Shown here in pieces: positions 1 to 64,000 of a stretch of 64,000 bases of DNA. Made by a program: the position numbers and the translations under genes. The stretch is from a virus, in the IMG/VR virus record IMGVR_UViG_3300032242_003075, positions 1 to 64,000 of that record, one strand, 5' to 3'. Below the pieces are notes generated by a model. It made no database searches. It was given only the letters and a program-made list of their open reading frames with translations, and was not told the origin of the DNA. Within the stretch, counting starts at the first letter, position 1, and each line of letters begins with the position of its first letter.

Positions 1-151
1 GTACTTGTCGTTGTCGGAGCTAATGTCGTAGTCGTCGTTGTTGCTCTAGTAGTTGTACTTGTCGTTGTCGGAGCTAATGTCGTAGTCGTCGTTGTTGCTC
101 TAGTAGTTGTACTTGTCGTTGTCGGAGCTAATGTCGTAGTCGTCGTTGTTG
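1..151. repeat. 54-bp tandem repeat, about 2.8 copies
   Basis: The sequence beginning gtacttgtcgttgtcggagc repeats with an exact 54-bp period at 1, 55 and 109 and diverges near 151. It is coding: each unit gives 18 residues (Thr runs broken by Arg-Ala and Leu-Ala-Pro) of the minus-strand Thr-rich protein. The array may continue past the left edge. Confidence 0.9.
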
Positions 152-2174
152 TCGGAACCGCAGTTGTCGTAGTCGTAGTGCCTATGTATCCTGAACAATC
201 AATTGAAGTAATTGTTTGAGCTGAATGACTAAATCTAAAACAGAATTCGCATGATCCAAGTATCACCTTAACATCTCCGTCTGCAATCGTTCTAGTGACA
301 GCGATTGGGATGACTCCTCCTGCAATAGGAACTCCGAACTGTTGTATTGAGTAATAAACACCACTAGGGCCATTTATTACGAAAGTTACAGCATCTTCTG
401 CAATCCTAGTGGCGGTTACCGTGAATTGTTGGCAGTATAGAGTGGTTGTAGTCGTAGGCATTACTGTGGTAGTCGTCGTTAAACCATGAGTCGTAGTGCT
501 AGTAGTAGTCGGGCTAGAAGTTGTTGTCGATGTAGTTGGGCCAAGAGTCGTAGTGCTTGTCGTGGTGGTTGTGCTAGCGATGTATCCTGAACAATCAATA
601 GGAGTAACGGTTTGATATGCATGACTGAATCTAAAACAGAACTCGCATGAACTTATTATAACTTTAACGTCTCCACCTGCTATTGTTCTGGTGACTGCTG
701 CTGGAATTACTCCACCTGCTATAGGAACTCCAAATTGCTGTATTGAATAATAAACACCGCTAGGACCATTTACCGTAAAGGTTATAACGTCTTGAGCTAT
801 TCTAGTTGCGGTAACTGAAAATTGTTGACAGTATAAAGTTGTGGTCGTTGTAGTCGGCGTAATTGTCGTCGTTGTGGTAGTCGTTGGACTAGAAGTTGTA
901 GTTGTAGTTGTTGTCGGACTATGAGTGGTTGTTGTCGTAGTAGGTACCGCAACGTAAGGAATCAAGAAAAATGGACTAAATGTTGAGACTCTAGCGTATA
1001 CTGTTCTAGTCGAATAATTTGGAGAATAAGGACCTGTTAAAATGGTCTGATCGACGTACACTCCACCAATTTCATGAAATATTCTAATTGCACTAAATTC
1101 GCTTGGACTTATTGAATTCGGAAGAGTGAATTTAACTCGTGCATTACCAGTTATTAAAGTTGATATATCGTAAGCTTCTAACGAATTCGTTAAAAGGTAG
1201 CCTTCCGGTAAACTGCCTGAGGGCGGATTCACGGTTGGAATTGGTACTGCACAGACGGTCACCGGCGAACTTGGAGTAACCGATGAATCGAATATTACCT
1301 GAATTCCAAAATTGTTGAAGGTTGCTGTAGTATCTCCAGCCTGAATTATTGAGGTTGAACAATAGATTCCAGCAGCTCCACAGTAAGGATCAGCGGTCTC
1401 GTACATTAACGTAACCGTATCACCCGAATCTAGATCATATCCGGCAATCGTTGGGTTCCAAAAAAGTTCGTCTAAAACGTCAACGTAACCGTAGTTAGTC
1501 GAAGTCGATCCAGAGTCTTTGCTAAAGTAGGCAGCCTCACTAACGTTTCCGTCCCCAACCAAAACTTCAAGGCCGTTAACGAATAGTAGAAATGGGCTCG
1601 TTGAAACTGGCGCAGGCATTGGATTTATTCCAAGTGAAATTAGGCCTGATGAACCTGAAACTGCATTTGACACCACTGATCTGGTGATCCACTGGGTGCA
1701 AATTCCAAAACCTCCACCGCTAAGTAATGTCCAGCCTGTCGTAGTTAGGTATCCGTAAAATCCTTCAATTCTGCCGCTTTGTGCTGTAATGTAAACGATT
1801 TCACCAGGAATACCGGTGGAAGGCAGAACACCGAAAACGTTTAGTCTTAATCGTTTGCCCTCAAGAACATCATCAACGATTGTGTTTTTCGCCGTTATTG
1901 TACCAGTAGGATACAATTTAATTACTTCTGGATAGGTTCCACCGGGCAATTGAGCTCCATACACGGTAACTCCATTTCTAGCAATGACTGTGTCTGCTGA
2001 TATTGCCTGAATGTCAACGCTTAATTGTGAACCCTGAGTGTAATTTATTGAGGTTAAAAAATCAGTTAATGCAGATTTTAGGGTGGTAAAATTAAAATTA
2101 GAGAGCTCAACGACATTGGTCAGGTTAGTCCCATTTATCGATTTTATCCCAGAAATACTTATTTGAACTGACAT
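1..2174 (-). CDS. Thr-rich repeat virion/adhesin-like protein (3' end outside window)
   Basis: The minus-strand frame opens at ATG 2174 (MSVQISISGIKS...) and stays open to the left window edge, giving 724 visible codons, so the C-terminus is missing. Residues 1-400 look like a beta-rich phage structural domain of no recognised family. From about residue 408 the chain alternates Thr/Pro/Ser-rich linkers with two copies of a Cys-containing module (about 447-531 and 579-664), each starting LYCQQF and ending DCSGYI. The visible end is an 18-residue tandem repeat of Thr with Arg-Ala and Leu-Ala-Pro. Repeated Cys modules on Thr-rich stalks suggest an exposed tail or capsid decoration or adhesin, but this is inference. 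A late-promoter-like box lies 22 nt upstream. Neighbouring minus-strand genes also look like virion genes. Confidence 0.75.
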   Translation of the reverse strand, partial: MSVQISISGIKSINGTNLTNVVELSNFNFTTLKSALTDFLTSINYTQGSQLSVDIQAISADTVIARNGVTVYGAQLPGGTYPEVIKLYPTGTITAKNTIVDDVLEGKRLRLNVFGVLPSTGIPGEIVYITAQSGRIEGFYGYLTTTGWTLLSGGGFGICTQWITRSVVSNAVSGSSGLISLGINPMPAPVSTSPFLLFVNGLEVLVGDGNVSEAAYFSKDSGSTSTNYGYVDVLDELFWNPTIAGYDLDSGDTVTLMYETADPYCGAAGIYCSTSIIQAGDTTATFNNFGIQVIFDSSVTPSSPVTVCAVPIPTVNPPSGSLPEGYLLTNSLEAYDISTLITGNARVKFTLPNSISPSEFSAIRIFHEIGGVYVDQTILTGPYSPNYSTRTVYARVSTFSPFFLIPYVAVPTTTTTTHSPTTTTTTTSSPTTTTTTTITPTTTTTTLYCQQFSVTATRIAQDVITFTVNGPSGVYYSIQQFGVPIAGGVIPAAVTRTIAGGDVKVIISSCEFCFRFSHAYQTVTPIDCSGYIASTTTTTSTTTLGPTTSTTTSSPTTTSTTTHGLTTTTTVMPTTTTTLYCQQFTVTATRIAEDAVTFVINGPSGVYYSIQQFGVPIAGGVIPIAVTRTIADGDVKVILGSCEFCFRFSHSAQTITSIDCSGYIGTTTTTTAVPTTTTTTTLAPTTTSTTTRATTTTTTLAPTTTSTTTRATTTTTTLAPTTTS

Positions 2175-2195
2175 TTAATGTTGGGCTCCTTTTGT

Positions 2196-2203
2196 TTATT
2201 TAT
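2196..2203 (-). promoter_or_regulatory. Late-promoter-like box ATAAATAA
   Basis: The minus strand reads GTTAATAAATAAA, 22 nt before the ATG at 2174. It matches the recurrent box found before other virion genes here and resembles the T4 late promoter TATAAATA. Confidence 0.55.
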
Positions 2204-2211
2204 TAACTGGT

Positions 2212-3564
2212 TTACTTTGAGACCGATTTACTTCCCTTAGTACCAGCAGGTAAAATCTCGGTCTTTTTATCGACCTTTGAGCCTAGAGCAATCACGCCTG
2301 ATCTAACGATGCACTCATTCAGGTTAGCATATATCACGCACTCCGGTGAGCTCTTAATGTAGCTCATGTCAATTCGATTATCCCCACCCTTATCGAATCG
2401 ACATTCGTCTAGCTGGCAGTATCGAATATCATTATTGGTCATGATTCTACATTCGGTGATATGTGATGATCTTACTTTACAGCTGTAAAGTGAGCAGTTT
2501 ACAATCTCGGATTCAAGGGTGCAGTTAATGAAGTCTAGATCATGAAGCCCAAATCCTTCCTTTATTGTCGAATCCTTTACTTGAACTCTTTTTGTTTGAG
2601 AATCGTAATTAACTTGGCCCTTTTTCATTTTACCGAAGGTTATTAAATCAAATAATGACTCTCTTATGTTTAGGTAATTTGAGGTAAGAACCCTAGGGTC
2701 ATCAACTAGATCAACGTAAAGGTTAATGTCCGGAAATGATTTTTTAAAGTTCTCGTAGGTCTTGATCGATAGAGTAGTTTCACGCTGAGTTTGCATGATT
2801 CCCTGAACCTTTTTTCTTTCATCAATCGAATACGAATAATTGTCCAATAAAGTTACATACAGGGTCTCAGCAACGTAATTTATTAGGTTAGTTGCGCTTG
2901 CTCTGTGATTCTGATAATCAGGTCCACCGGCGTATCTAACTTCCAAGTAACCTTGTGACAGCTTATCAAAATTTAGACCAAAGTACTTTGAATGAGGATA
3001 TTGATAGTCTAACGGACTGCCTGGGCTTGAGTAATTGATTGAAGTCTCAGATAAAAACTTATTCTTTGGATAGATGTCAAGCACCGAATTCTTATAGATT
3101 TTTTGAACCCTTGATTTAGCAGACGGCCACATCTCGAATATTCTTTCCTCGTTAAGACCGAGAATGTACTTAAACACGTTTAGATGTTGAAGTCTGTCCT
3201 TTAGGCCAAGATCAAACTCGTTTAACGAAATGTTGATGTGAAATCCTGTTCGATCAGTGGTGAATCCGTTTTCATCGATGAAGTTCATCACCTTGTACAT
3301 TACATGGATTGCTTCATCGTATGACATTACTCCAGTAATGAGCTCGTTCATCTTAAATCCACCCGAAAAATCAGGTTCTAATTTGAACTCATTCGCTGAG
3401 ACCTGGATGTCTGAATGATAATCATCTGTCCAGATGACTTTTTTATTTAGAGAAGATTCTAACATTCGTGCAAGTTCTTCCCTTTTTATCGGAGAAAAGA
3501 ATTCAAATTCGAATCCCAGCTTTACGTTGTCGAATAGTTTCTTTTGATTTAGGTCTTTATACAT
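2212..3564 (-). CDS. Amidoligase-like protein with C-terminal pentapeptide-like beta-helix
   Basis: 450 residues. The N-terminal two thirds carries hallmarks of the Amidoligase_2 group of glutamine-synthetase/GCS-fold carboxylate-amine ligases: GFEFEF at 17-22 (paired acidic metal ligands), EPDFSGG near 63-69 followed by MNELITG, TGFHINIS at 106-113 (the G-x-H-x-x motif) and a YLEVRYAGG segment near 206. From about residue 345 the chain changes to Cys/Asn-rich five-residue-like repeats (FINCTLE, IVNCSLY, ITECRIM, YCQLDECRF), which suggests a right-handed beta-helix. Amidoligases of this fold form peptide or isopeptide bonds in peptidoglycan and peptide-modifying systems; the substrate here is unknown. 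It sits among virion genes and has its own late-promoter-like box, so it may be virion-associated or act on the cell wall or phage proteins. Assignment rests on motif recognition only. Confidence 0.6.
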   Translation of the reverse strand: MYKDLNQKKLFDNVKLGFEFEFFSPIKREELARMLESSLNKKVIWTDDYHSDIQVSANEFKLEPDFSGGFKMNELITGVMSYDEAIHVMYKVMNFIDENGFTTDRTGFHINISLNEFDLGLKDRLQHLNVFKYILGLNEERIFEMWPSAKSRVQKIYKNSVLDIYPKNKFLSETSINYSSPGSPLDYQYPHSKYFGLNFDKLSQGYLEVRYAGGPDYQNHRASATNLINYVAETLYVTLLDNYSYSIDERKKVQGIMQTQRETTLSIKTYENFKKSFPDINLYVDLVDDPRVLTSNYLNIRESLFDLITFGKMKKGQVNYDSQTKRVQVKDSTIKEGFGLHDLDFINCTLESEIVNCSLYSCKVRSSHITECRIMTNNDIRYCQLDECRFDKGGDNRIDMSYIKSSPECVIYANLNECIVRSGVIALGSKVDKKTEILPAGTKGSKSVSK

Positions 3565-3571
3565 TTAGTAG

Positions 3572-5638
3572 TTATCTATTTATTGCAATGAATGGAACGT
3601 TAAGCCTTGGTCTAGCATTATCAATTATGTCAAGCAGAGATTCGTCCCTAACGAACAATTGGCTTATTATAAATTCGTGATCTTCGTCCTGAACCATCGT
3701 GTTAAACAGCCTCACGTTTGTGATTAGGTAATTGGCACTAGGTAAGCTCCAATTTTGGGTTGTTACGAATGAGAATGTGCCTATGTTTAACGAATTTGTG
3801 TATTCTCGATTGACTCCGTTTAAGTTCTTAACGTTCGATGGATCTTGATTAAACGAATATAGGTTAACCTCAACTTGACCGTATTGGGAAGAAACTGGAA
3901 CGATTAGAGCGTACCATGAACCTGCATTAATTTCTCCAACTGAAAATGAATGTGATGTTCCATTTATGTTAACGTAGACCACCATGGTTAGCGTGCCTGA
4001 GTTGTCAGAGAGTGCGCAGGAAATGACCAAACCCTTATCTAATAGGTTATCATATCCGTCGAATATTTTAATGGTCTGTGATCCCCTATTAAAATTTACA
4101 AGGGCTGAAAATGTCATGTTAGGAGTTCTATCAGTCGATGCGACTGATTTATAAATGACCGCATGCTCGGATTGTTTAAATTGTAGAACGCCTGATGAGT
4201 ATTCACTAAGAGATCTTCTATTTGACGAGGACAGAGATAACGTTCGATAACCTTCAACCGCCACGAACTTACCAAGAGAGGTGTGAGATTCCTTGGGGCC
4301 GTTCATTTTAACCGGAGTTAATCCAGTCAACGAGTCAACCGATGAATCGCCTGTGTTTAACTGTCTATTTAACCAGGCTTGGTATATTGAGCTGTTTTCA
4401 TAAGCAATGATCTCAAATGGTTCAACTGAGGTTAGACTCTGATCCTTACTATCACCATTTGAAACGATTGCGTAATTAGCAATGACCGGTTTGATTGAGC
4501 TCATATCGTAGTAGTACTCAATTAAAGGAGCATAATGATAGGTTAAGTCCTGGATCTTGTTAGTTAGGTCAGCGTGCAAGCTTTGTCGAGTTTCATCGAA
4601 CTTGGTTGAAATGGTGCTGAACTGTTGCTTATTCAGAGCGTCCTTCTTTTGAACCTCGGCAGGTTTACCAAAAAGCTCATCGCTTGTCATGATGATGTTG
4701 TCCAAGAACTTACGGTCATCCGCATTGGTCAACATGTCAATGTTAGGATGAAATTTGGTCAATTGAATCTTCCAGTAAAGAGGTTCCATCATGAATCCCC
4801 TAAACAGGTAGCTTCCCTGAATCTCGTACATTCGGTTAGTTAACGGAAAGTAGAGATAATCTCTCTTTCGAGGCTGTGAATCCGGCCCAAATATTGATTG
4901 AAAATATATGTGATCTACGTGTATTTCAAATGGAATCTCAAAATCGACTCCGAATTCGGTGAAGTTTGGTTTATTGTCCGGAAATACGTTATTCGGAACG
5001 ACAACCTTAACGCACTTACGTGAAGCCGTTTTATAGAGAGTCCATTCCTTAAAGATAAAATCACCGCTTGCTCTATCCGGCTCAGTTTTAAAGTAAATCA
5101 CCTCAAGCCCGAATATTTTGTTGGTTTGATAGCTCAATTCTCGATTAATTCCTATTGCTGAGCTAACGTCATACGGCTTAAACGATGACTCCCTTTCTCC
5201 TATTATGGCCGGGCATCTCTCGGTTGAACAGTAAACGGAAGGCGTGTACAGGGACTCTGAGAGTTTTGTGCTGCTTACCTTAAACTTAACTGAATTAACC
5301 GTTAGCTGGATGGCTAACTTATCGTATGTGGAATCGTCGTATTCGTATTTTACCTCAATGAATACTTCAGATTCTCCGAATTCCAGACCGGTTATGCTGG
5401 ATAGATCAGCTGGGCTGAAATTGTACCAAAGGGACCAATTTCCCCTATCTGTTGAGTACCTGAACTTTCTAATTAACCTAGTTAGGTCAGCTGACCCCAA
5501 CGTAAGATCCTCATCAAATCCCATGATTTGAACCGCTCCAAGTATCGGATCACCGGTTGAAAAAATTCTGTAATTCTTACTGTAAGTAATATGATTCTTA
5601 TCTAGGTCAGGGATGATCTTGTACGTAACTACCTGCAT
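3572..5638 (-). CDS. Virion structural protein with LamG-like C-terminal domain
   Basis: 688 residues, no signal peptide. The N-terminal 300 residues are beta-rich with repeated aromatic residues (FRYSTDRGNWSLWYNF near 60-75) of no assigned family. A helical, charged stretch lies near 330-370. Residues about 470-680 look like a concanavalin/LamG-type beta-sandwich, with segments such as MTFSALVNFNRGSQTIKIFDGYD and a closing ITNVRLFNTMVQDEDH, as seen in phage proteins that bind glycans or contact the host. The gene ends just upstream of the amidoligase-like gene (8 nt) and has a late-promoter-like box 16 nt upstream. A tail or baseplate-associated role is inferred from context. Confidence 0.6.
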   Translation of the reverse strand: MQVVTYKIIPDLDKNHITYSKNYRIFSTGDPILGAVQIMGFDEDLTLGSADLTRLIRKFRYSTDRGNWSLWYNFSPADLSSITGLEFGESEVFIEVKYEYDDSTYDKLAIQLTVNSVKFKVSSTKLSESLYTPSVYCSTERCPAIIGERESSFKPYDVSSAIGINRELSYQTNKIFGLEVIYFKTEPDRASGDFIFKEWTLYKTASRKCVKVVVPNNVFPDNKPNFTEFGVDFEIPFEIHVDHIYFQSIFGPDSQPRKRDYLYFPLTNRMYEIQGSYLFRGFMMEPLYWKIQLTKFHPNIDMLTNADDRKFLDNIIMTSDELFGKPAEVQKKDALNKQQFSTISTKFDETRQSLHADLTNKIQDLTYHYAPLIEYYYDMSSIKPVIANYAIVSNGDSKDQSLTSVEPFEIIAYENSSIYQAWLNRQLNTGDSSVDSLTGLTPVKMNGPKESHTSLGKFVAVEGYRTLSLSSSNRRSLSEYSSGVLQFKQSEHAVIYKSVASTDRTPNMTFSALVNFNRGSQTIKIFDGYDNLLDKGLVISCALSDNSGTLTMVVYVNINGTSHSFSVGEINAGSWYALIVPVSSQYGQVEVNLYSFNQDPSNVKNLNGVNREYTNSLNIGTFSFVTTQNWSLPSANYLITNVRLFNTMVQDEDHEFIISQLFVRDESLLDIIDNARPRLNVPFIAINR
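3577..3584 (-). promoter_or_regulatory. Late-promoter-like box AATAAATA
   Basis: The minus strand reads GCAATAAATAGATAAC, 13 nt before the ATG at 3564. It is a one-base-shifted variant of the recurrent box. Confidence 0.45.
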
Positions 5639-5653
5639 TTGGAATTCTTTTTG

Positions 5654-5661
5654 TTATTTAT
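5654..5661 (-). promoter_or_regulatory. Late-promoter-like box ATAAATAA
   Basis: The minus strand reads GATAAATAACAAAAAG, 16 nt before the ATG at 5638. Same recurrent box as before other virion genes. Confidence 0.5.
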
Positions 5662-5688
5662 CGCATAGCATTCAGGCTTTAGGTAGAA

Positions 5689-5696
5689 ATAAATAA
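5689..5696 (+). promoter_or_regulatory. Late-promoter-like box ATAAATAA
   Basis: GAAATAAATAATAATAAAC lies 20 nt upstream of the plus-strand ATG at 5716. It is back to back with the minus-strand box at 5654-5661, so the 77-bp gap could hold a divergent late promoter pair. Confidence 0.45.
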
Positions 5697-5715
5697 TAAT
5701 AAACTTGGAAGAATT

Positions 5716-6507
5716 ATGAAACCTCTTAACCTTAAGCTGGTTCTCGATCCAATGTGGATTTGCTCAGCAAGTCATTTCGACCTAGAGTACTACACCTACG
5801 TTCTACTGGGTGCAAAGCAGACCTATTTAGCTAACTTAGAATCTGGCTTTATAAATTTCTATGAGATCGTATTTCACTACCTAAATCTAAACACAATAAT
5901 TGCGGATAAGAAGGTATACGACTCTCAGCTTAATGCTGTAAATTCTCACTTTAGAATAATGGAGCTCGTTAGTCAACTTACAAATAAGGAAGCTAATGAC
6001 GGTAAGGAAATTGTCAAGATAGCATCATCCGTTTTTGGGGATGTGATGCTTACTTACCTTAAGAAACAAATCCCAGCATTGGAAAATCTTCACTTTCACT
6101 TCAATAATTCACAAATTCATAAACAGGATAAGGTATACATCGTTTGTAAATCGGCTAAGTTGGACCGGTATGAGGTGTACTTGCTCAACTTTAAAAGCAA
6201 GAAAAACTTGGGATATTCAATAACCCGAAAGGTTGTGTTGGACTTACCTGATCTTAAGCAAAACGAATTTAAGAAAAGACTACTTGAACGTAGACCCCTT
6301 CTTACTGACTTTAACTCGGATCTTAATGTGATCGTTGTTTCAGGAATGGACCAGGTCGTTTTAGAAAACGGAGTTTGTCTTACAAAGGACATAATTCTTC
6401 TCAATAAACTAATGAATCTAGCTCATGGCTTTGATGCTAACGTGATGTTGGATTACGAAAGAATGCTTGAAAAGAAAAAGAAGATTCCGTTTAAGCTTAA
6501 GGTTTAA
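5716..6507 (+). CDS. Conserved-looking protein of unknown function
   Basis: 263 residues starting MKPLNLKLVLDP after an A-rich leader. It is the only plus-strand gene inside the 1-24 kb minus-strand virion region. The sequence is a mixed alpha/beta soluble protein with no signal peptide or clear membrane segment. An extended region near 133-180 is rich in Lys/Tyr (KQDKVYIVCKSAKLDRYEVY) and the C-terminus is strongly basic (EKKKKIPFKLKV). No catalytic motif was recognised. Its stop codon overlaps that of the convergent collagen-like fibre gene (TTAA at 6504-6507). An ATAAATAA box upstream suggests late expression. It might be a tail assembly or baseplate protein, but nothing in the sequence proves that. 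Confidence 0.7.
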   Translation: MKPLNLKLVLDPMWICSASHFDLEYYTYVLLGAKQTYLANLESGFINFYEIVFHYLNLNTIIADKKVYDSQLNAVNSHFRIMELVSQLTNKEANDGKEIVKIASSVFGDVMLTYLKKQIPALENLHFHFNNSQIHKQDKVYIVCKSAKLDRYEVYLLNFKSKKNLGYSITRKVVLDLPDLKQNEFKKRLLERRPLLTDFNSDLNVIVVSGMDQVVLENGVCLTKDIILLNKLMNLAHGFDANVMLDYERMLEKKKKIPFKLKV

Positions 6508-8939
6508 GTAGCTGCTGTGTAGCTGCCGCTGACCCAAATTTCAACCGATTCTGAGTATTTAGAAGCCCCTGAATCATAAGGCTTTCTAGCGTTCCTATCA
6601 AATAATATGTACTGATTTAGCCTAGTTGTTGGAGCAGTAGTTGTGTCAGTCGGTAACACAGTTGGACTATACAAGTAAATAATTGATGTTGTATCTCCCT
6701 GAACTGCCTTGGTCATACCGACAAAATTAGTATAGCAAGTTTCGCCATACGGAATGCTTGCAACGCTAATGTACGGATCAGGTAAGGTGGTTAAATCTAG
6801 AACTGACACGCTAGAATGAAAATCTCCTGAAACTGCATAGGGCAGGTAAATTCCAAGTCCGGTGTACTGATGTGAGGTCCCTCCTGATGGAGTGTAATTA
6901 TCTGGCCAGTAATTTAAGTTAACTTGCATTCGAGCGGTAAAATTGACAAGCCTTCCAATCTTGGTGTATCGGTATGAGCTATAGTTGATGAACCCTAAAA
7001 AGGTACTGCAATCGATTGAACCGTTAACTGCGTTAGGTATGCCAAATCCGTCGACGTAAGTATACCCCATATTTATGAAGAATCTACCAGCTCCAGTAGA
7101 ATTAGTCCCTAATGTACCTTCAACGTAATCGTCCAACGTATTAGGATCAGAAGACGAAACTCGTGACGTTGCAAACGGTAAACCTTGAGCAAGTCGATCG
7201 TTTTTAATGACAATCGGTGCATTTGGAACATCTTCTGAAGAATTACCTATTTTAATTAATTTAGTCGCATCAGTTGCTGATATTGTGACGTTATCGGTAG
7301 TTGACGTTATGTTAGCTTGACCGTGAGCGGTCATTGTTAAATTACCGCTACTGTCAGCGGAAGCAGTTGATATGGTTAAATTTCCCGAACCGTCGATGCT
7401 AAGGTTACCTAGCCCGCTACCGTTCTTAAGCTCAATGCCAAGGCCGTCAAACTGCACTGCAGTTAAAGGAGTACCGGTGTTGGTGGAGCTGCCGGCTATT
7501 TTAATTCGGCTAACGTCGGTCGAAAATCCAATTCCAAAGTAGTAATTGTTAGCATCATTTGACGAGACTCCTTTTTTAATGAATATACCGTCAATTGAGA
7601 AACCAGCAGATGAATCGGTAGCTCCAATTATGTTGCTATTAGTTAGTCTCATTTCAATGACCCTAGAGTCATTTTTTGAATTTTCAGACTTGTTTATTTT
7701 CCATAGATGCTCGCTATTTCTTCTTGGTGAGAACGATGTTGCTGATTCGGAACCTACTGATGAAATATCGTACTCAGCTCTTAAAAAATAAGATCCAGGA
7801 TATGGGTTTGACCATCCTAAGTTTTCAATACGGTACTTACGAATCTTTAGATTCTCAAAGCTTGGACTTATTAAGTACTGGGACTGAGTTACAGTTCCTC
7901 CGCCTCCTCCGCTATTAGGATAGGTTGTTGAGATGTTATCGATTGATCCTAATTCCAATTGGTGTCTGTAACCTTTAGCGGTAGAAGCAAATTCTCTAGC
8001 TTCAGTTGCAATACCGTCGAAATAAGAATAAAGAGTTAGGTTTGCGGTGTTAGGAAATATCGTCTCGGAATCAGCTGATACTCTCAATAGGTTCTGTACT
8101 CCGGATCCAAGAGATGTTAAATTTACAGGAGTTGTTGATACTACGTCCGCTGGTGAAGCACATAGCTTGAAGTTATTCACGTCAACTACTAGTGCGTAGT
8201 ATGAAGTGGAGTTAGTTAGTCCGCCGATATTAGTACCTCCATTATTCGAATAGATCACATATTCTCCATTACTTAATCCATGAGTGTTAACGTTAATTGA
8301 ATCGGACCCAGTATTAACTGATAAGTTAGCATCGAAGCTTATCGGTGTCACACCATTCGTTGACATTACGATTGAGCCGCTTCCGTTTATTCTAACTGAG
8401 TACGTATTAGTTAGATTAAAATTGTGCAGCACCGTTTGATAATTATTACCTGTGCCAGGAGTGGAATAGGTTGGATCAGTTGGCTCGATAGAATTCGTTA
8501 AGTCAGTACCTATGGTTATTCTAGGAGTTATTATTCGTGAGCCTGACTTAAGTAGTGAATAGGGCGAAACGTTAACGCCTAACGCGGTTATTACAAGCTG
8601 GTTGAAATCGGTTGCTTTAGTCCAGTTGGTCAAATTCTTTTGCCAGATCGAATCACCGGTTATTAAAACGTCATTGACTCTAATCCCCGATGGAATTGTA
8701 ACGCCAGGAGATGAAGCTACTGTAGTTGAAGAACTATAGATCAATGATCCAGTTTCTCCAGCAGGTCCAGCAGGTCCAATTGGTCCAGCCGCTCCCTGTA
8801 ATCCAGTAGGCCCTATTTGTCCAGGTTGACCAACTCCCAATGCAATTAATTGGTTAAAGTTAAAGTTTATCTTAGACGATAGGTCCAATTGGCTATCGTT
8901 GGAGAAAACTTCCTTTAAATTTATTGTTACTGATGGCAT
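6504..8939 (-). CDS. Collagen-like tail fibre/adhesin protein
   Basis: 811 residues. A short N-terminal segment (NFNFNQLIALG) is followed by nine uninterrupted Gly-X-Y triplets from Gly37 to Gly64 (GQPGQIGPTGLQ...). Such collagen-like triple helices are common in trimeric phage fibres. The rest is Ser/Thr/Gly/Asn-rich and beta-rich, with a repeated SGNLT pattern near 520-550, and it ends SGSYTAAT. Low-complexity beta-rich sequence with a collagen stalk fits a side or tail fibre. The start codon shares one base with the stop of the 1660-residue gene upstream (8939), so the two are translationally coupled in one late operon. The 3' end overlaps a convergent gene by 4 bp. Receptor specificity cannot be read from sequence. 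Confidence 0.75.
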   Translation of the reverse strand: MPSVTINLKEVFSNDSQLDLSSKINFNFNQLIALGVGQPGQIGPTGLQGAAGPIGPAGPAGETGSLIYSSSTTVASSPGVTIPSGIRVNDVLITGDSIWQKNLTNWTKATDFNQLVITALGVNVSPYSLLKSGSRIITPRITIGTDLTNSIEPTDPTYSTPGTGNNYQTVLHNFNLTNTYSVRINGSGSIVMSTNGVTPISFDANLSVNTGSDSINVNTHGLSNGEYVIYSNNGGTNIGGLTNSTSYYALVVDVNNFKLCASPADVVSTTPVNLTSLGSGVQNLLRVSADSETIFPNTANLTLYSYFDGIATEAREFASTAKGYRHQLELGSIDNISTTYPNSGGGGGTVTQSQYLISPSFENLKIRKYRIENLGWSNPYPGSYFLRAEYDISSVGSESATSFSPRRNSEHLWKINKSENSKNDSRVIEMRLTNSNIIGATDSSAGFSIDGIFIKKGVSSNDANNYYFGIGFSTDVSRIKIAGSSTNTGTPLTAVQFDGLGIELKNGSGLGNLSIDGSGNLTISTASADSSGNLTMTAHGQANITSTTDNVTISATDATKLIKIGNSSEDVPNAPIVIKNDRLAQGLPFATSRVSSSDPNTLDDYVEGTLGTNSTGAGRFFINMGYTYVDGFGIPNAVNGSIDCSTFLGFINYSSYRYTKIGRLVNFTARMQVNLNYWPDNYTPSGGTSHQYTGLGIYLPYAVSGDFHSSVSVLDLTTLPDPYISVASIPYGETCYTNFVGMTKAVQGDTTSIIYLYSPTVLPTDTTTAPTTRLNQYILFDRNARKPYDSGASKYSESVEIWVSGSYTAAT

Positions 8940-11900
8940 TAGATGAATTTGATTTTTATTTTAGGGACTAATTTAACTCCGGTGTTAGGTTTAATTAGCA
9001 CCGAACCTTCGACGATTCCCGATTTAGTATTATTTATTTTAACTGTTCTAACTAGAGTATAGCCTAGAGAAGCTAATGAAGGATACGCAACTTGAGTGAA
9101 TTGTACTAAGTTTCCCTGAATGGTTCTATCGTCCAGTTCATAGAAATCAAATGAATCTATTTGATATAGCTTAACTAGGTTAGATAAACAGTATTGGTAC
9201 AAATACTGTTCAAACGCTAAATCTCCCAAAATGTCAGAATCTTTGATTATTTGGGAGCCGTCAGAGTACCTAAAGAATTTTTGAAATTCCGCACGGAGCC
9301 CGTTATCTGATAAGAATTTAGCGATCAGGTCATAAGTATTTAACTTAAACCTTACTTCATTATTAAATGTTGAATGAACTAGATTCACATCACTAACAGT
9401 TGACGATAGGTAATCCTTATTTGAAAGTTCGCTTGAAGTAAAGGATTCGATTAATAAGTCAGTCGGCAAGTTTAAAAGTTTGGACACAAATGAATAATCT
9501 TCGGTGACTCTCTTGGTTCCAGCCACTCTAGTTGAAGCGTTCTTTGTTGAGTACTCAAAATGGTAATTATAATCCCAACTTGATGATAATGTGTTAAAGT
9601 TTGACCTATTAATTGGAGTTTCGTCAATTAGCGGATATACTGGAGAATAATTCTGACTATTTTCTAGGTCAAGAATTGAAGTTTTTGAGTATTTAACGTG
9701 TTCAAAATCCGGAATCGCGAAGAACTGATCAACGTTTGGATTAATGCATGAATTTGAACCGGTTAATGTTATATCATTTATTGAAAAATCGTACTTGTAT
9801 CCTGCAAGAGGCTTAACAATCACATCATACTCACCAGAGTACCTATTAACTTGGTATGGAGTCGTGCCGACTTCGTTTAAAGTGAATCCGGCAATTCCGT
9901 TGATCTGGCCTGATCTTACTAAATCCTGTGAAACTTCCACCATCGTGGACTTGTCTATTGTGTCAGCCTCGATTATTTCAATCGCAATTTTTTTACGAGA
10001 TGAAAGTATTCCTCCCGTGTAAGATTCCCAACTTATTATCGATTGATTTTTGTCCAATAGTTCGATGAACTTTGCGAATGATAAATTTTCAAACACCTTT
10101 GAGAAGTAATTTACTCCACCAAATACTTGAAATTGTTCAGAATTTGACCAAGTTGAAGTAGCTCCAGCCGGCACAGGTGAACCTGAATATGAGTACAAAC
10201 TAAATGGAGAAACTAATTTGAAACTGACTCCACTAGTTAATGGAGTAAGCTTAATCGTATCGTGTGTCGCTCCATCCACTCCGTCTGCCGTTTTGGAAGA
10301 ATTGCCAAGATCGTCGATGGTCAATGATGCTGAGCTAGTTTGAATTAGAACCTGACCAATTCCTCCTGAAATTACATAAATAGGCGCGAATTGAGTGCTA
10401 ACTTGATTAATTTCTGAGTTCGCAAATGAGTCGTATCCTTGAAGACCATTTAATCTAATTGAATTGGCAAATGAAGAACCTGTAAAGAATCCATTGGCTG
10501 AAAAATCAATTCCCCTAGATAATTTGATCGTTGAAAAAGCCTTGGCTTTATTATTGTACTTTTTATTCTTTGCATAATATAGAAAGGAGTGAGTTAAATT
10601 CGATACTCCAGAATCATCAAAGCTTATTCTGTAGTCGCCGGTGATTGATTCAAATAGGTTATACCTAAATAGTCTAACTTGAGTTATTAGATCATCATTA
10701 GTAGAATCTTCTTCGTCAATGTCAAAATTAACCGACCATCCAGTTTGATAAACACCATGTAGTAGTTCTTGACGGCTACCTATAACTAATTCAATTAGCA
10801 CAGTTATTGATTGCGAATCGGTGTTCTCAATGACTCTGTATTTAACAGGTTGAGTTATTTTTCCAGGAGTCTCAGCTACTGGCTTTAGAATAACGCTAAA
10901 TTTATAGTCTTTAAATCGATCTGTGTTTGGTAAAGGCTTTTGTGATTCGTCAAGTTCATAGAACCTAAACATTGCTCCTTTAAACACGGTCTCGTATTGT
11001 TTTGTGAATTCGTTTTTGTAAAGTTCAGAATATCGATATTGAGGCCTATCTACTTGCAAACCGTTTAGTTTAGGCACATACGTGAAGTACTGATCAAAAT
11101 ACGCGGAATCATTTATTAGAGAAGATACGCTTAAAGATTCATCGAAGTAGCAATAATTTTTTCTAATTAAGTTGATGTCCTTTACGTAATCAAATTTAGA
11201 TTCAATGTAAAACCACTCATGAGTCATTTTCTCAGGAGTAGGTGAAGTTTCCCTATGTGATGGTCCAAAATTATCCTTTCCGAATAAAATGTCAGTGTTT
11301 AATCGATACGGATTGCCACGTGAGTCCAATGAATTGATTAGTCCCCATTTATTGATGTATGGAACTACTCTGCCATCTGAAGCAAAATCCTTAACAAAAT
11401 TCTCCAAGTAAACTTGGTATTCGCTTGAAACGTTCCCGTATGAGTACTTATCACGATACGGATATGTGATTCCGGTCTTATCCGGTGCAGCATGTTCCGC
11501 CTTTATTGTAAAAGGCCCAACGTAATTCACAGAATCTCCACTTTCATCATAGTAACCAACATCGATTCTATCAGGTTGAGAAGAATCATTTGGATCGTCA
11601 GTTGATCCAGGGTATTTTCTTGAAATTATAAGTATTGCATCTCCATTAACTATTGAGTACTTTGAAGGTATTTCAGTATTTTGCCAAACTAATTTTCTGG
11701 CACCGGATGCTGCAACATCAGATGATGCATACAGCTTACCATTTACGGAAATATCTCCAGAACCTATGATTTGATAGGAATACTTTGTGAAGTCTAAAAC
11801 GGAAGTCTCAGCTGGAATATAAAAATCCTTAACTAGGTCAAGAGTTAAGGTTCTAACGTAATCGCTCGTGTACGTTGAGAAATTAAAATCCTTGGTTTCA

Positions 11901-13921
11901 AATATTGAAAGTACGCCAACTGATGGGCTGTATAGCTGCCTGATCTCTACCTTATCATGATCAATTGACACTATTTCATTATCAGTTAACATTAAAACAG
12001 CTAATGAATTAAAATTTGAAATCGCAGAATTTTGATCCGGGTCTGATAATTTAGGTCGAATTAGATCAGTTGAGTGACTAACTCTGCTCACCTGTGACCA
12101 ATTAGTATTTGTTCTAACTACTATGTCTGAAATTGCAGGTAGCTTAGAAATATTACCGCTATCGATTAGTGGATGTGGAGTCGATAAGAAACCACCGTCC
12201 GCGTAAACAACCTCGTTAGTTATTAAGTTATTCAACTTGAACTTTGGAGTTGAAGAGCTAGCCTCTAATGACTTGATTTTAAGCTCCCCGTAAGTATCAC
12301 CAAGTTTAATTACTTGTAGGAATGCTAAATTTTTCATTCTTACTCCCATTATCGAAGCATTTTCAAACCTGGCAGAAATATCGCAGATCGCTTGAGCGAT
12401 CTCAAATAATGACTTATCGGAATTGATGTATATGACCGATTCTGATGAAGCATAATTCAATATGTAAGATTCTCCTTGAGTAAATATTGGAGGAGCTGAA
12501 AACGTTGATGAATACGAATCTGACACAAATACTAAATCATCGTATCGATTATGAGAATCTAAAGAATCCGTATGAGATCCGCTTGGATGATAGATCCTTA
12601 ATGCATCTAGATGCTGAGGAGCCGCTAATACTTCGATCGAAACAGTCGATCTTGTGTCAACCTTTGAAATTGAGTTAATTACTTCTTGGGTTATTAGAGT
12701 CGAAGGCCCGAAAGTTTGGCCTACGTCAAACGATGTATCATCTAACGAAAATTTAACGTTTGATCCGATCTGATTCCATGAGTTTGGTCTAATTAAGTGA
12801 ATGTTTTGGTCCTTTGTTTTTAAGTAAGGAAAAAACAGATGATCACCATCGGTTCGGTTTAATGATATGTCGGTTAGAGATGACGATAGATCCTTTCCAC
12901 GTAATTGGATTCCATTAGGGTTAGTTAAACTAAATGAAATATCATCAGACTGTTGGTATCTTGCAGGTAAAGGCTGATCATTGTCCAAGCTTCCGTCCAC
13001 GTACATGGCATCAATGTCAATCTTAAAGTTGGCAAGATCAATGTCATTACAGTAGAAACCGAAATATCTATTGAATTCATAGGGCTGTGAAGTATCATCG
13101 TTAAATAAGAATTCCATATTTAGAATTCTAGGATGGACGATACCGTTTCTTTCAAACCCTAGCGTTATGAACTGCTCTAATTTTAGCTGAGGTAATGCCC
13201 TGCTAAAAATTGTGCTGTGTAATTCCGGTATCTCGACGTAAGTCCCTGAGGATATTGAGGTACCTCTATACAAAGAATAACCGTTTGGTTGATAATTCAC
13301 ATACAATGGACTCTCAGTAAACATCGGCCCGCTAACTATATTATTAATGTACCGGCCTATGTTTGACGAACTAGATAGGTCAAATACCTTAACTACCATC
13401 GCATTCTCAAATAAAGAGGTTGCAAAGTCTTGAATGGATACATTCGGGATGGTATCTCTACCTACGCCAGCTGAATAATTTGAAGCTCCAGGAATTTTGA
13501 ATATGACGAATTTAGTAGGAAGTATCTTATCTAGGTACAACGGCGCGAAGTAGGCGAATTTTTCAGAATACTGCTTACTTGACAAGTATTTTGCACCGCT
13601 GGTGTAAAGATCAAAATCGTATTGATCCTTTAGGTCCTTGGCAACTGCGTTTTTTCCAATTGTAGAGCCAACCGAGTATGCAATAGAGGTTGGAGTTCTT
13701 CCGTTATCGTAGAATTTGTGAACGTTAATTTCATGGTTAGACGATGCATCTATCGGAAATCGTTTGTACTTTTGATTAGCAAGCTGTTCATTCGCTTCGA
13801 TTGAATTAAACCATAAACCGTTACTTGAATCCAAGGTCAACTTTAAATTAGTGGTTAACTTTGGATTGGTTCTAAGTAATTGAAAACTTGCGGTCCTTTC
13901 GGTTAATTTTTGATATGTCAT
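8939..13921 (-). CDS. Very large virion structural protein, unassigned
   Basis: 1660 residues, the largest gene in the window. It begins MTYQKLTERTASFQLLRTNP. The sequence is rich in Ser, Asn, Tyr and Asp, predicted beta-rich, with few Cys and no long coiled coil, signal peptide or clear transmembrane helix. No enzyme motif was seen. Size, composition and position in the minus-strand operon between the collagen-like fibre (1-base overlap downstream) and the 1201-residue gene (12-nt gap upstream) point to a baseplate, tail-fibre or tail-tip component. I do not recognise a specific T4 counterpart. There is no late box directly upstream, so it is probably co-transcribed from the promoters at 20.9 or 24.2 kb. 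Confidence 0.7.
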   Translation of the reverse strand: MTYQKLTERTASFQLLRTNPKLTTNLKLTLDSSNGLWFNSIEANEQLANQKYKRFPIDASSNHEINVHKFYDNGRTPTSIAYSVGSTIGKNAVAKDLKDQYDFDLYTSGAKYLSSKQYSEKFAYFAPLYLDKILPTKFVIFKIPGASNYSAGVGRDTIPNVSIQDFATSLFENAMVVKVFDLSSSSNIGRYINNIVSGPMFTESPLYVNYQPNGYSLYRGTSISSGTYVEIPELHSTIFSRALPQLKLEQFITLGFERNGIVHPRILNMEFLFNDDTSQPYEFNRYFGFYCNDIDLANFKIDIDAMYVDGSLDNDQPLPARYQQSDDISFSLTNPNGIQLRGKDLSSSLTDISLNRTDGDHLFFPYLKTKDQNIHLIRPNSWNQIGSNVKFSLDDTSFDVGQTFGPSTLITQEVINSISKVDTRSTVSIEVLAAPQHLDALRIYHPSGSHTDSLDSHNRYDDLVFVSDSYSSTFSAPPIFTQGESYILNYASSESVIYINSDKSLFEIAQAICDISARFENASIMGVRMKNLAFLQVIKLGDTYGELKIKSLEASSSTPKFKLNNLITNEVVYADGGFLSTPHPLIDSGNISKLPAISDIVVRTNTNWSQVSRVSHSTDLIRPKLSDPDQNSAISNFNSLAVLMLTDNEIVSIDHDKVEIRQLYSPSVGVLSIFETKDFNFSTYTSDYVRTLTLDLVKDFYIPAETSVLDFTKYSYQIIGSGDISVNGKLYASSDVAASGARKLVWQNTEIPSKYSIVNGDAILIISRKYPGSTDDPNDSSQPDRIDVGYYDESGDSVNYVGPFTIKAEHAAPDKTGITYPYRDKYSYGNVSSEYQVYLENFVKDFASDGRVVPYINKWGLINSLDSRGNPYRLNTDILFGKDNFGPSHRETSPTPEKMTHEWFYIESKFDYVKDINLIRKNYCYFDESLSVSSLINDSAYFDQYFTYVPKLNGLQVDRPQYRYSELYKNEFTKQYETVFKGAMFRFYELDESQKPLPNTDRFKDYKFSVILKPVAETPGKITQPVKYRVIENTDSQSITVLIELVIGSRQELLHGVYQTGWSVNFDIDEEDSTNDDLITQVRLFRYNLFESITGDYRISFDDSGVSNLTHSFLYYAKNKKYNNKAKAFSTIKLSRGIDFSANGFFTGSSFANSIRLNGLQGYDSFANSEINQVSTQFAPIYVISGGIGQVLIQTSSASLTIDDLGNSSKTADGVDGATHDTIKLTPLTSGVSFKLVSPFSLYSYSGSPVPAGATSTWSNSEQFQVFGGVNYFSKVFENLSFAKFIELLDKNQSIISWESYTGGILSSRKKIAIEIIEADTIDKSTMVEVSQDLVRSGQINGIAGFTLNEVGTTPYQVNRYSGEYDVIVKPLAGYKYDFSINDITLTGSNSCINPNVDQFFAIPDFEHVKYSKTSILDLENSQNYSPVYPLIDETPINRSNFNTLSSSWDYNYHFEYSTKNASTRVAGTKRVTEDYSFVSKLLNLPTDLLIESFTSSELSNKDYLSSTVSDVNLVHSTFNNEVRFKLNTYDLIAKFLSDNGLRAEFQKFFRYSDGSQIIKDSDILGDLAFEQYLYQYCLSNLVKLYQIDSFDFYELDDRTIQGNLVQFTQVAYPSLASLGYTLVRTVKINNTKSGIVEGSVLIKPNTGVKLVPKIKIKFI

Positions 13922-13933
13922 CTTCTTTTAATT

Positions 13934-16900
13934 TTATGCACCTATTGTAGAACTTAAAGAAACCGAAGAAGTTCCTAGCGAGCTAATTGGCGCGATTACG
14001 GCTGTGTCCTTTTCGTATTGGGCACTAACAGTTACGTCGAATGAAAACGCGGCGTCAGATGTATAAATGTCAATTCCAATAGTCTTAGCATATTTGATAT
14101 TCTTTAGCCCGGTTGTATTACTTGATCTCCAACCTCCAATGTATCCCAATTTATCCGATGCACGGAATTGGAAGATTAAAGGAACTTTAATAGCTGCGTC
14201 TACTCCGTATGGTAATTGTTTATAAGATCCAGCAGGGCTTAAACCTTCAACTGATATTGTACCGTAAGACGTTGGAGAAATTGATAAATATGCACCGCAT
14301 GTGAATTTACCTATTAACCATTCATCGTTTGGCTTAAACGAATTTTTGATAGGATAACGATTCTCTCTCATGTTAGGACTAGTACTATCTGATCCCAATG
14401 TGAATGTTGCTGGCTTCACGTATTCTGCTTGTTGGTTGTACTTTGCACCAAAAACGTTAGTGTTCTCGCCTTGTGCTATTTCAAAATGTATTCCATGACT
14501 AAATGGTAAGTACTTTTGGTTAGTGTCAGTGGTTAAGTACGCGGGTCTAGCAATGTTGTATGGGGTTGCATTCCAAACTAATTTAATGTCTGGATGATCC
14601 TTATGAATGCAAAATTCGGTAAGTAACCCTCCACCAATTGGTGTACTTGTTCCATCTAAATTACCGTTCCACACGTTTGAGTTGGTAGAAGGGGTGTAAC
14701 TAACACCTGTCGGCCAAGGATTTGAACCTCCAATCGTTAAAGTAGGATCGAACGGTACGTAATGACCTGACACGTAAGGAATTAGAGTAGATGAAATGGT
14801 TATTCCCTGGTAATTATAGTTCCCGGTAGTATCGGAGTACACTTGGAGACCTCTATTATCACCGCTATACAAATTACTAGCTAGTGTAACATTCTTAAAT
14901 CTAGAGTAGATGAATTGGCTCTTAACTTGAGATGATTGGTATCCGTCAGTTTGAGCAAAACTACCTATTTCTGGAGTTGAATTTGAATTTATTGTGATAG
15001 GGGCAACATCGTATCTTAAATTAACATGATAGTTACTTGTAGGATACGCCATTGAACTGGAAGCCGTCGCAGCTTCACCCGAACCTCCATTTAAAGTTGA
15101 AATTAGCTGTAACGGGGTCTGTGATGTATTTTGGATTTGAATTAAGTACTGAGCTGCAATTACCTTACCGTGATTGTATGCTACTGGAGTTACGCTCGTA
15201 TCCTTAATAGCATCCTTATAGTAACCTGCAAATAACGATAGAGATTGTCCGTTATTAATGCTAAGTTGATTGCCTGCTTGATCAATGATCGATACTGAGA
15301 TTGCACCCTTACCTGTGGTTAAAGAAGTTTGAATCGCATTAATTGCATCGGACACGCTCTTCAATTTAGTGTACAGGTCAACGATGTTACCGTCTGTTGC
15401 AAAGAATCCGCTAGCAATGTCCTCAGCCTTATGCGCAAAGTACTTATCCCTAGTCGTGAATGATGTGCTAAGGTGAGTGTCTAGTCCCTTTGAATTTAGC
15501 TCATCCTGAAAGGTTATTCTAGATTCATCGGCAAATGCCTGTTGTGAAACGACGGTTGCGTCCTCAGTCGTTGCAATGGATGCCGGAAATTCAACTAATA
15601 TTGAACTTGACCATTCAGACTCAATTGGAGATTCTGGCCAGCCGGCTTCTGATAAGCTTTTGATTCTAATTTCAATGACTTCGCCCTTTTTTATCGGAAT
15701 GTCAAGCTGATTTGAATTAACAATGTTCGGATCCGATACGGTTTCATCGGCCCATTCATAAAACCCAGTTTTATCGTTATATTTTTTAGCTCTAGCCTTG
15801 GTCAAGTACTCCGTCCATGGAGAAAAAGCTCCGGTTATGCGAGTTCCCTTAGAATCAACGAATTCTATTTGGTCGGCCGGTTTTGAACTTCCAGTTTTAC
15901 TTAGAGTTCGGTAAGAAACCTTAAATTGAATTACTTGCTGAGTTCCATGCAAAGTTTGAATCGGTTCCGGTATTGCCCAAAATCCTCTAACGTGATACGT
16001 TGGATTTGTCACAAAACTTGGAGTTGACTTGATCGAAGTTGTTATGTCCGACACTAAACTTTTTTGTGTATTAGTTAAGGTTAACCTAGTGTCAGCAAAC
16101 GTCTTTAAATCCTTTTGTAACTTTAACTTTTGAGATTCATTAAGAGAAGCATTCGTGTTTAAATTAGCACGAGTGTCTGTTATTTGCTTATCAATCTCTC
16201 GAATCTGAGCAGAGGCTTGTTCCTTAGCTGAGATCTTTTGCTTTATGTCAAGGGTATTATCTGCGTCCTGAATGTGAGAATCAACTTGAACAACTTTAAA
16301 ATTAGCTGAATTTAATGAGACCCGATTTGGAGTTTCACCTAACGATGCAGGTAATTTCTTGTCCTTTGCATAATTGGTGAACATTAGTCCAAAATCGGAA
16401 ACGAATGTCTGATAAAATTGAGTAAACGACATCTGTTTACCGTTATTCAGGGTTATGGTAAGGTCATTTGTGAATATTGCAAAACCTTGTGAAAGTTTAT
16501 CGGTTGTTATTCCAAGTCTTTCACTAATAGGCTTTAGGAAAATTACAAGTCTCTCATTATATCCGACGTTTAATTGAACTTGATTAGTTCTCAGCACCGC
16601 AGGTTTAATTCTTAATTGACCAGATCCCTGTGAAAGTCCGCCGGTTCCAAAAATCAATGTTAAAATTACGGTTTTATTAGCGGTGTCAATTGAACTAATT
16701 GAGTACTCTGTATTATCTGGAGTTAGAAGAATATCTCCGACCTTTAGTGATTTTTCGATTGAGTTGGCTGCATTAATGCTAGTGTAAGTGATCTTGTTTA
16801 ACTTGTACTTACGAATTGTATTAGTTAATGTCTGACCTCCTATTATTTCAGATTGAGAATCTTCTAATATGTTTAAAATATCAAATGTTCCCCTGGCTGT

Positions 16901-17539
16901 ATTTACTGCCGGTGGAATCGCTAAGGAAGTTGTGTCTTCAAAGTACTGTATTCCACGATTCTGTAGATCTTTGATTACTGAGGCGTAATCAAGGTTATTC
17001 TTGCCCTTGTAAGCAGTGTCAAAGTAGTCCAAGTCGGTCTGAATCTTGGAAGTAATGATGATTCTTCGTGCCTCAAATTTATTAACGTCAGGATCTGAAG
17101 AAATAGTTGAAGTGTCAAGATTAACGTATAGTAATGGATTTAAGAATGATTCGAAGAACCAATTGGTCTTATAGTTAAAATCAGCCGGAACTGCTAGCCC
17201 GGTAGAATTGATCTTTTCAAGGTCTGAAACTACTGCGGACATGTCCTTTAACTCAAAGGTTCTCAGGTTTCCGTTAGCATCTTTAACTCCAAGCCTATTG
17301 GCGTTTCCACCAAGTAAATCATTGAACTTCTTATCAATGTTGTTTATTCTATTGCTTAGGTACCCAAACGAAGGTACTAAATAAGTAGTGACGGTTCCGT
17401 CCTGGGCAGTCTGATTTATGTTAACTGAATCCGATGACGTTGATAGTACTTGAGATAATTTTAGTAGGAACTCTTGTAGGTTGTTAACGTCAACTCCAAG
17501 TTCAGCTAGGTAATCCGTTAATGATGAGTGAGTTTGCAT
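13934..17539 (-). CDS. Large virion protein with coiled coil and FN3/Ig-like segment
   Basis: 1201 residues. The N-terminal part is mixed alpha/beta. Residues about 430-500 form a charged heptad-like coiled coil (KISAKEQASAQIREIDKQ onwards). This is followed by a fibronectin-III/Ig-like stretch at about 513-655, with regularly spaced aromatics (FWAIPEP, FSPWTEY) and a SLSEAGWPESP loop. The C-terminal 400 residues are Ser/Thr/Gly/Asn-rich and beta-rich like fibre proteins. No enzymatic motif was found. The gene is in a tight minus-strand operon (4 nt from the 742-residue gene, 12 nt to the 1660-residue gene). A baseplate/fibre-attachment role is plausible from architecture and context but not demonstrated. 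Confidence 0.65.
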   Translation of the reverse strand: MQTHSSLTDYLAELGVDVNNLQEFLLKLSQVLSTSSDSVNINQTAQDGTVTTYLVPSFGYLSNRINNIDKKFNDLLGGNANRLGVKDANGNLRTFELKDMSAVVSDLEKINSTGLAVPADFNYKTNWFFESFLNPLLYVNLDTSTISSDPDVNKFEARRIIITSKIQTDLDYFDTAYKGKNNLDYASVIKDLQNRGIQYFEDTTSLAIPPAVNTARGTFDILNILEDSQSEIIGGQTLTNTIRKYKLNKITYTSINAANSIEKSLKVGDILLTPDNTEYSISSIDTANKTVILTLIFGTGGLSQGSGQLRIKPAVLRTNQVQLNVGYNERLVIFLKPISERLGITTDKLSQGFAIFTNDLTITLNNGKQMSFTQFYQTFVSDFGLMFTNYAKDKKLPASLGETPNRVSLNSANFKVVQVDSHIQDADNTLDIKQKISAKEQASAQIREIDKQITDTRANLNTNASLNESQKLKLQKDLKTFADTRLTLTNTQKSLVSDITTSIKSTPSFVTNPTYHVRGFWAIPEPIQTLHGTQQVIQFKVSYRTLSKTGSSKPADQIEFVDSKGTRITGAFSPWTEYLTKARAKKYNDKTGFYEWADETVSDPNIVNSNQLDIPIKKGEVIEIRIKSLSEAGWPESPIESEWSSSILVEFPASIATTEDATVVSQQAFADESRITFQDELNSKGLDTHLSTSFTTRDKYFAHKAEDIASGFFATDGNIVDLYTKLKSVSDAINAIQTSLTTGKGAISVSIIDQAGNQLSINNGQSLSLFAGYYKDAIKDTSVTPVAYNHGKVIAAQYLIQIQNTSQTPLQLISTLNGGSGEAATASSSMAYPTSNYHVNLRYDVAPITINSNSTPEIGSFAQTDGYQSSQVKSQFIYSRFKNVTLASNLYSGDNRGLQVYSDTTGNYNYQGITISSTLIPYVSGHYVPFDPTLTIGGSNPWPTGVSYTPSTNSNVWNGNLDGTSTPIGGGLLTEFCIHKDHPDIKLVWNATPYNIARPAYLTTDTNQKYLPFSHGIHFEIAQGENTNVFGAKYNQQAEYVKPATFTLGSDSTSPNMRENRYPIKNSFKPNDEWLIGKFTCGAYLSISPTSYGTISVEGLSPAGSYKQLPYGVDAAIKVPLIFQFRASDKLGYIGGWRSSNTTGLKNIKYAKTIGIDIYTSDAAFSFDVTVSAQYEKDTAVIAPISSLGTSSVSLSSTIGA

Positions 17540-17543
17540 TTAG

Positions 17544-19772
17544 TTATCTTAGTATTTTATCGACTGTGAACGTTAAAGTTTTTGAATCCGTACAAACGAT
17601 ATCGATTATCGGTTGGCCAGTTCTACCGAACGTAGTTGGAAAATCTACAGCCGATAGATTAACCATTGATATTGAATACGGGGCGATTGAATTTGTGATG
17701 TTTTGAGCATCAGTTTTAACAAATATATTATACGAACCCGGTATTACTTGAGAATCGAAAACAAGCCTTAATATTTGGCCGGTCTTCCAGTTATTTGTAG
17801 TATCGTTAATCGCTAGGATAACGTCGCTAGTTAAAGTCCACGGAATTGGCGAACCTGATCCGTTAACCCTAAGATGTCTTACTTGGGTTCCACCGTAACC
17901 TAAAGAAACCGTTTTAATTCCGCTGGAATTTGAGCTTATGTCAACGGGTACTGTCGTTTGGTATGCCTGAACGTCAGCAGAGAAAATCACCTGACCTGGA
18001 GTATTTTTGTCCAGGCTCATGCCGGTTCCCTGTCTAAATGAATCCGTTAAAAAGCTTACTTGCAGAGAAGTATTGCCCTTTAATAATTGGTCAATTCGAT
18101 CGTTCGTGTTATCGATTAACTTCATTATTGAAGTTGCTTCTGAGAATGCAGCGGTCGATACGGAAACTGTAGTTTCTAAGGAAGAAATTCGCTTAGCTAA
18201 GCTTGAAAGTGCGGTTGTATTTAATAGAGCATCCTTTGCTAATTCAACGTCGGTCGCTAAATTTTGAAGTTCAAGTATTTTATCATTAAACTTGGTCTGT
18301 AGCAGTCTCATTTGGGTTAGGACATCCGTGAACAGGTCAAGGGAAAACGTATTATAATCGTTTATCGATCGCTCAACTGTAACGTCCTCAATTGAGGTAT
18401 CAAATTTGAAATTTACCTTAAATGCAAATGAGTTTCCGTTAGTCTTGTTAATTACGTCCGGCTTTTTCTTAGATATGATCGGTATTATGAACTCGCTACC
18501 GGATTGAACGACCTTATTTAAGAAATAAATTCCATATAGGTTAGTCGCGCTAGCAGGTTCTCCTCCATTGGAAGTTCCAGTTGGATCATAAACATCGTAA
18601 TAGATTAAAACTGCATTGAACTCAAAATCAGAATTTGAATAGCTATCGTTTAATTGAGCTAGAGATTTTATGTTAGTATTCTCGGCAGCAATCTTATAGT
18701 GATTTAGGTCAAAATCAATCACTGCACCATCAAGGGTTGATCTAACGTATTCTACCGTTCGTGTTCCCGTAACTGGATCAACGTATGATTTATGAATTCG
18801 TTGATTCTTAATTGTTGACGAGCTTACCCCATGAGGAGTTCCAAAGAAAGCAGCTTGGTCCGTGTAGTACGAATTTTGAATTGATGATGGACCCCACCAA
18901 AATCCAACTCCCTGGCCTGAACCTGTCGTGTAAGGTGAAGTTATGCTCGACCAATTAATTACGCCGGACGTAGTGTCAGAAAGTTTGGTGACGACTGAAT
19001 CAGCATCAAGATCGTAAAACGCCTGTAGTGACATTCCGGAATAAGGATGAGTATCGTAGTAGTGTCTGCCGTTTAAGTATTCTAGGTCAAGAGGATCGCC
19101 TGGGGTGTTTACGACCAGCGTAGCCGGACCGTAATTATCATCAGGAACTGAATTAAATAGAACAGTTGGCGATGATCCGACGTTTGTTGGAACGTGAATG
19201 TAAATTTCGCTATACGAATTTTGATTATTCTGTACAGTGTTAACAACGTCAATGTCTCCAATGTACTTAACCACTCGATTATAGGAACTAATTGATGGAT
19301 CTGCAAAATCCTCAGCCCAACGATTTTCCCCAGCTGGCAAGGTCGGAATGACTTCAAGCGAAGTAGCGTTCCTCCAGCGAATCGCACCAAGTTCCTTTAG
19401 CCATTTCCAAAAAACTCTTTCGGAAACGTTTAGTTTTTTTTCTCTTTTATAAGTATCTTGAGAAATTAATAAGCTTTCCAGGTTTAGGGCGTAGTTCTGG
19501 AAACTATTAGCAAGGTTTAAATTCTGGTTAGTTGAAACGTTTGCAATTAATGGAGTTTCACCAAGAGCTAGGAATTGGACCTTGTTATCGGTGTAATTAA
19601 CCGTGTCGGTCGGAATTCCAATTTCAGGAATGCGAAGCAGAGCGAACTTTGAAAACTTAAACTTGTTTGAATTATTACTAAAGGTCAAGCTAAGATCTTC
19701 AATCGAACTTTGGAATGTGTAGAACATTCCCTTTTGAGTCTGTATCGGTTTTATTAATGGTGCAACTGCCAT
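17544..19772 (-). CDS. Virion structural protein with central coiled coil
   Basis: 742 residues starting MAVAPLIKPIQTQKGMFYTF. A conserved-looking patch, ERVFWKWLKELGAIRWR, lies near 118-134. A heptad-rich segment between about 474 and 567 (TQMRLLQTKFNDKILELQ and onwards) predicts a coiled coil, suggesting oligomerisation. The remainder is beta-rich with abundant Ser/Thr/Asn. No catalytic residues, signal peptide or transmembrane helix were recognised. It sits 24 nt downstream of the 350-residue gene and 4 nt upstream of the 1201-residue gene, consistent with one baseplate/tail operon. A specific T4 homologue could not be named. Confidence 0.65.
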   Translation of the reverse strand: MAVAPLIKPIQTQKGMFYTFQSSIEDLSLTFSNNSNKFKFSKFALLRIPEIGIPTDTVNYTDNKVQFLALGETPLIANVSTNQNLNLANSFQNYALNLESLLISQDTYKREKKLNVSERVFWKWLKELGAIRWRNATSLEVIPTLPAGENRWAEDFADPSISSYNRVVKYIGDIDVVNTVQNNQNSYSEIYIHVPTNVGSSPTVLFNSVPDDNYGPATLVVNTPGDPLDLEYLNGRHYYDTHPYSGMSLQAFYDLDADSVVTKLSDTTSGVINWSSITSPYTTGSGQGVGFWWGPSSIQNSYYTDQAAFFGTPHGVSSSTIKNQRIHKSYVDPVTGTRTVEYVRSTLDGAVIDFDLNHYKIAAENTNIKSLAQLNDSYSNSDFEFNAVLIYYDVYDPTGTSNGGEPASATNLYGIYFLNKVVQSGSEFIIPIISKKKPDVINKTNGNSFAFKVNFKFDTSIEDVTVERSINDYNTFSLDLFTDVLTQMRLLQTKFNDKILELQNLATDVELAKDALLNTTALSSLAKRISSLETTVSVSTAAFSEATSIMKLIDNTNDRIDQLLKGNTSLQVSFLTDSFRQGTGMSLDKNTPGQVIFSADVQAYQTTVPVDISSNSSGIKTVSLGYGGTQVRHLRVNGSGSPIPWTLTSDVILAINDTTNNWKTGQILRLVFDSQVIPGSYNIFVKTDAQNITNSIAPYSISMVNLSAVDFPTTFGRTGQPIIDIVCTDSKTLTFTVDKILR

Positions 19773-19796
19773 GAGTTAGGTTTAATTTGGTTATAT

Positions 19797-20849
19797 TTAG
19801 TTGACAACGATGTTATGCGATCCGGTGATCACAAATCTTGTGTAAGCGTTAGCTGGTCCGTTTTCGAATTTAGTAAGAGTGACCGAGCCTCCGTAATTTC
19901 TAGAATAACTTGTGCTGCTAGAATTAGTGTTCACGTTACTATTAAAGAAGGTTACTTTGTTAATGTGATGAGTTGCAAAATCACCGTAGGCAGCGTTAAA
20001 AGTAGCAACTCCAGAAGTTAGTTGACTGTTATTAATTACGATTGGAGTTTTAACAACCAATGTTGTGCTATCAAAACCTGGCATGATCACTATATTTCCC
20101 CAAGCAGAAGTTGCAACTGAGGTTCCTGCGCTATTTTGATAATCCTTAACGATGATTGTGAACGATTGGCCGACGTTAGGACGAGCCGTTGAATCTTCAT
20201 ATAAGCTTAAGTACACTCCATTTGAGCTGGACGGAGTCTGGCCTGATGGCGCAAGAATGGTTACGTAAATGAACTGCTTGCTAGTAGAAGTGACTTTAAT
20301 CTCTCCATAATAGTGACCTGATGTCGCATCGTAGTAGGTCTGAACCGGCGTTATTACTTCAGAACTTTGAGTTATCGATTGAGAAGCAAAGCTCACCGGT
20401 CCATAGAAGGTGGAAGGAACTAGTACTCCGTCCTTTCCGATGAATAGCCCATCTGATGCTAGATCAGTAATTGCAATTCCAACTCCCAATCGTTTGATTG
20501 CCATCGTATTTCCAGCTCCTGTCATATCAATTGATCCTCCAGCTTGAATTACTAACTTATCAATGGAAAGAATTGACTTACCTGCGGATTGAGATAAGCT
20601 ACCGATTATCGAAGAAGAATTCATGAACGATATGCCATGACCTAAAACTAGGTCATTTGTCTTCACTTGATTTAGGTAGTTATCAACGCCGATGTACTTA
20701 TTGACTAGGTCAATCTCAAGAACGTTAATTACGTCCTGTAGCTTATTTTGTAATAGTGTCGTATTTGCATTAATTATTAATCGCATGTCCGAGATGAACG
20801 TTGTCTCTAATAGCGATTGAGTTGATAATGTTACGTTAGTGAATGCCAT
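19797..20849 (-). CDS. Virion structural protein, fibre-like
   Basis: 350 residues. The N-terminal 60 residues are helical (MRLIINANTTLLQNKLQDVI...), followed by Gly/Ser/Thr-rich beta-strand sequence. Residues 90-150 contain patterns such as GGSIDMTGAGNT and ASDGLFIGKDG that resemble phage fibre or spike shafts. The C-terminal 130 residues are a compact beta-rich domain ending GSHNIVVN. There is no signal peptide. A late-promoter-like box 24 nt upstream suggests that a transcript may start here within the larger operon. A fibre, baseplate or connector role is inferred from composition and context. Confidence 0.6.
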   Translation of the reverse strand: MAFTNVTLSTQSLLETTFISDMRLIINANTTLLQNKLQDVINVLEIDLVNKYIGVDNYLNQVKTNDLVLGHGISFMNSSSIIGSLSQSAGKSILSIDKLVIQAGGSIDMTGAGNTMAIKRLGVGIAITDLASDGLFIGKDGVLVPSTFYGPVSFASQSITQSSEVITPVQTYYDATSGHYYGEIKVTSTSKQFIYVTILAPSGQTPSSSNGVYLSLYEDSTARPNVGQSFTIIVKDYQNSAGTSVATSAWGNIVIMPGFDSTTLVVKTPIVINNSQLTSGVATFNAAYGDFATHHINKVTFFNSNVNTNSSSTSYSRNYGGSVTLTKFENGPANAYTRFVITGSHNIVVN

Positions 20850-20872
20850 TTGTATGTAGTTTTTTGTCTTTT

Positions 20873-20880
20873 TTATTTAT
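20873..20880 (-). promoter_or_regulatory. Late-promoter-like box ATAAATAA
   Basis: The minus strand reads ACTAATAAATAAAAAAGAC, 24 nt before the ATG at 20849. Confidence 0.5.
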
Positions 20881-20899
20881 TAGTAAGTTTACCGGTCGA

Positions 20900-23800
20900 T
20901 CACATTTGAGACTTTCGGTAATTAAGTTGATTCTCAACATGATTTCGATAATCGTTAATGTCACTCACGTGAACTATTTTTACTGGAGATGAAGTTTTAT
21001 AAACGCTACCATTTGCATCCGTAACCTCAGCGGATATTGTGTACTCTCCTGGCTCATCAAATTTCCAAATGAAGTACGATTTTGATTTTATCCTTACGAT
21101 TCTTTCACCTGAATGATATAGGTCCCAAATTACCTGTTTTTTTGAATTGATGTTCGATACGGCTATGAACACAGGTTGAAATACTGGAACGCGTAGTCCA
21201 TCCGGCCCAATCTTCAAGCGAGTTAAGTCAAATGAATTATGATCTAAGTTAGAAGGTAAAAAACCCGTCATCTCAAAATTTGGAGTTAGCTCGTTAAAGC
21301 TTACAAAACCTCTATCGACCCAGTACGACATATCACTTGCAGCGGCAAATGTTGACTGAGTGTCGGAGGTTAGGGTCACGTAACTAAATGCCCAATCCGA
21401 TCGGGTGTTTGCGATTCCGGAACTTGAGATAACGTCAAGAACTAGTAGATTTGCTGTGCTGGCTGAGTTATACGAACCTATCATCCAATCGGTTGGATGA
21501 GATATGCTGTATGCCTTAATTAAAGGATACGTTAAAAAATCGGTTGATTTAGTTAATTTGAAGCTAACCGTTGTTGTGAATGATGTTGGTACTACGATTG
21601 AATCGCTTGAATTACAAGTTTCTCCAGTTTTACGTAAGATGTCGGAGAACGGTGCATTAAGTAAAAGTAGTCCATCGTCTATTTGTATGCCTATTTGAGA
21701 AAGTTTAGCATTTAGCTCATCAATTAAGGTCGGCGAGTACGCTCCAGCTGGATAACAAAACGTGTAAACCTTTCTTGTTGTGCCCGCTGAATCTCTTACT
21801 AATAATATTCGATTTAGGGACCTGTTTTGGAGTTTTGCGGTTGCATGCACGTTCCCATTTATTGCAACGTAATTGAAATTACTGATTTCTGGATTGGTTG
21901 ATGATCTTAGTTGGGAAACTAGATCATTAACGTCAGAGTATGAAGCTACTGAGAAATCTTGCAGCGGATCTCCACTTCCGAAATTAATGGCAACTATTGA
22001 ATTTCCAGGATTATCTACTAGATTTAAAATGAATCCGTTTATTCGATCGGGCATGTAAGTTAGATCGCAAAATCTATTTAGCGAAAGTTCCTTAATTTGA
22101 GCGATTCTGTATTCTCCAAGAGTCGGCTGGTTCGAAGTTGGCCCGGTTCCCCATAATTTTGCAATTGGATCGGTTGAACTTGAGATTTTAGAGTAGCCAG
22201 TTAGATCGCTCCAGATTTCAGCATCGCCCTGAGGCTCACCAACCCCGAATCTATTCGAGTAAGTTACCCAATCTAAATAATGGGTTGATAACATTGAGGA
22301 ATTATCGCTAAGCTGAAATACGTTTACGTAAGGTGAGTAGATAGGACTATCCGCTAGGTCTCCGAGCGTTACGTTATTTAGGTCCTTAAACCTATAACTA
22401 TTTTTATCGGGTATTTTGGTGTAAACTTCAAAAGAAGGTTCCTCGCTAAGAACCGTTAAGTTGATGAAGCTTACGTTCTGTCCACCTTGCATATCGTACA
22501 CGGTCGATTGAATCGTGTACTGGCCCGAAGTTGGTAGGATATGAGGTATCTTAACTAGCTCAAACAAATTTCCTCTCCAATTAAAGGTGTATCCCTGTGG
22601 ACCCTTAACTGTCCATTCGATTTCAAAACCGTTTTTGTATCTTAGATTTCCGATCGTAAAATGAGAATCATCAAAATCAGAGAAAACTGAACCTCGTAAA
22701 TCCCTTAGCGTTAAATCGGGTAAATAGGCCTCAAGGTTAACCGGGCAGCCTAATTTACCGTCAGCATCGTCGCCGGTGAACATCTGATTAACTTCACCAT
22801 GATGATTAAATTCAAAGAATTTTAAGTTTTCATAATAGCTCTCGATGGCTGAGGCAAAACCTCTTAGTCCAGTAATATTGTATCTCTGATCGTTAGAATA
22901 GGGTCTAACACCGGATAGGTTAAACGATTGGTCCGGGAAACTTGAAGTATTTTGGTACTTAGGATATAGCGTCTTAATGTCACGAATTAGTAAAGATTGA
23001 GCTCGTGTGTCGGGAAAGTTTAAGATTAACTTGTATGCATCGTTAACCTCCAGTGCCTCAACGTCGGTGGAATCCGACCAGTCCCTAAGGTTTAACTTAT
23101 TAAAGTAGATGAATTCTCCAATGATGTCCTTAATTATCACGTTCACCGGTAAAATCTCGGTCTTTAGCTTGGTCGCCAATCGATTCATCTTGTAGAAGAT
23201 TTCATCAACTTCAAAGTTGGTGGTAAATTCAACCTCCGGCATTCCATCATCGTCGAACCTATTTGATGCAACTGAGAACTCGTACGCAAGGGCCAAGAAT
23301 TCTGACTTTTGAAATTTACCGCCCCTTTTTATTTGGCCGTTTAGATCGACCAGGTCAATTGCGTCCAACTTGCCGATGCTCATTAGGTCGGTGATGTCGA
23401 CTAATGCAAACTTATTGTAGTAAGAGGACTTTGGATCAACGTCCCTCCAGTATTCCTTAACCCTTAGCACGTCCCTATACCCCAAAATGTCAATTAGGTT
23501 AATTAGGCCCTTATAGGTACCAACGTAAGGATAAATCTGATCCCGGTTTACCAACAACTGCTTTCTGATTGAATTTATCTGTTGCCAATCCGGTAGGCTC
23601 TCCTTAAGATCGTAGTCCTTAAGGATTAGGGCATCTTCCCTGTTAAATTTTATTCCGAAATTGCTTAGCCAAATCCTAAACCTTTCGTCCTCGTCCTCTC
23701 CCTCACCGTAAAGGTCAAAAGATAGAACTTGAACGGTTGAGCTGTTGGTGACGTAATATATTTGCAAATTCCTAGAATAAGAAATCTCCTCCTGTGGAGA

Positions 23801-24187
23801 AAATCCAACGTTTAATTGTAGCGGATATGATAAATTTAGGTCTCCGCTGAGCTGCCCAAAATCGGAATAACTAATGGTTATCGAGTCATGTCGTTGAATG
23901 TACGTGGTTGAATCAGTGTGCTGATCTTCCCTAGCTATTGTGAACAAAAAGAAGTTTTCTGCCGAGTCAGCTGTTGTCCATTTGGCAATAAGCTGAGAAC
24001 CTGGTTGCATTACCGGAAATTTATAGGTTCCTGCAACATTTTCTAGGATGAATATGTTAGAAACGTCATACAGCGATGTTGATATTGGTTGAAGGTAGTC
24101 TGTACCTGTCCAAACACCGTTTGAATCCTGTGAAAAATTATAAGATTGACCGTTTCGGTCAAAGAATGCTAAGTTGTTAATGTTCAT
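20900..24187 (-). CDS. Large baseplate-type structural protein with PKD/Ig-like domains
   Basis: 1095 residues. The N-terminal part is beta-rich. Residues about 190-260 are helical and contain QIYPYVGTYKGLINLIDILGY, a patch that reminds me of baseplate wedge proteins of contractile tails (gp7/P2 gpI type), but this is a weak resemblance. Two PKD/Ig-like modules are visible: about 540-600, with PTSGQYTIQSTVYDMQGG, and near the C-terminus, with FDEPGEYTISAEVTDANG, the standard PKD strand pattern. It is the first gene of the big minus-strand virion operon and has a late-promoter-like box 23 nt upstream. Role in the baseplate is inferred; domain calls are by eye. Confidence 0.6.
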   Translation of the reverse strand: MNINNLAFFDRNGQSYNFSQDSNGVWTGTDYLQPISTSLYDVSNIFILENVAGTYKFPVMQPGSQLIAKWTTADSAENFFLFTIAREDQHTDSTTYIQRHDSITISYSDFGQLSGDLNLSYPLQLNVGFSPQEEISYSRNLQIYYVTNSSTVQVLSFDLYGEGEDEDERFRIWLSNFGIKFNREDALILKDYDLKESLPDWQQINSIRKQLLVNRDQIYPYVGTYKGLINLIDILGYRDVLRVKEYWRDVDPKSSYYNKFALVDITDLMSIGKLDAIDLVDLNGQIKRGGKFQKSEFLALAYEFSVASNRFDDDGMPEVEFTTNFEVDEIFYKMNRLATKLKTEILPVNVIIKDIIGEFIYFNKLNLRDWSDSTDVEALEVNDAYKLILNFPDTRAQSLLIRDIKTLYPKYQNTSSFPDQSFNLSGVRPYSNDQRYNITGLRGFASAIESYYENLKFFEFNHHGEVNQMFTGDDADGKLGCPVNLEAYLPDLTLRDLRGSVFSDFDDSHFTIGNLRYKNGFEIEWTVKGPQGYTFNWRGNLFELVKIPHILPTSGQYTIQSTVYDMQGGQNVSFINLTVLSEEPSFEVYTKIPDKNSYRFKDLNNVTLGDLADSPIYSPYVNVFQLSDNSSMLSTHYLDWVTYSNRFGVGEPQGDAEIWSDLTGYSKISSSTDPIAKLWGTGPTSNQPTLGEYRIAQIKELSLNRFCDLTYMPDRINGFILNLVDNPGNSIVAINFGSGDPLQDFSVASYSDVNDLVSQLRSSTNPEISNFNYVAINGNVHATAKLQNRSLNRILLVRDSAGTTRKVYTFCYPAGAYSPTLIDELNAKLSQIGIQIDDGLLLLNAPFSDILRKTGETCNSSDSIVVPTSFTTTVSFKLTKSTDFLTYPLIKAYSISHPTDWMIGSYNSASTANLLVLDVISSSGIANTRSDWAFSYVTLTSDTQSTFAAASDMSYWVDRGFVSFNELTPNFEMTGFLPSNLDHNSFDLTRLKIGPDGLRVPVFQPVFIAVSNINSKKQVIWDLYHSGERIVRIKSKSYFIWKFDEPGEYTISAEVTDANGSVYKTSSPVKIVHVSDINDYRNHVENQLNYRKSQM

Positions 24188-24209
24188 GTAATAGCCGAGC
24201 CCTTTAGCC

Positions 24210-24217
24210 TTATTTAT
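24210..24217 (-). promoter_or_regulatory. Late-promoter-like box ATAAATAA
   Basis: The minus strand reads ATAATAAATAAGG, 23 nt before the ATG at 24187. It sits in the 40-nt gap after the late sigma gene, so it could start the long tail operon 20900-6504. Confidence 0.55.
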
Positions 24218-24227
24218 TATAAACTAC

Positions 24228-24647
24228 TTACAGAGTATATATTTCACTTTCACCAGATTGGCTTAACGAGATGAATTCGACCTTTTCGCCCTTACCGATG
24301 TGCTTATAGATCTTCTTGTATTCTTTTGCGTACCCATTTTTAGCGATTTGGGTGAAATACGCAAAGGCATTATTTGACTTTTCTTCGTTAAAGTTCCGCC
24401 AATACCTTAAAAGGTCCAATAGAGCTGACTGAATGCAGTCCTCCTTGTCCAATGGATTGCTGAATCTTAACTTTAGTATTGCTCGATTCGCCAGGGTTAT
24501 GAAGTAATTAATGGCCTTTGGAGAAAGTTCGCCGGCTTTATGCTGGTAACCTGTCTCCTCGTCCAGATGTCCGTGCTTACACCTAATTATTTCGTTTGTG
24601 AACTCACGGTTGTTGATGTAGTACTTACTATCTTTTGCTTTTGCCAT
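24228..24647 (-). CDS. 55: Late-transcription sigma factor, T4 gp55-like
   Basis: 139 residues, shorter than T4 gp55 (185). YYINNREFTNEIIRCK at 9-24 parallels the gp55 N-terminal pattern YVNNKEL..AII. Residues 42-113 look like sigma region 2: an acidic/hydrophobic helix (NPLDKEDCIQSALLDLL) then NFNEEKSNNAFAYFTQIAKN at 85-104, matching the N-x-x-x-x-x-NP-x-AYITQ helix of gp55. There is no region 4, as expected for this family, which needs a sliding-clamp co-activator. It would redirect host RNA polymerase to late promoters, which fits the recurrent ATAAATAA boxes before virion genes. It lies 1 nt downstream of the RuvC-like gene, so both are probably expressed early or middle from the divergent region at 25327-25530. 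No gp33-like co-activator was recognised. Confidence 0.75.
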   Translation of the reverse strand: MAKAKDSKYYINNREFTNEIIRCKHGHLDEETGYQHKAGELSPKAINYFITLANRAILKLRFSNPLDKEDCIQSALLDLLRYWRNFNEEKSNNAFAYFTQIAKNGYAKEYKKIYKHIGKGEKVEFISLSQSGESEIYTL

Positions 24648-24648
24648 T

Positions 24649-25326
24649 TTAGTTTTGATCCTTTAAGGAATTGTGTATTTTTAGAACTGCCAAGTACGCA
24701 TCGATCATGTCGGTGAATGGCGATTTAACTGTTTCTCCCTTAACTATTAGGTCCTCGTAGTTTACGACTGCCCTGTGTAAAGCGCTATCCTCAGCTAATT
24801 GGGGAGAGTTCTTGAATTGGTTAAATATATCGAACTTACCGGCATTACCCTTTGCACCGATAGCATTTTTAAGCTCGCCTGGAGAAAAAACAAACAGGCT
24901 TTGACCTTGACCAGTTAAGGTGCTATCCAACATGCTCTTTCTAAGCATTCCGGTAGCTTGGCAAATGTCGATTAGCGCATTACCTTGTGCTCCGTACGCA
25001 ACTCCCTCAATTGAAACTATGATGTGGTCAGGATTTTTATCTAGCGAAATTATTTCATTGATCCTATCTACTAACGTATCGACGAGCAACGAATAATTTA
25101 ATAGCTTAGCTCTCTCAGTGCCAGAATAGGTGGACTGCTTTAGCTGCTTTGGAGGAAGGGTTAAAAATTCAAGCTCTGGAAATTCTATCTGAACGTCATC
25201 GAGCAATTTTGAATGAGCTTTTGTTAAGTTAGAATTAACGCAGGAGACCCATCTAAAACTTTTAAAGTCTCGACTGATGCAAGCTGATGGAAATTGAATT
25301 GAGAAATCTATGCCGATTACGTGCAA
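24649..25326 (-). CDS. RuvC-like Holliday junction resolvase/RNase H-fold nuclease
   Basis: 225 residues. RuvC-type acidic residues are present in order: VIGIDFS with Asp7, VSIEGVAYGAQGN with Glu107, and TDMIDAYLA with Asp206/Asp209. The segment FVFSPGELKNAIGAKGNAGK (146-165) matches the P-x-x-x-K-x-x-x-x-G-x-G-x-A-x-K stretch of RuvC family resolvases. It probably cleaves branched DNA before packaging, taking the place of T4 endonuclease VII (gp49), which was not seen here. The start is TTG at 25326: the upstream in-frame codons reach a TGA two codons earlier and no early Met exists, so TTG is forced. The gene heads the minus-strand pair with the late sigma factor. Confidence 0.75.
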   Translation of the reverse strand: MHVIGIDFSIQFPSACISRDFKSFRWVSCVNSNLTKAHSKLLDDVQIEFPELEFLTLPPKQLKQSTYSGTERAKLLNYSLLVDTLVDRINEIISLDKNPDHIIVSIEGVAYGAQGNALIDICQATGMLRKSMLDSTLTGQGQSLFVFSPGELKNAIGAKGNAGKFDIFNQFKNSPQLAEDSALHRAVVNYEDLIVKGETVKSPFTDMIDAYLAVLKIHNSLKDQN

Positions 25327-25530
25327 TTTTCATATTTGTAATTTTGAATAAGTATTCTACTGCCTAAATTTTTTTAGGTTTTATAAAAAACTTTTTTGTA
25401 AACAGCTGTAAAATAAGGGTGTTAGGGCGGGTTTAGAAACTTAGTCTTAGTATACTTAGTCTACTTATTTAAGTTAAACTAAAGATTCTATTACCTTAGA
25501 TTCTAAGTATATTAACAAAAAGCTAATGCT
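25327..25530. promoter_or_regulatory. Divergent control region
   Basis: 204 bp of AT-rich DNA without a gene separate the minus-strand RuvC-like/gp55 pair from the plus-strand exonuclease-GroEL block. It holds a short inverted repeat, cctaaa-tttt-tttagg (25363-25378), followed by A/T runs, and a direct repeat acttagtc at 25439-25446 and 25454-25461. Promoters for both directions are expected here; no exact consensus can be assigned. Confidence 0.45.
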
Positions 25531-26277
25531 ATGTTCGATCAACCGCAACTAGAAAAAATCCTCTTCTTTGACATTGAAACAGCAGGAGAAAAACCATCGT
25601 TCAATGATCTTTCTCCTAAAATGCAAGAGCTCTGGTCAAAAAGAGCAATAATCTTACGAAACCAACTTGGTGATAAATACCCCGATAATAAGGACAAATC
25701 GGATGAGGTCCTATACGAAATGAAATCAGCTCTTCAGGCTGAGTTCGGCAGAGTTGTTTGCGTTTCATTTGGTAAAATTAAAATGGTTGACGGAGAAATG
25801 ACCGCTCAAATAATTTCCTATTCTGGAGAAGATGAGGTCGACATTTTAAATAAAACATTTAAGTTAATGACCGGCCTTGCAAAAACTGGAACAATTAAGA
25901 TAGCCGGTCATAACGTTAAGAGATTCGACGTTCCGTTCCTATGTAAAAGAGCATTCATTCATGGAATTAAACCATCAGGAGTTCTTCAAACTTGGGATAA
26001 GAAACCTTGGGAAACTGCAATAATTGATACATCAGAGCTTTGGTCTTTCGGTGCATGGCAAGAAGGTTTTACTTCCCTTGATCTACTAGCGACCGTCCTA
26101 GGCATAGATTCACCAAAGGACGATATTGATGGGTCAGAAGTTCATTCAAATTACTACCGAGGAAATATCGCTAGGATTTCAGAGTACTGTCAAAAGGATG
26201 TGGTGACTCTAATTCAAGTTGCTTTAAAATTATCTGGCTTAAACCAAATTGAGCAGTCCAGTATAATAATAAAGTAA
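25531..26277 (+). CDS. DEDDy 3'-5' exonuclease (PolB-type proofreading-like)
   Basis: 248 residues. Exo I is FFDIETAG (Asp14, Glu16). Exo II is the IKIAGHNVKRFDVPFLCKR segment near 123-142 (N-x-x-x-F-D). Exo III is YCQKDVVTL near 227-235 (Y-x-x-x-D). This matches stand-alone 3'-5' exonucleases related to the PolB exonuclease domain; T4 DexA has a comparable role. It may degrade host DNA or process 3' ends during replication or recombination. It is the first gene of the plus-strand block and is followed after 19 nt by groEL. The leader is A-rich without a Shine-Dalgarno sequence. Confidence 0.8.
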   Translation: MFDQPQLEKILFFDIETAGEKPSFNDLSPKMQELWSKRAIILRNQLGDKYPDNKDKSDEVLYEMKSALQAEFGRVVCVSFGKIKMVDGEMTAQIISYSGEDEVDILNKTFKLMTGLAKTGTIKIAGHNVKRFDVPFLCKRAFIHGIKPSGVLQTWDKKPWETAIIDTSELWSFGAWQEGFTSLDLLATVLGIDSPKDDIDGSEVHSNYYRGNIARISEYCQKDVVTLIQVALKLSGLNQIEQSSIIIK

Positions 26278-26296
26278 GAAAAAACAAAATTAATAA

Positions 26297-27865
26297 GTGA
26301 AACAAACAAAATTTAAAGCTGAAGCTCGTCAGGAGTTAGCTAAGGGTATTAATGCACTGGCGGATGCAGTAAAAATAACTTTAGGCCCAAGAGGTCGAAA
26401 CGTTATCATTTCTAGGGACAATTCAGTTGCCATAACCAAGGACGGAGTTACTGTTGCTCGTGAGGTTCACCTTGAAAATTTCTTAGAGGACGTTGGTGCT
26501 CAGGTAATAAAACAGGTTGCAAATAAAGTTGCATTGGAAGCAGGGGACGGTACAACAACAGCAACCGTACTAGCTCATGCAATCTTCACTGAGGGTAACC
26601 GTTACGTTGAGACGGGCTCTCATCCGATGGACCTTAAAAAGGGAATCGAAATAGGCATGAAAGCTATCGTTAACCATCTTAAGGGTCAAAGCCAACAAAC
26701 TACAGATCTTAATAAGATTAAACAGGTCGCAACCATATCCGCAAATAACGATGAAGAAATAGGCACAATCATTGCTTCTGCCATGGAATCTGTAGGTTTT
26801 GATGGAATCATCACAGCCGGCGAAAGTAAAACAAGCGAGACCTTCGTTGAGGTGGTTAAGGGAATGCAAATTCAAAGCGGATACGTATCACCGTACTTCA
26901 TTACTGACACGGAAACTAATTCCGTTGAATTTACAAAACCGATCGTTATGTTGTACGATGGTAAGATCAAAAATCTTACGGACATTCTTCAGTTCTTAGA
27001 ATATTCAAATAAACAAAAGCAACCTCTATTAATAATAAGCGATGGTGTTGACGGAGAAGCGCTAAGCACTCTACTTGTTAATAAATTACAGGGAATTCTT
27101 AAAGTTGCCGCGGTTAGAGCTCCAGGCTTTGGAGAAAACCGTAGATCAAGGTTGCTTGACATTGCCACATTAACCGGTGCGACTCTAATTTCAGAAATGG
27201 ACGGAGTCACCATTAAGGAGGTAATCGCTGCAAACTATGTGGGATCATGTGATTCAATCTCAGTTACCAATGATTCAACCACAATAATTGGAGGTCATGG
27301 ATTTCCGGATGAAATCACGGATTTAATAAATGACATTAAGTCTCAAATTGAAGCGACCGATAATGAGTCCAGTAAGATTTTACTAAGGGAACGTCTTTCT
27401 AAATTTGAAGGTGGAGTCGCCATCATTAAAATAGGTGCAAATTCCGAAATTGAAGCTCGTGAAAAGGCCGATAGAATTGACGATGCTCTTGGAGCAACTA
27501 GAGCTGCCGTTGCTGAGGGAATCGTTGAGGGAGGCGGTATTGCCCTAATGAGAGCGGTTAGCGAAATTCAGGTAACTTCTCCAATTAGAGATATTCAGTT
27601 GGGAATTGACCTAATTAAAAAGGCTTGCACCCAACCGTTTAAAACCATTTTAGAAAATGCAGGTATCAATCCGGAGATCGTTTGGACTAAGATCCAAGAT
27701 GGTGCTCCAGGTTTTAACGCTAAGACCGAAGAGTACGTTAATATGATTGAGTCAGGTATAATTGACCCGGTTAAAGTTACCAGAACTGCATTGGAAAACG
27801 CAGTTTCAATCGCAAGTTTACTAATAACGACCGACTGTTTAATGGTTCAAAAACCAAAGGAATAA
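26297..27865 (+). CDS. groEL: GroEL chaperonin (Cpn60)
   Basis: 522 residues with full GroEL architecture: equatorial ATP site with KITLGPRGRNV (26-36) and GDGTTTATVLA (83-93), apical domain with VEVVKGMQIQSGYVSPYF near 187, and C-terminal DDALGATRAAVAEGIVEGGG near 394-413. The C-terminus ends at CLMVQKPKE and lacks the flexible Gly-Gly-Met tail of bacterial GroEL (usual length about 545). The start is GTG at 26297, giving VKQTKFKAEAR, the normal GroEL start context. A GroES homologue is encoded at 39455, so the phage appears to make its own folding chamber, most likely for the capsid protein as T4 gp31 does with host GroEL. A terminator-like hairpin follows at 27908-27935. Confidence 0.95.
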   Translation: MKQTKFKAEARQELAKGINALADAVKITLGPRGRNVIISRDNSVAITKDGVTVAREVHLENFLEDVGAQVIKQVANKVALEAGDGTTTATVLAHAIFTEGNRYVETGSHPMDLKKGIEIGMKAIVNHLKGQSQQTTDLNKIKQVATISANNDEEIGTIIASAMESVGFDGIITAGESKTSETFVEVVKGMQIQSGYVSPYFITDTETNSVEFTKPIVMLYDGKIKNLTDILQFLEYSNKQKQPLLIISDGVDGEALSTLLVNKLQGILKVAAVRAPGFGENRRSRLLDIATLTGATLISEMDGVTIKEVIAANYVGSCDSISVTNDSTTIIGGHGFPDEITDLINDIKSQIEATDNESSKILLRERLSKFEGGVAIIKIGANSEIEAREKADRIDDALGATRAAVAEGIVEGGGIALMRAVSEIQVTSPIRDIQLGIDLIKKACTQPFKTILENAGINPEIVWTKIQDGAPGFNAKTEEYVNMIESGIIDPVKVTRTALENAVSIASLLITTDCLMVQKPKE

Positions 27866-27907
27866 TCCACATCAGCATACAAAAAACTATTAGCCATCTG
27901 TGAGCAT

Positions 27908-27935
27908 GCGCCTGTCGAGTAATACTCACGGGCGC
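27908..27935 (+). terminator. Terminator-like hairpin after groEL
   Basis: gcgcctgt(c)gag pairs with ctcacgggcgc (11 pairs, one G-T pair, one bulged C, 5-nt loop), followed by tgttctatta, a weak U-tract. It lies 43 nt past the groEL stop and could be a terminator or processing site. Confidence 0.5.
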
Positions 27936-27979
27936 TGTTCTATTATAGAGAACCAATAGATAAAATAAAGAGTAAGTCA

Positions 27980-30900
27980 TTGCCGATTCAAAATTTTAAA
28001 CAACTCATAAATGACATTAAGTGCGGTAAGCTAGCATCCCCCATTTTCACGGAAGCTGATTTAGCTGCAATTAAAGCCTGTTTACCGGCACCTCAAGACA
28101 TTCCGACCTCAAACCCGTCGATTACCAACCCAGTCATTACGAGCTGCGTTAACGATGGAATCTCTGAGGTCCAAAAAATAGTTAGGCAACAGACGAATAG
28201 ACAAGGTTTTGTGATCGAACTTGCCACCGTGAAAGCAAAGGTCCAAGAGGCCCTAGACCATTACTCGTTCATTTTAGAGTACTTCAAAGAGAGGCTTAAA
28301 TTCTTCAATGACACATTAACTAGAGTTGAACCGTTCACCTCGCAATACCTTTACTTTGGGGCTGAAGTTTCCAAATACGATAATTTAATCAAGTCACAAC
28401 TAGCCGTTCTTAGCAATTCAGGTTACGACATAACTGCTCTACAATCAATTAGCGATTCCTTAATACTAAAGTTAAGTGACGATTTTAGTAATTCATCTAA
28501 CGTTCTCAGTAATTTAACTATAACCTCACCTGTTAAGCAGTATCTAAGCTTAAGAAAACTAAAGATATCTGCTGACGGTTCTGCATTGATAGCAAAAAGG
28601 GGCGGGGCCTCCGCCCTAGCTAAAAAGATTGAATCCCTGACTCCTTTGCCTGAGCTAGCAATCGATGCTCAAGCCGAATTAGCTAAAATTTGCTCAAGTT
28701 ACAGCAGTCAGTTGAATCCAATTTTTACATCATTGACTAATTTAGTGCCATCCGAAATTAAACCTCCGAATAGGACAGCTGCTTTTGGAATTAGAATAAT
28801 AGGGCTTAATGGCTCAACAATATCAGTTTCTCACGTTGATGATCATGGTAAGTCAACTAATTCTGATAAGCAAATTAACGTGTTAACTAACGTTAACCTA
28901 ACTAAAAATCCATTCAGAAAAACTTCTGGTGAGTACTGTTACGGCATTGACCCAATGTCCAAACCTTTAGAACTTTCCGATTACGATAAGCTAGTTGGAG
29001 CTCTTTATAATAAGACCTCTTCAGGTTACGAAGGGCTTTATCGAAAATTGGCTAAACCTGTCCAATTTCTTTATTCACTTGAAGAAAGGGGACTAACAAT
29101 TGATCCATCAAAGACCGATCCTATGCTTAACGGCATTAAGGATGCCCCGGTCTCAATCAAAATTGAAGATCAAACCCTATTCATTAGCAATCAATCAACC
29201 TATGAGAAATTCTATGAAACCTTAACTTCGACACTACCGACCAAAATTAAAATTGAAAGGGCTAAAAATTTCCCAAAGGAAATATCAACAACTCTTTCCA
29301 AACTTCGAGATTTTGCTCAAAGGGAAGTTGCTGATCAATTTAGGGGAATTACTAGCATTGGTTCAGGTCTTTCGGATAAGTTAGCCTACTATAAAAAAGC
29401 GCACGATGAACTTGTTGAAAAAATAGCGGATTGTAATTCTCAAATCGATCTGTTGGACACAGCAATTAATCAAAATTCAATGAGCCCCGACTCCTTAGCC
29501 AAGGACATTTCCGTAATACCCTGTTTTTCTAGTGTCTTTTCATCACCTCAACAGATTCAAAATTGTGAGGCCGAGACCATGAAGAAGTTAGGAACCGACC
29601 CACTTCTAATAAGAACCCTTTCTGGTAATGACGCTAATCTCCCCGACCTGAACACTCCATGTTACTGGAGAGAATTTTGCAAAGAGCTAAATAAGGTTTC
29701 TTTACTTCCTGTTCCCGACCTAACTTCTCCGCCGTTTAGGTATTATCCGGTGAATAACATAATACCGACTCCGGTTGGCGTGGTGCTAGTAACGCTACCT
29801 CAAAAATGGAAACCGTTATTCGTACTACCTTCGGCTCTTGGCACGTTAATCACCTTTTTGGTGATGCCGGTCGCAGTAGTCGGAATACCTTTACCTTCAA
29901 TTTTCATGCTATACCTTTCGCCCGACGGTAGAAAGTACATGATATTTGCTCCAAACCTACCGGTTTTATATCCAAGTGCAATTCAATACGGTTATGAATT
30001 CGATTCTAATGCAATAAATCCAACCGGGCTAAGCGGGCCGCATAAAGGTCTATTCACAAAAGGTTCATTAAGTTCACCCTTATCGATTTCAGCCGCTTCG
30101 TCCAAGGCTTCCAGGCTTACTTCGATTGCCGCTGACTTGGCCCTAGGCAATAAATCCGTAATTAGATCAAAGGACGGAACTAAGATTGGCGAAATTGATT
30201 CAACCACGTATCTTGATAAGTACCTATCGACTTCTGAAAGGGCGAAAAACTCTGCCGATTTTGATCCAGCCAAGGATTTCGATAAGACGCTAACAAAGTT
30301 TAGAAAGAACGTAAATAGGCAGTTCGATAAGCTAGGCGAAATGCAAATAACAGCTGTGTCCAAATTAAAGGATAAAACCAGATCAGCTAGACACACTGGT
30401 GTGATGGATGCTGAAAATGAAAAAGATTCAAAAAACCGTAGAAATCTTAAAAATGCGGCCAGGAAAATTGATCCGATTGAACTAGGCTCAAAGATCGATA
30501 GCATACTTTCCGACGTAAATTCGTACATTGATAAGATAAAATTAGGAACGATATACTTTCCTGAGGATCCCACTAAAATGAATCCTAAATTACCTGGATC
30601 AATAAGCGGCTTAATTTCAACCCTTGAGCATGCATCCGTGGGTGGAATGATGAAACCTTCGGACTCAACTAACCTATTAAAAAAAATTAAACGATCGGCC
30701 GCCAGCATTGACCCTAATAAATTACCGGGAAAAAAGACGTTTAACTTAATCAACCCAGAAGACTTTAAAGATTTCAAGAAAGCACTAAGCGATTATTCAA
30801 GTAAAGCTCTTAAGTACCTATCGGGTGAAGAATCTCCAGCTGATGACATTGATCCGAACCTACCGGAGAAGGACCAAGCAAAGATAAAAAAGGCTGCAAC

Positions 30901-32209
30901 TTTAAGAAAAAGTCGTCTCAAAACCGCCTTAGCCTTCACGACATTAGCGGTCGCGACTCCGTCTCTCAAACTATTTGATCCAGCTGCTCCATGTTGTGAA
31001 ACCTCTCCAAACCTATTGGAAAACGCAATACCTCCTCAAGTCAAAGCCTCAATTGCAGTATTCACCGCTTTATTCGATGCATTCATTAATGGATTAACGA
31101 TAGACTCATTGCGATCAATCCTTGGCGAATCGGTTGGAACCGTTGGAATTTCCACAGTTTCGGTTATGTTCGATACGGTAGTTTCAATGTTTCCACCCAT
31201 TACGTTACCTGAAAAGCCTGACCTAGTTTCAATATCTCAAGCTTTATTAATTCCAATATTAACTGCGATTAGCATTCCACAGGCTCCAAATCCTTTGGGA
31301 GTTCCTTTACCCATACAGATAGCAATTCCGTTGGACTCAATCGTGAAACCTCTGCTCAAAGCTGCGATCGCTTATCTAATTGAGCTAATTTTAAGAATGC
31401 TAGCCGATTCGGCTAATTTATTAAAGTCAGATTCAATTAGCGGATCATCGGTTACCGTTCAGCAAATAGTTCAGCAAATTCCATGTGGAGGTTCACAAAC
31501 TGCTACAGTAACAACGACTAACGTGTCAAATACTGTCTCAATAACTTTACCTAATGGAGTTAAGGTTGACCTTAAGAAAGTTCCGACCATTCCGTTAGAC
31601 ATCATTCAGTACTTTAGCCTACTAACCTCAACCGATTTAGTAACCTTAATCCGGAACCTAGTACTGGTTTCTATCGATTCAATTCTAGTTCCTTTAAAAA
31701 CAATAATCGAGCCGATACTCTCCGTTGCAACCAGCTTGAAGGATTTATCGTACAACATAATCGAGGCCAGCAATCCTTTCATATCAACCATTAAATTGAT
31801 AAAAATGGCGATTGAATTACAGATCCCAAATTCATCAAAAATTCAAATTGCTAATTTCGATGCACTAAATGCGGTCAAAGCAGCCTATTTTCCTGTAATT
31901 GAGGCGACCGAGCCGGTGGTTTCTGAGATTGCATGGCTTGGTTCAATCGTTGCATGCGCAACTGGCCCAACTGGAATTACCTTAGCTAGAACTGCAGCAA
32001 ATCCATTTTTAAACCAGGATGATCTTCCTCCTTGGGAAAGGCTTACTCGTAAAAATCCACTGTTTGCCATCTTTTTAGATGAAATTGCATGGAGAAGTAG
32101 CCTAGTTTCGACCGGGTCTCTACTTTTTCAAACAAAAATGCCAGGGCTTTACCCAACCGCTTGGAGCCCAACCATTTTCTCAGATCCTGGAGCATTATAT
32201 CATAACTAA
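27980..32209 (+). CDS. 1409-residue protein of unknown function with hydrophobic segments
   Basis: The frame starts at TTG 27980 (MPIQNFKQLINDIKCGK); no ATG lies near the start, so TTG is the best call. The N-terminal 600 residues are mostly helical with paired Cys motifs (IKACLPAP, NPCYWREFC-like). A Pro-rich, strongly hydrophobic segment around 600-660 (VLVTLPQKWKPLFVLPSALG, LITFLVMPVAVVGIPLPSIF) and further apolar stretches at about 1040-1170 suggest membrane or intermolecular packing. A Lys/Ser/Asp-rich linker lies at 700-960. It could be a tape-measure, hub or injected virion protein, or a membrane factor. No family was recognised. It is unusual as a giant gene in the plus-strand metabolic block, between groEL and the S1-domain gene. 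Confidence 0.65.
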   Translation: MPIQNFKQLINDIKCGKLASPIFTEADLAAIKACLPAPQDIPTSNPSITNPVITSCVNDGISEVQKIVRQQTNRQGFVIELATVKAKVQEALDHYSFILEYFKERLKFFNDTLTRVEPFTSQYLYFGAEVSKYDNLIKSQLAVLSNSGYDITALQSISDSLILKLSDDFSNSSNVLSNLTITSPVKQYLSLRKLKISADGSALIAKRGGASALAKKIESLTPLPELAIDAQAELAKICSSYSSQLNPIFTSLTNLVPSEIKPPNRTAAFGIRIIGLNGSTISVSHVDDHGKSTNSDKQINVLTNVNLTKNPFRKTSGEYCYGIDPMSKPLELSDYDKLVGALYNKTSSGYEGLYRKLAKPVQFLYSLEERGLTIDPSKTDPMLNGIKDAPVSIKIEDQTLFISNQSTYEKFYETLTSTLPTKIKIERAKNFPKEISTTLSKLRDFAQREVADQFRGITSIGSGLSDKLAYYKKAHDELVEKIADCNSQIDLLDTAINQNSMSPDSLAKDISVIPCFSSVFSSPQQIQNCEAETMKKLGTDPLLIRTLSGNDANLPDLNTPCYWREFCKELNKVSLLPVPDLTSPPFRYYPVNNIIPTPVGVVLVTLPQKWKPLFVLPSALGTLITFLVMPVAVVGIPLPSIFMLYLSPDGRKYMIFAPNLPVLYPSAIQYGYEFDSNAINPTGLSGPHKGLFTKGSLSSPLSISAASSKASRLTSIAADLALGNKSVIRSKDGTKIGEIDSTTYLDKYLSTSERAKNSADFDPAKDFDKTLTKFRKNVNRQFDKLGEMQITAVSKLKDKTRSARHTGVMDAENEKDSKNRRNLKNAARKIDPIELGSKIDSILSDVNSYIDKIKLGTIYFPEDPTKMNPKLPGSISGLISTLEHASVGGMMKPSDSTNLLKKIKRSAASIDPNKLPGKKTFNLINPEDFKDFKKALSDYSSKALKYLSGEESPADDIDPNLPEKDQAKIKKAATLRKSRLKTALAFTTLAVATPSLKLFDPAAPCCETSPNLLENAIPPQVKASIAVFTALFDAFINGLTIDSLRSILGESVGTVGISTVSVMFDTVVSMFPPITLPEKPDLVSISQALLIPILTAISIPQAPNPLGVPLPIQIAIPLDSIVKPLLKAAIAYLIELILRMLADSANLLKSDSISGSSVTVQQIVQQIPCGGSQTATVTTTNVSNTVSITLPNGVKVDLKKVPTIPLDIIQYFSLLTSTDLVTLIRNLVLVSIDSILVPLKTIIEPILSVATSLKDLSYNIIEASNPFISTIKLIKMAIELQIPNSSKIQIANFDALNAVKAAYFPVIEATEPVVSEIAWLGSIVACATGPTGITLARTAANPFLNQDDLPPWERLTRKNPLFAIFLDEIAWRSSLVSTGSLLFQTKMPGLYPTAWSPTIFSDPGALYHN

Positions 32210-32264
32210 ATAAAAACTCTAATCAACTTCGGTGTATAATTAGTTAGTCACTTAAATTAAAAAC

Positions 32265-33455
32265 ATGACCAACGAACTTAATAACTCTGAAGAGATCACA
32301 AACCTCGAACATTTATTCAATCAAGGAAATAAGCGCCTAAATTCCAAGCTTAAATTAACTAGCGCTGATAAAAAAGCCGGTTTAAAAGTCTTTTGTACTG
32401 AACCTTACGCTCAAGACATGTACGACAAGTACTACTCAACAATGAGCTCATCATCCCCAGTCGCAAGCAAGGACTTTCAAATTGGGCAGATATGCAAGGT
32501 AACGGTAAAAGGAATAAACTTTGACACCAAAATGATCGAAGTTCAGGATAACCTATCCCTATCCACCATTTTTGTTCCGTTTCGTGAATTTAGCGAAGAA
32601 CCTGCTCTACTTATAAATAGTGAAGCTAACCAATCGTTTAAGGTCATGATTTATAAAACGGACGGTGGCGAATTCTTAGGTTCCGAGAGACGTTGCATTG
32701 CAATATCATATCGTGAAGATCTTGAAGAGTTCATGAAGACTGATAAGTGGTTCTACGTTAAAGTAATTAGCCTAGTTAAGGGCGGATACTTAGCGCTATA
32801 CAAAGGCACAGTGAACTGCTTTTTACCTGGCTCTCATGCAGCAGCCAATGTCATTAGAGATTTTAATGAATACCTAAATAAGGAGATCCCGGTCATGATT
32901 GAGAACTTTGATTCTGTGAATAACTTGTTCATAGTTTCATATAAGAAGTACATCAAACAAACTCTACCTCAAAGAGTCCATGAACTTAAATTTGGTGAAA
33001 AATATACAGGTACTTTAACCAATAATCCATACGAATTTGGAATGTTCATTGAATTCCAAAATTATTTCACAGGTTTACTCCATAAGACCGAGCTGTCTAA
33101 TTACTCCGAAATGACTAGATCATACAGAGTTGGTAGTTCAATAGATTTCTACATCAAGGACATCGTAATGAAGAAGGGCGAACCTAGGATCATCCTAACC
33201 GACTCTTATGATAAGATCAGCGATGAGACTCTTGCTTGGCAAGATTTAAAAAATCGAATAGACGGTAAAACTTTAGATTACACCTTAGACAAGAGAGATT
33301 TTAACCTTGAGGTTGAGCTTCCGGATAATGGATCAATTTTCAGAACGGACGTAAATCACCTAAAAGGCAGAAGTAGAATTGCTGACTCCGGTAAAATAAA
33401 AATTCAAAGAGTTGACATGATTCGTAGACAATTAAAGTTTGAATTTGTTAACTAA
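32265..33455 (+). CDS. S1-domain RNA-binding protein (ribosomal protein S1-like)
   Basis: 396 residues with at least two, probably three, S1/OB-fold modules: about 72-150 (FQIGQICKVTVKGINFD), about 150-235 (WFYVKVISLVKGGYLALYKG then NCFLPGSHAA, the S1 F-L-P-G-S pattern) and about 243-315 (LKFGEKYTGTLTNNPYEFGM then FTGLLHKTEL, the classic G-L-L-H-x-S/T-E strand). The N-terminal 70 residues and C-terminus are charged. Bacterial S1 loads mRNAs lacking Shine-Dalgarno sequences onto ribosomes, and genes in this window mostly lack such sequences. A role in translating phage mRNA or in protecting RNA is a reasonable inference. The leader contains TGTATAATTAG at 32232-32242, resembling an extended -10 promoter element. 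Confidence 0.7.
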   Translation: MTNELNNSEEITNLEHLFNQGNKRLNSKLKLTSADKKAGLKVFCTEPYAQDMYDKYYSTMSSSSPVASKDFQIGQICKVTVKGINFDTKMIEVQDNLSLSTIFVPFREFSEEPALLINSEANQSFKVMIYKTDGGEFLGSERRCIAISYREDLEEFMKTDKWFYVKVISLVKGGYLALYKGTVNCFLPGSHAAANVIRDFNEYLNKEIPVMIENFDSVNNLFIVSYKKYIKQTLPQRVHELKFGEKYTGTLTNNPYEFGMFIEFQNYFTGLLHKTELSNYSEMTRSYRVGSSIDFYIKDIVMKKGEPRIILTDSYDKISDETLAWQDLKNRIDGKTLDYTLDKRDFNLEVELPDNGSIFRTDVNHLKGRSRIADSGKIKIQRVDMIRRQLKFEFVN

Positions 33456-33480
33456 TTAACGACTTCTTAATAGCCTGGAG

Positions 33481-33488
33481 ATAAATAA
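33481..33488 (+). promoter_or_regulatory. Late-promoter-like box ATAAATAA
   Basis: GAGATAAATAATACAG lies only 5 nt before a small ATG at 33494. A transcript starting just downstream would run about 200 nt to the strong terminator at 33657-33685. Confidence 0.45.
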
Positions 33489-33493
33489 TACAG

Positions 33494-33652
33494 ATGAAAT
33501 GCTCTAACTTTAGATCAACTTTTTCTAGCAGTTCGCTGTACATTCGGTTAACAATTAGCAGTGTAATCACTCATCCATTAACCTTAAACGCAACTCCAAT
33601 TATTGAGAATTTCATCAACCTTTATAAAGACTTAAATTTTATAAGAACTTAA
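33494..33652 (+). CDS. Possible 52-residue small protein
   Basis: A short frame, MKCSNFRSTFSSSSLYIRLT... ending NFIRT, lies between a late-promoter-like box and a perfect 12-bp terminator hairpin. It is Ser-rich with no recognised motif. The ATG is so close to the promoter box that the mRNA would be nearly leaderless, so this could equally be a small non-coding RNA of about 200 nt. Confidence 0.3.
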   Translation: MKCSNFRSTFSSSSLYIRLTISSVITHPLTLNATPIIENFINLYKDLNFIRT

Positions 33653-33656
33653 ACGA

Positions 33657-33685
33657 CGCTACCCTAGTCAATAACTAGGGTAGCG
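33657..33685 (+). terminator. Strong intrinsic terminator, 12-bp perfect stem
   Basis: cgctaccctagt pairs perfectly with actagggtagcg across a 5-nt CAATA loop, followed by ctgtctttgttt. It separates the S1 gene and the short transcript region from nrdJ, which starts 35 nt later. Confidence 0.75.
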
Positions 33686-33719
33686 CTGTCTTTGTTTAAC
33701 TGATTCACAAAATAACAAA

Positions 33720-36305
33720 ATGAAACACAGAATGATAGATAATGAATTATCTAAAAAAGACCCTTTGTCGAAAACCGTATACACCAGAGAAGAAGCTGAA
33801 ATTGCTTCATTGGCTTACTTTAACGGAGACGAGCTAGCTGCAAACGTTTGGATAAACAAATACGCGTTAAAGGATTCATCCGGCAACCTTTATGAAAGTA
33901 ATCCGGAGATGATGCATCATAGAATTGCATCTGAGCTTGCAAGAATTGAAAACAACTATAAAAATCCATTAAGCGAAGATTACATTTTTTCCCTATTGGA
34001 TAAGTTTAAGTACATCATTCCGCAAGGTTCTCCAATGTCCGGCATAGGTAATGATTTTCAAACAGTTTCTCTCTCTAACTGTTTCGTGATCGGAGTTAAT
34101 GGGCCGTCCGATTCCTATGGAGCTATCATGAAAACTGATCAAGAACAGGTCCAGCTAATGAAACGCCGTGGCGGAGTAGGTCATGATCTATCAGACATTC
34201 GCCCATCCGGTTCCACCGTTAATAATTCAGCCTTAACCTCAACCGGCATAGTTCCATTTATGGAACGCTACTCAAATTCAACCCGTGAAGTAGCTCAAGG
34301 TGGTCGACGTGGAGCTCTAATGCTTTCATGTTCGGTTAGACACCCCGAAATTGAAGCTTTCGTTAACGCAAAATTGGACAGCACCAAAGTTACCGGAGCT
34401 AACATTTCAATTAAGATCCATGATGATTTTATGAATGCTGTTAAGTCAGGTACTCAGTACACTCAAAAGTACCCAATTTGGTCAGAGACCCCAAGCATAA
34501 CTCAACAAATAGACCCAAAATTTTTATGGGACAAGATCATTCATAATGCCTGGAAATCAGCTGAACCTGGAATTTTATACTGGGATCAGATTATCAGAGA
34601 ATCGTTCGCTGATCGATACGCTGACTTAGGTTACAGAACTGTGTCGACAAATCCTTGTGGAGAACTTCCTTTGTGTCCTGATGATTCTTGTAGGCTTTTA
34701 GCCGTTAACTTATTATCTTATGTCGTTAACCCTTTCACCAAGGATGCATATTTTGATTTTAATCTATTTAAAGAACACGCTCAAGTAGCTCTTCGCCTAA
34801 TGGATGACATCATTGACCTTGAAATTGAAAAAATTAGTTCAATCATTAGTAAAATTCAAAGTGATCCTGAATCGGATGAGGTTAAACGAACCGAGCTTGA
34901 GTTATGGCAAAGAATTCAGGCCAAGTGTAAAGACGGCCGCCGAACTGGTGCAGGTATCACTGCCGAGGGAGACATGCTAGCCGCCTTAAATTTACGGTAC
35001 GGTACTCCAGAAGCTACAGAATTCGCAGTTAAGGTTCATAAAACCTATGCATTAGAGGTATTTCGCTCATCTAATATTTTAGCAAGGGAACGAGGTGCAT
35101 TTAAAATATGGGACCCAACTAGAGAAGAAGGTCATCCATTTTTAGCTAGAATTAAACAATGCGACGAATCTTTATACGAAGATTTAATGAAATACGGTAG
35201 ACGAAACATAGCTCTTCTAACCATTGCACCGACTGGTACAGTTTCATTAATGTCCCAAACCACATCAGGCATTGAACCAGCTTTCATGGTATCATATAAG
35301 CGCAGAAAGAAAATCAATCCAAACGATAAGAATTCTAAAACAGATTTCATCGATTCAGTTGGAGATCATTGGGAAGAGTATCACGTATTTCATCATGGAT
35401 TTAAAAAATGGATTATGGCAAAAGGTCATAAATTCATTCCTGCTGGGGAACCTGTACATCTTGACAAATTGTCTGACTCCACCATTGAAATGCTCATCGA
35501 AAAATCTCCTTACTACAAAGCCATGGCTAACGACGTTGATTGGGTGGAAAAGGTTAGAATGCAAGGTAAAATACAGCAATGGGTGGATCATTCAATCTCA
35601 GTAACTGTTAACCTTCCCGAACATGTGACCGAGGAACTTGTTAATCAGGTGTACATGACCGCATGGGAAGAGGGCTGTAAGGGTTGCACAATATACCGTG
35701 ATGGTTCCAGATCGGGAGTCTTGGTTTCCAAGGATGAAAAAAAGAAAAATGAACTTTTTAAAGATTCGCAAGCCCCAAAGAGACCAATTGAGCTGGAATG
35801 TTCGGTTACTAAATTCATGAACAGCGGAGAACGTTGGGTCGGATTCATTGGTCTACTTAACGGAAAACCTTATGAAATTTTTACCGGCAATCATGAGAAT
35901 TTTCCCATACCAAATTATGTCGATACAGCAAAGATAGTTAGGTCTAAAAAGGACGGACAATCATCGTATGACGTTGTCTACACTGATAAACTTGGTGAAT
36001 CAATTAAAATTCCGAACTTAAATCATGCATTTGACGCTAAGTACCATGACATGGCAAAAACAATTTCAGCCGTGCTACGCCACGGAATGCCATTACCATA
36101 CGTCATCGAACTTTTAGATTCGTTGAATTTAGACGGTGATCTTATTACTACTTGGAAAGCCGGAGTTAAGCGAATGCTTAAAAAATTCGTTAAGGACGGA
36201 ACGACTATTTCCGGTAAAACCTGTAAGACGTGTGGATCCGATTCTCTTGTTTACACCGAAGGTTGTTTAACTTGCAAGAACTGTGGAGATTCAAAGTGCG
36301 GATAA
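33720..36305 (+). CDS. nrdJ: Class II (adenosylcobalamin-dependent) ribonucleotide reductase
   Basis: 861 residues. It reduces ribonucleotides to deoxyribonucleotides using a B12-derived radical, without an NrdB partner. Visible features: SLSNCFV with redox Cys121, RRGGVGHDLSDIRPSGS (149-165), the active-site loop STNPCGELPL with Cys313 and Glu315, and the APTGTVSLMSQTTSGIEPAF phosphate/radical region near 505-525. The C-terminus is Cys-rich (CKTCGSDSL...CLTCKNC), resembling the zinc-finger/redox tail of NrdJ enzymes that is regenerated by thioredoxin. No nrdA/nrdB genes were seen. The leader (CACAAAATAACAAAATG) has no Shine-Dalgarno sequence. Gene is bounded by strong terminators on both sides, so it looks like a one-gene unit. 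The host or surroundings would have to provide cobalamin. Confidence 0.92.
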   Translation: MKHRMIDNELSKKDPLSKTVYTREEAEIASLAYFNGDELAANVWINKYALKDSSGNLYESNPEMMHHRIASELARIENNYKNPLSEDYIFSLLDKFKYIIPQGSPMSGIGNDFQTVSLSNCFVIGVNGPSDSYGAIMKTDQEQVQLMKRRGGVGHDLSDIRPSGSTVNNSALTSTGIVPFMERYSNSTREVAQGGRRGALMLSCSVRHPEIEAFVNAKLDSTKVTGANISIKIHDDFMNAVKSGTQYTQKYPIWSETPSITQQIDPKFLWDKIIHNAWKSAEPGILYWDQIIRESFADRYADLGYRTVSTNPCGELPLCPDDSCRLLAVNLLSYVVNPFTKDAYFDFNLFKEHAQVALRLMDDIIDLEIEKISSIISKIQSDPESDEVKRTELELWQRIQAKCKDGRRTGAGITAEGDMLAALNLRYGTPEATEFAVKVHKTYALEVFRSSNILARERGAFKIWDPTREEGHPFLARIKQCDESLYEDLMKYGRRNIALLTIAPTGTVSLMSQTTSGIEPAFMVSYKRRKKINPNDKNSKTDFIDSVGDHWEEYHVFHHGFKKWIMAKGHKFIPAGEPVHLDKLSDSTIEMLIEKSPYYKAMANDVDWVEKVRMQGKIQQWVDHSISVTVNLPEHVTEELVNQVYMTAWEEGCKGCTIYRDGSRSGVLVSKDEKKKNELFKDSQAPKRPIELECSVTKFMNSGERWVGFIGLLNGKPYEIFTGNHENFPIPNYVDTAKIVRSKKDGQSSYDVVYTDKLGESIKIPNLNHAFDAKYHDMAKTISAVLRHGMPLPYVIELLDSLNLDGDLITTWKAGVKRMLKKFVKDGTTISGKTCKTCGSDSLVYTEGCLTCKNCGDSKCG

Positions 36306-36350
36306 CTAAAGATACGACAGTCAAACAATAAAACTTTTGTTTTAGGATTA

Positions 36351-36373
36351 GGAGGCTCCGGCCTCCTTTTTTT
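36351..36373 (+). terminator. Intrinsic terminator after nrdJ
   Basis: ggaggc-tccg-gcctcc followed by TTTTTTT. A textbook Rho-independent terminator 46 nt past the nrdJ stop, immediately before a TATAAATA box. Confidence 0.9.
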
Positions 36374-36374
36374 G

Positions 36375-36382
36375 TATAAATA
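36375..36382 (+). promoter_or_regulatory. Late-promoter box TATAAATA
   Basis: An exact T4 late consensus, TATAAATA, lies 24 nt before the ATG at 36406 and directly after the nrdJ terminator. This isolates the 175-residue head-type gene as a separate late unit. Confidence 0.65.
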
Positions 36383-36405
36383 ACCGTAACCTTGATAATA
36401 AATAC

Positions 36406-36933
36406 ATGAAAATTCTAAAATTTGAAGAATATAGATTAGTCCTAGAGGCAGAGATTGACGCTACACCTGAACCTGTCGAGCCGTTACCTCAAACTTCCCC
36501 AACTCAACCTTCTCAGCCCAGCCCATCTCCTTTACCGGACTTCGGTGAACCATCAACCTTACCGCCAGATCCAAATGCACCCGTCGTTAATAATGCACCC
36601 GTTAACATTAAGCTGGTGATGTTGGACCCAGACCGTAAGTGGCATACGTCCTACACCGATGGAGGAGGAGTCAAACGTTATCCGGAGTATGAGATCGTGC
36701 CCGCTGACCTTGAAAAATGGATAACTGATTCAAACTTAACCGCTCAGCGAGATGCAATTATGCAAGCTATTCAGGGTAAAAAATCTATGGACAAAGAGAT
36801 TTTTACTAAGTTTAAGTCAGCCTTAGCCACCTCAAAGTTAGGTAAGAATCGAGGTGACCTTGACATTCAATACGATCCAAATAAGGAACCGTCAACCACC
36901 AATCTTGACATTATTTTCGTTAAGCCAGTCTGA
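36406..36933 (+). CDS. Putative capsid-targeted internal protein (CTS-like N-terminus)
   Basis: 175 residues. The N-terminus MKILKFEEYRLVLEAE resembles the T4 capsid-targeting peptide MKTYQEFIAE found on internal head proteins. It is followed by a Pro/Ser/Gln-rich linker (about 20-65) and a compact alpha/beta domain of about 105 residues (NIKLVMLDPDRKWHTSYTDG...). No enzymatic motif was recognised. An exact TATAAATA box upstream indicates late expression, although neighbours (nrdJ, gp32) are replication genes. T4 internal proteins are packaged with the scaffold, trimmed by the prohead protease and injected with DNA; the same fate here is an inference. Confidence 0.55.
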   Translation: MKILKFEEYRLVLEAEIDATPEPVEPLPQTSPTQPSQPSPSPLPDFGEPSTLPPDPNAPVVNNAPVNIKLVMLDPDRKWHTSYTDGGGVKRYPEYEIVPADLEKWITDSNLTAQRDAIMQAIQGKKSMDKEIFTKFKSALATSKLGKNRGDLDIQYDPNKEPSTTNLDIIFVKPV

Positions 36934-37005
36934 TTTATTTTCCATTTTTTAAAAACCGAATGATGCAGTTTAGTAAAAGATTTTAACTAAAAAATCATTT
37001 GAACA

Positions 37006-38046
37006 ATGGAAGATCTATTTAACCTTAATCTAGACGATTTCTCCGGTAAATCGCAAAGCACTGCACGTAAAATTGACGAAAACATGTACAACCCCGGGCC
37101 GGACCAAGGACAAAATGGAATTTACAAATCTATAGTCCGTTTCATTCCGTGGGCACAAGACACTTCAAAAAGTCGTTACAAAAAGTACGCGGCTAAGCTA
37201 ACTAATCCTTTAACCAACGAAAGACTGTACGTTGATTGTCCTTCAACCACAGGATCATCATCGATTTTATGGTCCCTTGACCTTGAATTAAAAAGGTTAT
37301 CAACTGAGGAACCTGCAATAGTTGAAGAAATCAAAAAATACTTTAACAGGTACTACAACTACTACTCTTGCGTTTACATCAAAAAGGACCCACAATTTCC
37401 TAATTTAGAGGGACAAATCAAAGTGTACTCGTATGGATACACAATTGATAATTTAATCCAACAGGAGATCAATCCTGAATCGGAGCTTGTCGTAACTCAA
37501 AAGATAAATCCGTTCTCTCTTACTGAGGGTAAGGATTTCGTATTAGTCATTAAACGTAAGACTAAATCATGGAGAGATTTTAGCTCAAGTAAATTCATGA
37601 ACGAGGTTAGTCCACTAATCATTTCAACTCAAGGTAAAGAAATAGCTGCTTCAACCGAACCTAAGGTAATGGGATTCATCGGCGACTACCTTAAAAAGAA
37701 TTCTCCTGATATGAGCCCGTACTTCTTTAAGGAATGGACAGATCACGAATACGAAAAGGTTGCGGATTACATTAAAGCGATCATACCTTACAAACAGATC
37801 ATCGATAACCTAGTTTCAACGACCAAGGATGAACGTATGAAGAAACATTTTACTAACACTAAATCGATTTCTCGTACCGAAGCCCCAATGGGAGAAGCTA
37901 TGGAATTCTCTGCAGCTCCGACCAAAAGTTCAAGCGTTTCGGTTAGCTTAGATGATTTAGACATTGCTGAACCTAAGTCATCATCAGTTAAACCTAGCTC
38001 ACCCGCTAAGTATGCTGAGGTAGATGATCTTTTTGCAGATTTATAA
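37006..38046 (+). CDS. 32: Single-stranded DNA-binding protein, T4 gp32-like
   Basis: 346 residues (T4 gp32 has 301). The core YSCVYIKKDPQFPNLEGQIK near 114-133 matches the V-x-K-D-P-x-x-P-E-N-E-G-K-V pattern of gp32, followed by KVYSYGYTIDNLIQQE and EGKDFVLVIKRKTKSWRDF. The C-terminus is a flexible Ser/acidic tail ending EVDDLFADL, the typical partner-binding tail. In place of the T4 zinc ligands (Cys-x9-Cys-x2-Cys), the region around DCPSTTGSSSILW has only one Cys, so the zinc site appears lost. It coats ssDNA and recruits UvsX, gp41 and polymerase. The leader contains GTAAAAGA at 36973. Confidence 0.85.
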   Translation: MEDLFNLNLDDFSGKSQSTARKIDENMYNPGPDQGQNGIYKSIVRFIPWAQDTSKSRYKKYAAKLTNPLTNERLYVDCPSTTGSSSILWSLDLELKRLSTEEPAIVEEIKKYFNRYYNYYSCVYIKKDPQFPNLEGQIKVYSYGYTIDNLIQQEINPESELVVTQKINPFSLTEGKDFVLVIKRKTKSWRDFSSSKFMNEVSPLIISTQGKEIAASTEPKVMGFIGDYLKKNSPDMSPYFFKEWTDHEYEKVADYIKAIIPYKQIIDNLVSTTKDERMKKHFTNTKSISRTEAPMGEAMEFSAAPTKSSSVSVSLDDLDIAEPKSSSVKPSSPAKYAEVDDLFADL

Positions 38047-38062
38047 AAATACCTAACCTAAT

Positions 38063-38335
38063 ATGTCTGATCAAATCAACACAACTGAACCTACAGCTGA
38101 GTCTGCTCCAATAGCAACTCTACTTTCCTCAATTAGTTACTCAAATCTAACAGACTACGAGAATTTTCTAGCTAATTTAACAACCGAGCATGCAGTCCTA
38201 GTTTTAATTTCTGCAGCTAATCACAGTCAATCTAAGGGTATATTTAACCTTGACGAAGCTGAACTCATAGCTAAAGCCATTAAAAGACTTAGCTCAAAAC
38301 CGGATGACCAATCACCACAAGAACCAACCAATTAA
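38063..38335 (+). CDS. Small acidic protein of unknown function
   Basis: 90 residues, starting 17 nt after gp32. The N- and C-termini are polar and acidic (MSDQINTTEPTAES, KPDDQSPQEPTN), flanking a helical core, about 20-75 (NLTDYENFLANL, FNLDEAELIAKAIKRL). No family was recognised. Position between gp32 and the 5' exonuclease suggests an accessory role in replication. Confidence that it is a gene is good because spacing and frame fit the operon. Confidence 0.7.
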   Translation: MSDQINTTEPTAESAPIATLLSSISYSNLTDYENFLANLTTEHAVLVLISAANHSQSKGIFNLDEAELIAKAIKRLSSKPDDQSPQEPTN

Positions 38336-38345
38336 CTAAAAATAA

Positions 38346-39455
38346 ATGAACTTAATCATCGATGGAAATGCATTTTTAAATGTAGCTGTAAGTATCGTCA
38401 AAAACATTCTTCTAAATGATAAACGAGTTGGTGAAAAGTACTACGTGTCCGACATTCTAGAAGATGATAAGTTCATGTTAAAACAGGCTAGCAAAGATGC
38501 GTTCAGAAGTTTTTCAATAAATTATTTTGGAAGCATTCTTGCGCCCTTTAAGGATAATATCAGCTCAGTCTTTTTCGTATTTGACTCTAAGAGTTGGAGA
38601 AAGAAATACATTAAAGAGCATTTTGAAGCACATGGTGAAGGAGACTTTAGTTACAAGGGACAGCGTAAGTACGATGATAAAATCTATCTCTTTTTCGAGT
38701 ACTTTCAAAATGAGATACTAAACGGCATAGCTGAAGAATACGGAGTAGTCGTTAACCGAGTGCCTGGAGCTGAGGGAGACGATCTAATTGCTTACATTTG
38801 TGAAAATCTAAATGAAGACATTTGCATTTGGTCAGTTGATAAGGATCTTACTCAATTGCTAGAAAGCGATAAACGTAAGATCATCTTAATCATGCCAAAG
38901 CAGATGACCAAGTACAAAAAGATCTATACAACTGAAGATTTTGATATGACAGAAACATCAAACGTTGATCTATTTAACTTTGATATTTCAATGATCGATA
39001 ATTCCGCTGTTACTACCATCGTACATGATTTAACCCAAAAGGATTATAAGCATTTCACAGTTGATCCAACCCTTGACGTTGTGACAAAATTCTTAGCCGG
39101 TGATGATTCGGATAATATCCCAAGAATTCATCCAAAGATGACAGCTTCTAAAGTTGCTAGAGTAATCGAGCAAGTTAAGAATTCCAACGATTGGAAATCA
39201 ATACTTTCTAGAATTGACTCAGGTGATTCTAAGTTCATTGATCAATTACGTGATATAACATGTGAAATTCTAAAAATAAAGGAACCTGGTGAATCTCAAA
39301 CGATCCAGAATAACCTTAACCGCAATCGAACGCTAGTTAGACTAAATACAAAGGTTTTTCCTTCAGAAATTAGGGAATCTTTAATCGCAAACGTTGATCT
39401 AACTGTTCGAAGAAAGTTTAACTACTCTAAATTTAAAAAAAATTACAAACACTAA
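38346..39455 (+). CDS. rnh: 5'-3' exonuclease/RNase H, T4 Rnh-like (FEN family)
   Basis: 369 residues. Flap/5'-nuclease family acidic residues are visible: NLIIDGNAF (Asp6), VFFVFDSKSWRKKY (about 77-90), PGAEGDDLIAYI (about 140-151), SVDKDLTQL (about 162-170) and the helix-hairpin-helix region AGDDSDNIPRIHPKMT near 256-271. The T4 enzyme removes RNA primers from lagging-strand fragments together with gp32, which is encoded just upstream. The stop codon overlaps the groES start by one base (TAATG), so translation is probably coupled. Confidence 0.88.
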   Translation: MNLIIDGNAFLNVAVSIVKNILLNDKRVGEKYYVSDILEDDKFMLKQASKDAFRSFSINYFGSILAPFKDNISSVFFVFDSKSWRKKYIKEHFEAHGEGDFSYKGQRKYDDKIYLFFEYFQNEILNGIAEEYGVVVNRVPGAEGDDLIAYICENLNEDICIWSVDKDLTQLLESDKRKIILIMPKQMTKYKKIYTTEDFDMTETSNVDLFNFDISMIDNSAVTTIVHDLTQKDYKHFTVDPTLDVVTKFLAGDDSDNIPRIHPKMTASKVARVIEQVKNSNDWKSILSRIDSGDSKFIDQLRDITCEILKIKEPGESQTIQNNLNRNRTLVRLNTKVFPSEIRESLIANVDLTVRRKFNYSKFKKNYKH

Positions 39456-39787
39456 TGAGCACCGAAATACAAACCGGCTTTTTGCCACTATTCGAAAGAG
39501 TCCTAGTTCTACCGGATTCAGTTGAGACTAAAACTGAGACAGGAATCATTTTGCCGCCTGAGGCTCGAAAGAGACCTAACACCGGGACCGTAATTTCACT
39601 AGGTCATTTGGTTGCAACTAATTCAGGTTGCCCAGTAAAGGAAGGCAATCGCGTCCTCTATCAAAGATACTCCGGACTGGACGTTAAATGGGACAATAAA
39701 GATTATCATTTAATAATGGCTAACGATCTATTAGCAATTATTGATAAGGATCAAGAAACAACACTTGAGCTAAAGGAAAATGTTTAA
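39455..39787 (+). CDS. groES: GroES-type co-chaperonin
   Basis: 110 residues. FLPLFERVLVLPDSVETKT (9-27) and TGIILPPEARKRPNTGTVIS (30-49) match the GroES fold: start of strand 1, the mobile loop and its G-I-I-L-P motif. VKEGNRVLYQRYSG and the ending NDLLAIID match the GroES barrel. It would cap the phage GroEL encoded 11.6 kb upstream, or the host one, in folding capsid protein, as T4 gp31 does. The start overlaps the rnh stop by one base, and its end overlaps the HAD gene by 8 bases. Confidence 0.9.
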   Translation: MSTEIQTGFLPLFERVLVLPDSVETKTETGIILPPEARKRPNTGTVISLGHLVATNSGCPVKEGNRVLYQRYSGLDVKWDNKDYHLIMANDLLAIIDKDQETTLELKENV

Positions 39788-40385
39788 AAAGTTCGATCAG
39801 TTTCTTCTTGAAAGAAGGGGCGGAGATTTTAGAATATTTTGCGATCTAGACGGAGTCTTGGTCGATTTCATAAGAGGTTTTAAGGAAATCCCAGCCAATT
39901 CTAAGAGTCAATCACCCGCTGATTACGAAAAGGCTCACGGTAAGGGCTCAATATGGCCAATGATAAATGCTCTTGGAGAAAGCTTTTGGGCTAACCTTGA
40001 CTGGACTGAGGATGGCCGTGAATTATGGGACTATTTGAAACAATACGATCCGATAATTCTATCGTCACCAAGTAGGCATCCTGGATGTTTAACTGGTAAA
40101 GCTAAGTGGGTTCACCGTAATCTAGGAATTGATCAGGACCCTGTGCTTAATCCAACCGATTTCACTAAGGATACTAGACTAATTCTATCTAATCATAAAC
40201 ACGATTACGTTGAACCTTGTAAAAACCTGTTGGGTAAACAACCTATCCTAATAGACGATTTTGATAAGAAATTGAAGATGTGGACAGATTCAGGTGGAAT
40301 CGGCGTCCTACATAACGATTCAACTGACACAATTAGGGTAGTTGAGGATATTATGAGAGAGTCCAAGAGACCTGATTTCAATTAA
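39780..40385 (+). CDS. HAD-family 5'(3')-nucleotidase-like phosphatase with CTS-like N-terminus
   Basis: 201 residues. HAD motif I is CDLDGVLVDF (about 21-30, two catalytic Asp), motif II is IILSSPSRHP (about 92-101), and motif IV is ILIDDFDKKL (about 160-169). This matches the NT5C-type deoxyribonucleotidase branch, which dephosphorylates (deoxy)nucleoside monophosphates. The first 13 residues, MFKKFDQFLLERR, precede the HAD fold and resemble a T4 capsid-targeting peptide (F-x-x-F-L-x-E), so the enzyme might be packaged. The start overlaps the end of groES by 8 bases. A bidirectional terminator follows. Confidence 0.8.
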   Translation: MFKKFDQFLLERRGGDFRIFCDLDGVLVDFIRGFKEIPANSKSQSPADYEKAHGKGSIWPMINALGESFWANLDWTEDGRELWDYLKQYDPIILSSPSRHPGCLTGKAKWVHRNLGIDQDPVLNPTDFTKDTRLILSNHKHDYVEPCKNLLGKQPILIDDFDKKLKMWTDSGGIGVLHNDSTDTIRVVEDIMRESKRPDFN

Positions 40386-40432
40386 AAAAAAGGTTCTCGG
40401 ACCTAAACTAAGTGGTAGCCTTTAAAACTGGC

Positions 40433-40462
40433 AAAAAAAAGGACTCTATAGAGTCCTTTTTT
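40433..40462. terminator. Bidirectional intrinsic terminator
   Basis: AAAAAAAA-ggactc-tata-gagtcc-TTTTTT serves both the plus-strand HAD gene (ends 40385) and the minus-strand sheath gene (ends 40484), which converge here. Confidence 0.9.
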
Positions 40463-40483
40463 GTTTTAATATGTCCATTATAA

Positions 40484-43400
40484 TTAGAACGATGGTGTAA
40501 AACCTGTTGATTGAGACGAAAGTTGACCGTTTGCTCTTGTGATTGTGATACGGTTGATGAACTTTTGAATTCCTCTTGGGAAGTTAACAATTATATCAAC
40601 CACACCAGCATTATTTTCAAGAACAGTTACTCCGTTATTTGAATCGTCAAATACAATATCGAACGTTGTGATACCGTTAGCATCTTGAACTGCAGTTAAG
40701 TAATTCTTGATAAGAGTCTTAACTCTTAACCTAGTGGTAGGATCGTTAAACTCAAAAAGATAGTTTAATAAGATTCGTTCAACGTCCCTTTCGATTGTAA
40801 CCAGGGCTTCTCTAACGTGAATGTTGTTAAGGGCTGACTTAACCGTTTGATAACCTGTGTTGTTTGAGAATATCATAACTCCAAAACCTCTACGCCTAAC
40901 GATTAAGTTAAAACCTGCAGGTTCCAAGAAATCTCTATCATCATTGGTTAAATCATATTCAACACCAGTAATTTCAGGTTCGGTGATAATTCCCCTTTTA
41001 CCTGCAACAATTGAGAAAGTATTTCCATTTGAGTACTTTTTCATGTACGTATTAGCAACATAAGTGGCTGGCGGAATTGACTTGTTTTTTCCGTTTTCAT
41101 AAATGATTAAGTTTGGCATGAAGTATCCAGCATAGGTTGAAATCGGAATTCCATTCTTATCTCCGCTAGCGAATCCGAAAGTAAAGCTTGGATTTGAAAG
41201 CAAGTTACCTCCGGTTGAAATGTATTCAGTTGACACCAAGTTAGTATTAATATCAATGAATCCTGGGTCGCTTGACCTTTCGTACTGGGCAAATGATGGA
41301 GAGTTTAGAATGGCAAAGGCTTTTCCATGATCCGCCGCTAGTTGCACTAAGTACTGCTTAGACGCGTGTGATATTTGACCCTCATACGAATCAATTATGT
41401 ATCTGAAATCTAATGTTTCGTTATCCGCTACTGTTGCTGCAATGTTCGTATTATCGTACATGTAGCTTAGAATATCGTCCTGTCTTTGAGACGTTCCGTT
41501 AGGGTACATTGCAGTTTCATCAACGATCATAGCTGGAACGTAAAATCCGTGCAAGTTAGTCACGAAATTCTTAATTCCTTTGTAGCACGTTAGCTTACTG
41601 TCAGTAAGATCAATTCCTCTAATGTTTGAATCCGTGTAACCGTCAACCTTGATCGTATATTGTAAAGTTGTTGCAGGTAAACTGTCCGGACCAATTGATG
41701 GAACTGATACTTTCACAGCAGAAATTGATTTAATCTTTAAGAACCTCTCTCTAATTACCGGATCACCATTAAGGTCAGTCGTTATTTTAGCTTTAACGTA
41801 TTGACCGGTTTTAAAGAAGTTATCAATATCGGCTCTGCTGTCTGAGTTATAAGTGAAACCTGGATTAGGTCTTTCCTTTTTAGCTGGATTACCGTATAGC
41901 GTTGGATCCAGCGTAACCACTAATTGGTTTGGCGAGGAATATTTAAAGTTGTAAGGTGAGCTAGTTATGAATCTAGTAGAATCAGTTAAATCGAATTCAT
42001 ACTTAAAAAGATTTTCAGTTGCTTGAATGATGTGTAAATAGTGGAATCCACCATCTGTTGTGTAGTAAGCGTCTGCTTGGTTAGTGAATGTTGCATCGCT
42101 ATAGACAAAGAATTCAATGTACTTAATTTGACCAGTAGACTGAATATTCACTACTCCATTAGTCGATATGTACTTATTGACTTGAGCAGAAGAGACTGGA
42201 TCAATCCAATTAATCTTGTCTCCAGTTTTTACGAAACCTGAGGCCCATGCCGAGTACAACTTACTTCCGTATGTTGCAACAATGTACTTATTACCTCCAC
42301 CGTTAACAATGTAGGTCTCACCATTAGCGTATGTTGAACTATAACTAGTAGAAGTTAGCTTAAAGTAATAATCAGAAGCAATGGGCTTTCTGTGACTTAA
42401 TACGTCAATTAGAGCGACCGCGTTCTGTAGTGAAGTACCATCATCAACTCCATAAGTAGCTAAGTCCATTTCATCAACTCCATAACCTACTAGATCAAGT
42501 CGTTGTTCTGATACTGGCTCAGTCGATGTACCGCTTGCGAATGTTGCATTAGTTAAGTCAATCATGTCGATCTTTTTATGATCTAATGATAAGAAAAGAC
42601 CACTTTGACTAAATGATCTATTGAATAAAGTATCGATTGATGCAACAGCTCCAGTTAAATCCGTGAAGTCTGGTATAATCGATCCGATTGTTCGGTTAAC
42701 CAAAGTTACTTCTCTCAGAGACGTAAAATTAGTTAATTGACCTAATTTTAAGCCGGTCTCGTCAAAATACTGGCGATATACTGGATCTTTTGCTAATCTT
42801 CTGTAATCTGTCCAATTTCCTTCAACTGCAATGACCTCAATGAAATAGTCGGCCATGTAGTCATCCGGGTGTAAGTATTCCGGTATTTCAACCTTTTCTC
42901 CAAGTAACTTGTAGTAATCCTTAACCGTAATGTCATAACCGTTTGTGTCAGCGATTCTTGCCCATACCGTAACTTGTTTCTTTGATAAGTTAACTAAACT
43001 AATCAATTTATTTGAATCACGAGTTACTGTTCCGGAAGCCGGAAACGTATCTCCAAGTTTAAGATTTTTGTACTTACTTAATTGATCAGCATCAGCAAAC
43101 CATAACTTTTGAGTGTTATAAAAGTGAGAAATGCTATCGTGGTAAGCAGAAGAGGTCCAAGTAGCATTATTTGACGCTGATTCTGTGTTAAACGTTGTGA
43201 AGTATGCAATGTCAGTATCTGTCACCGGCAAGATATTCAGTGCGTATACTGGGCCTTGTCTTAGAGCTACATCAATCGTTCTGTGAAAGTAGCTTCCGTT
43301 CTTTTCAAGCTTAGTATCAATTTCTCCATACACCGCTGATAAGGCCTTAGTATCATTGATGACCACGACTGAGTTAATTGGTCCTTTTTTGCTAGAGCCA

Positions 43401-43510
43401 ATTACCAACCGACCAGTTGAGTTAGGGAGGCTAAGGTTTATGCTCTCATCTATTTCAACTGTGTAGACACCGCTTGACTTGTATCTATTCAGATTTAATT
43501 TTTCTGCCAT
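40484..43510 (-). CDS. 18: Tail sheath protein, T4 gp18-like
   Basis: 1008 residues, longer than T4 gp18 (659), with extra inserted beta-rich domains in the middle. The N-terminus shows the sheath pattern: NRYKSSGVYTVEIDES (8-23), GRLVIGSSKKGPINSVVVIN (33-52) and ALRQGPVYALNIL (about 82-94). The C-terminal 150 residues hold the conserved sheath domain, with RRRGFGVMIFSNNTGY, NIHVREALVTIERDVERILL and the final FPRGIQKFINRITITRANGQ. It forms the contractile outer tube around gp19. Two ATAAATAA boxes lie upstream (43533-43544 and 43597-43604). The large size suggests surface-exposed domains on the tail. Confidence 0.9.
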   Translation of the reverse strand: MAEKLNLNRYKSSGVYTVEIDESINLSLPNSTGRLVIGSSKKGPINSVVVINDTKALSAVYGEIDTKLEKNGSYFHRTIDVALRQGPVYALNILPVTDTDIAYFTTFNTESASNNATWTSSAYHDSISHFYNTQKLWFADADQLSKYKNLKLGDTFPASGTVTRDSNKLISLVNLSKKQVTVWARIADTNGYDITVKDYYKLLGEKVEIPEYLHPDDYMADYFIEVIAVEGNWTDYRRLAKDPVYRQYFDETGLKLGQLTNFTSLREVTLVNRTIGSIIPDFTDLTGAVASIDTLFNRSFSQSGLFLSLDHKKIDMIDLTNATFASGTSTEPVSEQRLDLVGYGVDEMDLATYGVDDGTSLQNAVALIDVLSHRKPIASDYYFKLTSTSYSSTYANGETYIVNGGGNKYIVATYGSKLYSAWASGFVKTGDKINWIDPVSSAQVNKYISTNGVVNIQSTGQIKYIEFFVYSDATFTNQADAYYTTDGGFHYLHIIQATENLFKYEFDLTDSTRFITSSPYNFKYSSPNQLVVTLDPTLYGNPAKKERPNPGFTYNSDSRADIDNFFKTGQYVKAKITTDLNGDPVIRERFLKIKSISAVKVSVPSIGPDSLPATTLQYTIKVDGYTDSNIRGIDLTDSKLTCYKGIKNFVTNLHGFYVPAMIVDETAMYPNGTSQRQDDILSYMYDNTNIAATVADNETLDFRYIIDSYEGQISHASKQYLVQLAADHGKAFAILNSPSFAQYERSSDPGFIDINTNLVSTEYISTGGNLLSNPSFTFGFASGDKNGIPISTYAGYFMPNLIIYENGKNKSIPPATYVANTYMKKYSNGNTFSIVAGKRGIITEPEITGVEYDLTNDDRDFLEPAGFNLIVRRRGFGVMIFSNNTGYQTVKSALNNIHVREALVTIERDVERILLNYLFEFNDPTTRLRVKTLIKNYLTAVQDANGITTFDIVFDDSNNGVTVLENNAGVVDIIVNFPRGIQKFINRITITRANGQLSSQSTGFTPSF

Positions 43511-43532
43511 CGAGTTTGCTTATTATTTTGAG

Positions 43533-43544
43533 TTATTTATTTAT
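43533..43544 (-). promoter_or_regulatory. Late-promoter-like box (overlapping ATAAATAAATAA)
   Basis: The minus strand reads TTGATAAATAAATAACTC, 23 nt before the sheath ATG at 43510. Confidence 0.55.
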
Positions 43545-43596
43545 CAACTTAGCTCCAAAAAAGTGATTTTTGTATATGCTAAGTTAACCGTTAATG

Positions 43597-43604
43597 TTAT
43601 TTAT
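43597..43604 (-). promoter_or_regulatory. Second late-promoter-like box ATAAATAA
   Basis: The minus strand reads GCTAATAAATAACATTAAC, 87 nt before the sheath ATG. A second start point for the highly expressed sheath gene is possible. Confidence 0.4.
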
Positions 43605-43685
43605 TAGCACGAGACTCCTTAACTTAAACCCTTTTCTATTTTCCAGGTAAAAGAATGAGACTACTCATATAACATAAGCAACTTA

Positions 43686-44123
43686 ATGAAAATTTCAAGA
43701 ATCAGGGACGTTAAGATCCCAACTAGAGGAACTGAAAGATCAGCCGGCATAGATTTCTACGTGCCTAATGATTACCCAACCACAATAATCGCTCCAGGTA
43801 AATCAGTTTTAATTCCGACTGGCATCAAGGCCCAAATCCCTTCTGGGTACATGTTAACCGCCTTTAATAAGTCAGGCGTTGCTTTAAAACAGTGCCTAAT
43901 AAAGGGAGCGGAAGTATGTGATGAAGATTATCAGGGAGAAATTCACATACACGTCATTAACGTGGGTCAAGGTCACCAAACCATAACTCCTGGCCAAAAG
44001 TTAATTCAATTCATCCTAGTTCCGGTCTTTTACGATACTGTGGAGGAAGTTGACATCTCTGATCTATACCCTGAGGTTAGCGAGCGTGGAGAGGGCGGAT
44101 TCGGTTCAACTGGCACCAACTAA
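43686..44123 (+). CDS. dut: dUTPase (trimeric Dut family)
   Basis: 145 residues, a normal length. The five dUTPase motifs are visible: SAGIDFYVP (19-27), FNKSGVALK in place of the usual P/G-R-S-G-x-A, the uracil/catalytic loop EVCDEDYQGEIHIHVIN (about 77-93), GQKLIQFILVPV, and the C-terminal RGEGGFGSTG Gly-rich arm. It hydrolyses dUTP to dUMP, which keeps uracil out of DNA and feeds thymidylate synthesis. It leads the plus-strand replication block that runs to 57074. GTAAAAGA lies 31 nt before the start, as also seen before gp32 and the TS-fold gene. Confidence 0.9.
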   Translation: MKISRIRDVKIPTRGTERSAGIDFYVPNDYPTTIIAPGKSVLIPTGIKAQIPSGYMLTAFNKSGVALKQCLIKGAEVCDEDYQGEIHIHVINVGQGHQTITPGQKLIQFILVPVFYDTVEEVDISDLYPEVSERGEGGFGSTGTN

Positions 44124-44147
44124 TAATAACTCACATAGAACAAATAC

Positions 44148-45530
44148 ATGATAGTAAGCACAGAATTTCATACTGAGGATTCCTCATTGCTTATTTCCTA
44201 TTATAATGCAGAAGGACTTTTAGAATTGATTAAGAAACCAATTCTACCTCATGATCTCTTTAACTGGACATTAACTCCAAATCCAAGCGAGTTTAGGAAC
44301 TGGGATGATAGGTTTCTTAAAAAGACCCAAGGCAAATGGTTAAGCCGATTCAGGCTTGAGGAACTGACTCAGACTAGACTTAGCGAGTCTGAATTAGCCG
44401 CAATCTACTCGGATTACAGCCCTAAGAAGTACTACCTGGATATTGAGATTCAATTAACATCAAATGAGTTTCCGGATCCGGCAAAAGCAGCAATGCCCGT
44501 TAATTTAATAACCTTTGTGAACGAGGAAAACATTTGCTTCATACTATCGACCATGAAGCATCTAGAAAAGCCAGCAATTGAACAGATGCAATCAGAGGTG
44601 AACGATTACTTTAAATCGCATAACCAGAATTTCACTCTTAAGTACCTATTTTTTGAACAGGAGGAAGAGCTATTAAAGATGTTCTTTCATAAGGCTCTAC
44701 CTAAAATTCCTTTATTAACAGGTTGGAACGTTATTGGGTTTGACTGGGTTTACCTAATTAATCGATGCAAGAATTTAGGTATCGACCCGATGGAAACCAT
44801 GCCTTCCAAAACTTTGATCGGTAAAAGTAAAATGCCAACTCACTTAGGCCTACTTGACTACATGGAAGTTTTCATGAACACTAAACCTTACAAAGTCGTT
44901 GAGAATTATAAGTTAGACTACATTGCTAACCTGGTTCTTGGAACCACCAAACTTCATAGCGAGTATGCTACAATGATCGAGGCTCAACAAGATATTGAAA
45001 ATTTCATCAAGTATAACATAATAGATACGGTTCTGGTTAAATTGATTGAGGATAAGCTTGGCTTGCTTGACGTTGCGTTTGCAATCTCTAAATTTGCAAA
45101 GGTTGACGTGTCCAAGGTGTTTAGCGCCGTGTACATCACCGAGACATTAATGTGTCGTGAATTCTTAGAAAGGGGTCGATACATGGCAAATGATCGTCGA
45201 GACGTTCAGGAGGAGGCTACCTATGTAGGAGCATACGTTGCAAAACCTGTGCCGGGTTACTACAAGTACGTATCTTGCTTTGACTTTGCTTCGATGTACC
45301 CAAACATCCAAATACAGTTTAACATTTCACCGGATGCATACTTAGGTAAAATTCAAGAAGGTCAGACCATTCAAGATGATCAAATCTTAACAAAGAACAA
45401 TACAGTATTTTCTAAAAAGACCGATTCGGCTGCTAGAACGATCTTAACTAGGCTGTATAACGGTCGTGTTGATACTAAGGCCGAGATGAAAAAATTAGAA
45501 GAACAACTGACTGGTGCTAAAGTTGCTTAA
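44148..45530 (+). CDS. 43: DNA polymerase, N-terminal half (T4 gp43A-like, split gene)
   Basis: 460 residues, about half of T4 gp43 (898). Family B proofreading motifs are complete: Exo I YYLDIEIQ (Asp98, Glu100), Exo II GWNVIGFDWVYLINR (Asn196, Asp201), Exo III YNIIDTVLV (Tyr290, Asp294). Polymerase motif A is present as SCFDFASMYPNIQIQFNISP near 376-395. The protein ends soon after RTILTRLYNGRVDTKAEMKK, a fingers-domain helix. Motif B (K-x-x-x-N-S-x-Y-G) and motif C (D-T-D-S) are absent from it and from the rest of the window. The second half must lie elsewhere, as in Aeromonas T4-like phages with 43A/43B. No intein signature is at the break. Confidence 0.88.
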   Translation: MIVSTEFHTEDSSLLISYYNAEGLLELIKKPILPHDLFNWTLTPNPSEFRNWDDRFLKKTQGKWLSRFRLEELTQTRLSESELAAIYSDYSPKKYYLDIEIQLTSNEFPDPAKAAMPVNLITFVNEENICFILSTMKHLEKPAIEQMQSEVNDYFKSHNQNFTLKYLFFEQEEELLKMFFHKALPKIPLLTGWNVIGFDWVYLINRCKNLGIDPMETMPSKTLIGKSKMPTHLGLLDYMEVFMNTKPYKVVENYKLDYIANLVLGTTKLHSEYATMIEAQQDIENFIKYNIIDTVLVKLIEDKLGLLDVAFAISKFAKVDVSKVFSAVYITETLMCREFLERGRYMANDRRDVQEEATYVGAYVAKPVPGYYKYVSCFDFASMYPNIQIQFNISPDAYLGKIQEGQTIQDDQILTKNNTVFSKKTDSAARTILTRLYNGRVDTKAEMKKLEEQLTGAKVA

Positions 45531-45549
45531 AAAAATAAAAAACTCAATT

Positions 45550-46194
45550 ATGAACAATTTCGATATGGAAACCTTGATCTCAATAAAATCAAGCTTTCAA
45601 TCAAACAAATTCCAATGGATAAAAACCAATGATCGTGCAAAGGTCGGCAAGATTGTTGAGGTTAGGGACGTTGTTCCCAGCCGAAACGGTAGATTCACAG
45701 CAATTCTATCTGACGGAACCCAGGTCGATACTGATCGAGTTTCTTCGGACTTAATGATGATCACCGATGACCAACCCCCAATGTCAATGGCCGAGATACA
45801 ATCGATCAATTACATTCCTTCCCTATCTGAGGAGGTTTCAGTTTCTCCTGATATACCTGATGAATTTGCTAAGGAAGTTAAATCAAACATCACAACTGCC
45901 AAACCTGCTAACCTTGAACCTCCAGCTCAACCTAAATTAATCTCGCAAGCCGATACTACTGATCTATTTGGAATGTTTGAACTGGAAGATTCAGAGATAA
46001 ACGTTCCTATTAAAGTTAAGCTGCCAAGCAAGGCCCTGCTACAGATGATGTACGTAAGCTTCAAGAACAAGGAGGACTTTTTGACAAAGTTATCAAACTA
46101 TATAAATAACAACATAACGGTCGATGCGATCAAGGAGACCATGAAAAAATCTCTAGATTCTGACCCAAAAAAGAATGTGCTAGATAATGAATAA
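45550..46194 (+). CDS. Unknown protein downstream of gp43 N-half
   Basis: 214 residues from ATG 45550 (MNNFDMETLISIKSSF). A GTG at 45514 would add 12 residues and overlap gp43, but the ATG has the A-rich leader usual here, so I prefer it. Residues about 30-75 (AKVGKIVEVRDVVPSRNGRF, TAILSDGTQVDTDRVS) look like a small beta-barrel of KOW/SH3 type. An acidic Pro-rich linker (about 85-145) follows, then a helical C-terminal domain (SKALLQMMYVSFKNKEDFL). The modular layout suggests an adaptor in replication or transcription. The frame shows no polymerase motif B or C, so it is not the missing gp43 part. Confidence 0.65.
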   Translation: MNNFDMETLISIKSSFQSNKFQWIKTNDRAKVGKIVEVRDVVPSRNGRFTAILSDGTQVDTDRVSSDLMMITDDQPPMSMAEIQSINYIPSLSEEVSVSPDIPDEFAKEVKSNITTAKPANLEPPAQPKLISQADTTDLFGMFELEDSEINVPIKVKLPSKALLQMMYVSFKNKEDFLTKLSNYINNNITVDAIKETMKKSLDSDPKKNVLDNE

Positions 46195-46750
46195 CCAATT
46201 CACATCGGACGAACACAGTCAATTCGGAAAATTTAACGTATTGACAAAGACTCGAGATTCTCATTCTTCCCAGTACCTATCCGCTCAGTCAAAGTACATC
46301 GCGATAATTCCATTCGAAAGAAACTCTGAGAATAACATCAAATCCATTTATTTGCTTGATTTTCCGAATTACTCAACCGGTCGATCAGCTCAATCGCTAA
46401 TAATAGATGAAATCGACCAGACTAAGGATAAGACTGTCTTTGATTCTGTGTGTCGAGCTTTGGTTGAGGAGGCAGGCCTCGATATTGATGCTTTATCAAT
46501 AAACGAGAATAACATTTTTTATCTTGGTGAAATTACCACAACCTGGCCGGTGTCATCAACTCTTCAATGTTATGGAATTGATCTCACCGGTAAAGCTTCC
46601 CTAGAATTCACCAGAAACTTATCTAAGGATCCTTTCATCAAAGATGAATCTTCTATAATCCAAGCAAACTTTCATCAAGTAGTTAACGGAGATTACTCAG
46701 ATTCAACGGTTTTAGCTGGATCATTTCTCCTAGTTTCATATTTTAACTAA
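46187..46750 (+). CDS. Degenerate Nudix-like protein
   Basis: 187 residues, overlapping the upstream gene by 8 bases (ATGAATAA). TVFDSVCRALVEEAGLDID (83-101) resembles the Nudix box end R-E-U-x-E-E-x-G-U, but the R-E glutamate is Ala and the upstream box glutamate is Lys, so metal binding may be weakened. Surrounding strands (KYIAIIPFERN, NIFYLGEITTTW) fit a Nudix fold. It may be a non-catalytic or altered-substrate Nudix protein. It precedes uvsX by 51 nt; the gap holds a short hairpin. Confidence 0.5.
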   Translation: MNNQFTSDEHSQFGKFNVLTKTRDSHSSQYLSAQSKYIAIIPFERNSENNIKSIYLLDFPNYSTGRSAQSLIIDEIDQTKDKTVFDSVCRALVEEAGLDIDALSINENNIFYLGEITTTWPVSSTLQCYGIDLTGKASLEFTRNLSKDPFIKDESSIIQANFHQVVNGDYSDSTVLAGSFLLVSYFN

Positions 46751-46760
46751 AACAATTTCC

Positions 46761-46780
46761 GCATCTTATGTACAAGATGC
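46761..46780 (+). promoter_or_regulatory. Short hairpin in the uvsX leader
   Basis: gcatctt-atgtac-aagatgc (7-bp stem, 6-nt loop), then taaagacaattttt, 21 nt before the uvsX start. It could attenuate or process the transcript; it is too weak to call a terminator. Confidence 0.35.
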
Positions 46781-46801
46781 TAAAGACAATTTTTAACACA
46801 C

Positions 46802-47692
46802 ATGGCAAAAACACCAATGGACGCATTCGCCAAGTTTAACGACTTGCTCGAAAAGAAAGTCAAGTCCAAAATAGACATCAAGGGATTTTCAGACATTGAT
46901 GAATACATCCCAACCGGTAATTACCTCTTAAATGCTCAAATGTCAGGCTCTTTGTTCGGAGGTTATCCGAACACTCGAAGCATTGGTATCGCCGGTGACT
47001 CAGGTTCAGGTAAAACGTTCTTGTGCTTGAATGCCGTACGTGAACTTCAAAAGCTAGGATACGTAGTTTTCTATATCGATACTGAGGGAGCTATTGACCG
47101 ATCTGACTATCTTAAATTTGGAGTCGATCTTGACAAGCTCACTTACCTTCGTATGGGTTACATTAGCGAGGTTAAATTTTTCATTAACGATTTCATTGAA
47201 ACTATGAAAGAAAATCCAGGTTTAAAAGTTGCAATATTTGTTGACTCGGTGGGGATGTTAGACACAGACAAGAGTAAAAGGGACATGGAGGCCGGTAAAA
47301 ACGCCGCTGACATGGGTCTTCGCTCAAAGGAGATGAGATCTCTTTTTAAATCGTTCACCCTTGAGCTTTCAAATTTACGAGTGCCATTTATTTTTACGAA
47401 TCACACTTACGCTTGCCTTTTAGGAGACCATAAAATTCTAACACATCAAGGTGAACTTATGATTTCTGAACTTAAAGTAGGACAATTAGTAGAAACTTTA
47501 GAAGGTTTAAAACCTATTGAAAACATATTTCAATACGATTGTCCAAAATTGATTGAAATAGTATTAGAGGATGACACAGTTATCAAGTGTACGCCTAATC
47601 ATAAGTTTTTAATCGGCGATGATTGGTCAAATGAAGATCATTGGGTAGAAGCAATGGATTTAATTGATGGAGCTGAAATAGTTTATAAATAA
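46802..47692 (+). CDS. uvsX: UvsX recombinase N-terminal half fused to split-intein IntN
   Basis: 296 residues. Residues 1-204 are the N-extein: RecA/UvsX core with Walker A GDSGSGKT (65-72), VVFYIDTEGAIDR (88-100), Walker B VAIFVDSVGML (143-153) and RVPFIFTNHTYA just before the break. Cys205 begins IntN: block A CLLGDHKILT, block B LEDDTVIKCTPNHKF with Thr264 and His267 (T-x-x-H), and a stop after 92 intein residues. The matching IntC and C-extein are encoded at 48778-49476. N-extein 204 plus C-extein 193 gives 397 residues, close to T4 UvsX (391). Protein trans-splicing is therefore needed to make full recombinase, which pairs ssDNA with duplex DNA in recombination-dependent replication. 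Confidence 0.92.
   Translation: MAKTPMDAFAKFNDLLEKKVKSKIDIKGFSDIDEYIPTGNYLLNAQMSGSLFGGYPNTRSIGIAGDSGSGKTFLCLNAVRELQKLGYVVFYIDTEGAIDRSDYLKFGVDLDKLTYLRMGYISEVKFFINDFIETMKENPGLKVAIFVDSVGMLDTDKSKRDMEAGKNAADMGLRSKEMRSLFKSFTLELSNLRVPFIFTNHTYACLLGDHKILTHQGELMISELKVGQLVETLEGLKPIENIFQYDCPKLIEIVLEDDTVIKCTPNHKFLIGDDWSNEDHWVEAMDLIDGAEIVYK
47414..47689 (+). other. Split intein, N-terminal part (IntN, 92 residues)
   Basis: Runs from catalytic Cys205 of the UvsX N-half to the last codon before TAA 47690-47692. Block A and block B motifs are present. Size matches naturally split IntN parts of environmental phage inteins such as gp41-1 (88 residues). No C-terminal intein motifs follow in this frame. Confidence 0.92.
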
Positions 47693-47746
47693 AAAATTCT
47701 TGCATGTCTGTGATATATAAAAATAAAGGGACATGCAAGATTTTTT
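47691..47746 (+). promoter_or_regulatory. Strong hairpin enclosing the homing-endonuclease start codon
   Basis: cttgcatgtc (47699-47708) pairs perfectly with gacatgcaag (47730-47739). With one bulged T the stem extends through an A6/T6 run to 47691 and 47746, about 17 bp. The ATG at 47733 is inside the right arm, so it is sequestered in read-through RNA. The 21-nt loop contains TATATAAAAATAAAGG, close to the late box, so transcription starting in the loop would free the start codon. Confidence 0.7.
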
Positions 47747-48785
47747 ACAACGAATTATAACATCATCAAATCTAGGATTAGCGTCTCTATCTAAGTCGAT
47801 TCGAAAAGATCGAGAATTTTATGATTTCTTAATTTCACAAACTTCATTTCTTTCAGAAAATGCAAACGTTCCATTTAGACTATATCATATTAGGCAAGGA
47901 TTAACTGAACAAGTTAGATGTAAACACTGCAAAAATCGATTGTTTAAAATTAGAATTGAATTCTGTAATAGGAAATGTGCAGCTATGTTTAATAGCAGAT
48001 TAATTGAAGTTCAGAAAAAGAGATCAAATTCATTAATCGAATCTTTCAGTAAAAAGACAGATTCTGAAAAACTTGAAACTCGTAAAAAACGTGAATCTAC
48101 TAATTTAGCGAAAGGCGGGCATGTTTCGAATCTTCATTCAGTTGAAGGAAAACAAAAAGTCAAAGAAACTTTCATTTCTAAATATGGATATGAAAACCCA
48201 AATACAAATTCATCAATTAAGGCAAAAATTTCAGCTGCAAATAAATTAACCTCAAATCATGCTTTAGTTGTACGTAAGAGCACCTGTTTAGAAAGATATG
48301 GTGTTGATAATGTTATGAAAACTCAAGAGGTTAAAGATAAAATAAAAGAGACTTGCTTTTCTAAATACGGCTCACAAAGCCACATGCAAAATGACAAGTT
48401 CTTAGAAAAATTTTTTAATGAATATCACAAAAGGTACAAATCTAAAGACTATGTATTACCTAGCGGAAAAACAGTTAAATTACTAGGATATGAACCTCAC
48501 GTATTGGACTATTTATTGACTAAATTTAATGAGTCTGACATAATTATCGGGTATTCAGCATACCGAAAAATAAAATGTAACTACATTCAAACTGGAAAAA
48601 CCCATCGATATATACCAGATTTCTATATTGAGTCAAAAAATTTAGTAATCGAAGTTAAATCAAACTATACGTACAATTTCGCTGATCCAAATAAGAGAAA
48701 GTCAGTACAAGAAAAAGGAATCAACTTTGTTTATGCAGTAGTTGATATAAAGAAAAAGAAAATATCATTTAATCGTTATGAATAA
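47733..48785 (+). CDS. Free-standing homing endonuclease inside fractured uvsX
   Basis: 350 residues. Zinc-finger-like CKHCKNRLF...FCNRKCAAMF lies at about 69-90. Two NUMOD/DUF7487-like DNA-binding repeats of the form K/R-Y-G-x-x-N/S-x-x follow near 145-220 (SKYGYENPNT, ERYGVDNVMK, SKYGSQSHMQ). The C-terminal catalytic region is PD-(D/E)XK-like: RYIPDFYIESKNLVIEVKS (about 292-310, Asp, Glu-x-Lys). It is not fused to the intein. It has its own start in the hairpin and ends overlapping the IntC start by 8 bp. It probably cuts intein-less uvsX alleles, spreading the whole IntN-HEG-IntC cassette. The sequence looks more AT-rich and codon-skewed than flanking exteins, which suggests separate ancestry. 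Confidence 0.85.
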   Translation: MQDFLQRIITSSNLGLASLSKSIRKDREFYDFLISQTSFLSENANVPFRLYHIRQGLTEQVRCKHCKNRLFKIRIEFCNRKCAAMFNSRLIEVQKKRSNSLIESFSKKTDSEKLETRKKRESTNLAKGGHVSNLHSVEGKQKVKETFISKYGYENPNTNSSIKAKISAANKLTSNHALVVRKSTCLERYGVDNVMKTQEVKDKIKETCFSKYGSQSHMQNDKFLEKFFNEYHKRYKSKDYVLPSGKTVKLLGYEPHVLDYLLTKFNESDIIIGYSAYRKIKCNYIQTGKTHRYIPDFYIESKNLVIEVKSNYTYNFADPNKRKSVQEKGINFVYAVVDIKKKKISFNRYE

Positions 48786-48894
48786 AATTAAAATTAAATC
48801 AGTAAAAGTCATTGAAAATTCTGAAAAAGTGTATGACATACAAGTAAAAGATGTGCATCACTACATCCTATCAAACAGGGTAGTTTCGCATAAC
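48778..48894 (+). other. Split intein, C-terminal part (IntC, 39 residues)
   Basis: Starts at its own ATG and ends with His38-Asn39, immediately before Ser40 of the C-extein. Length and His-Asn-Ser ending fit IntC of naturally split gp41-1/NrdJ-1-type inteins (about 37-40 residues). Confidence 0.92.
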
Positions 48895-49476
48895 TCAATG
48901 GATCAGTACACACCAAAGGGCATGTCCGGTGGTGGAGGTCCTGAATTCTCCGCATCAATCATTTTAATGTTGAGCAAGGGAACTCTTCGAGATGAAAGTA
49001 AGACGACTACTGGTATAATTGTAAGATCAAAAACGAAAAAGAACAGATTAGCCAAACCCATTGATATTGAGTTTCACATATCGTTTCATAAGGGTATGAA
49101 TCCTTACGTCGGGCTGGAACAATTTGTTAATTGGGAAAATTGCGGAATAGTTAGGGGTTCAAAATTAACCGAAAAGGAATTCAATAAGCTTAAACCTGAG
49201 GATCAGGCCAAATGTCATACGTTTGAAGTGAATGGGGAAACTTTCTACGTTAAACCGAGCATTCAAGCTAAGAACTTCATCGTTAGAGGAACCGGTGCGG
49301 AAGTCCCAGTAAGAGAATTTTTCTCAGCCAAGCTATTCACCGATGCAGTGCTAAAAGAATTGGACGAAAAGATAATTCAGCCAACCTTCAAATTCCCGGA
49401 AGGTCAAGAGGGCATAAATGTCATGGAAACTGATGAACTTGAGAACTTAACTGATACCTCAGACAATGATCTTTAA
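48778..49476 (+). CDS. uvsX: Split-intein IntC fused to UvsX C-terminal half
   Basis: 232 residues. Residues 1-39 are IntC: block F KVYDIQVKDVHHYILSN (17-33) and block G VVSHN with terminal Asn39, followed by Ser40 as the +1 nucleophile. Residues 40-232 are the C-extein, SMDQYTPKGMSGGGGPEFSA onward, containing the RecA/UvsX L2-proximal Gly-rich loop and IILMLSKGTLRDES, ending in an acidic tail (ETDELENLTDTSDNDL) as in T4 UvsX. The ATG overlaps the HEG stop (ATGAATAA), so translation is probably coupled. The end overlaps the next gene by 11 bases. Confidence 0.92.
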   Translation: MNKIKIKSVKVIENSEKVYDIQVKDVHHYILSNRVVSHNSMDQYTPKGMSGGGGPEFSASIILMLSKGTLRDESKTTTGIIVRSKTKKNRLAKPIDIEFHISFHKGMNPYVGLEQFVNWENCGIVRGSKLTEKEFNKLKPEDQAKCHTFEVNGETFYVKPSIQAKNFIVRGTGAEVPVREFFSAKLFTDAVLKELDEKIIQPTFKFPEGQEGINVMETDELENLTDTSDNDL

Positions 49477-49810
49477 GCCGACTGACCATCTTCCTCTTAA
49501 GTACTTACTTGATATTCAGGCAAACCTACCGAGCTATCCAACTTCACAGGACTTTCTATTTGACGTCATCTCTTACCTAGTACGAGTTGCCGAATCAAAA
49601 TCCAAAGAATGGGACTCTGACTTAATTAAATTTTCCACTAAAACCTTAAAATACGTATTCGGTGAAAAACTTACACCCGAATTCTTAGATAAGCTAAAAC
49701 TTATCATGCGTGACTTAATACAAGATGGCACGTTAGTAAAAAATGGAGAATACTTAATAATTAATCAATCCGCATTTAACCGCTTTTACACGATATTACA
49801 ACCTGACTAA
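49466..49810 (+). CDS. Small helical protein between uvsX and gp41
   Basis: 114 residues, overlapping the uvsX end by 11 bases. Mainly helical (LKYLLDIQANLPSYP, DLIKFSTKTLKYVF, PEFLDKLKLIMRDLIQD) with a final beta hairpin (LVKNGEYLIIN), a pattern compatible with a small winged-helix domain. No family was recognised. T4 has the helicase loader gp59 among its recombination genes; this short protein shows no clear gp59 signature, so a loader role is only a guess from position. Confidence 0.6.
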   Translation: MIFKPTDHLPLKYLLDIQANLPSYPTSQDFLFDVISYLVRVAESKSKEWDSDLIKFSTKTLKYVFGEKLTPEFLDKLKLIMRDLIQDGTLVKNGEYLIINQSAFNRFYTILQPD

Positions 49811-49813
49811 ACT

Positions 49814-51337
49814 ATGATGATAGACTTTAAGGAGAACATTGAGCTCCTAGAAAAAATAATATTCAATTTTGTTTTAACCGAAGACGATAATGAGGTAATA
49901 ATAAAACCTAAAAACTACGATTCTTTGGATAAACGAGAAGTTATTCCATTAATTAAAGCGACCTATTTTAACGATGATACATTACAACGCCTTTATAGAA
50001 TAGCCAAGAAATTTTTTCTTGAGTATTCTAAAGTCCCAACCCGAAACGAACTTAGAGAATTAGCGAACCTTTCTAACTTAGACATTTCCGAATCTAAATT
50101 TAACTCAGTATTCGCCGTCGACCTAAGTAGCTATAACTATGACTTTTTATTTAAGTACACCAAGTCCTTTGTATTTTACAAGAACCTAAATGCTTCGGTG
50201 ATAGATGTTCTTTCTTACTTAAAAACGACCGACATTAACCCCGAAAACGTTGAACTAATCACAAACGAAGTAAGATCAAAATTCAACGAAAAGCTAAACG
50301 TATCATTTACAAATGCAGAATCAGGTCTAAACTTTTTCAATCCGGTCGATCACGTCCAGCTATCAAAGATTGGAAATCCGACCGGCTTTAAATTCTTTGA
50401 TAAAACGTTAGGCGGTGGTTGGAATCCAAAAACTCTAGTTGTATTTCAAGGTAGACCAAAGGTCGGAAAATCAATGGTCCTATCAAATATTGCAGGTCGA
50501 GCATTCATGTCAGGCTGTAACGTTGGAATAGCCACCCTTGAGCTATCGGATCGTAAGTACATGAAAAGATTGGGCTCAATGATACTAAACATCCCATTTA
50601 ATGAATACGATTCAATGTTAGATTCATCTCAGGTATCCGAGGTTCAGGAGAAGATGACTAATTTACAAAAGACCATTCCTAACCTTGGTGAGCTTGTTGT
50701 CAAAGAATTTCCAACTGGTACAGCTTCAGCAATTGACGTAGAAAATTACTTTCTAAAGGTTCAACAGAACACAGGTAAGAAATTTAAGATAATCGTCGTT
50801 GACTACATTAACTTAATGAGACCAATGCGAGAGCAGGGTAACGTGTATGAAAAGATTAAAGTCATTTCCGAGGAGCTTAGGGCGATCGCCATCAGAAATG
50901 AATGGTGCGTCATTACCGCTACTCAAATTAAGAGAGATGCGGTTGATGACCAAGACTTAAGCATGTCAGATATCGCAGAATCTTTCGGACTAGTACACAC
51001 AGTTGACTCACTATTCGGACTGATTAGGGGACCCATGGAAAAGAGAATGAAAATTAAGCTTATCGCCAATCGTGATGGAGGTTATACCGAAAGCTTTAAG
51101 ATGTACCGTATGAGCTACGAATTTGCTAAATTAACCGAGGAAAATGATCCAGCTTCTGAATTCTATTCTGATGATGATGATACTAAGTCTCTTGAGAGTC
51201 AAATGAGAACTCAGTACCAAACGGTTTACACAACGACTCTACCTCCAAATTTAATTCCAATGGCAGAGGCTTTGGCTAAAACTCATACCATGAATACGTC
51301 AAGCAATTATGATGACATACTTGCTGACATAAAATAA
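49814..51337 (+). CDS. 41: Replicative DNA helicase, T4 gp41/DnaB-like
   Basis: 507 residues (T4 gp41 has 475). After a helical N-terminal domain, the RecA-like motor shows PTGFKFFDKTLGGGWNPKTL, Walker A FQGRPKVGKSM near 211-221, ATLELSDRKYMKR (motif 1a), Walker B KIIVVDYINLMRP near 325-337, and WCVITATQIKRDAVDDQDLS then IAESFGLVHTVD (motif 3/4), with LIANRDGG near the end, all typical of DnaB-family hexameric 5'-3' helicases. The C-terminal 60 residues are acidic and polar. It would unwind the fork with gp43 and the primase. The gene is intact, with no intein, unlike the gp41 genes carrying split inteins in some environmental phages. Confidence 0.9.
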   Translation: MMIDFKENIELLEKIIFNFVLTEDDNEVIIKPKNYDSLDKREVIPLIKATYFNDDTLQRLYRIAKKFFLEYSKVPTRNELRELANLSNLDISESKFNSVFAVDLSSYNYDFLFKYTKSFVFYKNLNASVIDVLSYLKTTDINPENVELITNEVRSKFNEKLNVSFTNAESGLNFFNPVDHVQLSKIGNPTGFKFFDKTLGGGWNPKTLVVFQGRPKVGKSMVLSNIAGRAFMSGCNVGIATLELSDRKYMKRLGSMILNIPFNEYDSMLDSSQVSEVQEKMTNLQKTIPNLGELVVKEFPTGTASAIDVENYFLKVQQNTGKKFKIIVVDYINLMRPMREQGNVYEKIKVISEELRAIAIRNEWCVITATQIKRDAVDDQDLSMSDIAESFGLVHTVDSLFGLIRGPMEKRMKIKLIANRDGGYTESFKMYRMSYEFAKLTEENDPASEFYSDDDDTKSLESQMRTQYQTVYTTTLPPNLIPMAEALAKTHTMNTSSNYDDILADIK

Positions 51338-51350
51338 TAAACAAACACCA

Positions 51351-52004
51351 GTGATTACTGACGACAACCACCACGAATTTGACGAATTTAGCAATGTACA
51401 TGAGTCAATTGACGATATTGAATACGATGATTCGTATGATGAATTAGAAGAAGACTCCGATTACGACGATGTTGAACTCGAAAGGCGCAGAGTGGCCTAT
51501 TCTGATCTAAAGAAGTCAGATAAGATATTCAATAACACCTATAACTTAGGTCTTGAAAATCATGACGAGGATGAATATTCTCAGCTAAACTCAAAATCTG
51601 AGATTAAAATAGATAGCGGTTCTCCTGACTATCACATGTACGATCCCGAGAGATATTCGGATCATGTTGATCTCTCGATCATACATCGAGACATTGACAT
51701 TTACGTTAAAGGTAATCAACGCGTGAACGAATTACTGGGAGATGAACCTGAAAGAAAAAAATTCACAAGGTCCGAAATAAATGAACTTTTTGAAATTTTA
51801 ATAAACGGCCTAACCAAAGGTCCACAGACGAACGTTTTTATCAATTCAATTCACGTATTGGATGCAATTTCCGCTTTACTTAGCGTTGAGTATAAAAAGC
51901 TTTTTGACACTCTAACCTACGAAAACAAAGAAATCCTGCTAATAGAATTAAATGCAAAATACGGATTTTTAGACAGTACCGGTAGAAACCATAAGATATT
52001 TTAA
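51351..52004 (+). CDS. Acidic protein of unknown function between gp41 and gp47
   Basis: 217 residues from GTG 51351 (MITDDNHHEFDEF), 13 nt after gp41. The first 50 residues are extremely acidic (DDIEYDDSYDELEEDSDYDD), a DNA-mimic-like or intrinsically disordered tail. The rest is polar, with a helical C-terminal half (RSEINELFEILINGLTKGP, VLDAISALLSVEYKKLFDTL). No enzymatic motif was recognised. The stop overlaps the gp47 start by one base. The acidic tail may engage basic replication proteins, but this is speculation. Confidence 0.6.
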   Translation: MITDDNHHEFDEFSNVHESIDDIEYDDSYDELEEDSDYDDVELERRRVAYSDLKKSDKIFNNTYNLGLENHDEDEYSQLNSKSEIKIDSGSPDYHMYDPERYSDHVDLSIIHRDIDIYVKGNQRVNELLGDEPERKKFTRSEINELFEILINGLTKGPQTNVFINSIHVLDAISALLSVEYKKLFDTLTYENKEILLIELNAKYGFLDSTGRNHKIF

Positions 52005-53119
52005 TGCAACTTAATAACATTAGAAAAATAACGTTGATAGGCGATCTCCATCTAGGAATCAAGAATAACTCAATGGAATGGCTTCAGATACAAAAAAGCT
52101 TTTTACTTGATTTTTTGATTAGTAAGGTTGATGAAGATTTCAATCAAGCTCAGGATATTCTTTTGTTTGAGGGAGACATCTTTCATTCTCGTGAATCAAT
52201 TAACGTTAGAGTTCACGATGAGGCTCTAACCATCTTTAAAACTCTTGCTGAAAAATTCAAGCGTGGAATCTACATCATAATTGGAAACCATGACGTGTAT
52301 TACAAAGATCGAAACGTGGTTCACTCATTAAAGGCAATATCTCACCTGTCCGATAACATTCACGTGTTTGAAAATCCTAAAACTTTAAGCATAAACGGAT
52401 CTCATAATTTTTTAATGTTACCTTGGGTTGAAGATACGTCAAAGATCTCCGGCATAATATCCGATAATAAGGATTTTTGTGATTACGTAATTTGTCACAC
52501 CGACGTTAAGGGAGTTAAGTACAATCGTTGGACCAAAGTCGATCATGGAGTTGAAGTTTCCGACCTAGAATCGTATAAGCGAGTTTATTCCGGTCACATT
52601 CATCATCGTCAAGAGTTTAAAAATGTTCTCTACACTGGGACTCCTTACCAAATGGACAGGGGAGATCGCGGAAATACTAAGGGTTTCTATCAGTTGGACG
52701 TTTCTAGTTCAAAGATAATTGAAACCTTCATTGAGAACACTCAATCGCCAGTTTACAAGAAATTCGATGTGTATGATCTACTAGAGAAACCTATGTCTGA
52801 TATAATCGATGAATTCAATAATTCATTCGTTGACATTATGATAAGCGTTAGCTTAGTTAATAAATTCTCGGTGAATAGATTCTTGGAATTGATTTCTAAG
52901 TCGACTCACAGAAAGATTGAATTTTTTACCTATGCTAATGATGATTCAAAGTCAGATTCAACGAGTGTTGAATTTAATCCTGAGGACCAATTTAACGTAA
53001 TTGACATTTTTAAAAGTTACATTAAATCCAAGGAATACTCTCAGACGTTTAAACAATCTCTCGCTAAAAAATTCGTTGAGATTCATAATACTGTAAAATT
53101 ACAAGACCTAAATGATTAA
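52004..53119 (+). CDS. 47: Recombination nuclease subunit gp47 (Mre11/SbcD-like)
   Basis: 371 residues. Calcineurin-type phosphoesterase motifs in order: LIGDLHLG with Asp14/His16, FEGDIFHSRE near 56-65, IIIGNHDVYY near 93-102, VICHTD near 162-167, and YSGHIHHRQE near 195-204. Together with gp46 (53609) it forms the Mre11-Rad50-type complex that resects DNA ends for UvsX-driven recombination and degrades host DNA. It overlaps the SET-domain gene by 8 bases downstream, so gp47, SET and gp46 are tightly packed in one operon. Confidence 0.92.
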   Translation: MQLNNIRKITLIGDLHLGIKNNSMEWLQIQKSFLLDFLISKVDEDFNQAQDILLFEGDIFHSRESINVRVHDEALTIFKTLAEKFKRGIYIIIGNHDVYYKDRNVVHSLKAISHLSDNIHVFENPKTLSINGSHNFLMLPWVEDTSKISGIISDNKDFCDYVICHTDVKGVKYNRWTKVDHGVEVSDLESYKRVYSGHIHHRQEFKNVLYTGTPYQMDRGDRGNTKGFYQLDVSSSKIIETFIENTQSPVYKKFDVYDLLEKPMSDIIDEFNNSFVDIMISVSLVNKFSVNRFLELISKSTHRKIEFFTYANDDSKSDSTSVEFNPEDQFNVIDIFKSYIKSKEYSQTFKQSLAKKFVEIHNTVKLQDLND

Positions 53120-53609
53120 TCCTGCAATACTACAAACACTAATCGTTAATAAAACACCGGACGGTGAGTTCGGAGTCTTTACCAATGCGCAAATACACAA
53201 ACATACGACGGTTGAAATTTGTGCCTGGCTACCTATCACCAAAAAAGTCCAAATCTTACTTAAATCAAACGGCTCAAGTTTAGCCAACGCTATATTTGAA
53301 AATCCTGACGGAATGGACAGGGAAAGAGCTTTCATTGAAAAGCTGGCTGACATGGAATTACAGAAGAGATTGGACGCAGGGCTGATTAGCCAAAGTCAAT
53401 TTACCGATCTTATACTCAGTTCATTTGACCCAACTAAATTACTTCACGTAGAGTCTCATGCTCTACTTTTAGGGTTCGGTTCAATTTATCGAAGATCACA
53501 AGTATCCCCTAACCTTAATTGGGAATATGATAGTTCCTCTAAACTATACAAATTCTTTGCAGTACAAGATATTCAAGCGGGTCAAGAACTCACGTATTTT
53601 ACCAACTAA
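53112..53609 (+). CDS. SET-domain-like protein (putative protein lysine methyltransferase)
   Basis: 165 residues. The N-terminal strand set GEFGVFTNAQIHKHTTVEI (18-36) fits the opening G-x-G-V-F-A-x-x-x-I-x-x-G-x-x-I-E of SET domains. The C-terminal LLGFGSIYRRSQVSPNLNW (about 119-137) corresponds to the G-x-G-x-x-Y-N-H-S-x-x-P-N-x-x-W motif, and FFAVQDIQAGQELTYF (about 148-163) to F-x-A-x-x-D-I-x-x-G-E-E-L-x-Y-x-Y. The usual N-H is R-R and the terminal Y is F/T, so catalysis is uncertain. If active it would methylate a lysine with S-adenosylmethionine. It lies between gp47 and gp46, overlapping gp47 by 8 bases and gp46 by one, so its target may be a replication or recombination protein. Confidence 0.7.
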   Translation: MINPAILQTLIVNKTPDGEFGVFTNAQIHKHTTVEICAWLPITKKVQILLKSNGSSLANAIFENPDGMDRERAFIEKLADMELQKRLDAGLISQSQFTDLILSSFDPTKLLHVESHALLLGFGSIYRRSQVSPNLNWEYDSSSKLYKFFAVQDIQAGQELTYFTN

Positions 53610-55270
53610 TGAAGATTCACGAATTCTCATTTCGAAATATTTGCTCTTACGGCAATAAATTACAGACCTTTAAGTTTACGGATGATCCAAAGCTAATTCT
53701 TGTTCAAGGTAAGAACGGAAGCGGCAAATCCTCAATTTCCGACGCGCTGACCGTTTCGATTTACGGAAAGTCAGCGACTCGTAAGATCAAGGAAATTCCC
53801 AACCGGATCAACAAGAACGCTTACACTCACATCAAATTAACAACTTACGGCGGTAGGGAGGTCGAAATTGAACGTGGAATAGAACCTAATTTTTCAAGGG
53901 TAACGATCGACGGTGCCGATTACAATTTACCGGATAAGCGAAGGGTCGATGATTTCATTGAGGAAGAGTTAACCAAAATTCCATTCAATGTTTTCTCAAA
54001 CACAATAAGCCTATCAGTTAATGATTTTAAAAGTTTCGTTAAATTAAGTCCGGCTGACAAGCGTCAAATCATCGATAAGATATTTGGACTTGACATTGTG
54101 AATGACATGTCAAAGGTTTCAAAGGAGGAGACAAAGAAGATTAAGGGCGAAATAACTCCGCTTGAAACTTCAATCCAAAGTAATCAACGACTTTTAGAAT
54201 CTTCGGTTAATCAGCTGGAGTCACTAAAGACTGAGATAGAAGCGACCAATACTGCAAAGCTTGAGGAGTTAACTAATCAAATCACTGAATTATCTGAACA
54301 GAAAGAGACTCACCGATTGAAAGCTGGCGAATTTACAACACAGATCAATGAAATACAGAAAATCATTAGACAGCAACGTGAATCAATAGGCACGATAAGA
54401 TTAAACGTTTCTGAAATACAGAAAAAGTTGGACATTTACAGCAAAAACAAGTGTCCACATTGTTTATCTGATCTTACTGATGAACTTCACAGTCAAATTA
54501 AAGACAAGTTATTGGCTAAGAAGTCCGAGCAAGAATCTCTTGCACCAAGCATTACTGAAAAGATTTCAGAGTTTGAATCTCAATTATCTGAGGTTCAAAA
54601 CACTCAAACTTCAATCAAGAACCAGTTCTATCAAGTAGATGCTCAAATAACCTCCATTAAGCGTGAGCTATCTGAACTATCTAAACAGACATCAAATACT
54701 TCCGATAAGCATTTATCAGAAGTAATTAAAAGAATCAGAACTGAGATTCAAGACAGATCAGTTGAATTAACTGAGTGTCAAGAACGACTTAAGATCTCCC
54801 AAGAAATGGAACAAATACTCTCTGACAACGGCATGAAAAAGATGCTAATGAGTCAAATAATTCCATTGCTTAACAAGAAAATTCTTAAAACGGCTAAGGT
54901 TCTGGAGTTTAAATTTGCATTTGAGTTTGACTTGGAGTTCAATCCAATAATCACCCATTTGGGAATGCAAATTTCTCCGGATTCACTATCCGCTGGAGAA
55001 CAAAAGAAGATGAACTTAATCGTTTTATTGTGCATTCTTGAGCTTATTAAGCTTAAGCATAATAAGGTGAACGTGCTATTTCTAGATGAGATTTTTTCAT
55101 CGTTAGACGTTGACTCAATATTTAGAGTAGTTGATCTACTTAAAACTTTCTCCAAGAAGTACAATATGACAGTATTCGTCATTTCTCACGATCCTCTTCC
55201 TGAGGAATACTTCGACACCAAAATTCTGGTGGAGAATTTTGACCATTTTTCGGATTTAACGATCATTTAG
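53609..55270 (+). CDS. 46: Recombination nuclease subunit gp46 (Rad50/SbcC-like ATPase)
   Basis: 553 residues. Walker A is LVQGKNGSGKSS (31-42). Long coiled-coil arms run from about 180 to 400, broken by the zinc hook CPHC at about 281-284. The ABC signature is LSAGEQKKMN near 459-468 and Walker B is VLFLDEIFSSLD near 488-499, followed by VISHD. T4 gp46 is about the same size (560). Partner of gp47 in end resection. The start shares one base with the SET gene stop. Confidence 0.93.
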   Translation: MKIHEFSFRNICSYGNKLQTFKFTDDPKLILVQGKNGSGKSSISDALTVSIYGKSATRKIKEIPNRINKNAYTHIKLTTYGGREVEIERGIEPNFSRVTIDGADYNLPDKRRVDDFIEEELTKIPFNVFSNTISLSVNDFKSFVKLSPADKRQIIDKIFGLDIVNDMSKVSKEETKKIKGEITPLETSIQSNQRLLESSVNQLESLKTEIEATNTAKLEELTNQITELSEQKETHRLKAGEFTTQINEIQKIIRQQRESIGTIRLNVSEIQKKLDIYSKNKCPHCLSDLTDELHSQIKDKLLAKKSEQESLAPSITEKISEFESQLSEVQNTQTSIKNQFYQVDAQITSIKRELSELSKQTSNTSDKHLSEVIKRIRTEIQDRSVELTECQERLKISQEMEQILSDNGMKKMLMSQIIPLLNKKILKTAKVLEFKFAFEFDLEFNPIITHLGMQISPDSLSAGEQKKMNLIVLLCILELIKLKHNKVNVLFLDEIFSSLDVDSIFRVVDLLKTFSKKYNMTVFVISHDPLPEEYFDTKILVENFDHFSDLTII

Positions 55271-55320
55271 GTAACCTTTTTTGATTTTAGTAGTAAAAGA
55301 TAGAAAATCTTTACTCAACT

Positions 55321-56211
55321 ATGATCACCTTCAAAGCTAATTCATTTGCTGAATGTTATTCTGACTCACTTAAGTCACTTTTAGAAAATGGCTTAGTTAA
55401 TAACGCTAGGGGTACCACAAGTAAAGAATTACTGGACGTTGCCCTAGTCATTGAGGATCCGACTAAATGCCTATATTCTAATCAGGTCAGAGGTTCACAA
55501 TTAAAGTACATAGCTGCTGAATTTCTTTGGTATTATTCTGGCCGAAATGACGTAGAGTTCATTTCAAAATGGGCAAAGTTCTGGGAAACGATTCAGAATC
55601 CTGACGGTACAGCTAATTCGGCTTACGGTAACTTAATATTCACCGAGACTAACGAGCATGGGTTTTCTCAGTATCAATGGGCAATACAGAGTCTAATCAA
55701 TGACGCTAATACTCGTCAAGCAATACTTCATTTTAATAAACCTAAACACCAGAATTCTTCTAATAAGGATTTCGTTTGTACTATGTACGCGAACCTACAC
55801 ATTAGACGAAATAAGCTCTACATGAGCGTTTTCATGAGAAGCAATGATGTTATTTTGGGAACTCCGACCGACGTAGCATTTTTTTGTTCCTTACAAATGC
55901 AAATTCATTCTCATCTTAAAGAATTTTATCCGGATCTGGAACTAGGTTCGTATACACACGTTGCTAATTCCTATCATGTGTACGACCGACATTACGATCT
56001 AGTTAACAGAATGTTAGACTCTGAATTTAACCCTGAAAGTCTTCCACCGATAATTTCAGATCTAATTGAAATTGATGGAACTCAATCCAATGACTTCAAA
56101 TCAGTTTTTGATTCAATTAACTCGCCGAGCGACGACATCTTGATATTTCAGGACAGTTTTGATCTTTTAAAATGGATCTTTCTAAATCTATCCAACATTA
56201 ACCCCGAATAA
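55321..56211 (+). CDS. Thymidylate-synthase-fold enzyme, possible dCMP hydroxymethylase/methylase
   Basis: 296 residues. TS-fold landmarks: AAEFLWYYSG with Glu67, KDFVCTMYANL with catalytic Cys153, FMRSNDVILGTPTDVAFF (171-188) and NSYHVYDRH (217-225). Spacing from Cys153 to Arg173, Asp176 and residue 184 is 20, 23 and 31, the same as in E. coli ThyA (Cys146, Arg166, Asp169, Asn177). Residue 184, equivalent to ThyA Asn177, is Asp, as in T4 dCMP hydroxymethylase gp42 (Cys148, Asp179). That position selects dUMP (Asn) or dCMP (Asp). KDFVCT...IRRNKL...MRSNDV also resembles gp42 more than ThyA. Many phage relatives are labelled thymidylate synthase, so both readings are given. dCMP deaminase follows 6 nt later. 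Confidence 0.8.
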   Translation: MITFKANSFAECYSDSLKSLLENGLVNNARGTTSKELLDVALVIEDPTKCLYSNQVRGSQLKYIAAEFLWYYSGRNDVEFISKWAKFWETIQNPDGTANSAYGNLIFTETNEHGFSQYQWAIQSLINDANTRQAILHFNKPKHQNSSNKDFVCTMYANLHIRRNKLYMSVFMRSNDVILGTPTDVAFFCSLQMQIHSHLKEFYPDLELGSYTHVANSYHVYDRHYDLVNRMLDSEFNPESLPPIISDLIEIDGTQSNDFKSVFDSINSPSDDILIFQDSFDLLKWIFLNLSNINPE

Positions 56212-56217
56212 CTAATC

Positions 56218-56676
56218 ATGATGATTGATAAACAACATAAATTCGACATAGCTTACATTAAGATGGCTCAAGTTTGGTCAGAGTTGTCTTATGCAACTCG
56301 CAAAAAGGTCGGAGCTCTAATCGTCAAAAACAACACAATCATTGCCGACGGATTCAATGGAACTCCTACCGGTTTTGAAAATGAATGTGAAATTGCAATA
56401 AACCACGAGGACGGGTCCTTTATTGAATACCAAACTAAGTGGTACGTTCTACATGCTGAATCTAATGCCCTAGCTAAAGTTGCTAAATCGACCCAAAGCT
56501 CAGATGGTGCAACACTATACATCACATACTCTCCATGTCGAGAGTGCAGTAAATTGATCCTACAAGCCGGAATCAAACGAGTCGTCTATCTAGAAGAGTA
56601 TCGAGATATTTCAGGTCTTGACTTTTTAAGAAGGGCTGGTGTCGATGTAAAAAAAATAGACAGTCAATCAATATGA
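56218..56676 (+). CDS. cd: dCMP deaminase
   Basis: 152 residues. Zinc-site motifs are complete: LHAESNALAKV with His79 and Glu81, and SPCRECSKL with Cys107 and Cys110. RKKVGALIVKNNTIIADGFNGTPTGFENECE (as two parts around 29-57) matches the dCMP deaminase N-terminal pattern. It converts dCMP to dUMP and is normally regulated by dCTP/dTTP. It follows the TS-fold gene and precedes an unknown gene with ATGA overlap, a compact nucleotide-metabolism operon. Together with dUTPase it supplies dUMP for dTMP synthesis. Confidence 0.93.
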   Translation: MMIDKQHKFDIAYIKMAQVWSELSYATRKKVGALIVKNNTIIADGFNGTPTGFENECEIAINHEDGSFIEYQTKWYVLHAESNALAKVAKSTQSSDGATLYITYSPCRECSKLILQAGIKRVVYLEEYRDISGLDFLRRAGVDVKKIDSQSI

Positions 56677-57074
56677 TAGATTCAACAGATCGCCGACTTG
56701 AAATAGTCTTTGTTAGAGATCAGCGACAATTTATTCAAGTTTTTAACAAAAAACAAAAATGCGATTATTTACTTAACGTGAATAAAATAATTAGGGAAAA
56801 ATTTGAGCAAGAGATCATTGTCCCCAATAAGATTCAGTCCTTTTTAATTAATTATGAAATTAAAAAACTAATTGACAAAGCGGTAAACGTTAGGAATCGA
56901 AAGTACAATCGAATAATTTACGTAAATTCAGGATTAAGCGTTAGTAGCATAAACAATGCAATAAAATTCTTAACTCTTGCGTATGATGAGATAACGTTTG
57001 TCCCGAAGCTAATTGATACCGACTCTGATTTTAATGAACTTGCCGGAGTTGAAATCATAAAAAAAGGGCTTTAG
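56673..57074 (+). CDS. Small basic protein of unknown function
   Basis: 133 residues, starting inside the dCMP deaminase stop (ATGA). Rich in Lys, Arg, Ile and Asn (FNKKQKCDYLLNVNKIIREK, KKLIDKAVNVRNRKYNR), with strand-helix alternation that could be a small alpha/beta domain. No motif was recognised. Its TAG stop (57072-57074) lies in the loop of the terminator that ends this plus-strand block. A role in nucleotide metabolism is suggested only by position. Confidence 0.6.
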   Translation: MIDSTDRRLEIVFVRDQRQFIQVFNKKQKCDYLLNVNKIIREKFEQEIIVPNKIQSFLINYEIKKLIDKAVNVRNRKYNRIIYVNSGLSVSSINNAIKFLTLAYDEITFVPKLIDTDSDFNELAGVEIIKKGL

Positions 57075-57085
57075 AGCCCTTTTTT
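57059..57085. terminator. Bidirectional intrinsic terminator
   Basis: AAAAAAA-gggct-ttag-agccc-TTTTTT. It lies between the convergent plus-strand (ends 57074) and minus-strand (ends 57103) blocks. The stop codon of the plus-strand gene is in the loop. Confidence 0.88.
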
Positions 57086-57102
57086 ATTAGATATTAGTTT
57101 AA

Positions 57103-57492
57103 TTATGCTCGATTTATCTTAACTTGTCCAGAATAAACTTGAGAATCTTCAGGTTTATTAACATCGTCTATTAGTACAATATCAAATTCACCAGCTTTAT
57201 CCTTTCTAGTCGAGATCATTACTGCAGAATCTTTTTTTGAATTCGAAGTCATTGGCTCAATTACCTTAAAATTTCTAACCTCCTTGCTATCTTCGCTTGG
57301 TTCTCCCAATGCGGTAAATTCAAAGGACTTTCCGTCAGCAGTCGTGACTGAGATTTTGTAATTGTTGTTAGTTGGCTCAGCCGGTTTAATCGTTGTAGTT
57401 TCGACGGACTTCTGATCAATGTCTCCTGTTCCAGGCATTGCTACTGCATCCTCCTCAGATAACCATTGTTCGTATAGTTTAATCGCTCTCAT
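57103..57492 (-). CDS. Putative capsid-targeted protein with CTS-like N-terminus
   Basis: 129 residues. The N-terminus MRAIKLYEQWLSEEDA matches the CTS-like pattern (Y-x-x-W-L-x-E) and includes an L-x-E site of the kind cut by T4 prohead protease. A polar linker, then a compact beta-rich domain (YKISVTTADGKSFEFTALGE to the C-terminus) follows. Last gene of the minus-strand head/tail-tube operon, 8 nt after the acidic protein. Function unknown; packaging into the head is inferred. Confidence 0.6.
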   Translation of the reverse strand: MRAIKLYEQWLSEEDAVAMPGTGDIDQKSVETTTIKPAEPTNNNYKISVTTADGKSFEFTALGEPSEDSKEVRNFKVIEPMTSNSKKDSAVMISTRKDKAGEFDIVLIDDVNKPEDSQVYSGQVKINRA

Positions 57493-57500
57493 TAAGATGA

Positions 57501-58139
57501 TTATTCTTCGTCCTCAGGATTTTCAGATTCTTCAGAATCTTCTTCTTCTTCCTCAGCTGGAGCTTCGCTCATTCTCTTAACTGCTGTACATAGCAGTTCA
57601 GCAACTTCTTCTCTATCAATTTCCATCTTTTCTGCTATGTCAGATATAAGATCTTCGATTTCTTCTCCGAACTCATCCATTAAGTTTTCAAGTTGTTCTG
57701 CATCAACCTCAACGTCTTCCGGCGATCCTTCCATGGGCTCATCCGTTAATGGTTCATCGGTTTCAGCTTCAGCGAACATGTTGAATCCTTCACTCTCGTT
57801 TAGAAATTCTTCGAAAGTTCTGATTCTTGCGGCTTCTTCAACAGCGTCAACTGTTGCAATTGTTGGTTTTGCGTACATTGGATCAAATGGTTTTTTCTTT
57901 GACGTTCTTGAAATGAGGTCACGAGTTACCGCTTTCCAAGTTGGGTCGTAATTATGATTGAACTTTCCACCTTCAAAGTCAGCATTTCTGTCAACTACTC
58001 GTTGGTATGGTTCTAGTGATTTTCTTTTTGATTTATCGAAAGGTTCAGCTGAATTAGGTCCGCCGAATCCAGGTTTCTTTAGGTCAGAATACTTATCCAT
58101 TGAAGGATTGTCCCTGCGTTTTATGTTAAACATGTCCAT
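57501..58139 (-). CDS. Acidic head-associated protein with internal CTS-like motif
   Basis: 212 residues in two parts. Residues 1-100 are polar and basic, with no recognised fold. RIRTFEEFLNESEGF (105-119) matches the CTS-like pattern and closely resembles RIRSFKDFVTNESS in the 100-residue protein at 59831. The C-terminal 90 residues are strongly acidic (DVEVDAEQLENLMDEFGEEI, then EEEEEDSEESENPEDEE), reminiscent of scaffold or prohead core proteins such as T4 gp67/gp68, though no direct homology is claimed. It lies 19 nt downstream of the tail tube gene. Confidence 0.6.
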   Translation of the reverse strand: MDMFNIKRRDNPSMDKYSDLKKPGFGGPNSAEPFDKSKRKSLEPYQRVVDRNADFEGGKFNHNYDPTWKAVTRDLISRTSKKKPFDPMYAKPTIATVDAVEEAARIRTFEEFLNESEGFNMFAEAETDEPLTDEPMEGSPEDVEVDAEQLENLMDEFGEEIEDLISDIAEKMEIDREEVAELLCTAVKRMSEAPAEEEEEDSEESENPEDEE

Positions 58140-58158
58140 GATTTAGGATTTAATTATT

Positions 58159-58758
58159 TTATTGACCGATTCGAGTCTCTGTGTAAGAATCTGCAGAGAA
58201 CTGAACCGAAAGTTTAAGTATAGTTTCGTTAGTGTAATCCAATTCTGTCTCGGTCATTTTCTCAGGACCTATGAAGACTGGTGAGAACACAAAATCTCTA
58301 AAGATTGCACCTGCTCGGTTGAATTGAGTTACTTGAATTGAAGCTGGGTTGTTTGCCGGTCCAGCGTACGCTGACTTTAAACCTTGTCTACCGGTTAACG
58401 GGTTATAAATTAAATCAGCCCATGCTCTTAGTGCATTGTAGATGTAGTTATCGTTATTGTCGTTTAAGTTAACCTCAAAGTCAATCTTGAACTGGTGATA
58501 TGTTTGAGCAGGCTTAGCTGGAGCGTATATCCTGTCAGAGAATTTATAGTGTTGAACAATTACTCCTGAACCTGAACCTGCGTATTCCGGAAGCTTATCC
58601 ACCTTCAATACGTGTTCCAACATTAGATTGTTTCCAAATCCGATTTTTCCTGCTACTGCCGGCGGTGGTGTGATGATGACTTCAAACTGATTTAAGTAAA
58701 TCGGTTCGTATCTTCCTGGACCTGCAGTTGAATTTTTAAAATGTGGTAGACCTGCCAT
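58159..58758 (-). CDS. 19: Tail tube protein, T4 gp19-like
   Basis: 199 residues (T4 gp19 has 163). The N-terminus GRYEPIYLNQFEVIITPPP (15-33) matches tail tube proteins of T4-like phages, followed by VDKLPEYAGSGSGVIVQHYKF and a central NDNYIYNALRAWADLIYNPLTGRQG, then a C-terminal beta strand set (MTETELDYTNETILKLSVQF) typical of the tube fold, which it shares with Hcp and gpV proteins. It forms the inner tube within the gp18 sheath encoded at 40484. A late-promoter-like box lies 20 nt upstream. Confidence 0.85.
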   Translation of the reverse strand: MAGLPHFKNSTAGPGRYEPIYLNQFEVIITPPPAVAGKIGFGNNLMLEHVLKVDKLPEYAGSGSGVIVQHYKFSDRIYAPAKPAQTYHQFKIDFEVNLNDNNDNYIYNALRAWADLIYNPLTGRQGLKSAYAGPANNPASIQVTQFNRAGAIFRDFVFSPVFIGPEKMTETELDYTNETILKLSVQFSADSYTETRIGQ

Positions 58759-58777
58759 CGTATGTCTTAGTTTTTAG

Positions 58778-58785
58778 TTATTTAT
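58778..58785 (-). promoter_or_regulatory. Late-promoter-like box ATAAATAA
   Basis: The minus strand reads ACTAATAAATAACTAAAA, 20 nt before the tail tube ATG at 58758, overlapping the stop codon of the upstream gene. Confidence 0.6.
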
Positions 58786-59827
58786 TAGTGATGGTCTCAC
58801 TTTGTTTACTTGTTTTACGAGTCCTTAAACCTGACTCCCTTGCCGCAATCTCTGCCTCCAGTTTATTCTGAAGAGCTTTAATTTCAGGGGTCGTTTTATT
58901 GCCTAGCGTAATTCCAGTAGCCTTAATAACATCGGCAAAATCAATCTCAGGTTTCTCCTTTGAATAGACCGAATTTTGATCTGGCGTAAAGCTTAGTTCA
59001 ACCGAAGGTAATACCTGCACAAGTAAATTTCCTCCCAACCTGCCGCTAGCTTCGTCCGACTTAACATTAAAGTCTTCGAACTTAAACTTATGGGAAACTC
59101 CGTTAACGATTGCCTCTGCCCAAATCAGTTTGGTGTTATCAACACTTTCTCCGGAGATTACCTTAGTTAGGTTCTGTGAAACTTTATAAAGAAAGCTAAT
59201 TCCGGATGAGTACGAGCCCTTTTCTAATTGACCGTCAATGAACCTCAGCTTTTCTCCGTGCACTATTACTGTGTATTCGAAATTACCCTTGGGTGATTCT
59301 TGATTAGGCGCTTGAGTTGTAGTGCTAGTCACTTCCTCGGTTCCTTCTGGTCCACTCAATAGCTTTGGACTATTATCTATATTAGCTTTAGGTTTAGCGT
59401 CACGAATCACATCTACTTCACCTCCTCTAGCTGGAAAAGCGATTAACGACCGACCTATGTCCGAGCCTTTGACAAGCTCTCTCTTACCGGTGTTCTGTAA
59501 TGCTCTTGACGGCTGATCGCCTGATGCTAATTGTTTTGGCTGATCCGGTCCAGGTGGCAATGCTGCCTCCTTTAGGATTCCTAGCTTAGCGTCAATTATC
59601 GAATTAATCTCCATTAGTAGACCGTTTAACTGTTCCCCGGAGGTGTACTTAACGTACTTCGGAGAAGCATAGGCCGAGGTGTAAATTAGGTCAGGGTAAA
59701 CATCAGTCTCATAGATTTCGATTAATTGATCGTTTTGATTCCATTTCGGCTGTTTACCCCTGCCTAAACTCTTCCAAGTTATCTTGAATCCTATTATTGA
59801 TTCAGCTATTACGCCCTGTACTGCCAA
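58778..59827 (-). CDS. Virion-associated protein, unassigned
   Basis: 349 residues. Residues 1-85 look like a folded alpha/beta domain (GVIAESIIGFKITWKSLGRG, DLIYTSAYASPKYVKYTSGE). A Pro/Lys/Gln/Thr-rich disordered linker spans about 95-185. A second, beta-rich domain is at about 185-280 (FEYTVIVHGEKLRFIDGQLE), then a helical, basic C-terminus (IKALQNKLEAEIAARESGLR). It is directly upstream of the tail tube gene. No T4 homologue could be named. Confidence 0.6.
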   Translation of the reverse strand: MAVQGVIAESIIGFKITWKSLGRGKQPKWNQNDQLIEIYETDVYPDLIYTSAYASPKYVKYTSGEQLNGLLMEINSIIDAKLGILKEAALPPGPDQPKQLASGDQPSRALQNTGKRELVKGSDIGRSLIAFPARGGEVDVIRDAKPKANIDNSPKLLSGPEGTEEVTSTTTQAPNQESPKGNFEYTVIVHGEKLRFIDGQLEKGSYSSGISFLYKVSQNLTKVISGESVDNTKLIWAEAIVNGVSHKFKFEDFNVKSDEASGRLGGNLLVQVLPSVELSFTPDQNSVYSKEKPEIDFADVIKATGITLGNKTTPEIKALQNKLEAEIAARESGLRTRKTSKQSETITNK

Positions 59828-59830
59828 TTA

Positions 59831-60133
59831 TTATCCTATTTCTTTTTCACCCTGGAATTCCTTTCCACGATTTGATTTTTTCTTGCTAGGATCGACAGGC
59901 TTGTAGTTGGCCCAGATCTCGTTATACACTCTGCAAGAAGCTCCCATGAAGTTAACTATTCCGACGTATTTTTTACGGTCATCGCCCTTCATTTTTGAAA
60001 TTTTCTTACCTATTGTACGAGCATCGTCCAGGTCCAATTCTTCATCGTCCGACTTTCCGACCAAATCCTTTATTGAGCTTTCGTTGGTGACGAAGTCCTT
60101 AAAAGATCTAATCCTGCTATTATTTTGATCCAT
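59831..60133 (-). CDS. Small CTS-like head-associated protein
   Basis: 100 residues. The N-terminal MDQNNSRIRSFKDFVTNESS carries the F-x-x-F-V-x-x-E-type peptide almost identical to that inside the acidic protein at 57501-58139. The rest is charged, with helical segments and a basic end (KPVDPSKKKSNRGKEFQGEK). No other motif. It lies 14 nt after the basic repeat protein and 3 nt before the 349-residue gene. A role as prohead core/internal protein is inferred. Confidence 0.55.
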   Translation of the reverse strand: MDQNNSRIRSFKDFVTNESSIKDLVGKSDDEELDLDDARTIGKKISKMKGDDRKKYVGIVNFMGASCRVYNEIWANYKPVDPSKKKSNRGKEFQGEKEIG

Positions 60134-60147
60134 TAGTTAGAGTTTAA

Positions 60148-60516
60148 TTATTTCCTTGGCAATTTAGCCATCTTAGAGTCAACTTGCCTGTTGGAAGTTT
60201 TACCCTTAATTAGGATATTAGCCATCTTAGGGTCAACTTGCTTATTGGAAGCAGTTCCCCTACCCTTAGGTAAATCAGCAGTATTTGTCTTTACCGACTT
60301 TGTGATGCTCGAGCCCTTTCCTTTTGGAAGCTGTGCCATTTCAGGCTTTACTGATTTAGCGATGTTTTTACCTTTACCTTTAGGTAGCTCAGACACTTTA
60401 TTATCAACCTGTTTGGTGATTTTTGAACCTTTAGCCGGAGCTCCTTTTGAAAGTTCTTGGTCGATTGATTTCTTTTCTAAAAGAAATTCTTGGTAGCTTA
60501 ATACTGACTTAATCAT
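60148..60516 (-). CDS. Lys-rich repeat internal-protein candidate with CTS-like N-terminus
   Basis: 122 residues. The N-terminus MIKSVLSYQEFLLEKK closely matches T4 internal-protein capsid-targeting sequence MKTYQEFIAE and has an L-L-E cleavage-like site. The rest is a very basic 19-residue repeat: LPKGKG at 44-49, 63-68 and LPKGRG at 82-87, each followed by I/N-x-K-x-V. A degenerate fourth copy follows. High Lys content with few acidic residues suggests DNA binding or condensation inside the capsid, like T4 IPI-IPIII. A late-promoter-like box lies upstream. Confidence 0.65.
   Translation of the reverse strand: MIKSVLSYQEFLLEKKSIDQELSKGAPAKGSKITKQVDNKVSELPKGKGKNIAKSVKPEMAQLPKGKGSSITKSVKTNTADLPKGRGTASNKQVDPKMANILIKGKTSNRQVDSKMAKLPRK
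60190..60390 (-). repeat. Coding repeat, 57-bp period
   Basis: Encodes the 19-residue LPKGKG-containing units of the basic internal protein. Copies are diverged at the DNA level (e.g. cctttaggtagctc, ccttttggaagctg, cccttaggtaaatc), so this is an older repeat than the 54-bp array at the left end. Confidence 0.6.
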
Positions 60517-60558
60517 TCTGTTTTATTTTTTTGTTGCGTTATGCTTTATCTATGAATG

Positions 60559-60566
60559 TTATTTAT
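60559..60566 (-). promoter_or_regulatory. Late-promoter-like box ATAAATAA
   Basis: The minus strand reads CTTAAATAAATAACATTC, 43 nt before the ATG at 60516, in the 81-nt gap after the homing endonuclease gene. Confidence 0.45.
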
Positions 60567-60597
60567 TTAAGCACACGTCGTTAAAATATGAGGCGAT

Positions 60598-62307
60598 TTA
60601 TAAATTATCGGCTGACCATTCAAATTTCCAATTACCGCATTCAAATGTTCGGTATAGACCCCTTTCGTGCATTATCTGAAGTTCAGTTTTAGTTGGGTCC
60701 TCGCCCTGTAGAACAAGCTTGTGTTTCATGAAGTTATTCCTGGGCATCCTGATTCCGTTGACCACCCACGAATACGAATTTGATCTACCCAATAGCTTAA
60801 ATCCAAGTTTATGATACACGGTACAGGTTGGATCCGGTGAAATGTCTACGTCGCAAAAGCTTATCACCCGGGCAGGTCCTATTTCTCGTACGAATCTTGA
60901 GAATAACTTTGAGGCTCCTCCTATTACTGACGTGTTCAACTTTGTGCAAAGTCGTTCAAGCTCCCAAATTTCGGACTTTCTGACGAATGTCATGACCTCA
61001 ACTAATTCTGACTCGTAGAACAGGCCGTATGCAATCGTACATCTCTTTCCTCCCTTTAAATGATTTTCCTCGCAAAAATCCTTTGCCTTTTTCGAATCCA
61101 TTCTATCGATGGTGCATTTTCTTGCGAATATTCTCGATTTGGACATCCCCACAAAGTTATTAATCATGCTCTCAACTATCGGTCTTTTGGTTGACCAGTC
61201 ATCTTCCCAGACATGATGTAGTTTTATTCCATGTGAATGAGCTAGCATCGTTTTATTAATGTGGTATTGAGAAGGTTTTTCCATTTCACTATGCCAGTAA
61301 GTTCCGTTAAATTCAATCGCAATCATTTCTTTCGGTAAAAAAATGTCCAATTCTGTTCCCTTTAAAACGTATTTTCTATTTAATAGAACGTTAGGGCCGT
61401 ATACTGATATGACGTAATCAGCTAAACTTTTTTCAGCCTTTGAGAATCTTCTGTTTGATATGTCTGACTTATTACAGAAAGGGCAAGGATCAGCGCCTCT
61501 TCTTAGCTTAACGTTAACGCATGAATTTGCAAGCACGAACGAGTTACTGCATTTATTGCACAGTAATGAATAGTACTGAGTTGTAGTATCGTGATCAACT
61601 AATTCAATCTGGTAGGACTTTAACTTGGCTGAGGCAGCGATTGCTAGCTTGATCTTATTTGATTTTCCAACCTTACTTGAAATTTCTGGGCTTTTAGCAG
61701 CATTTTCAAAACCGTACCTACTTAAATTAGTATCTTTGGTTTTTTTAATACCAAGCATGTTTAACGTTCCCTGAGAATCAATCGTTGACTGCTGTTGTTT
61801 TTTTAATATATCATAATTCTGTAAAGCATGTTTAGCTCCATACCTCTCAACCATGGTCTTTTCCATAGATTCTCTCGGTTTTCCGGACCAATTGTGCTCA
61901 GAACCGTATCGTTCCATCATGGTTTTTCGGTAATTATCCCTAGTTGATTTCAGCTTGGTTGGATGATCAACTCCGTGCTTAAGCATGGTGCTTTCCCTTA
62001 AAGTTAGTAGGCGATTACTATCAATGCATGATTTATCCCCACATGTCTCTAAGTAGCCTTTAGAATATGTATTGAATTTTCTAAGTTTACCGCATTCGCA
62101 TCTAACTCCATTTTCTGAGTTGACGATGGACCATAATATCTGCTGTGGATTGTCAGGTACTTGAAACTTATTGATTAAAAAATCTTTAAACTCTTTGTCC
62201 TTTCTTAATATGGTCAATTCGCTTTGAATTCTAACGTTTGCCATTTTTTTCTCTAATAGTTTCTCCCTGAGTGAATCTAGTTTTTCTTGATTAGTTAGAG
62301 GTTCCAT
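60598..62307 (-). CDS. Free-standing homing endonuclease next to the capsid gene
   Basis: 569 residues. The N-terminal half has a Cys pair region (VRCECGKLRKF, ETCGDKSC) and several NUMOD/DUF7487-like repeats (MLKHGVDHPTKLKS, MMERYGSEHNWSG, MVERYGAKHALQN, LSRYGFENAAKS). A zinc ribbon LCNKCSNSF...CPFCNKS lies near 253-281. The nuclease core is ELDIFLPKEMIAIEFNGTYWHSE (about 317-339) followed by HSHGIKLHHVWEDDW (about 355-369), the Vsr/PD-(D/E)XK-like layout of phage homing enzymes. The C-terminal 190 residues (KKAKDFCEENHLKGGKRC, AYGLFYESELVEVMTF, VIGGASKLFSRFV) look like a GNAT/Mom-type module; this is tentative. It sits between the capsid gene terminator and the head-protein genes, with its own TATAAATA box. 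Confidence 0.8.
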   Translation of the reverse strand: MEPLTNQEKLDSLREKLLEKKMANVRIQSELTILRKDKEFKDFLINKFQVPDNPQQILWSIVNSENGVRCECGKLRKFNTYSKGYLETCGDKSCIDSNRLLTLRESTMLKHGVDHPTKLKSTRDNYRKTMMERYGSEHNWSGKPRESMEKTMVERYGAKHALQNYDILKKQQQSTIDSQGTLNMLGIKKTKDTNLSRYGFENAAKSPEISSKVGKSNKIKLAIAASAKLKSYQIELVDHDTTTQYYSLLCNKCSNSFVLANSCVNVKLRRGADPCPFCNKSDISNRRFSKAEKSLADYVISVYGPNVLLNRKYVLKGTELDIFLPKEMIAIEFNGTYWHSEMEKPSQYHINKTMLAHSHGIKLHHVWEDDWSTKRPIVESMINNFVGMSKSRIFARKCTIDRMDSKKAKDFCEENHLKGGKRCTIAYGLFYESELVEVMTFVRKSEIWELERLCTKLNTSVIGGASKLFSRFVREIGPARVISFCDVDISPDPTCTVYHKLGFKLLGRSNSYSWVVNGIRMPRNNFMKHKLVLQGEDPTKTELQIMHERGLYRTFECGNWKFEWSADNL

Positions 62308-62334
62308 GTATCCAATGATTAGGTATTTGTAATC

Positions 62335-62342
62335 TATTTATA
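62335..62342 (-). promoter_or_regulatory. Late-promoter box TATAAATA
   Basis: The minus strand reads CTTGTATAAATAGATTAC, an exact T4 late consensus 28 nt before the homing endonuclease ATG at 62307 and just after the capsid gene terminator. Confidence 0.65.
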
Positions 62343-62370
62343 CAAGACAGGTCAGACATAGGTTCATAAA

Positions 62371-62396
62371 AAAAGCAGGCATTTCTGCCTGCTTTT
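62371..62396 (-). terminator. Intrinsic terminator after the major capsid gene
   Basis: An 11-bp perfect stem, aaaagcaggca/tgcctgctttt with a 4-nt loop. On the minus strand it is followed by a T run (62368-62374 read as A on plus). It lies 28 nt past the capsid stop. Confidence 0.9.
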
Positions 62397-62423
62397 ACTT
62401 ATTACTAATATAGTATATTAATC

Positions 62424-64000
62424 TTAGTAAGATGATGCTGGTCTAGTTGATCCAGTTAATACACCTAAACCGTTTACAGTTAAAGTGATGTATTGAGTTT
62501 CTGGGTGCCATCCTGCTTCTGTGATTGCATAACGTGATTTCATACCAATTTTTGGAGAGAATGTACCTTCTGCAATTGTTTGAAGAGATTCAGCCATAAT
62601 ATACGGCATGAATTTAACACCTGGTTCTTCATCTGCACCTTTACGGCCGATGTGGATTCTGTTATCTCCGAATTTTAAGTTTGGATCCACATACACAGTT
62701 AAACCGTGTACTTTACCTGCTGGATATAATTGTCCTGCAGTTGATGGAAGATCATTATTAAACGGAGAGAATGTGTAACCTGCTACGTCAGCAAGAGCTG
62801 AAGCAACACGACCGTTAGTTACGATGTAAGTACCGGCTCCGAAACGACCTCTGTGATAAATCAAGTTAGCCATTTCAAGAATTTTAGTTACAACTCGACG
62901 TTGTAGAGTTGAGATGTTCTCAAAACCAGTTGAACCTACTGTAAGGTCTAAGTTAGTAATGTCAGAACCTTCAACTCCTGCGATTTCAGTGTTATGAGCT
63001 GTTCCTAATTGGAATACTCTGTCTACTAATTTCTTGTTGATCGATTGAGCAAGTTCGTTAACCGCTACGTTTTCTAACATTGAGATTACGTCGAAGTTCC
63101 AAACTCTGTTAAGATCTTGGATTTGCTCAACTGTTGCAGAGATAGCAACTTGGTCTCCTTTTGCTTCGATGAACTTGGTGAACATACGAAGACCCATTTG
63201 ACGGAATTTTGAAGTTTCTGCAACTGCTCTGGTCATTCCATCCATTTGACTTCCGTTAGCTCCTAAGTAAGGACCGTTAAAGTCAGTAGTTGAGTAATCA
63301 GCATCTGATACTGAAGTGAAACCTGAAATGTGGTTTTCTAAAGCAGATACTAATTCAACTTTGTTATCAGCTGTACGGAAAGTTACTACCGAAGTACCTG
63401 AAACGTCAGTGTTATTAGCTGGTTGAATATCAACGTCTGCTGCGAAGTAATCAGCAAGAGTACCGCTATCATGAGATAAGATAACCTTGAAGATTGGAGT
63501 TCCGTCAACACGTGATTTACCAACGTATTGCATAACTAAGTCAGTGTTGGCTTCGTTTACACCGTAGTTGTTACCTTCGGTGAACGGTAGAGTAGCTGAG
63601 CTAAACTTAGCACCATTTGCGACACCGTTTACTGTAGAACCAGCAGCGTTTTCTAACAAACCTGTGATCTTGATTAAATACGGTTCGTATTGTTTGTCAA
63701 TGTTACCACCTTGGTACACGTAATCCAAGTAAGGTAAGAAACCTACTGGAGAATCCATAGGAACTACACCAACTAGGTCGAAACCAATAGTTTTAGCAGC
63801 CACTTGGATTGCTACAGGTAAAAGGCTTGGGAATTTATCACCAGAACCTGATACTGAAGCACCGTATCCGTTTTTAATACCTGCTGTGAACGGAGTCATT
63901 GAGCTAGTAGGAGAAGTGATTGCTCCCATTGCGCTAATAGAACCCGGTTGTTGTAAGAATAAACCTGGAGCTACACCAGTGTTTGATTCATTGATTGCAC
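62424..64000 (-). CDS. 23: Major capsid protein, T4 gp23-like (5' end outside window)
   Basis: The frame stays open through Met 63929 to the window edge (residues AINESNTGVAPGLF... precede that Met), so the true start lies beyond 64000. The visible part is about 525 residues. gp23 features: AAKTIGFDLVGVVPMDSPVG (T4 has F-D-I-C-G-V-Q-P-M-x-S-P-T-G), a central KFIEAKGDQVAISATVEQIQ / FDVISMLENVAVNELAQSIN region, TYIVTNGRVASALAD and the C-terminal KFMPYIMAESLQTI / SFSPKIGMKSRYAI-like GTFSPKIGMKSRYAITE. An I-N-E sequence (Glu codon 63987-63989) upstream of the conserved part could be the prohead-protease cleavage site that removes the propeptide. Codon use looks smoother and less A-biased than neighbours, as for highly expressed genes. 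Confidence 0.93.
   Translation of the reverse strand, partial: AINESNTGVAPGLFLQQPGSISAMGAITSPTSSMTPFTAGIKNGYGASVSGSGDKFPSLLPVAIQVAAKTIGFDLVGVVPMDSPVGFLPYLDYVYQGGNIDKQYEPYLIKITGLLENAAGSTVNGVANGAKFSSATLPFTEGNNYGVNEANTDLVMQYVGKSRVDGTPIFKVILSHDSGTLADYFAADVDIQPANNTDVSGTSVVTFRTADNKVELVSALENHISGFTSVSDADYSTTDFNGPYLGANGSQMDGMTRAVAETSKFRQMGLRMFTKFIEAKGDQVAISATVEQIQDLNRVWNFDVISMLENVAVNELAQSINKKLVDRVFQLGTAHNTEIAGVEGSDITNLDLTVGSTGFENISTLQRRVVTKILEMANLIYHRGRFGAGTYIVTNGRVASALADVAGYTFSPFNNDLPSTAGQLYPAGKVHGLTVYVDPNLKFGDNRIHIGRKGADEEPGVKFMPYIMAESLQTIAEGTFSPKIGMKSRYAITEAGWHPETQYITLTVNGLGVLTGSTRPASSY

Follow-up and report, generated by a model that had tools for sequence, protein, structure and literature searches.

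A ligase-like domain joined to a β-helix

The stretch of viral DNA analysed here, termed the window (64,000 nucleotides; positions 1 to 64,000 of IMG/VR record IMGVR_UViG_3300032242_003075), carries on its minus strand, at 2212..3564, an intact open reading frame with an ATG start that encodes 450 amino acids. Its coordinates and uninterrupted frame were reproduced exactly. The protein comprises a catalytic domain resembling the glutamine synthetase (GS) and γ-glutamylcysteine synthetase (GCS) carboxylate-amine ligases (Amidoligase_2; residues ~13–324, at 2593..3528, minus strand), supported by Pfam family PF12224 and a domain-only AlphaFold2 model, followed by a pentapeptide-repeat β-helix (residues ~326–425, at 2290..2589, minus strand). 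Seven base pairs separate the ligase start from the stop codon of its upstream neighbour, a head-closure or neck protein (Hc2, T4 gp13-like; 3572..5638, minus strand; phrog_679, E = 1.9e-6) with homologues in cultured phages, one of which is annotated as a neck protein. On the other side, the ligase end is followed after 37 bp by a second same-strand neighbour, the gene for a Thr-rich Cys-module protein (F1; 3..2174, minus strand), which runs off the left edge of the window. A collagen-like tail-fibre protein (6504..8939, minus strand; phrog_38233, E = 2.2e-9) belongs to the same late block, two genes further upstream. The intervening gene, F3 (5716–6507), lies on the plus strand, encodes 263 residues, and is also found near the ligase in other loci of the window's clade (clade 1) and in a divergent locus, L082. 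Elsewhere, the window encodes a phage GroEL chaperonin (26297–27865, plus strand; phrog_5725, E = 1e-152).

A preliminary description of this DNA, made from its sequence alone, had proposed an amidoligase-like catalytic fold joined to a pentapeptide-like β-helix, and Pfam, AlphaFold2 and Foldseek all bear this out. PF12224 (Amidoligase_2) matches residues 13–132 of the window protein with E = 5.2e-6 and 26.9 bits, above the cut-off of 22. By profile search, the same family is found at E < 0.01 in 25 of 75 family members, and in record G001 (270 kb) a homologue covers profile positions 3–225 of 245 with 30.9 bits. Built from 75 homologues, the AlphaFold2 model has a mean pLDDT of 88.6 and a pTM of 0.84, and both modules are visible in it: an α/β ligase domain extends to about residue 324 and is followed by a ladder of short strands. 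Foldseek searches with the whole model against solved structures returned glutamine synthetases and γ-glutamylcysteine synthetases; with the catalytic domain alone, GS, GCS (a bifunctional enzyme) and Pup ligase were the only matches at E ≤ 1e-3. The E-values to GS and GCS run from 1e-5 to 1e-3. Among viral models, the whole protein matched dozens of entries named 'Amidoligase enzyme', at E = 3e-14 and weaker, and also a giant-virus pentapeptide protein. The preliminary description had staked its fold assignment on the GS/GCS active-site barrel, and the predicted structure does match the GS/GCS superfamily; this assignment is based on Foldseek E-values, motifs and Pfam, with TM-scores to solved GS and GCS structures below 0.4. 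Owing to these low TM-scores, we regard the relation to the solved structures as distant.

The C-terminal part is a true pentapeptide-type β-helix with a strict five-residue period. Averaged over the family, the hydrophobic autocorrelation of this segment peaks at lags of 5, 10, 15, 20, 25 and 30 residues (0.27–0.13), and the same analysis of the N-terminal domain gave no such five-residue peaks. The Pentapeptide_4 profile is sub-threshold for the window protein alone (E = 0.036) and reaches E < 0.01 in 47 of the 75 members. Near the end of the helix lies a conserved R421-x-G423, with R421 kept in 74 of 75 sequences. Large solenoid-repeat proteins of the NGxFNGGxF type are encoded in two family records, W02 and W04 (L193:5129-7198 and L194:3375-7349, both minus strand), and the family's β-helix profile matches them weakly.

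Conservation of the putative active site

All five motifs sought in the catalytic domain are found: G-x-E-x-E, SGG..E..TG, (G/S)-x-H-x-N-x-S, KYxGxNF and LExRY. The first, G17-F-E19-F-E21 (3502..3516, all motifs on the minus strand), forms the predicted metal-ligand strand. It is followed by D65-F-S67-G-G...E74-x-x-T-G78 (3331..3372), G107-F-H109-I-N111-I-S113 (3226..3246) and K193-Y-F-G-L-N198...E208-V-R210-Y211 (2932..2988). Across 75 sequences, including the window protein and homologues 22–74% identical to it, the residues G17, E19, E21, D65, S67, E74, S113, E139, Y157, K193, Y194, G196, N198, E208, R210, Y211 and G213 are unchanged, and H109 is histidine in 69 and glutamine in six. Loss of the acidic and histidine residues in homologues, which the preliminary description had named as the outcome that would count against a ligase, is thus not what the alignment contains. 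By analogy with the superfamily, E19, E21, E74, H109 and E208 would bind metal and R210 would bind phosphate. Since the motif residues do not vary even where identity falls to about 25%, the enzyme is, as judged by its conservation, under selection and not a relic; this is the pattern expected of a working active site. The protein is apparently a catalytically competent enzyme, predicted to be an ATP/Mg-dependent carboxylate-amine ligase.

Distribution of the family

A profile scan of the viral contigs of IMG/VR recovered 578 related stretches. By tblastn, six of 50,697 phage records matched, all of 462–735 kb, and no relative in a cultured phage was found among them. A family member is present in the 735-kb genome LR756501; a genome of this size was the largest then known (PMC7162821). 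Searches of ~85,000 bacterial and archaeal genomes gave two matches, L185 and L186. The first (CAIWBA010000291.1) is a contig of a Bacteroidetes metagenome-assembled genome that carries the gene order of clade 1 at high identity, and probably comes from a phage that was binned together with its possible host. The second is a partial match at a contig end. A cellular origin was therefore set aside: in these data the fusion family is restricted to phages, with no convincing cellular member. The ligase gene was not found in phages PAU and PTm1 or in the metagenomic phage Lak-A2, all of which have a related neck protein, so the ligase is dispensable for tail assembly as such.

In a review of 224 jumbo phages, amidoligases appear only in the title of a reference and pentapeptide repeats are not mentioned (PMC7824862). 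The sole literature match for pentapeptide repeats together with amidoligases concerns, by its title and the start of its abstract, the Lipocone superfamily. Record W04 (LR756502) also encodes a second amidoligase-like protein (L192:4754-5848, minus strand) with the segments FEFEIE, TGLHINIG, NFGFNI and YVEFRYVGG. It has no pentapeptide helix and no PHROG match, and its gene lies about 3.4 kb from a gp25-like gene.

Linkage to tail and neck genes

The preliminary description had placed the gene in a virion gene cluster, and the neck and tail-fibre neighbours agree with this; the linkage extends well beyond the window. The window's clade has, in order, a large structural protein, the collagen-like fibre, the opposite-strand gene, the neck protein Hc2, the ligase and the Thr-rich protein. 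Clade 2 has the ligase within the tail cluster, in the order sheath/wedge-like, gp5-like hub, S1-like, ligase, Ad2 (head-tail adaptor), gp25-like and gp6-like. In the large-genome clades it adjoins either operons of F9, F10, F11, F6 and gp5 or the Ad2/gp25 genes. A tail/neck-cluster gene lies within 10 kb of the ligase at 72 of 83 non-redundant loci, a count that includes F1, F9 and F11, three families that do not themselves bear a tail annotation. When whole records were used and only annotated Ad2, gp25, gp5-like hub and Hc2 genes counted, such a gene lay within 8 kb of the ligase in 8 of 10 distinct genomes, where random placement would give 1.2. The significance of this contrast is overstated, because the neighbour families and the motif described below were picked after the neighbourhoods had been seen. 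Two of 13 genomes, W02 (735 kb) and G003, have no annotated tail or neck gene within 90 kb of the ligase.

Counted on a quick tree of the family, the label for an Hc2 neighbour changes once, that for Ad2/gp25 at least five times and that for F9 at least three times. These changes indicate that the association arose, or was retained, on more than one occasion and with different genes, and since the arrangements differ on the tree, common descent of one gene order is not a sufficient explanation. No protein neighbour is common to all clades, and hence no single substrate is indicated. The Thr-rich Cys-module protein, which the preliminary description had found a tempting partner, does not keep that place: in the neighbourhoods examined F1 is a neighbour of the ligase in the window's clade alone and other clades have other neighbours, so we discarded it as a conserved partner.

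Several further genes recur in these neighbourhoods. In clade 2 an S1-like RNA-binding protein (L091:8785-9954 and its equivalents) is encoded in the baseplate cluster and overlaps the ligase start by 8 bp. A DHH-phosphoesterase-like protein, N4 (L110:11383-12843, minus strand; phrog_4771, E = 7.5e-4), lies beside the ligase or close to it in 35 loci. Directly 3′ of the Thr-rich gene in clade 1 lies the gene for a conserved protein, F16/N26 (L042:13865-14821; phrog_4417, E = 3e-65), which has an HDSDI (DxD-like) stretch; our guess is that it is a glycosyltransferase for the Thr-rich protein. Many unrelated small proteins (at L037, L039, L041 and other loci) share MKYIKxYExFxNE-like N-termini, which are reminiscent of T4 capsid-targeting N-termini.

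A late-promoter-like motif

In the largest clade, the ligase has the AATATATA late-promoter-like motif in common with tail operons. The sequence [A/T]ATATATA occurs 5′ of 46 of 55 ligase genes in this large-genome clade, mostly 12–14 nt before the start codon. For comparison, it occurs in 1.8% of random stretches and before 27% of unassigned open reading frames, and it is rare before many other neighbours. It also precedes F9 (37/37), F6 (26/27) and Ad2 (10/11), and N4 carries it in 26 of 33 cases. It resembles the T4 late promoter TATAAATA. Across the large-genome clades (L038-L184), the T4-late-promoter-like motif TTTAATATATA stands 5′ of F9, F6, Ad2, N4, N17 and the ligase at two preferred distances from the start codon, 12–14 and ~25–33 nt; judged by position, the shorter spacing predicts leaderless or near-leaderless late mRNAs.

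The window encodes a T4 gp55-like late sigma factor (24228..24647, minus strand; phrog_234, E = 1.2e-17), and in it the motif [T/A]ATAAATA is found 9–51 nt 5′ of 11 of 48 open reading frames, versus 0–2 at shifted positions, with examples upstream of 2174, 5716, 20849, 24187, 36406 and 43510. A candidate site for the window's own ligase at 3584–3577 (AATAAATA, 20 nt upstream) was set aside because it overlaps the final codons of the neck gene and is poorly kept: close relatives of this ligase have any such motif in 8 of 18 cases, at shifting positions. For the window's clade, the argument for late expression is therefore one of operon position.

Proposed function and alternatives

Enzymes of the GS/GCS superfamily use ATP to activate a carboxylate, which is then attacked by an amine, and they require Mg-ATP. 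Because ATP is needed, the reaction would take place in the infected cell and not on the free particle, which makes it unlikely that the ligase works extracellularly or on an already completed tail, as the preliminary description had allowed. Late expression together with tail linkage makes a tail or neck protein the most likely class of substrate. We favour, at a probability of roughly 45%, an amidoligase that acts late and in the cytoplasm, is docked by its β-helix and modifies a tail or neck protein while huge contractile-tailed phages are being assembled. The ligase would be produced late in infection together with the tail and neck genes. Inside the cell, ATP would activate a carboxylate, either a Glu or Asp side chain or a C-terminus, to an acyl-phosphate, and this would be joined to the amine of an amino acid, a polyamine or a Lys side chain. 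The β-helix may be a rigid docking module, keeping the enzyme bound to the protein it modifies or to an assembly intermediate. The substrate would be a tail, neck or baseplate protein, modified in the cytoplasm during assembly, and the product either a single-residue modification or a protein–protein isopeptide cross-link. A precedent within the fold is the Pup ligase PafA, one of the structural matches: it is a protein-isopeptide ligase and shows that a GS/GCS-type fold can make protein–protein isopeptide bonds.

A more specific form of this proposal, which we consider doubtful, is a dedicated enzyme of covalent tail maturation that would act like a Pup ligase, docked by its β-helix, and place isopeptide cross-links or amino-acid or polyamine conjugates on tail and neck proteins. 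To our knowledge, neither isopeptide cross-linking nor amino-acid or polyamine conjugation has been described for phage tails. Among the ligase's immediate neighbours, whose C-termini were scanned by eye, no small Pup-like gene was recognised, and we dropped the idea of an adjoining Pup-like tagged protein.

A late enzyme with a host target would also agree with the synteny and the late timing. Such an enzyme could modify the host envelope, at peptidoglycan stem peptides or precursors, for superinfection exclusion or lysis timing; a role in lysis would suit late timing, and envelope modification has been proposed for the classical phage amidoligases. In LUZ24-type phages the genes for an amidoligase, a GATase, a COOH-NH2 ligase, an ATP-grasp protein and GGACT are grouped together (PMC3890496), an arrangement explained as a 'peptidoglycan modification cassette' (PMC5498523, citing Iyer and colleagues); phage amidoligases are discussed as envelope modifiers also in PMC10580990, again citing Iyer and colleagues. 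The defining partners were not found linked to the ligase in the window's family. GATase_6 is found in none of 14 family records (up to 735 kb, some of them fragments), as opposed to all 14 control genomes. COOH-NH2_lig is likewise found in 0 of 14, with LUZ24 matching as the positive control; these single-profile negatives are to be read with their controls, given that the genome search with PF12224 missed the window's own copy. GGACT is present in 4 of the 14, separated from the ligase by 24 kb or more. Moreover, the LUZ24 cassette is surrounded by non-virion genes, with the primase/helicase adjacent, whereas the window's family lies with tail genes. Because these partners were not found, we do not class the family with the peptidoglycan-modification cassette. 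We regard an envelope target as unlikely.

Somewhat less probable still is a target in translation or metabolism, that is, a metabolite or a translation factor of either host or phage, with the S1-like protein of clade 2 as an example and the late, virion-linked setting incidental. The gene adjoining the ligase in clade 2, also found close to it in W01, does encode S1 domains (PF00575, E = 2e-14; rpsA-type, E = 4e-20), the LUZ24 cassette includes a RimK-like enzyme that modifies ribosomal protein S6, and ribosomal protein S1 has been reported in huge phages (PMC7162821). The S1-like neighbour is, however, confined to clade 2 and W01, and in the other clades the tail genes occur without an S1-like gene. 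Least probable is a structural virion protein whose ligase fold would serve scaffolding or binding and whose β-helix would decorate the tail, with catalysis secondary or lost: the gene is linked to tail genes, β-solenoid proteins are common in phage tails and the β-helix profile weakly matches the large solenoid proteins of W02 and W04, but the acidic, Lys and Arg motif residues are invariant at ~25% overall identity, as selection on catalysis predicts.

The family, which comprises several hundred contigs, is a concrete candidate for an enzyme that covalently modifies virion proteins of the largest phages known. The fusion gene is also a marker for a large group of huge phages.

Comparison with known systems

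The sole full-length structural relative in BFVD is A0A6J5PQ40, an 'uncharacterized protein' of an uncultured Caudovirales phage, which matches the window protein with a TM-score of 0.91–0.93 at 35% identity. We saw no difference between the two, and A0A6J5PQ40 appears to belong to the same ligase/β-helix family. GCS and GS share the predicted fold by Foldseek, but at 10–15% identity and a TM-score below 0.4 their substrate specificity is not transferable. Pup ligase PafA (E = 6e-4) and the depupylase Dop (E = 4.5e-3) fall by Foldseek in the same superfamily, though as weak structural matches. The β-helix has its five-residue period and its architecture in common with the pentapeptide-repeat proteins MfpA, McbG-like, Qnr and HalA; in sequence these are only weak matches (E ≥ 0.016), and the module of the window protein is ~100 residues long and fused to an enzyme.

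Another close comparison is with the Amidoligase_2 proteins of LUZ24 (gp18) and phage tf, which share with the window's family a GS/GCS-like domain and a KYxxxN...(L/I)E(V/F)R segment. An hhalign comparison of the family with LUZ24 gp18 pairs only the KY..N..LEFR segment (E = 0.055). LUZ24-type amidoligases sit in cassettes among non-virion genes; the window's family, in contrast, has a C-terminal pentapeptide β-helix and is linked to tail genes. The kind of catalysis is already known, and what is new is the fusion, the phage-restricted family, the absence of the cassette partners and the tail linkage. Phage amidoligases are usually explained as modifiers of the cell wall, and this tail-linked β-helix fusion family points to a different job.
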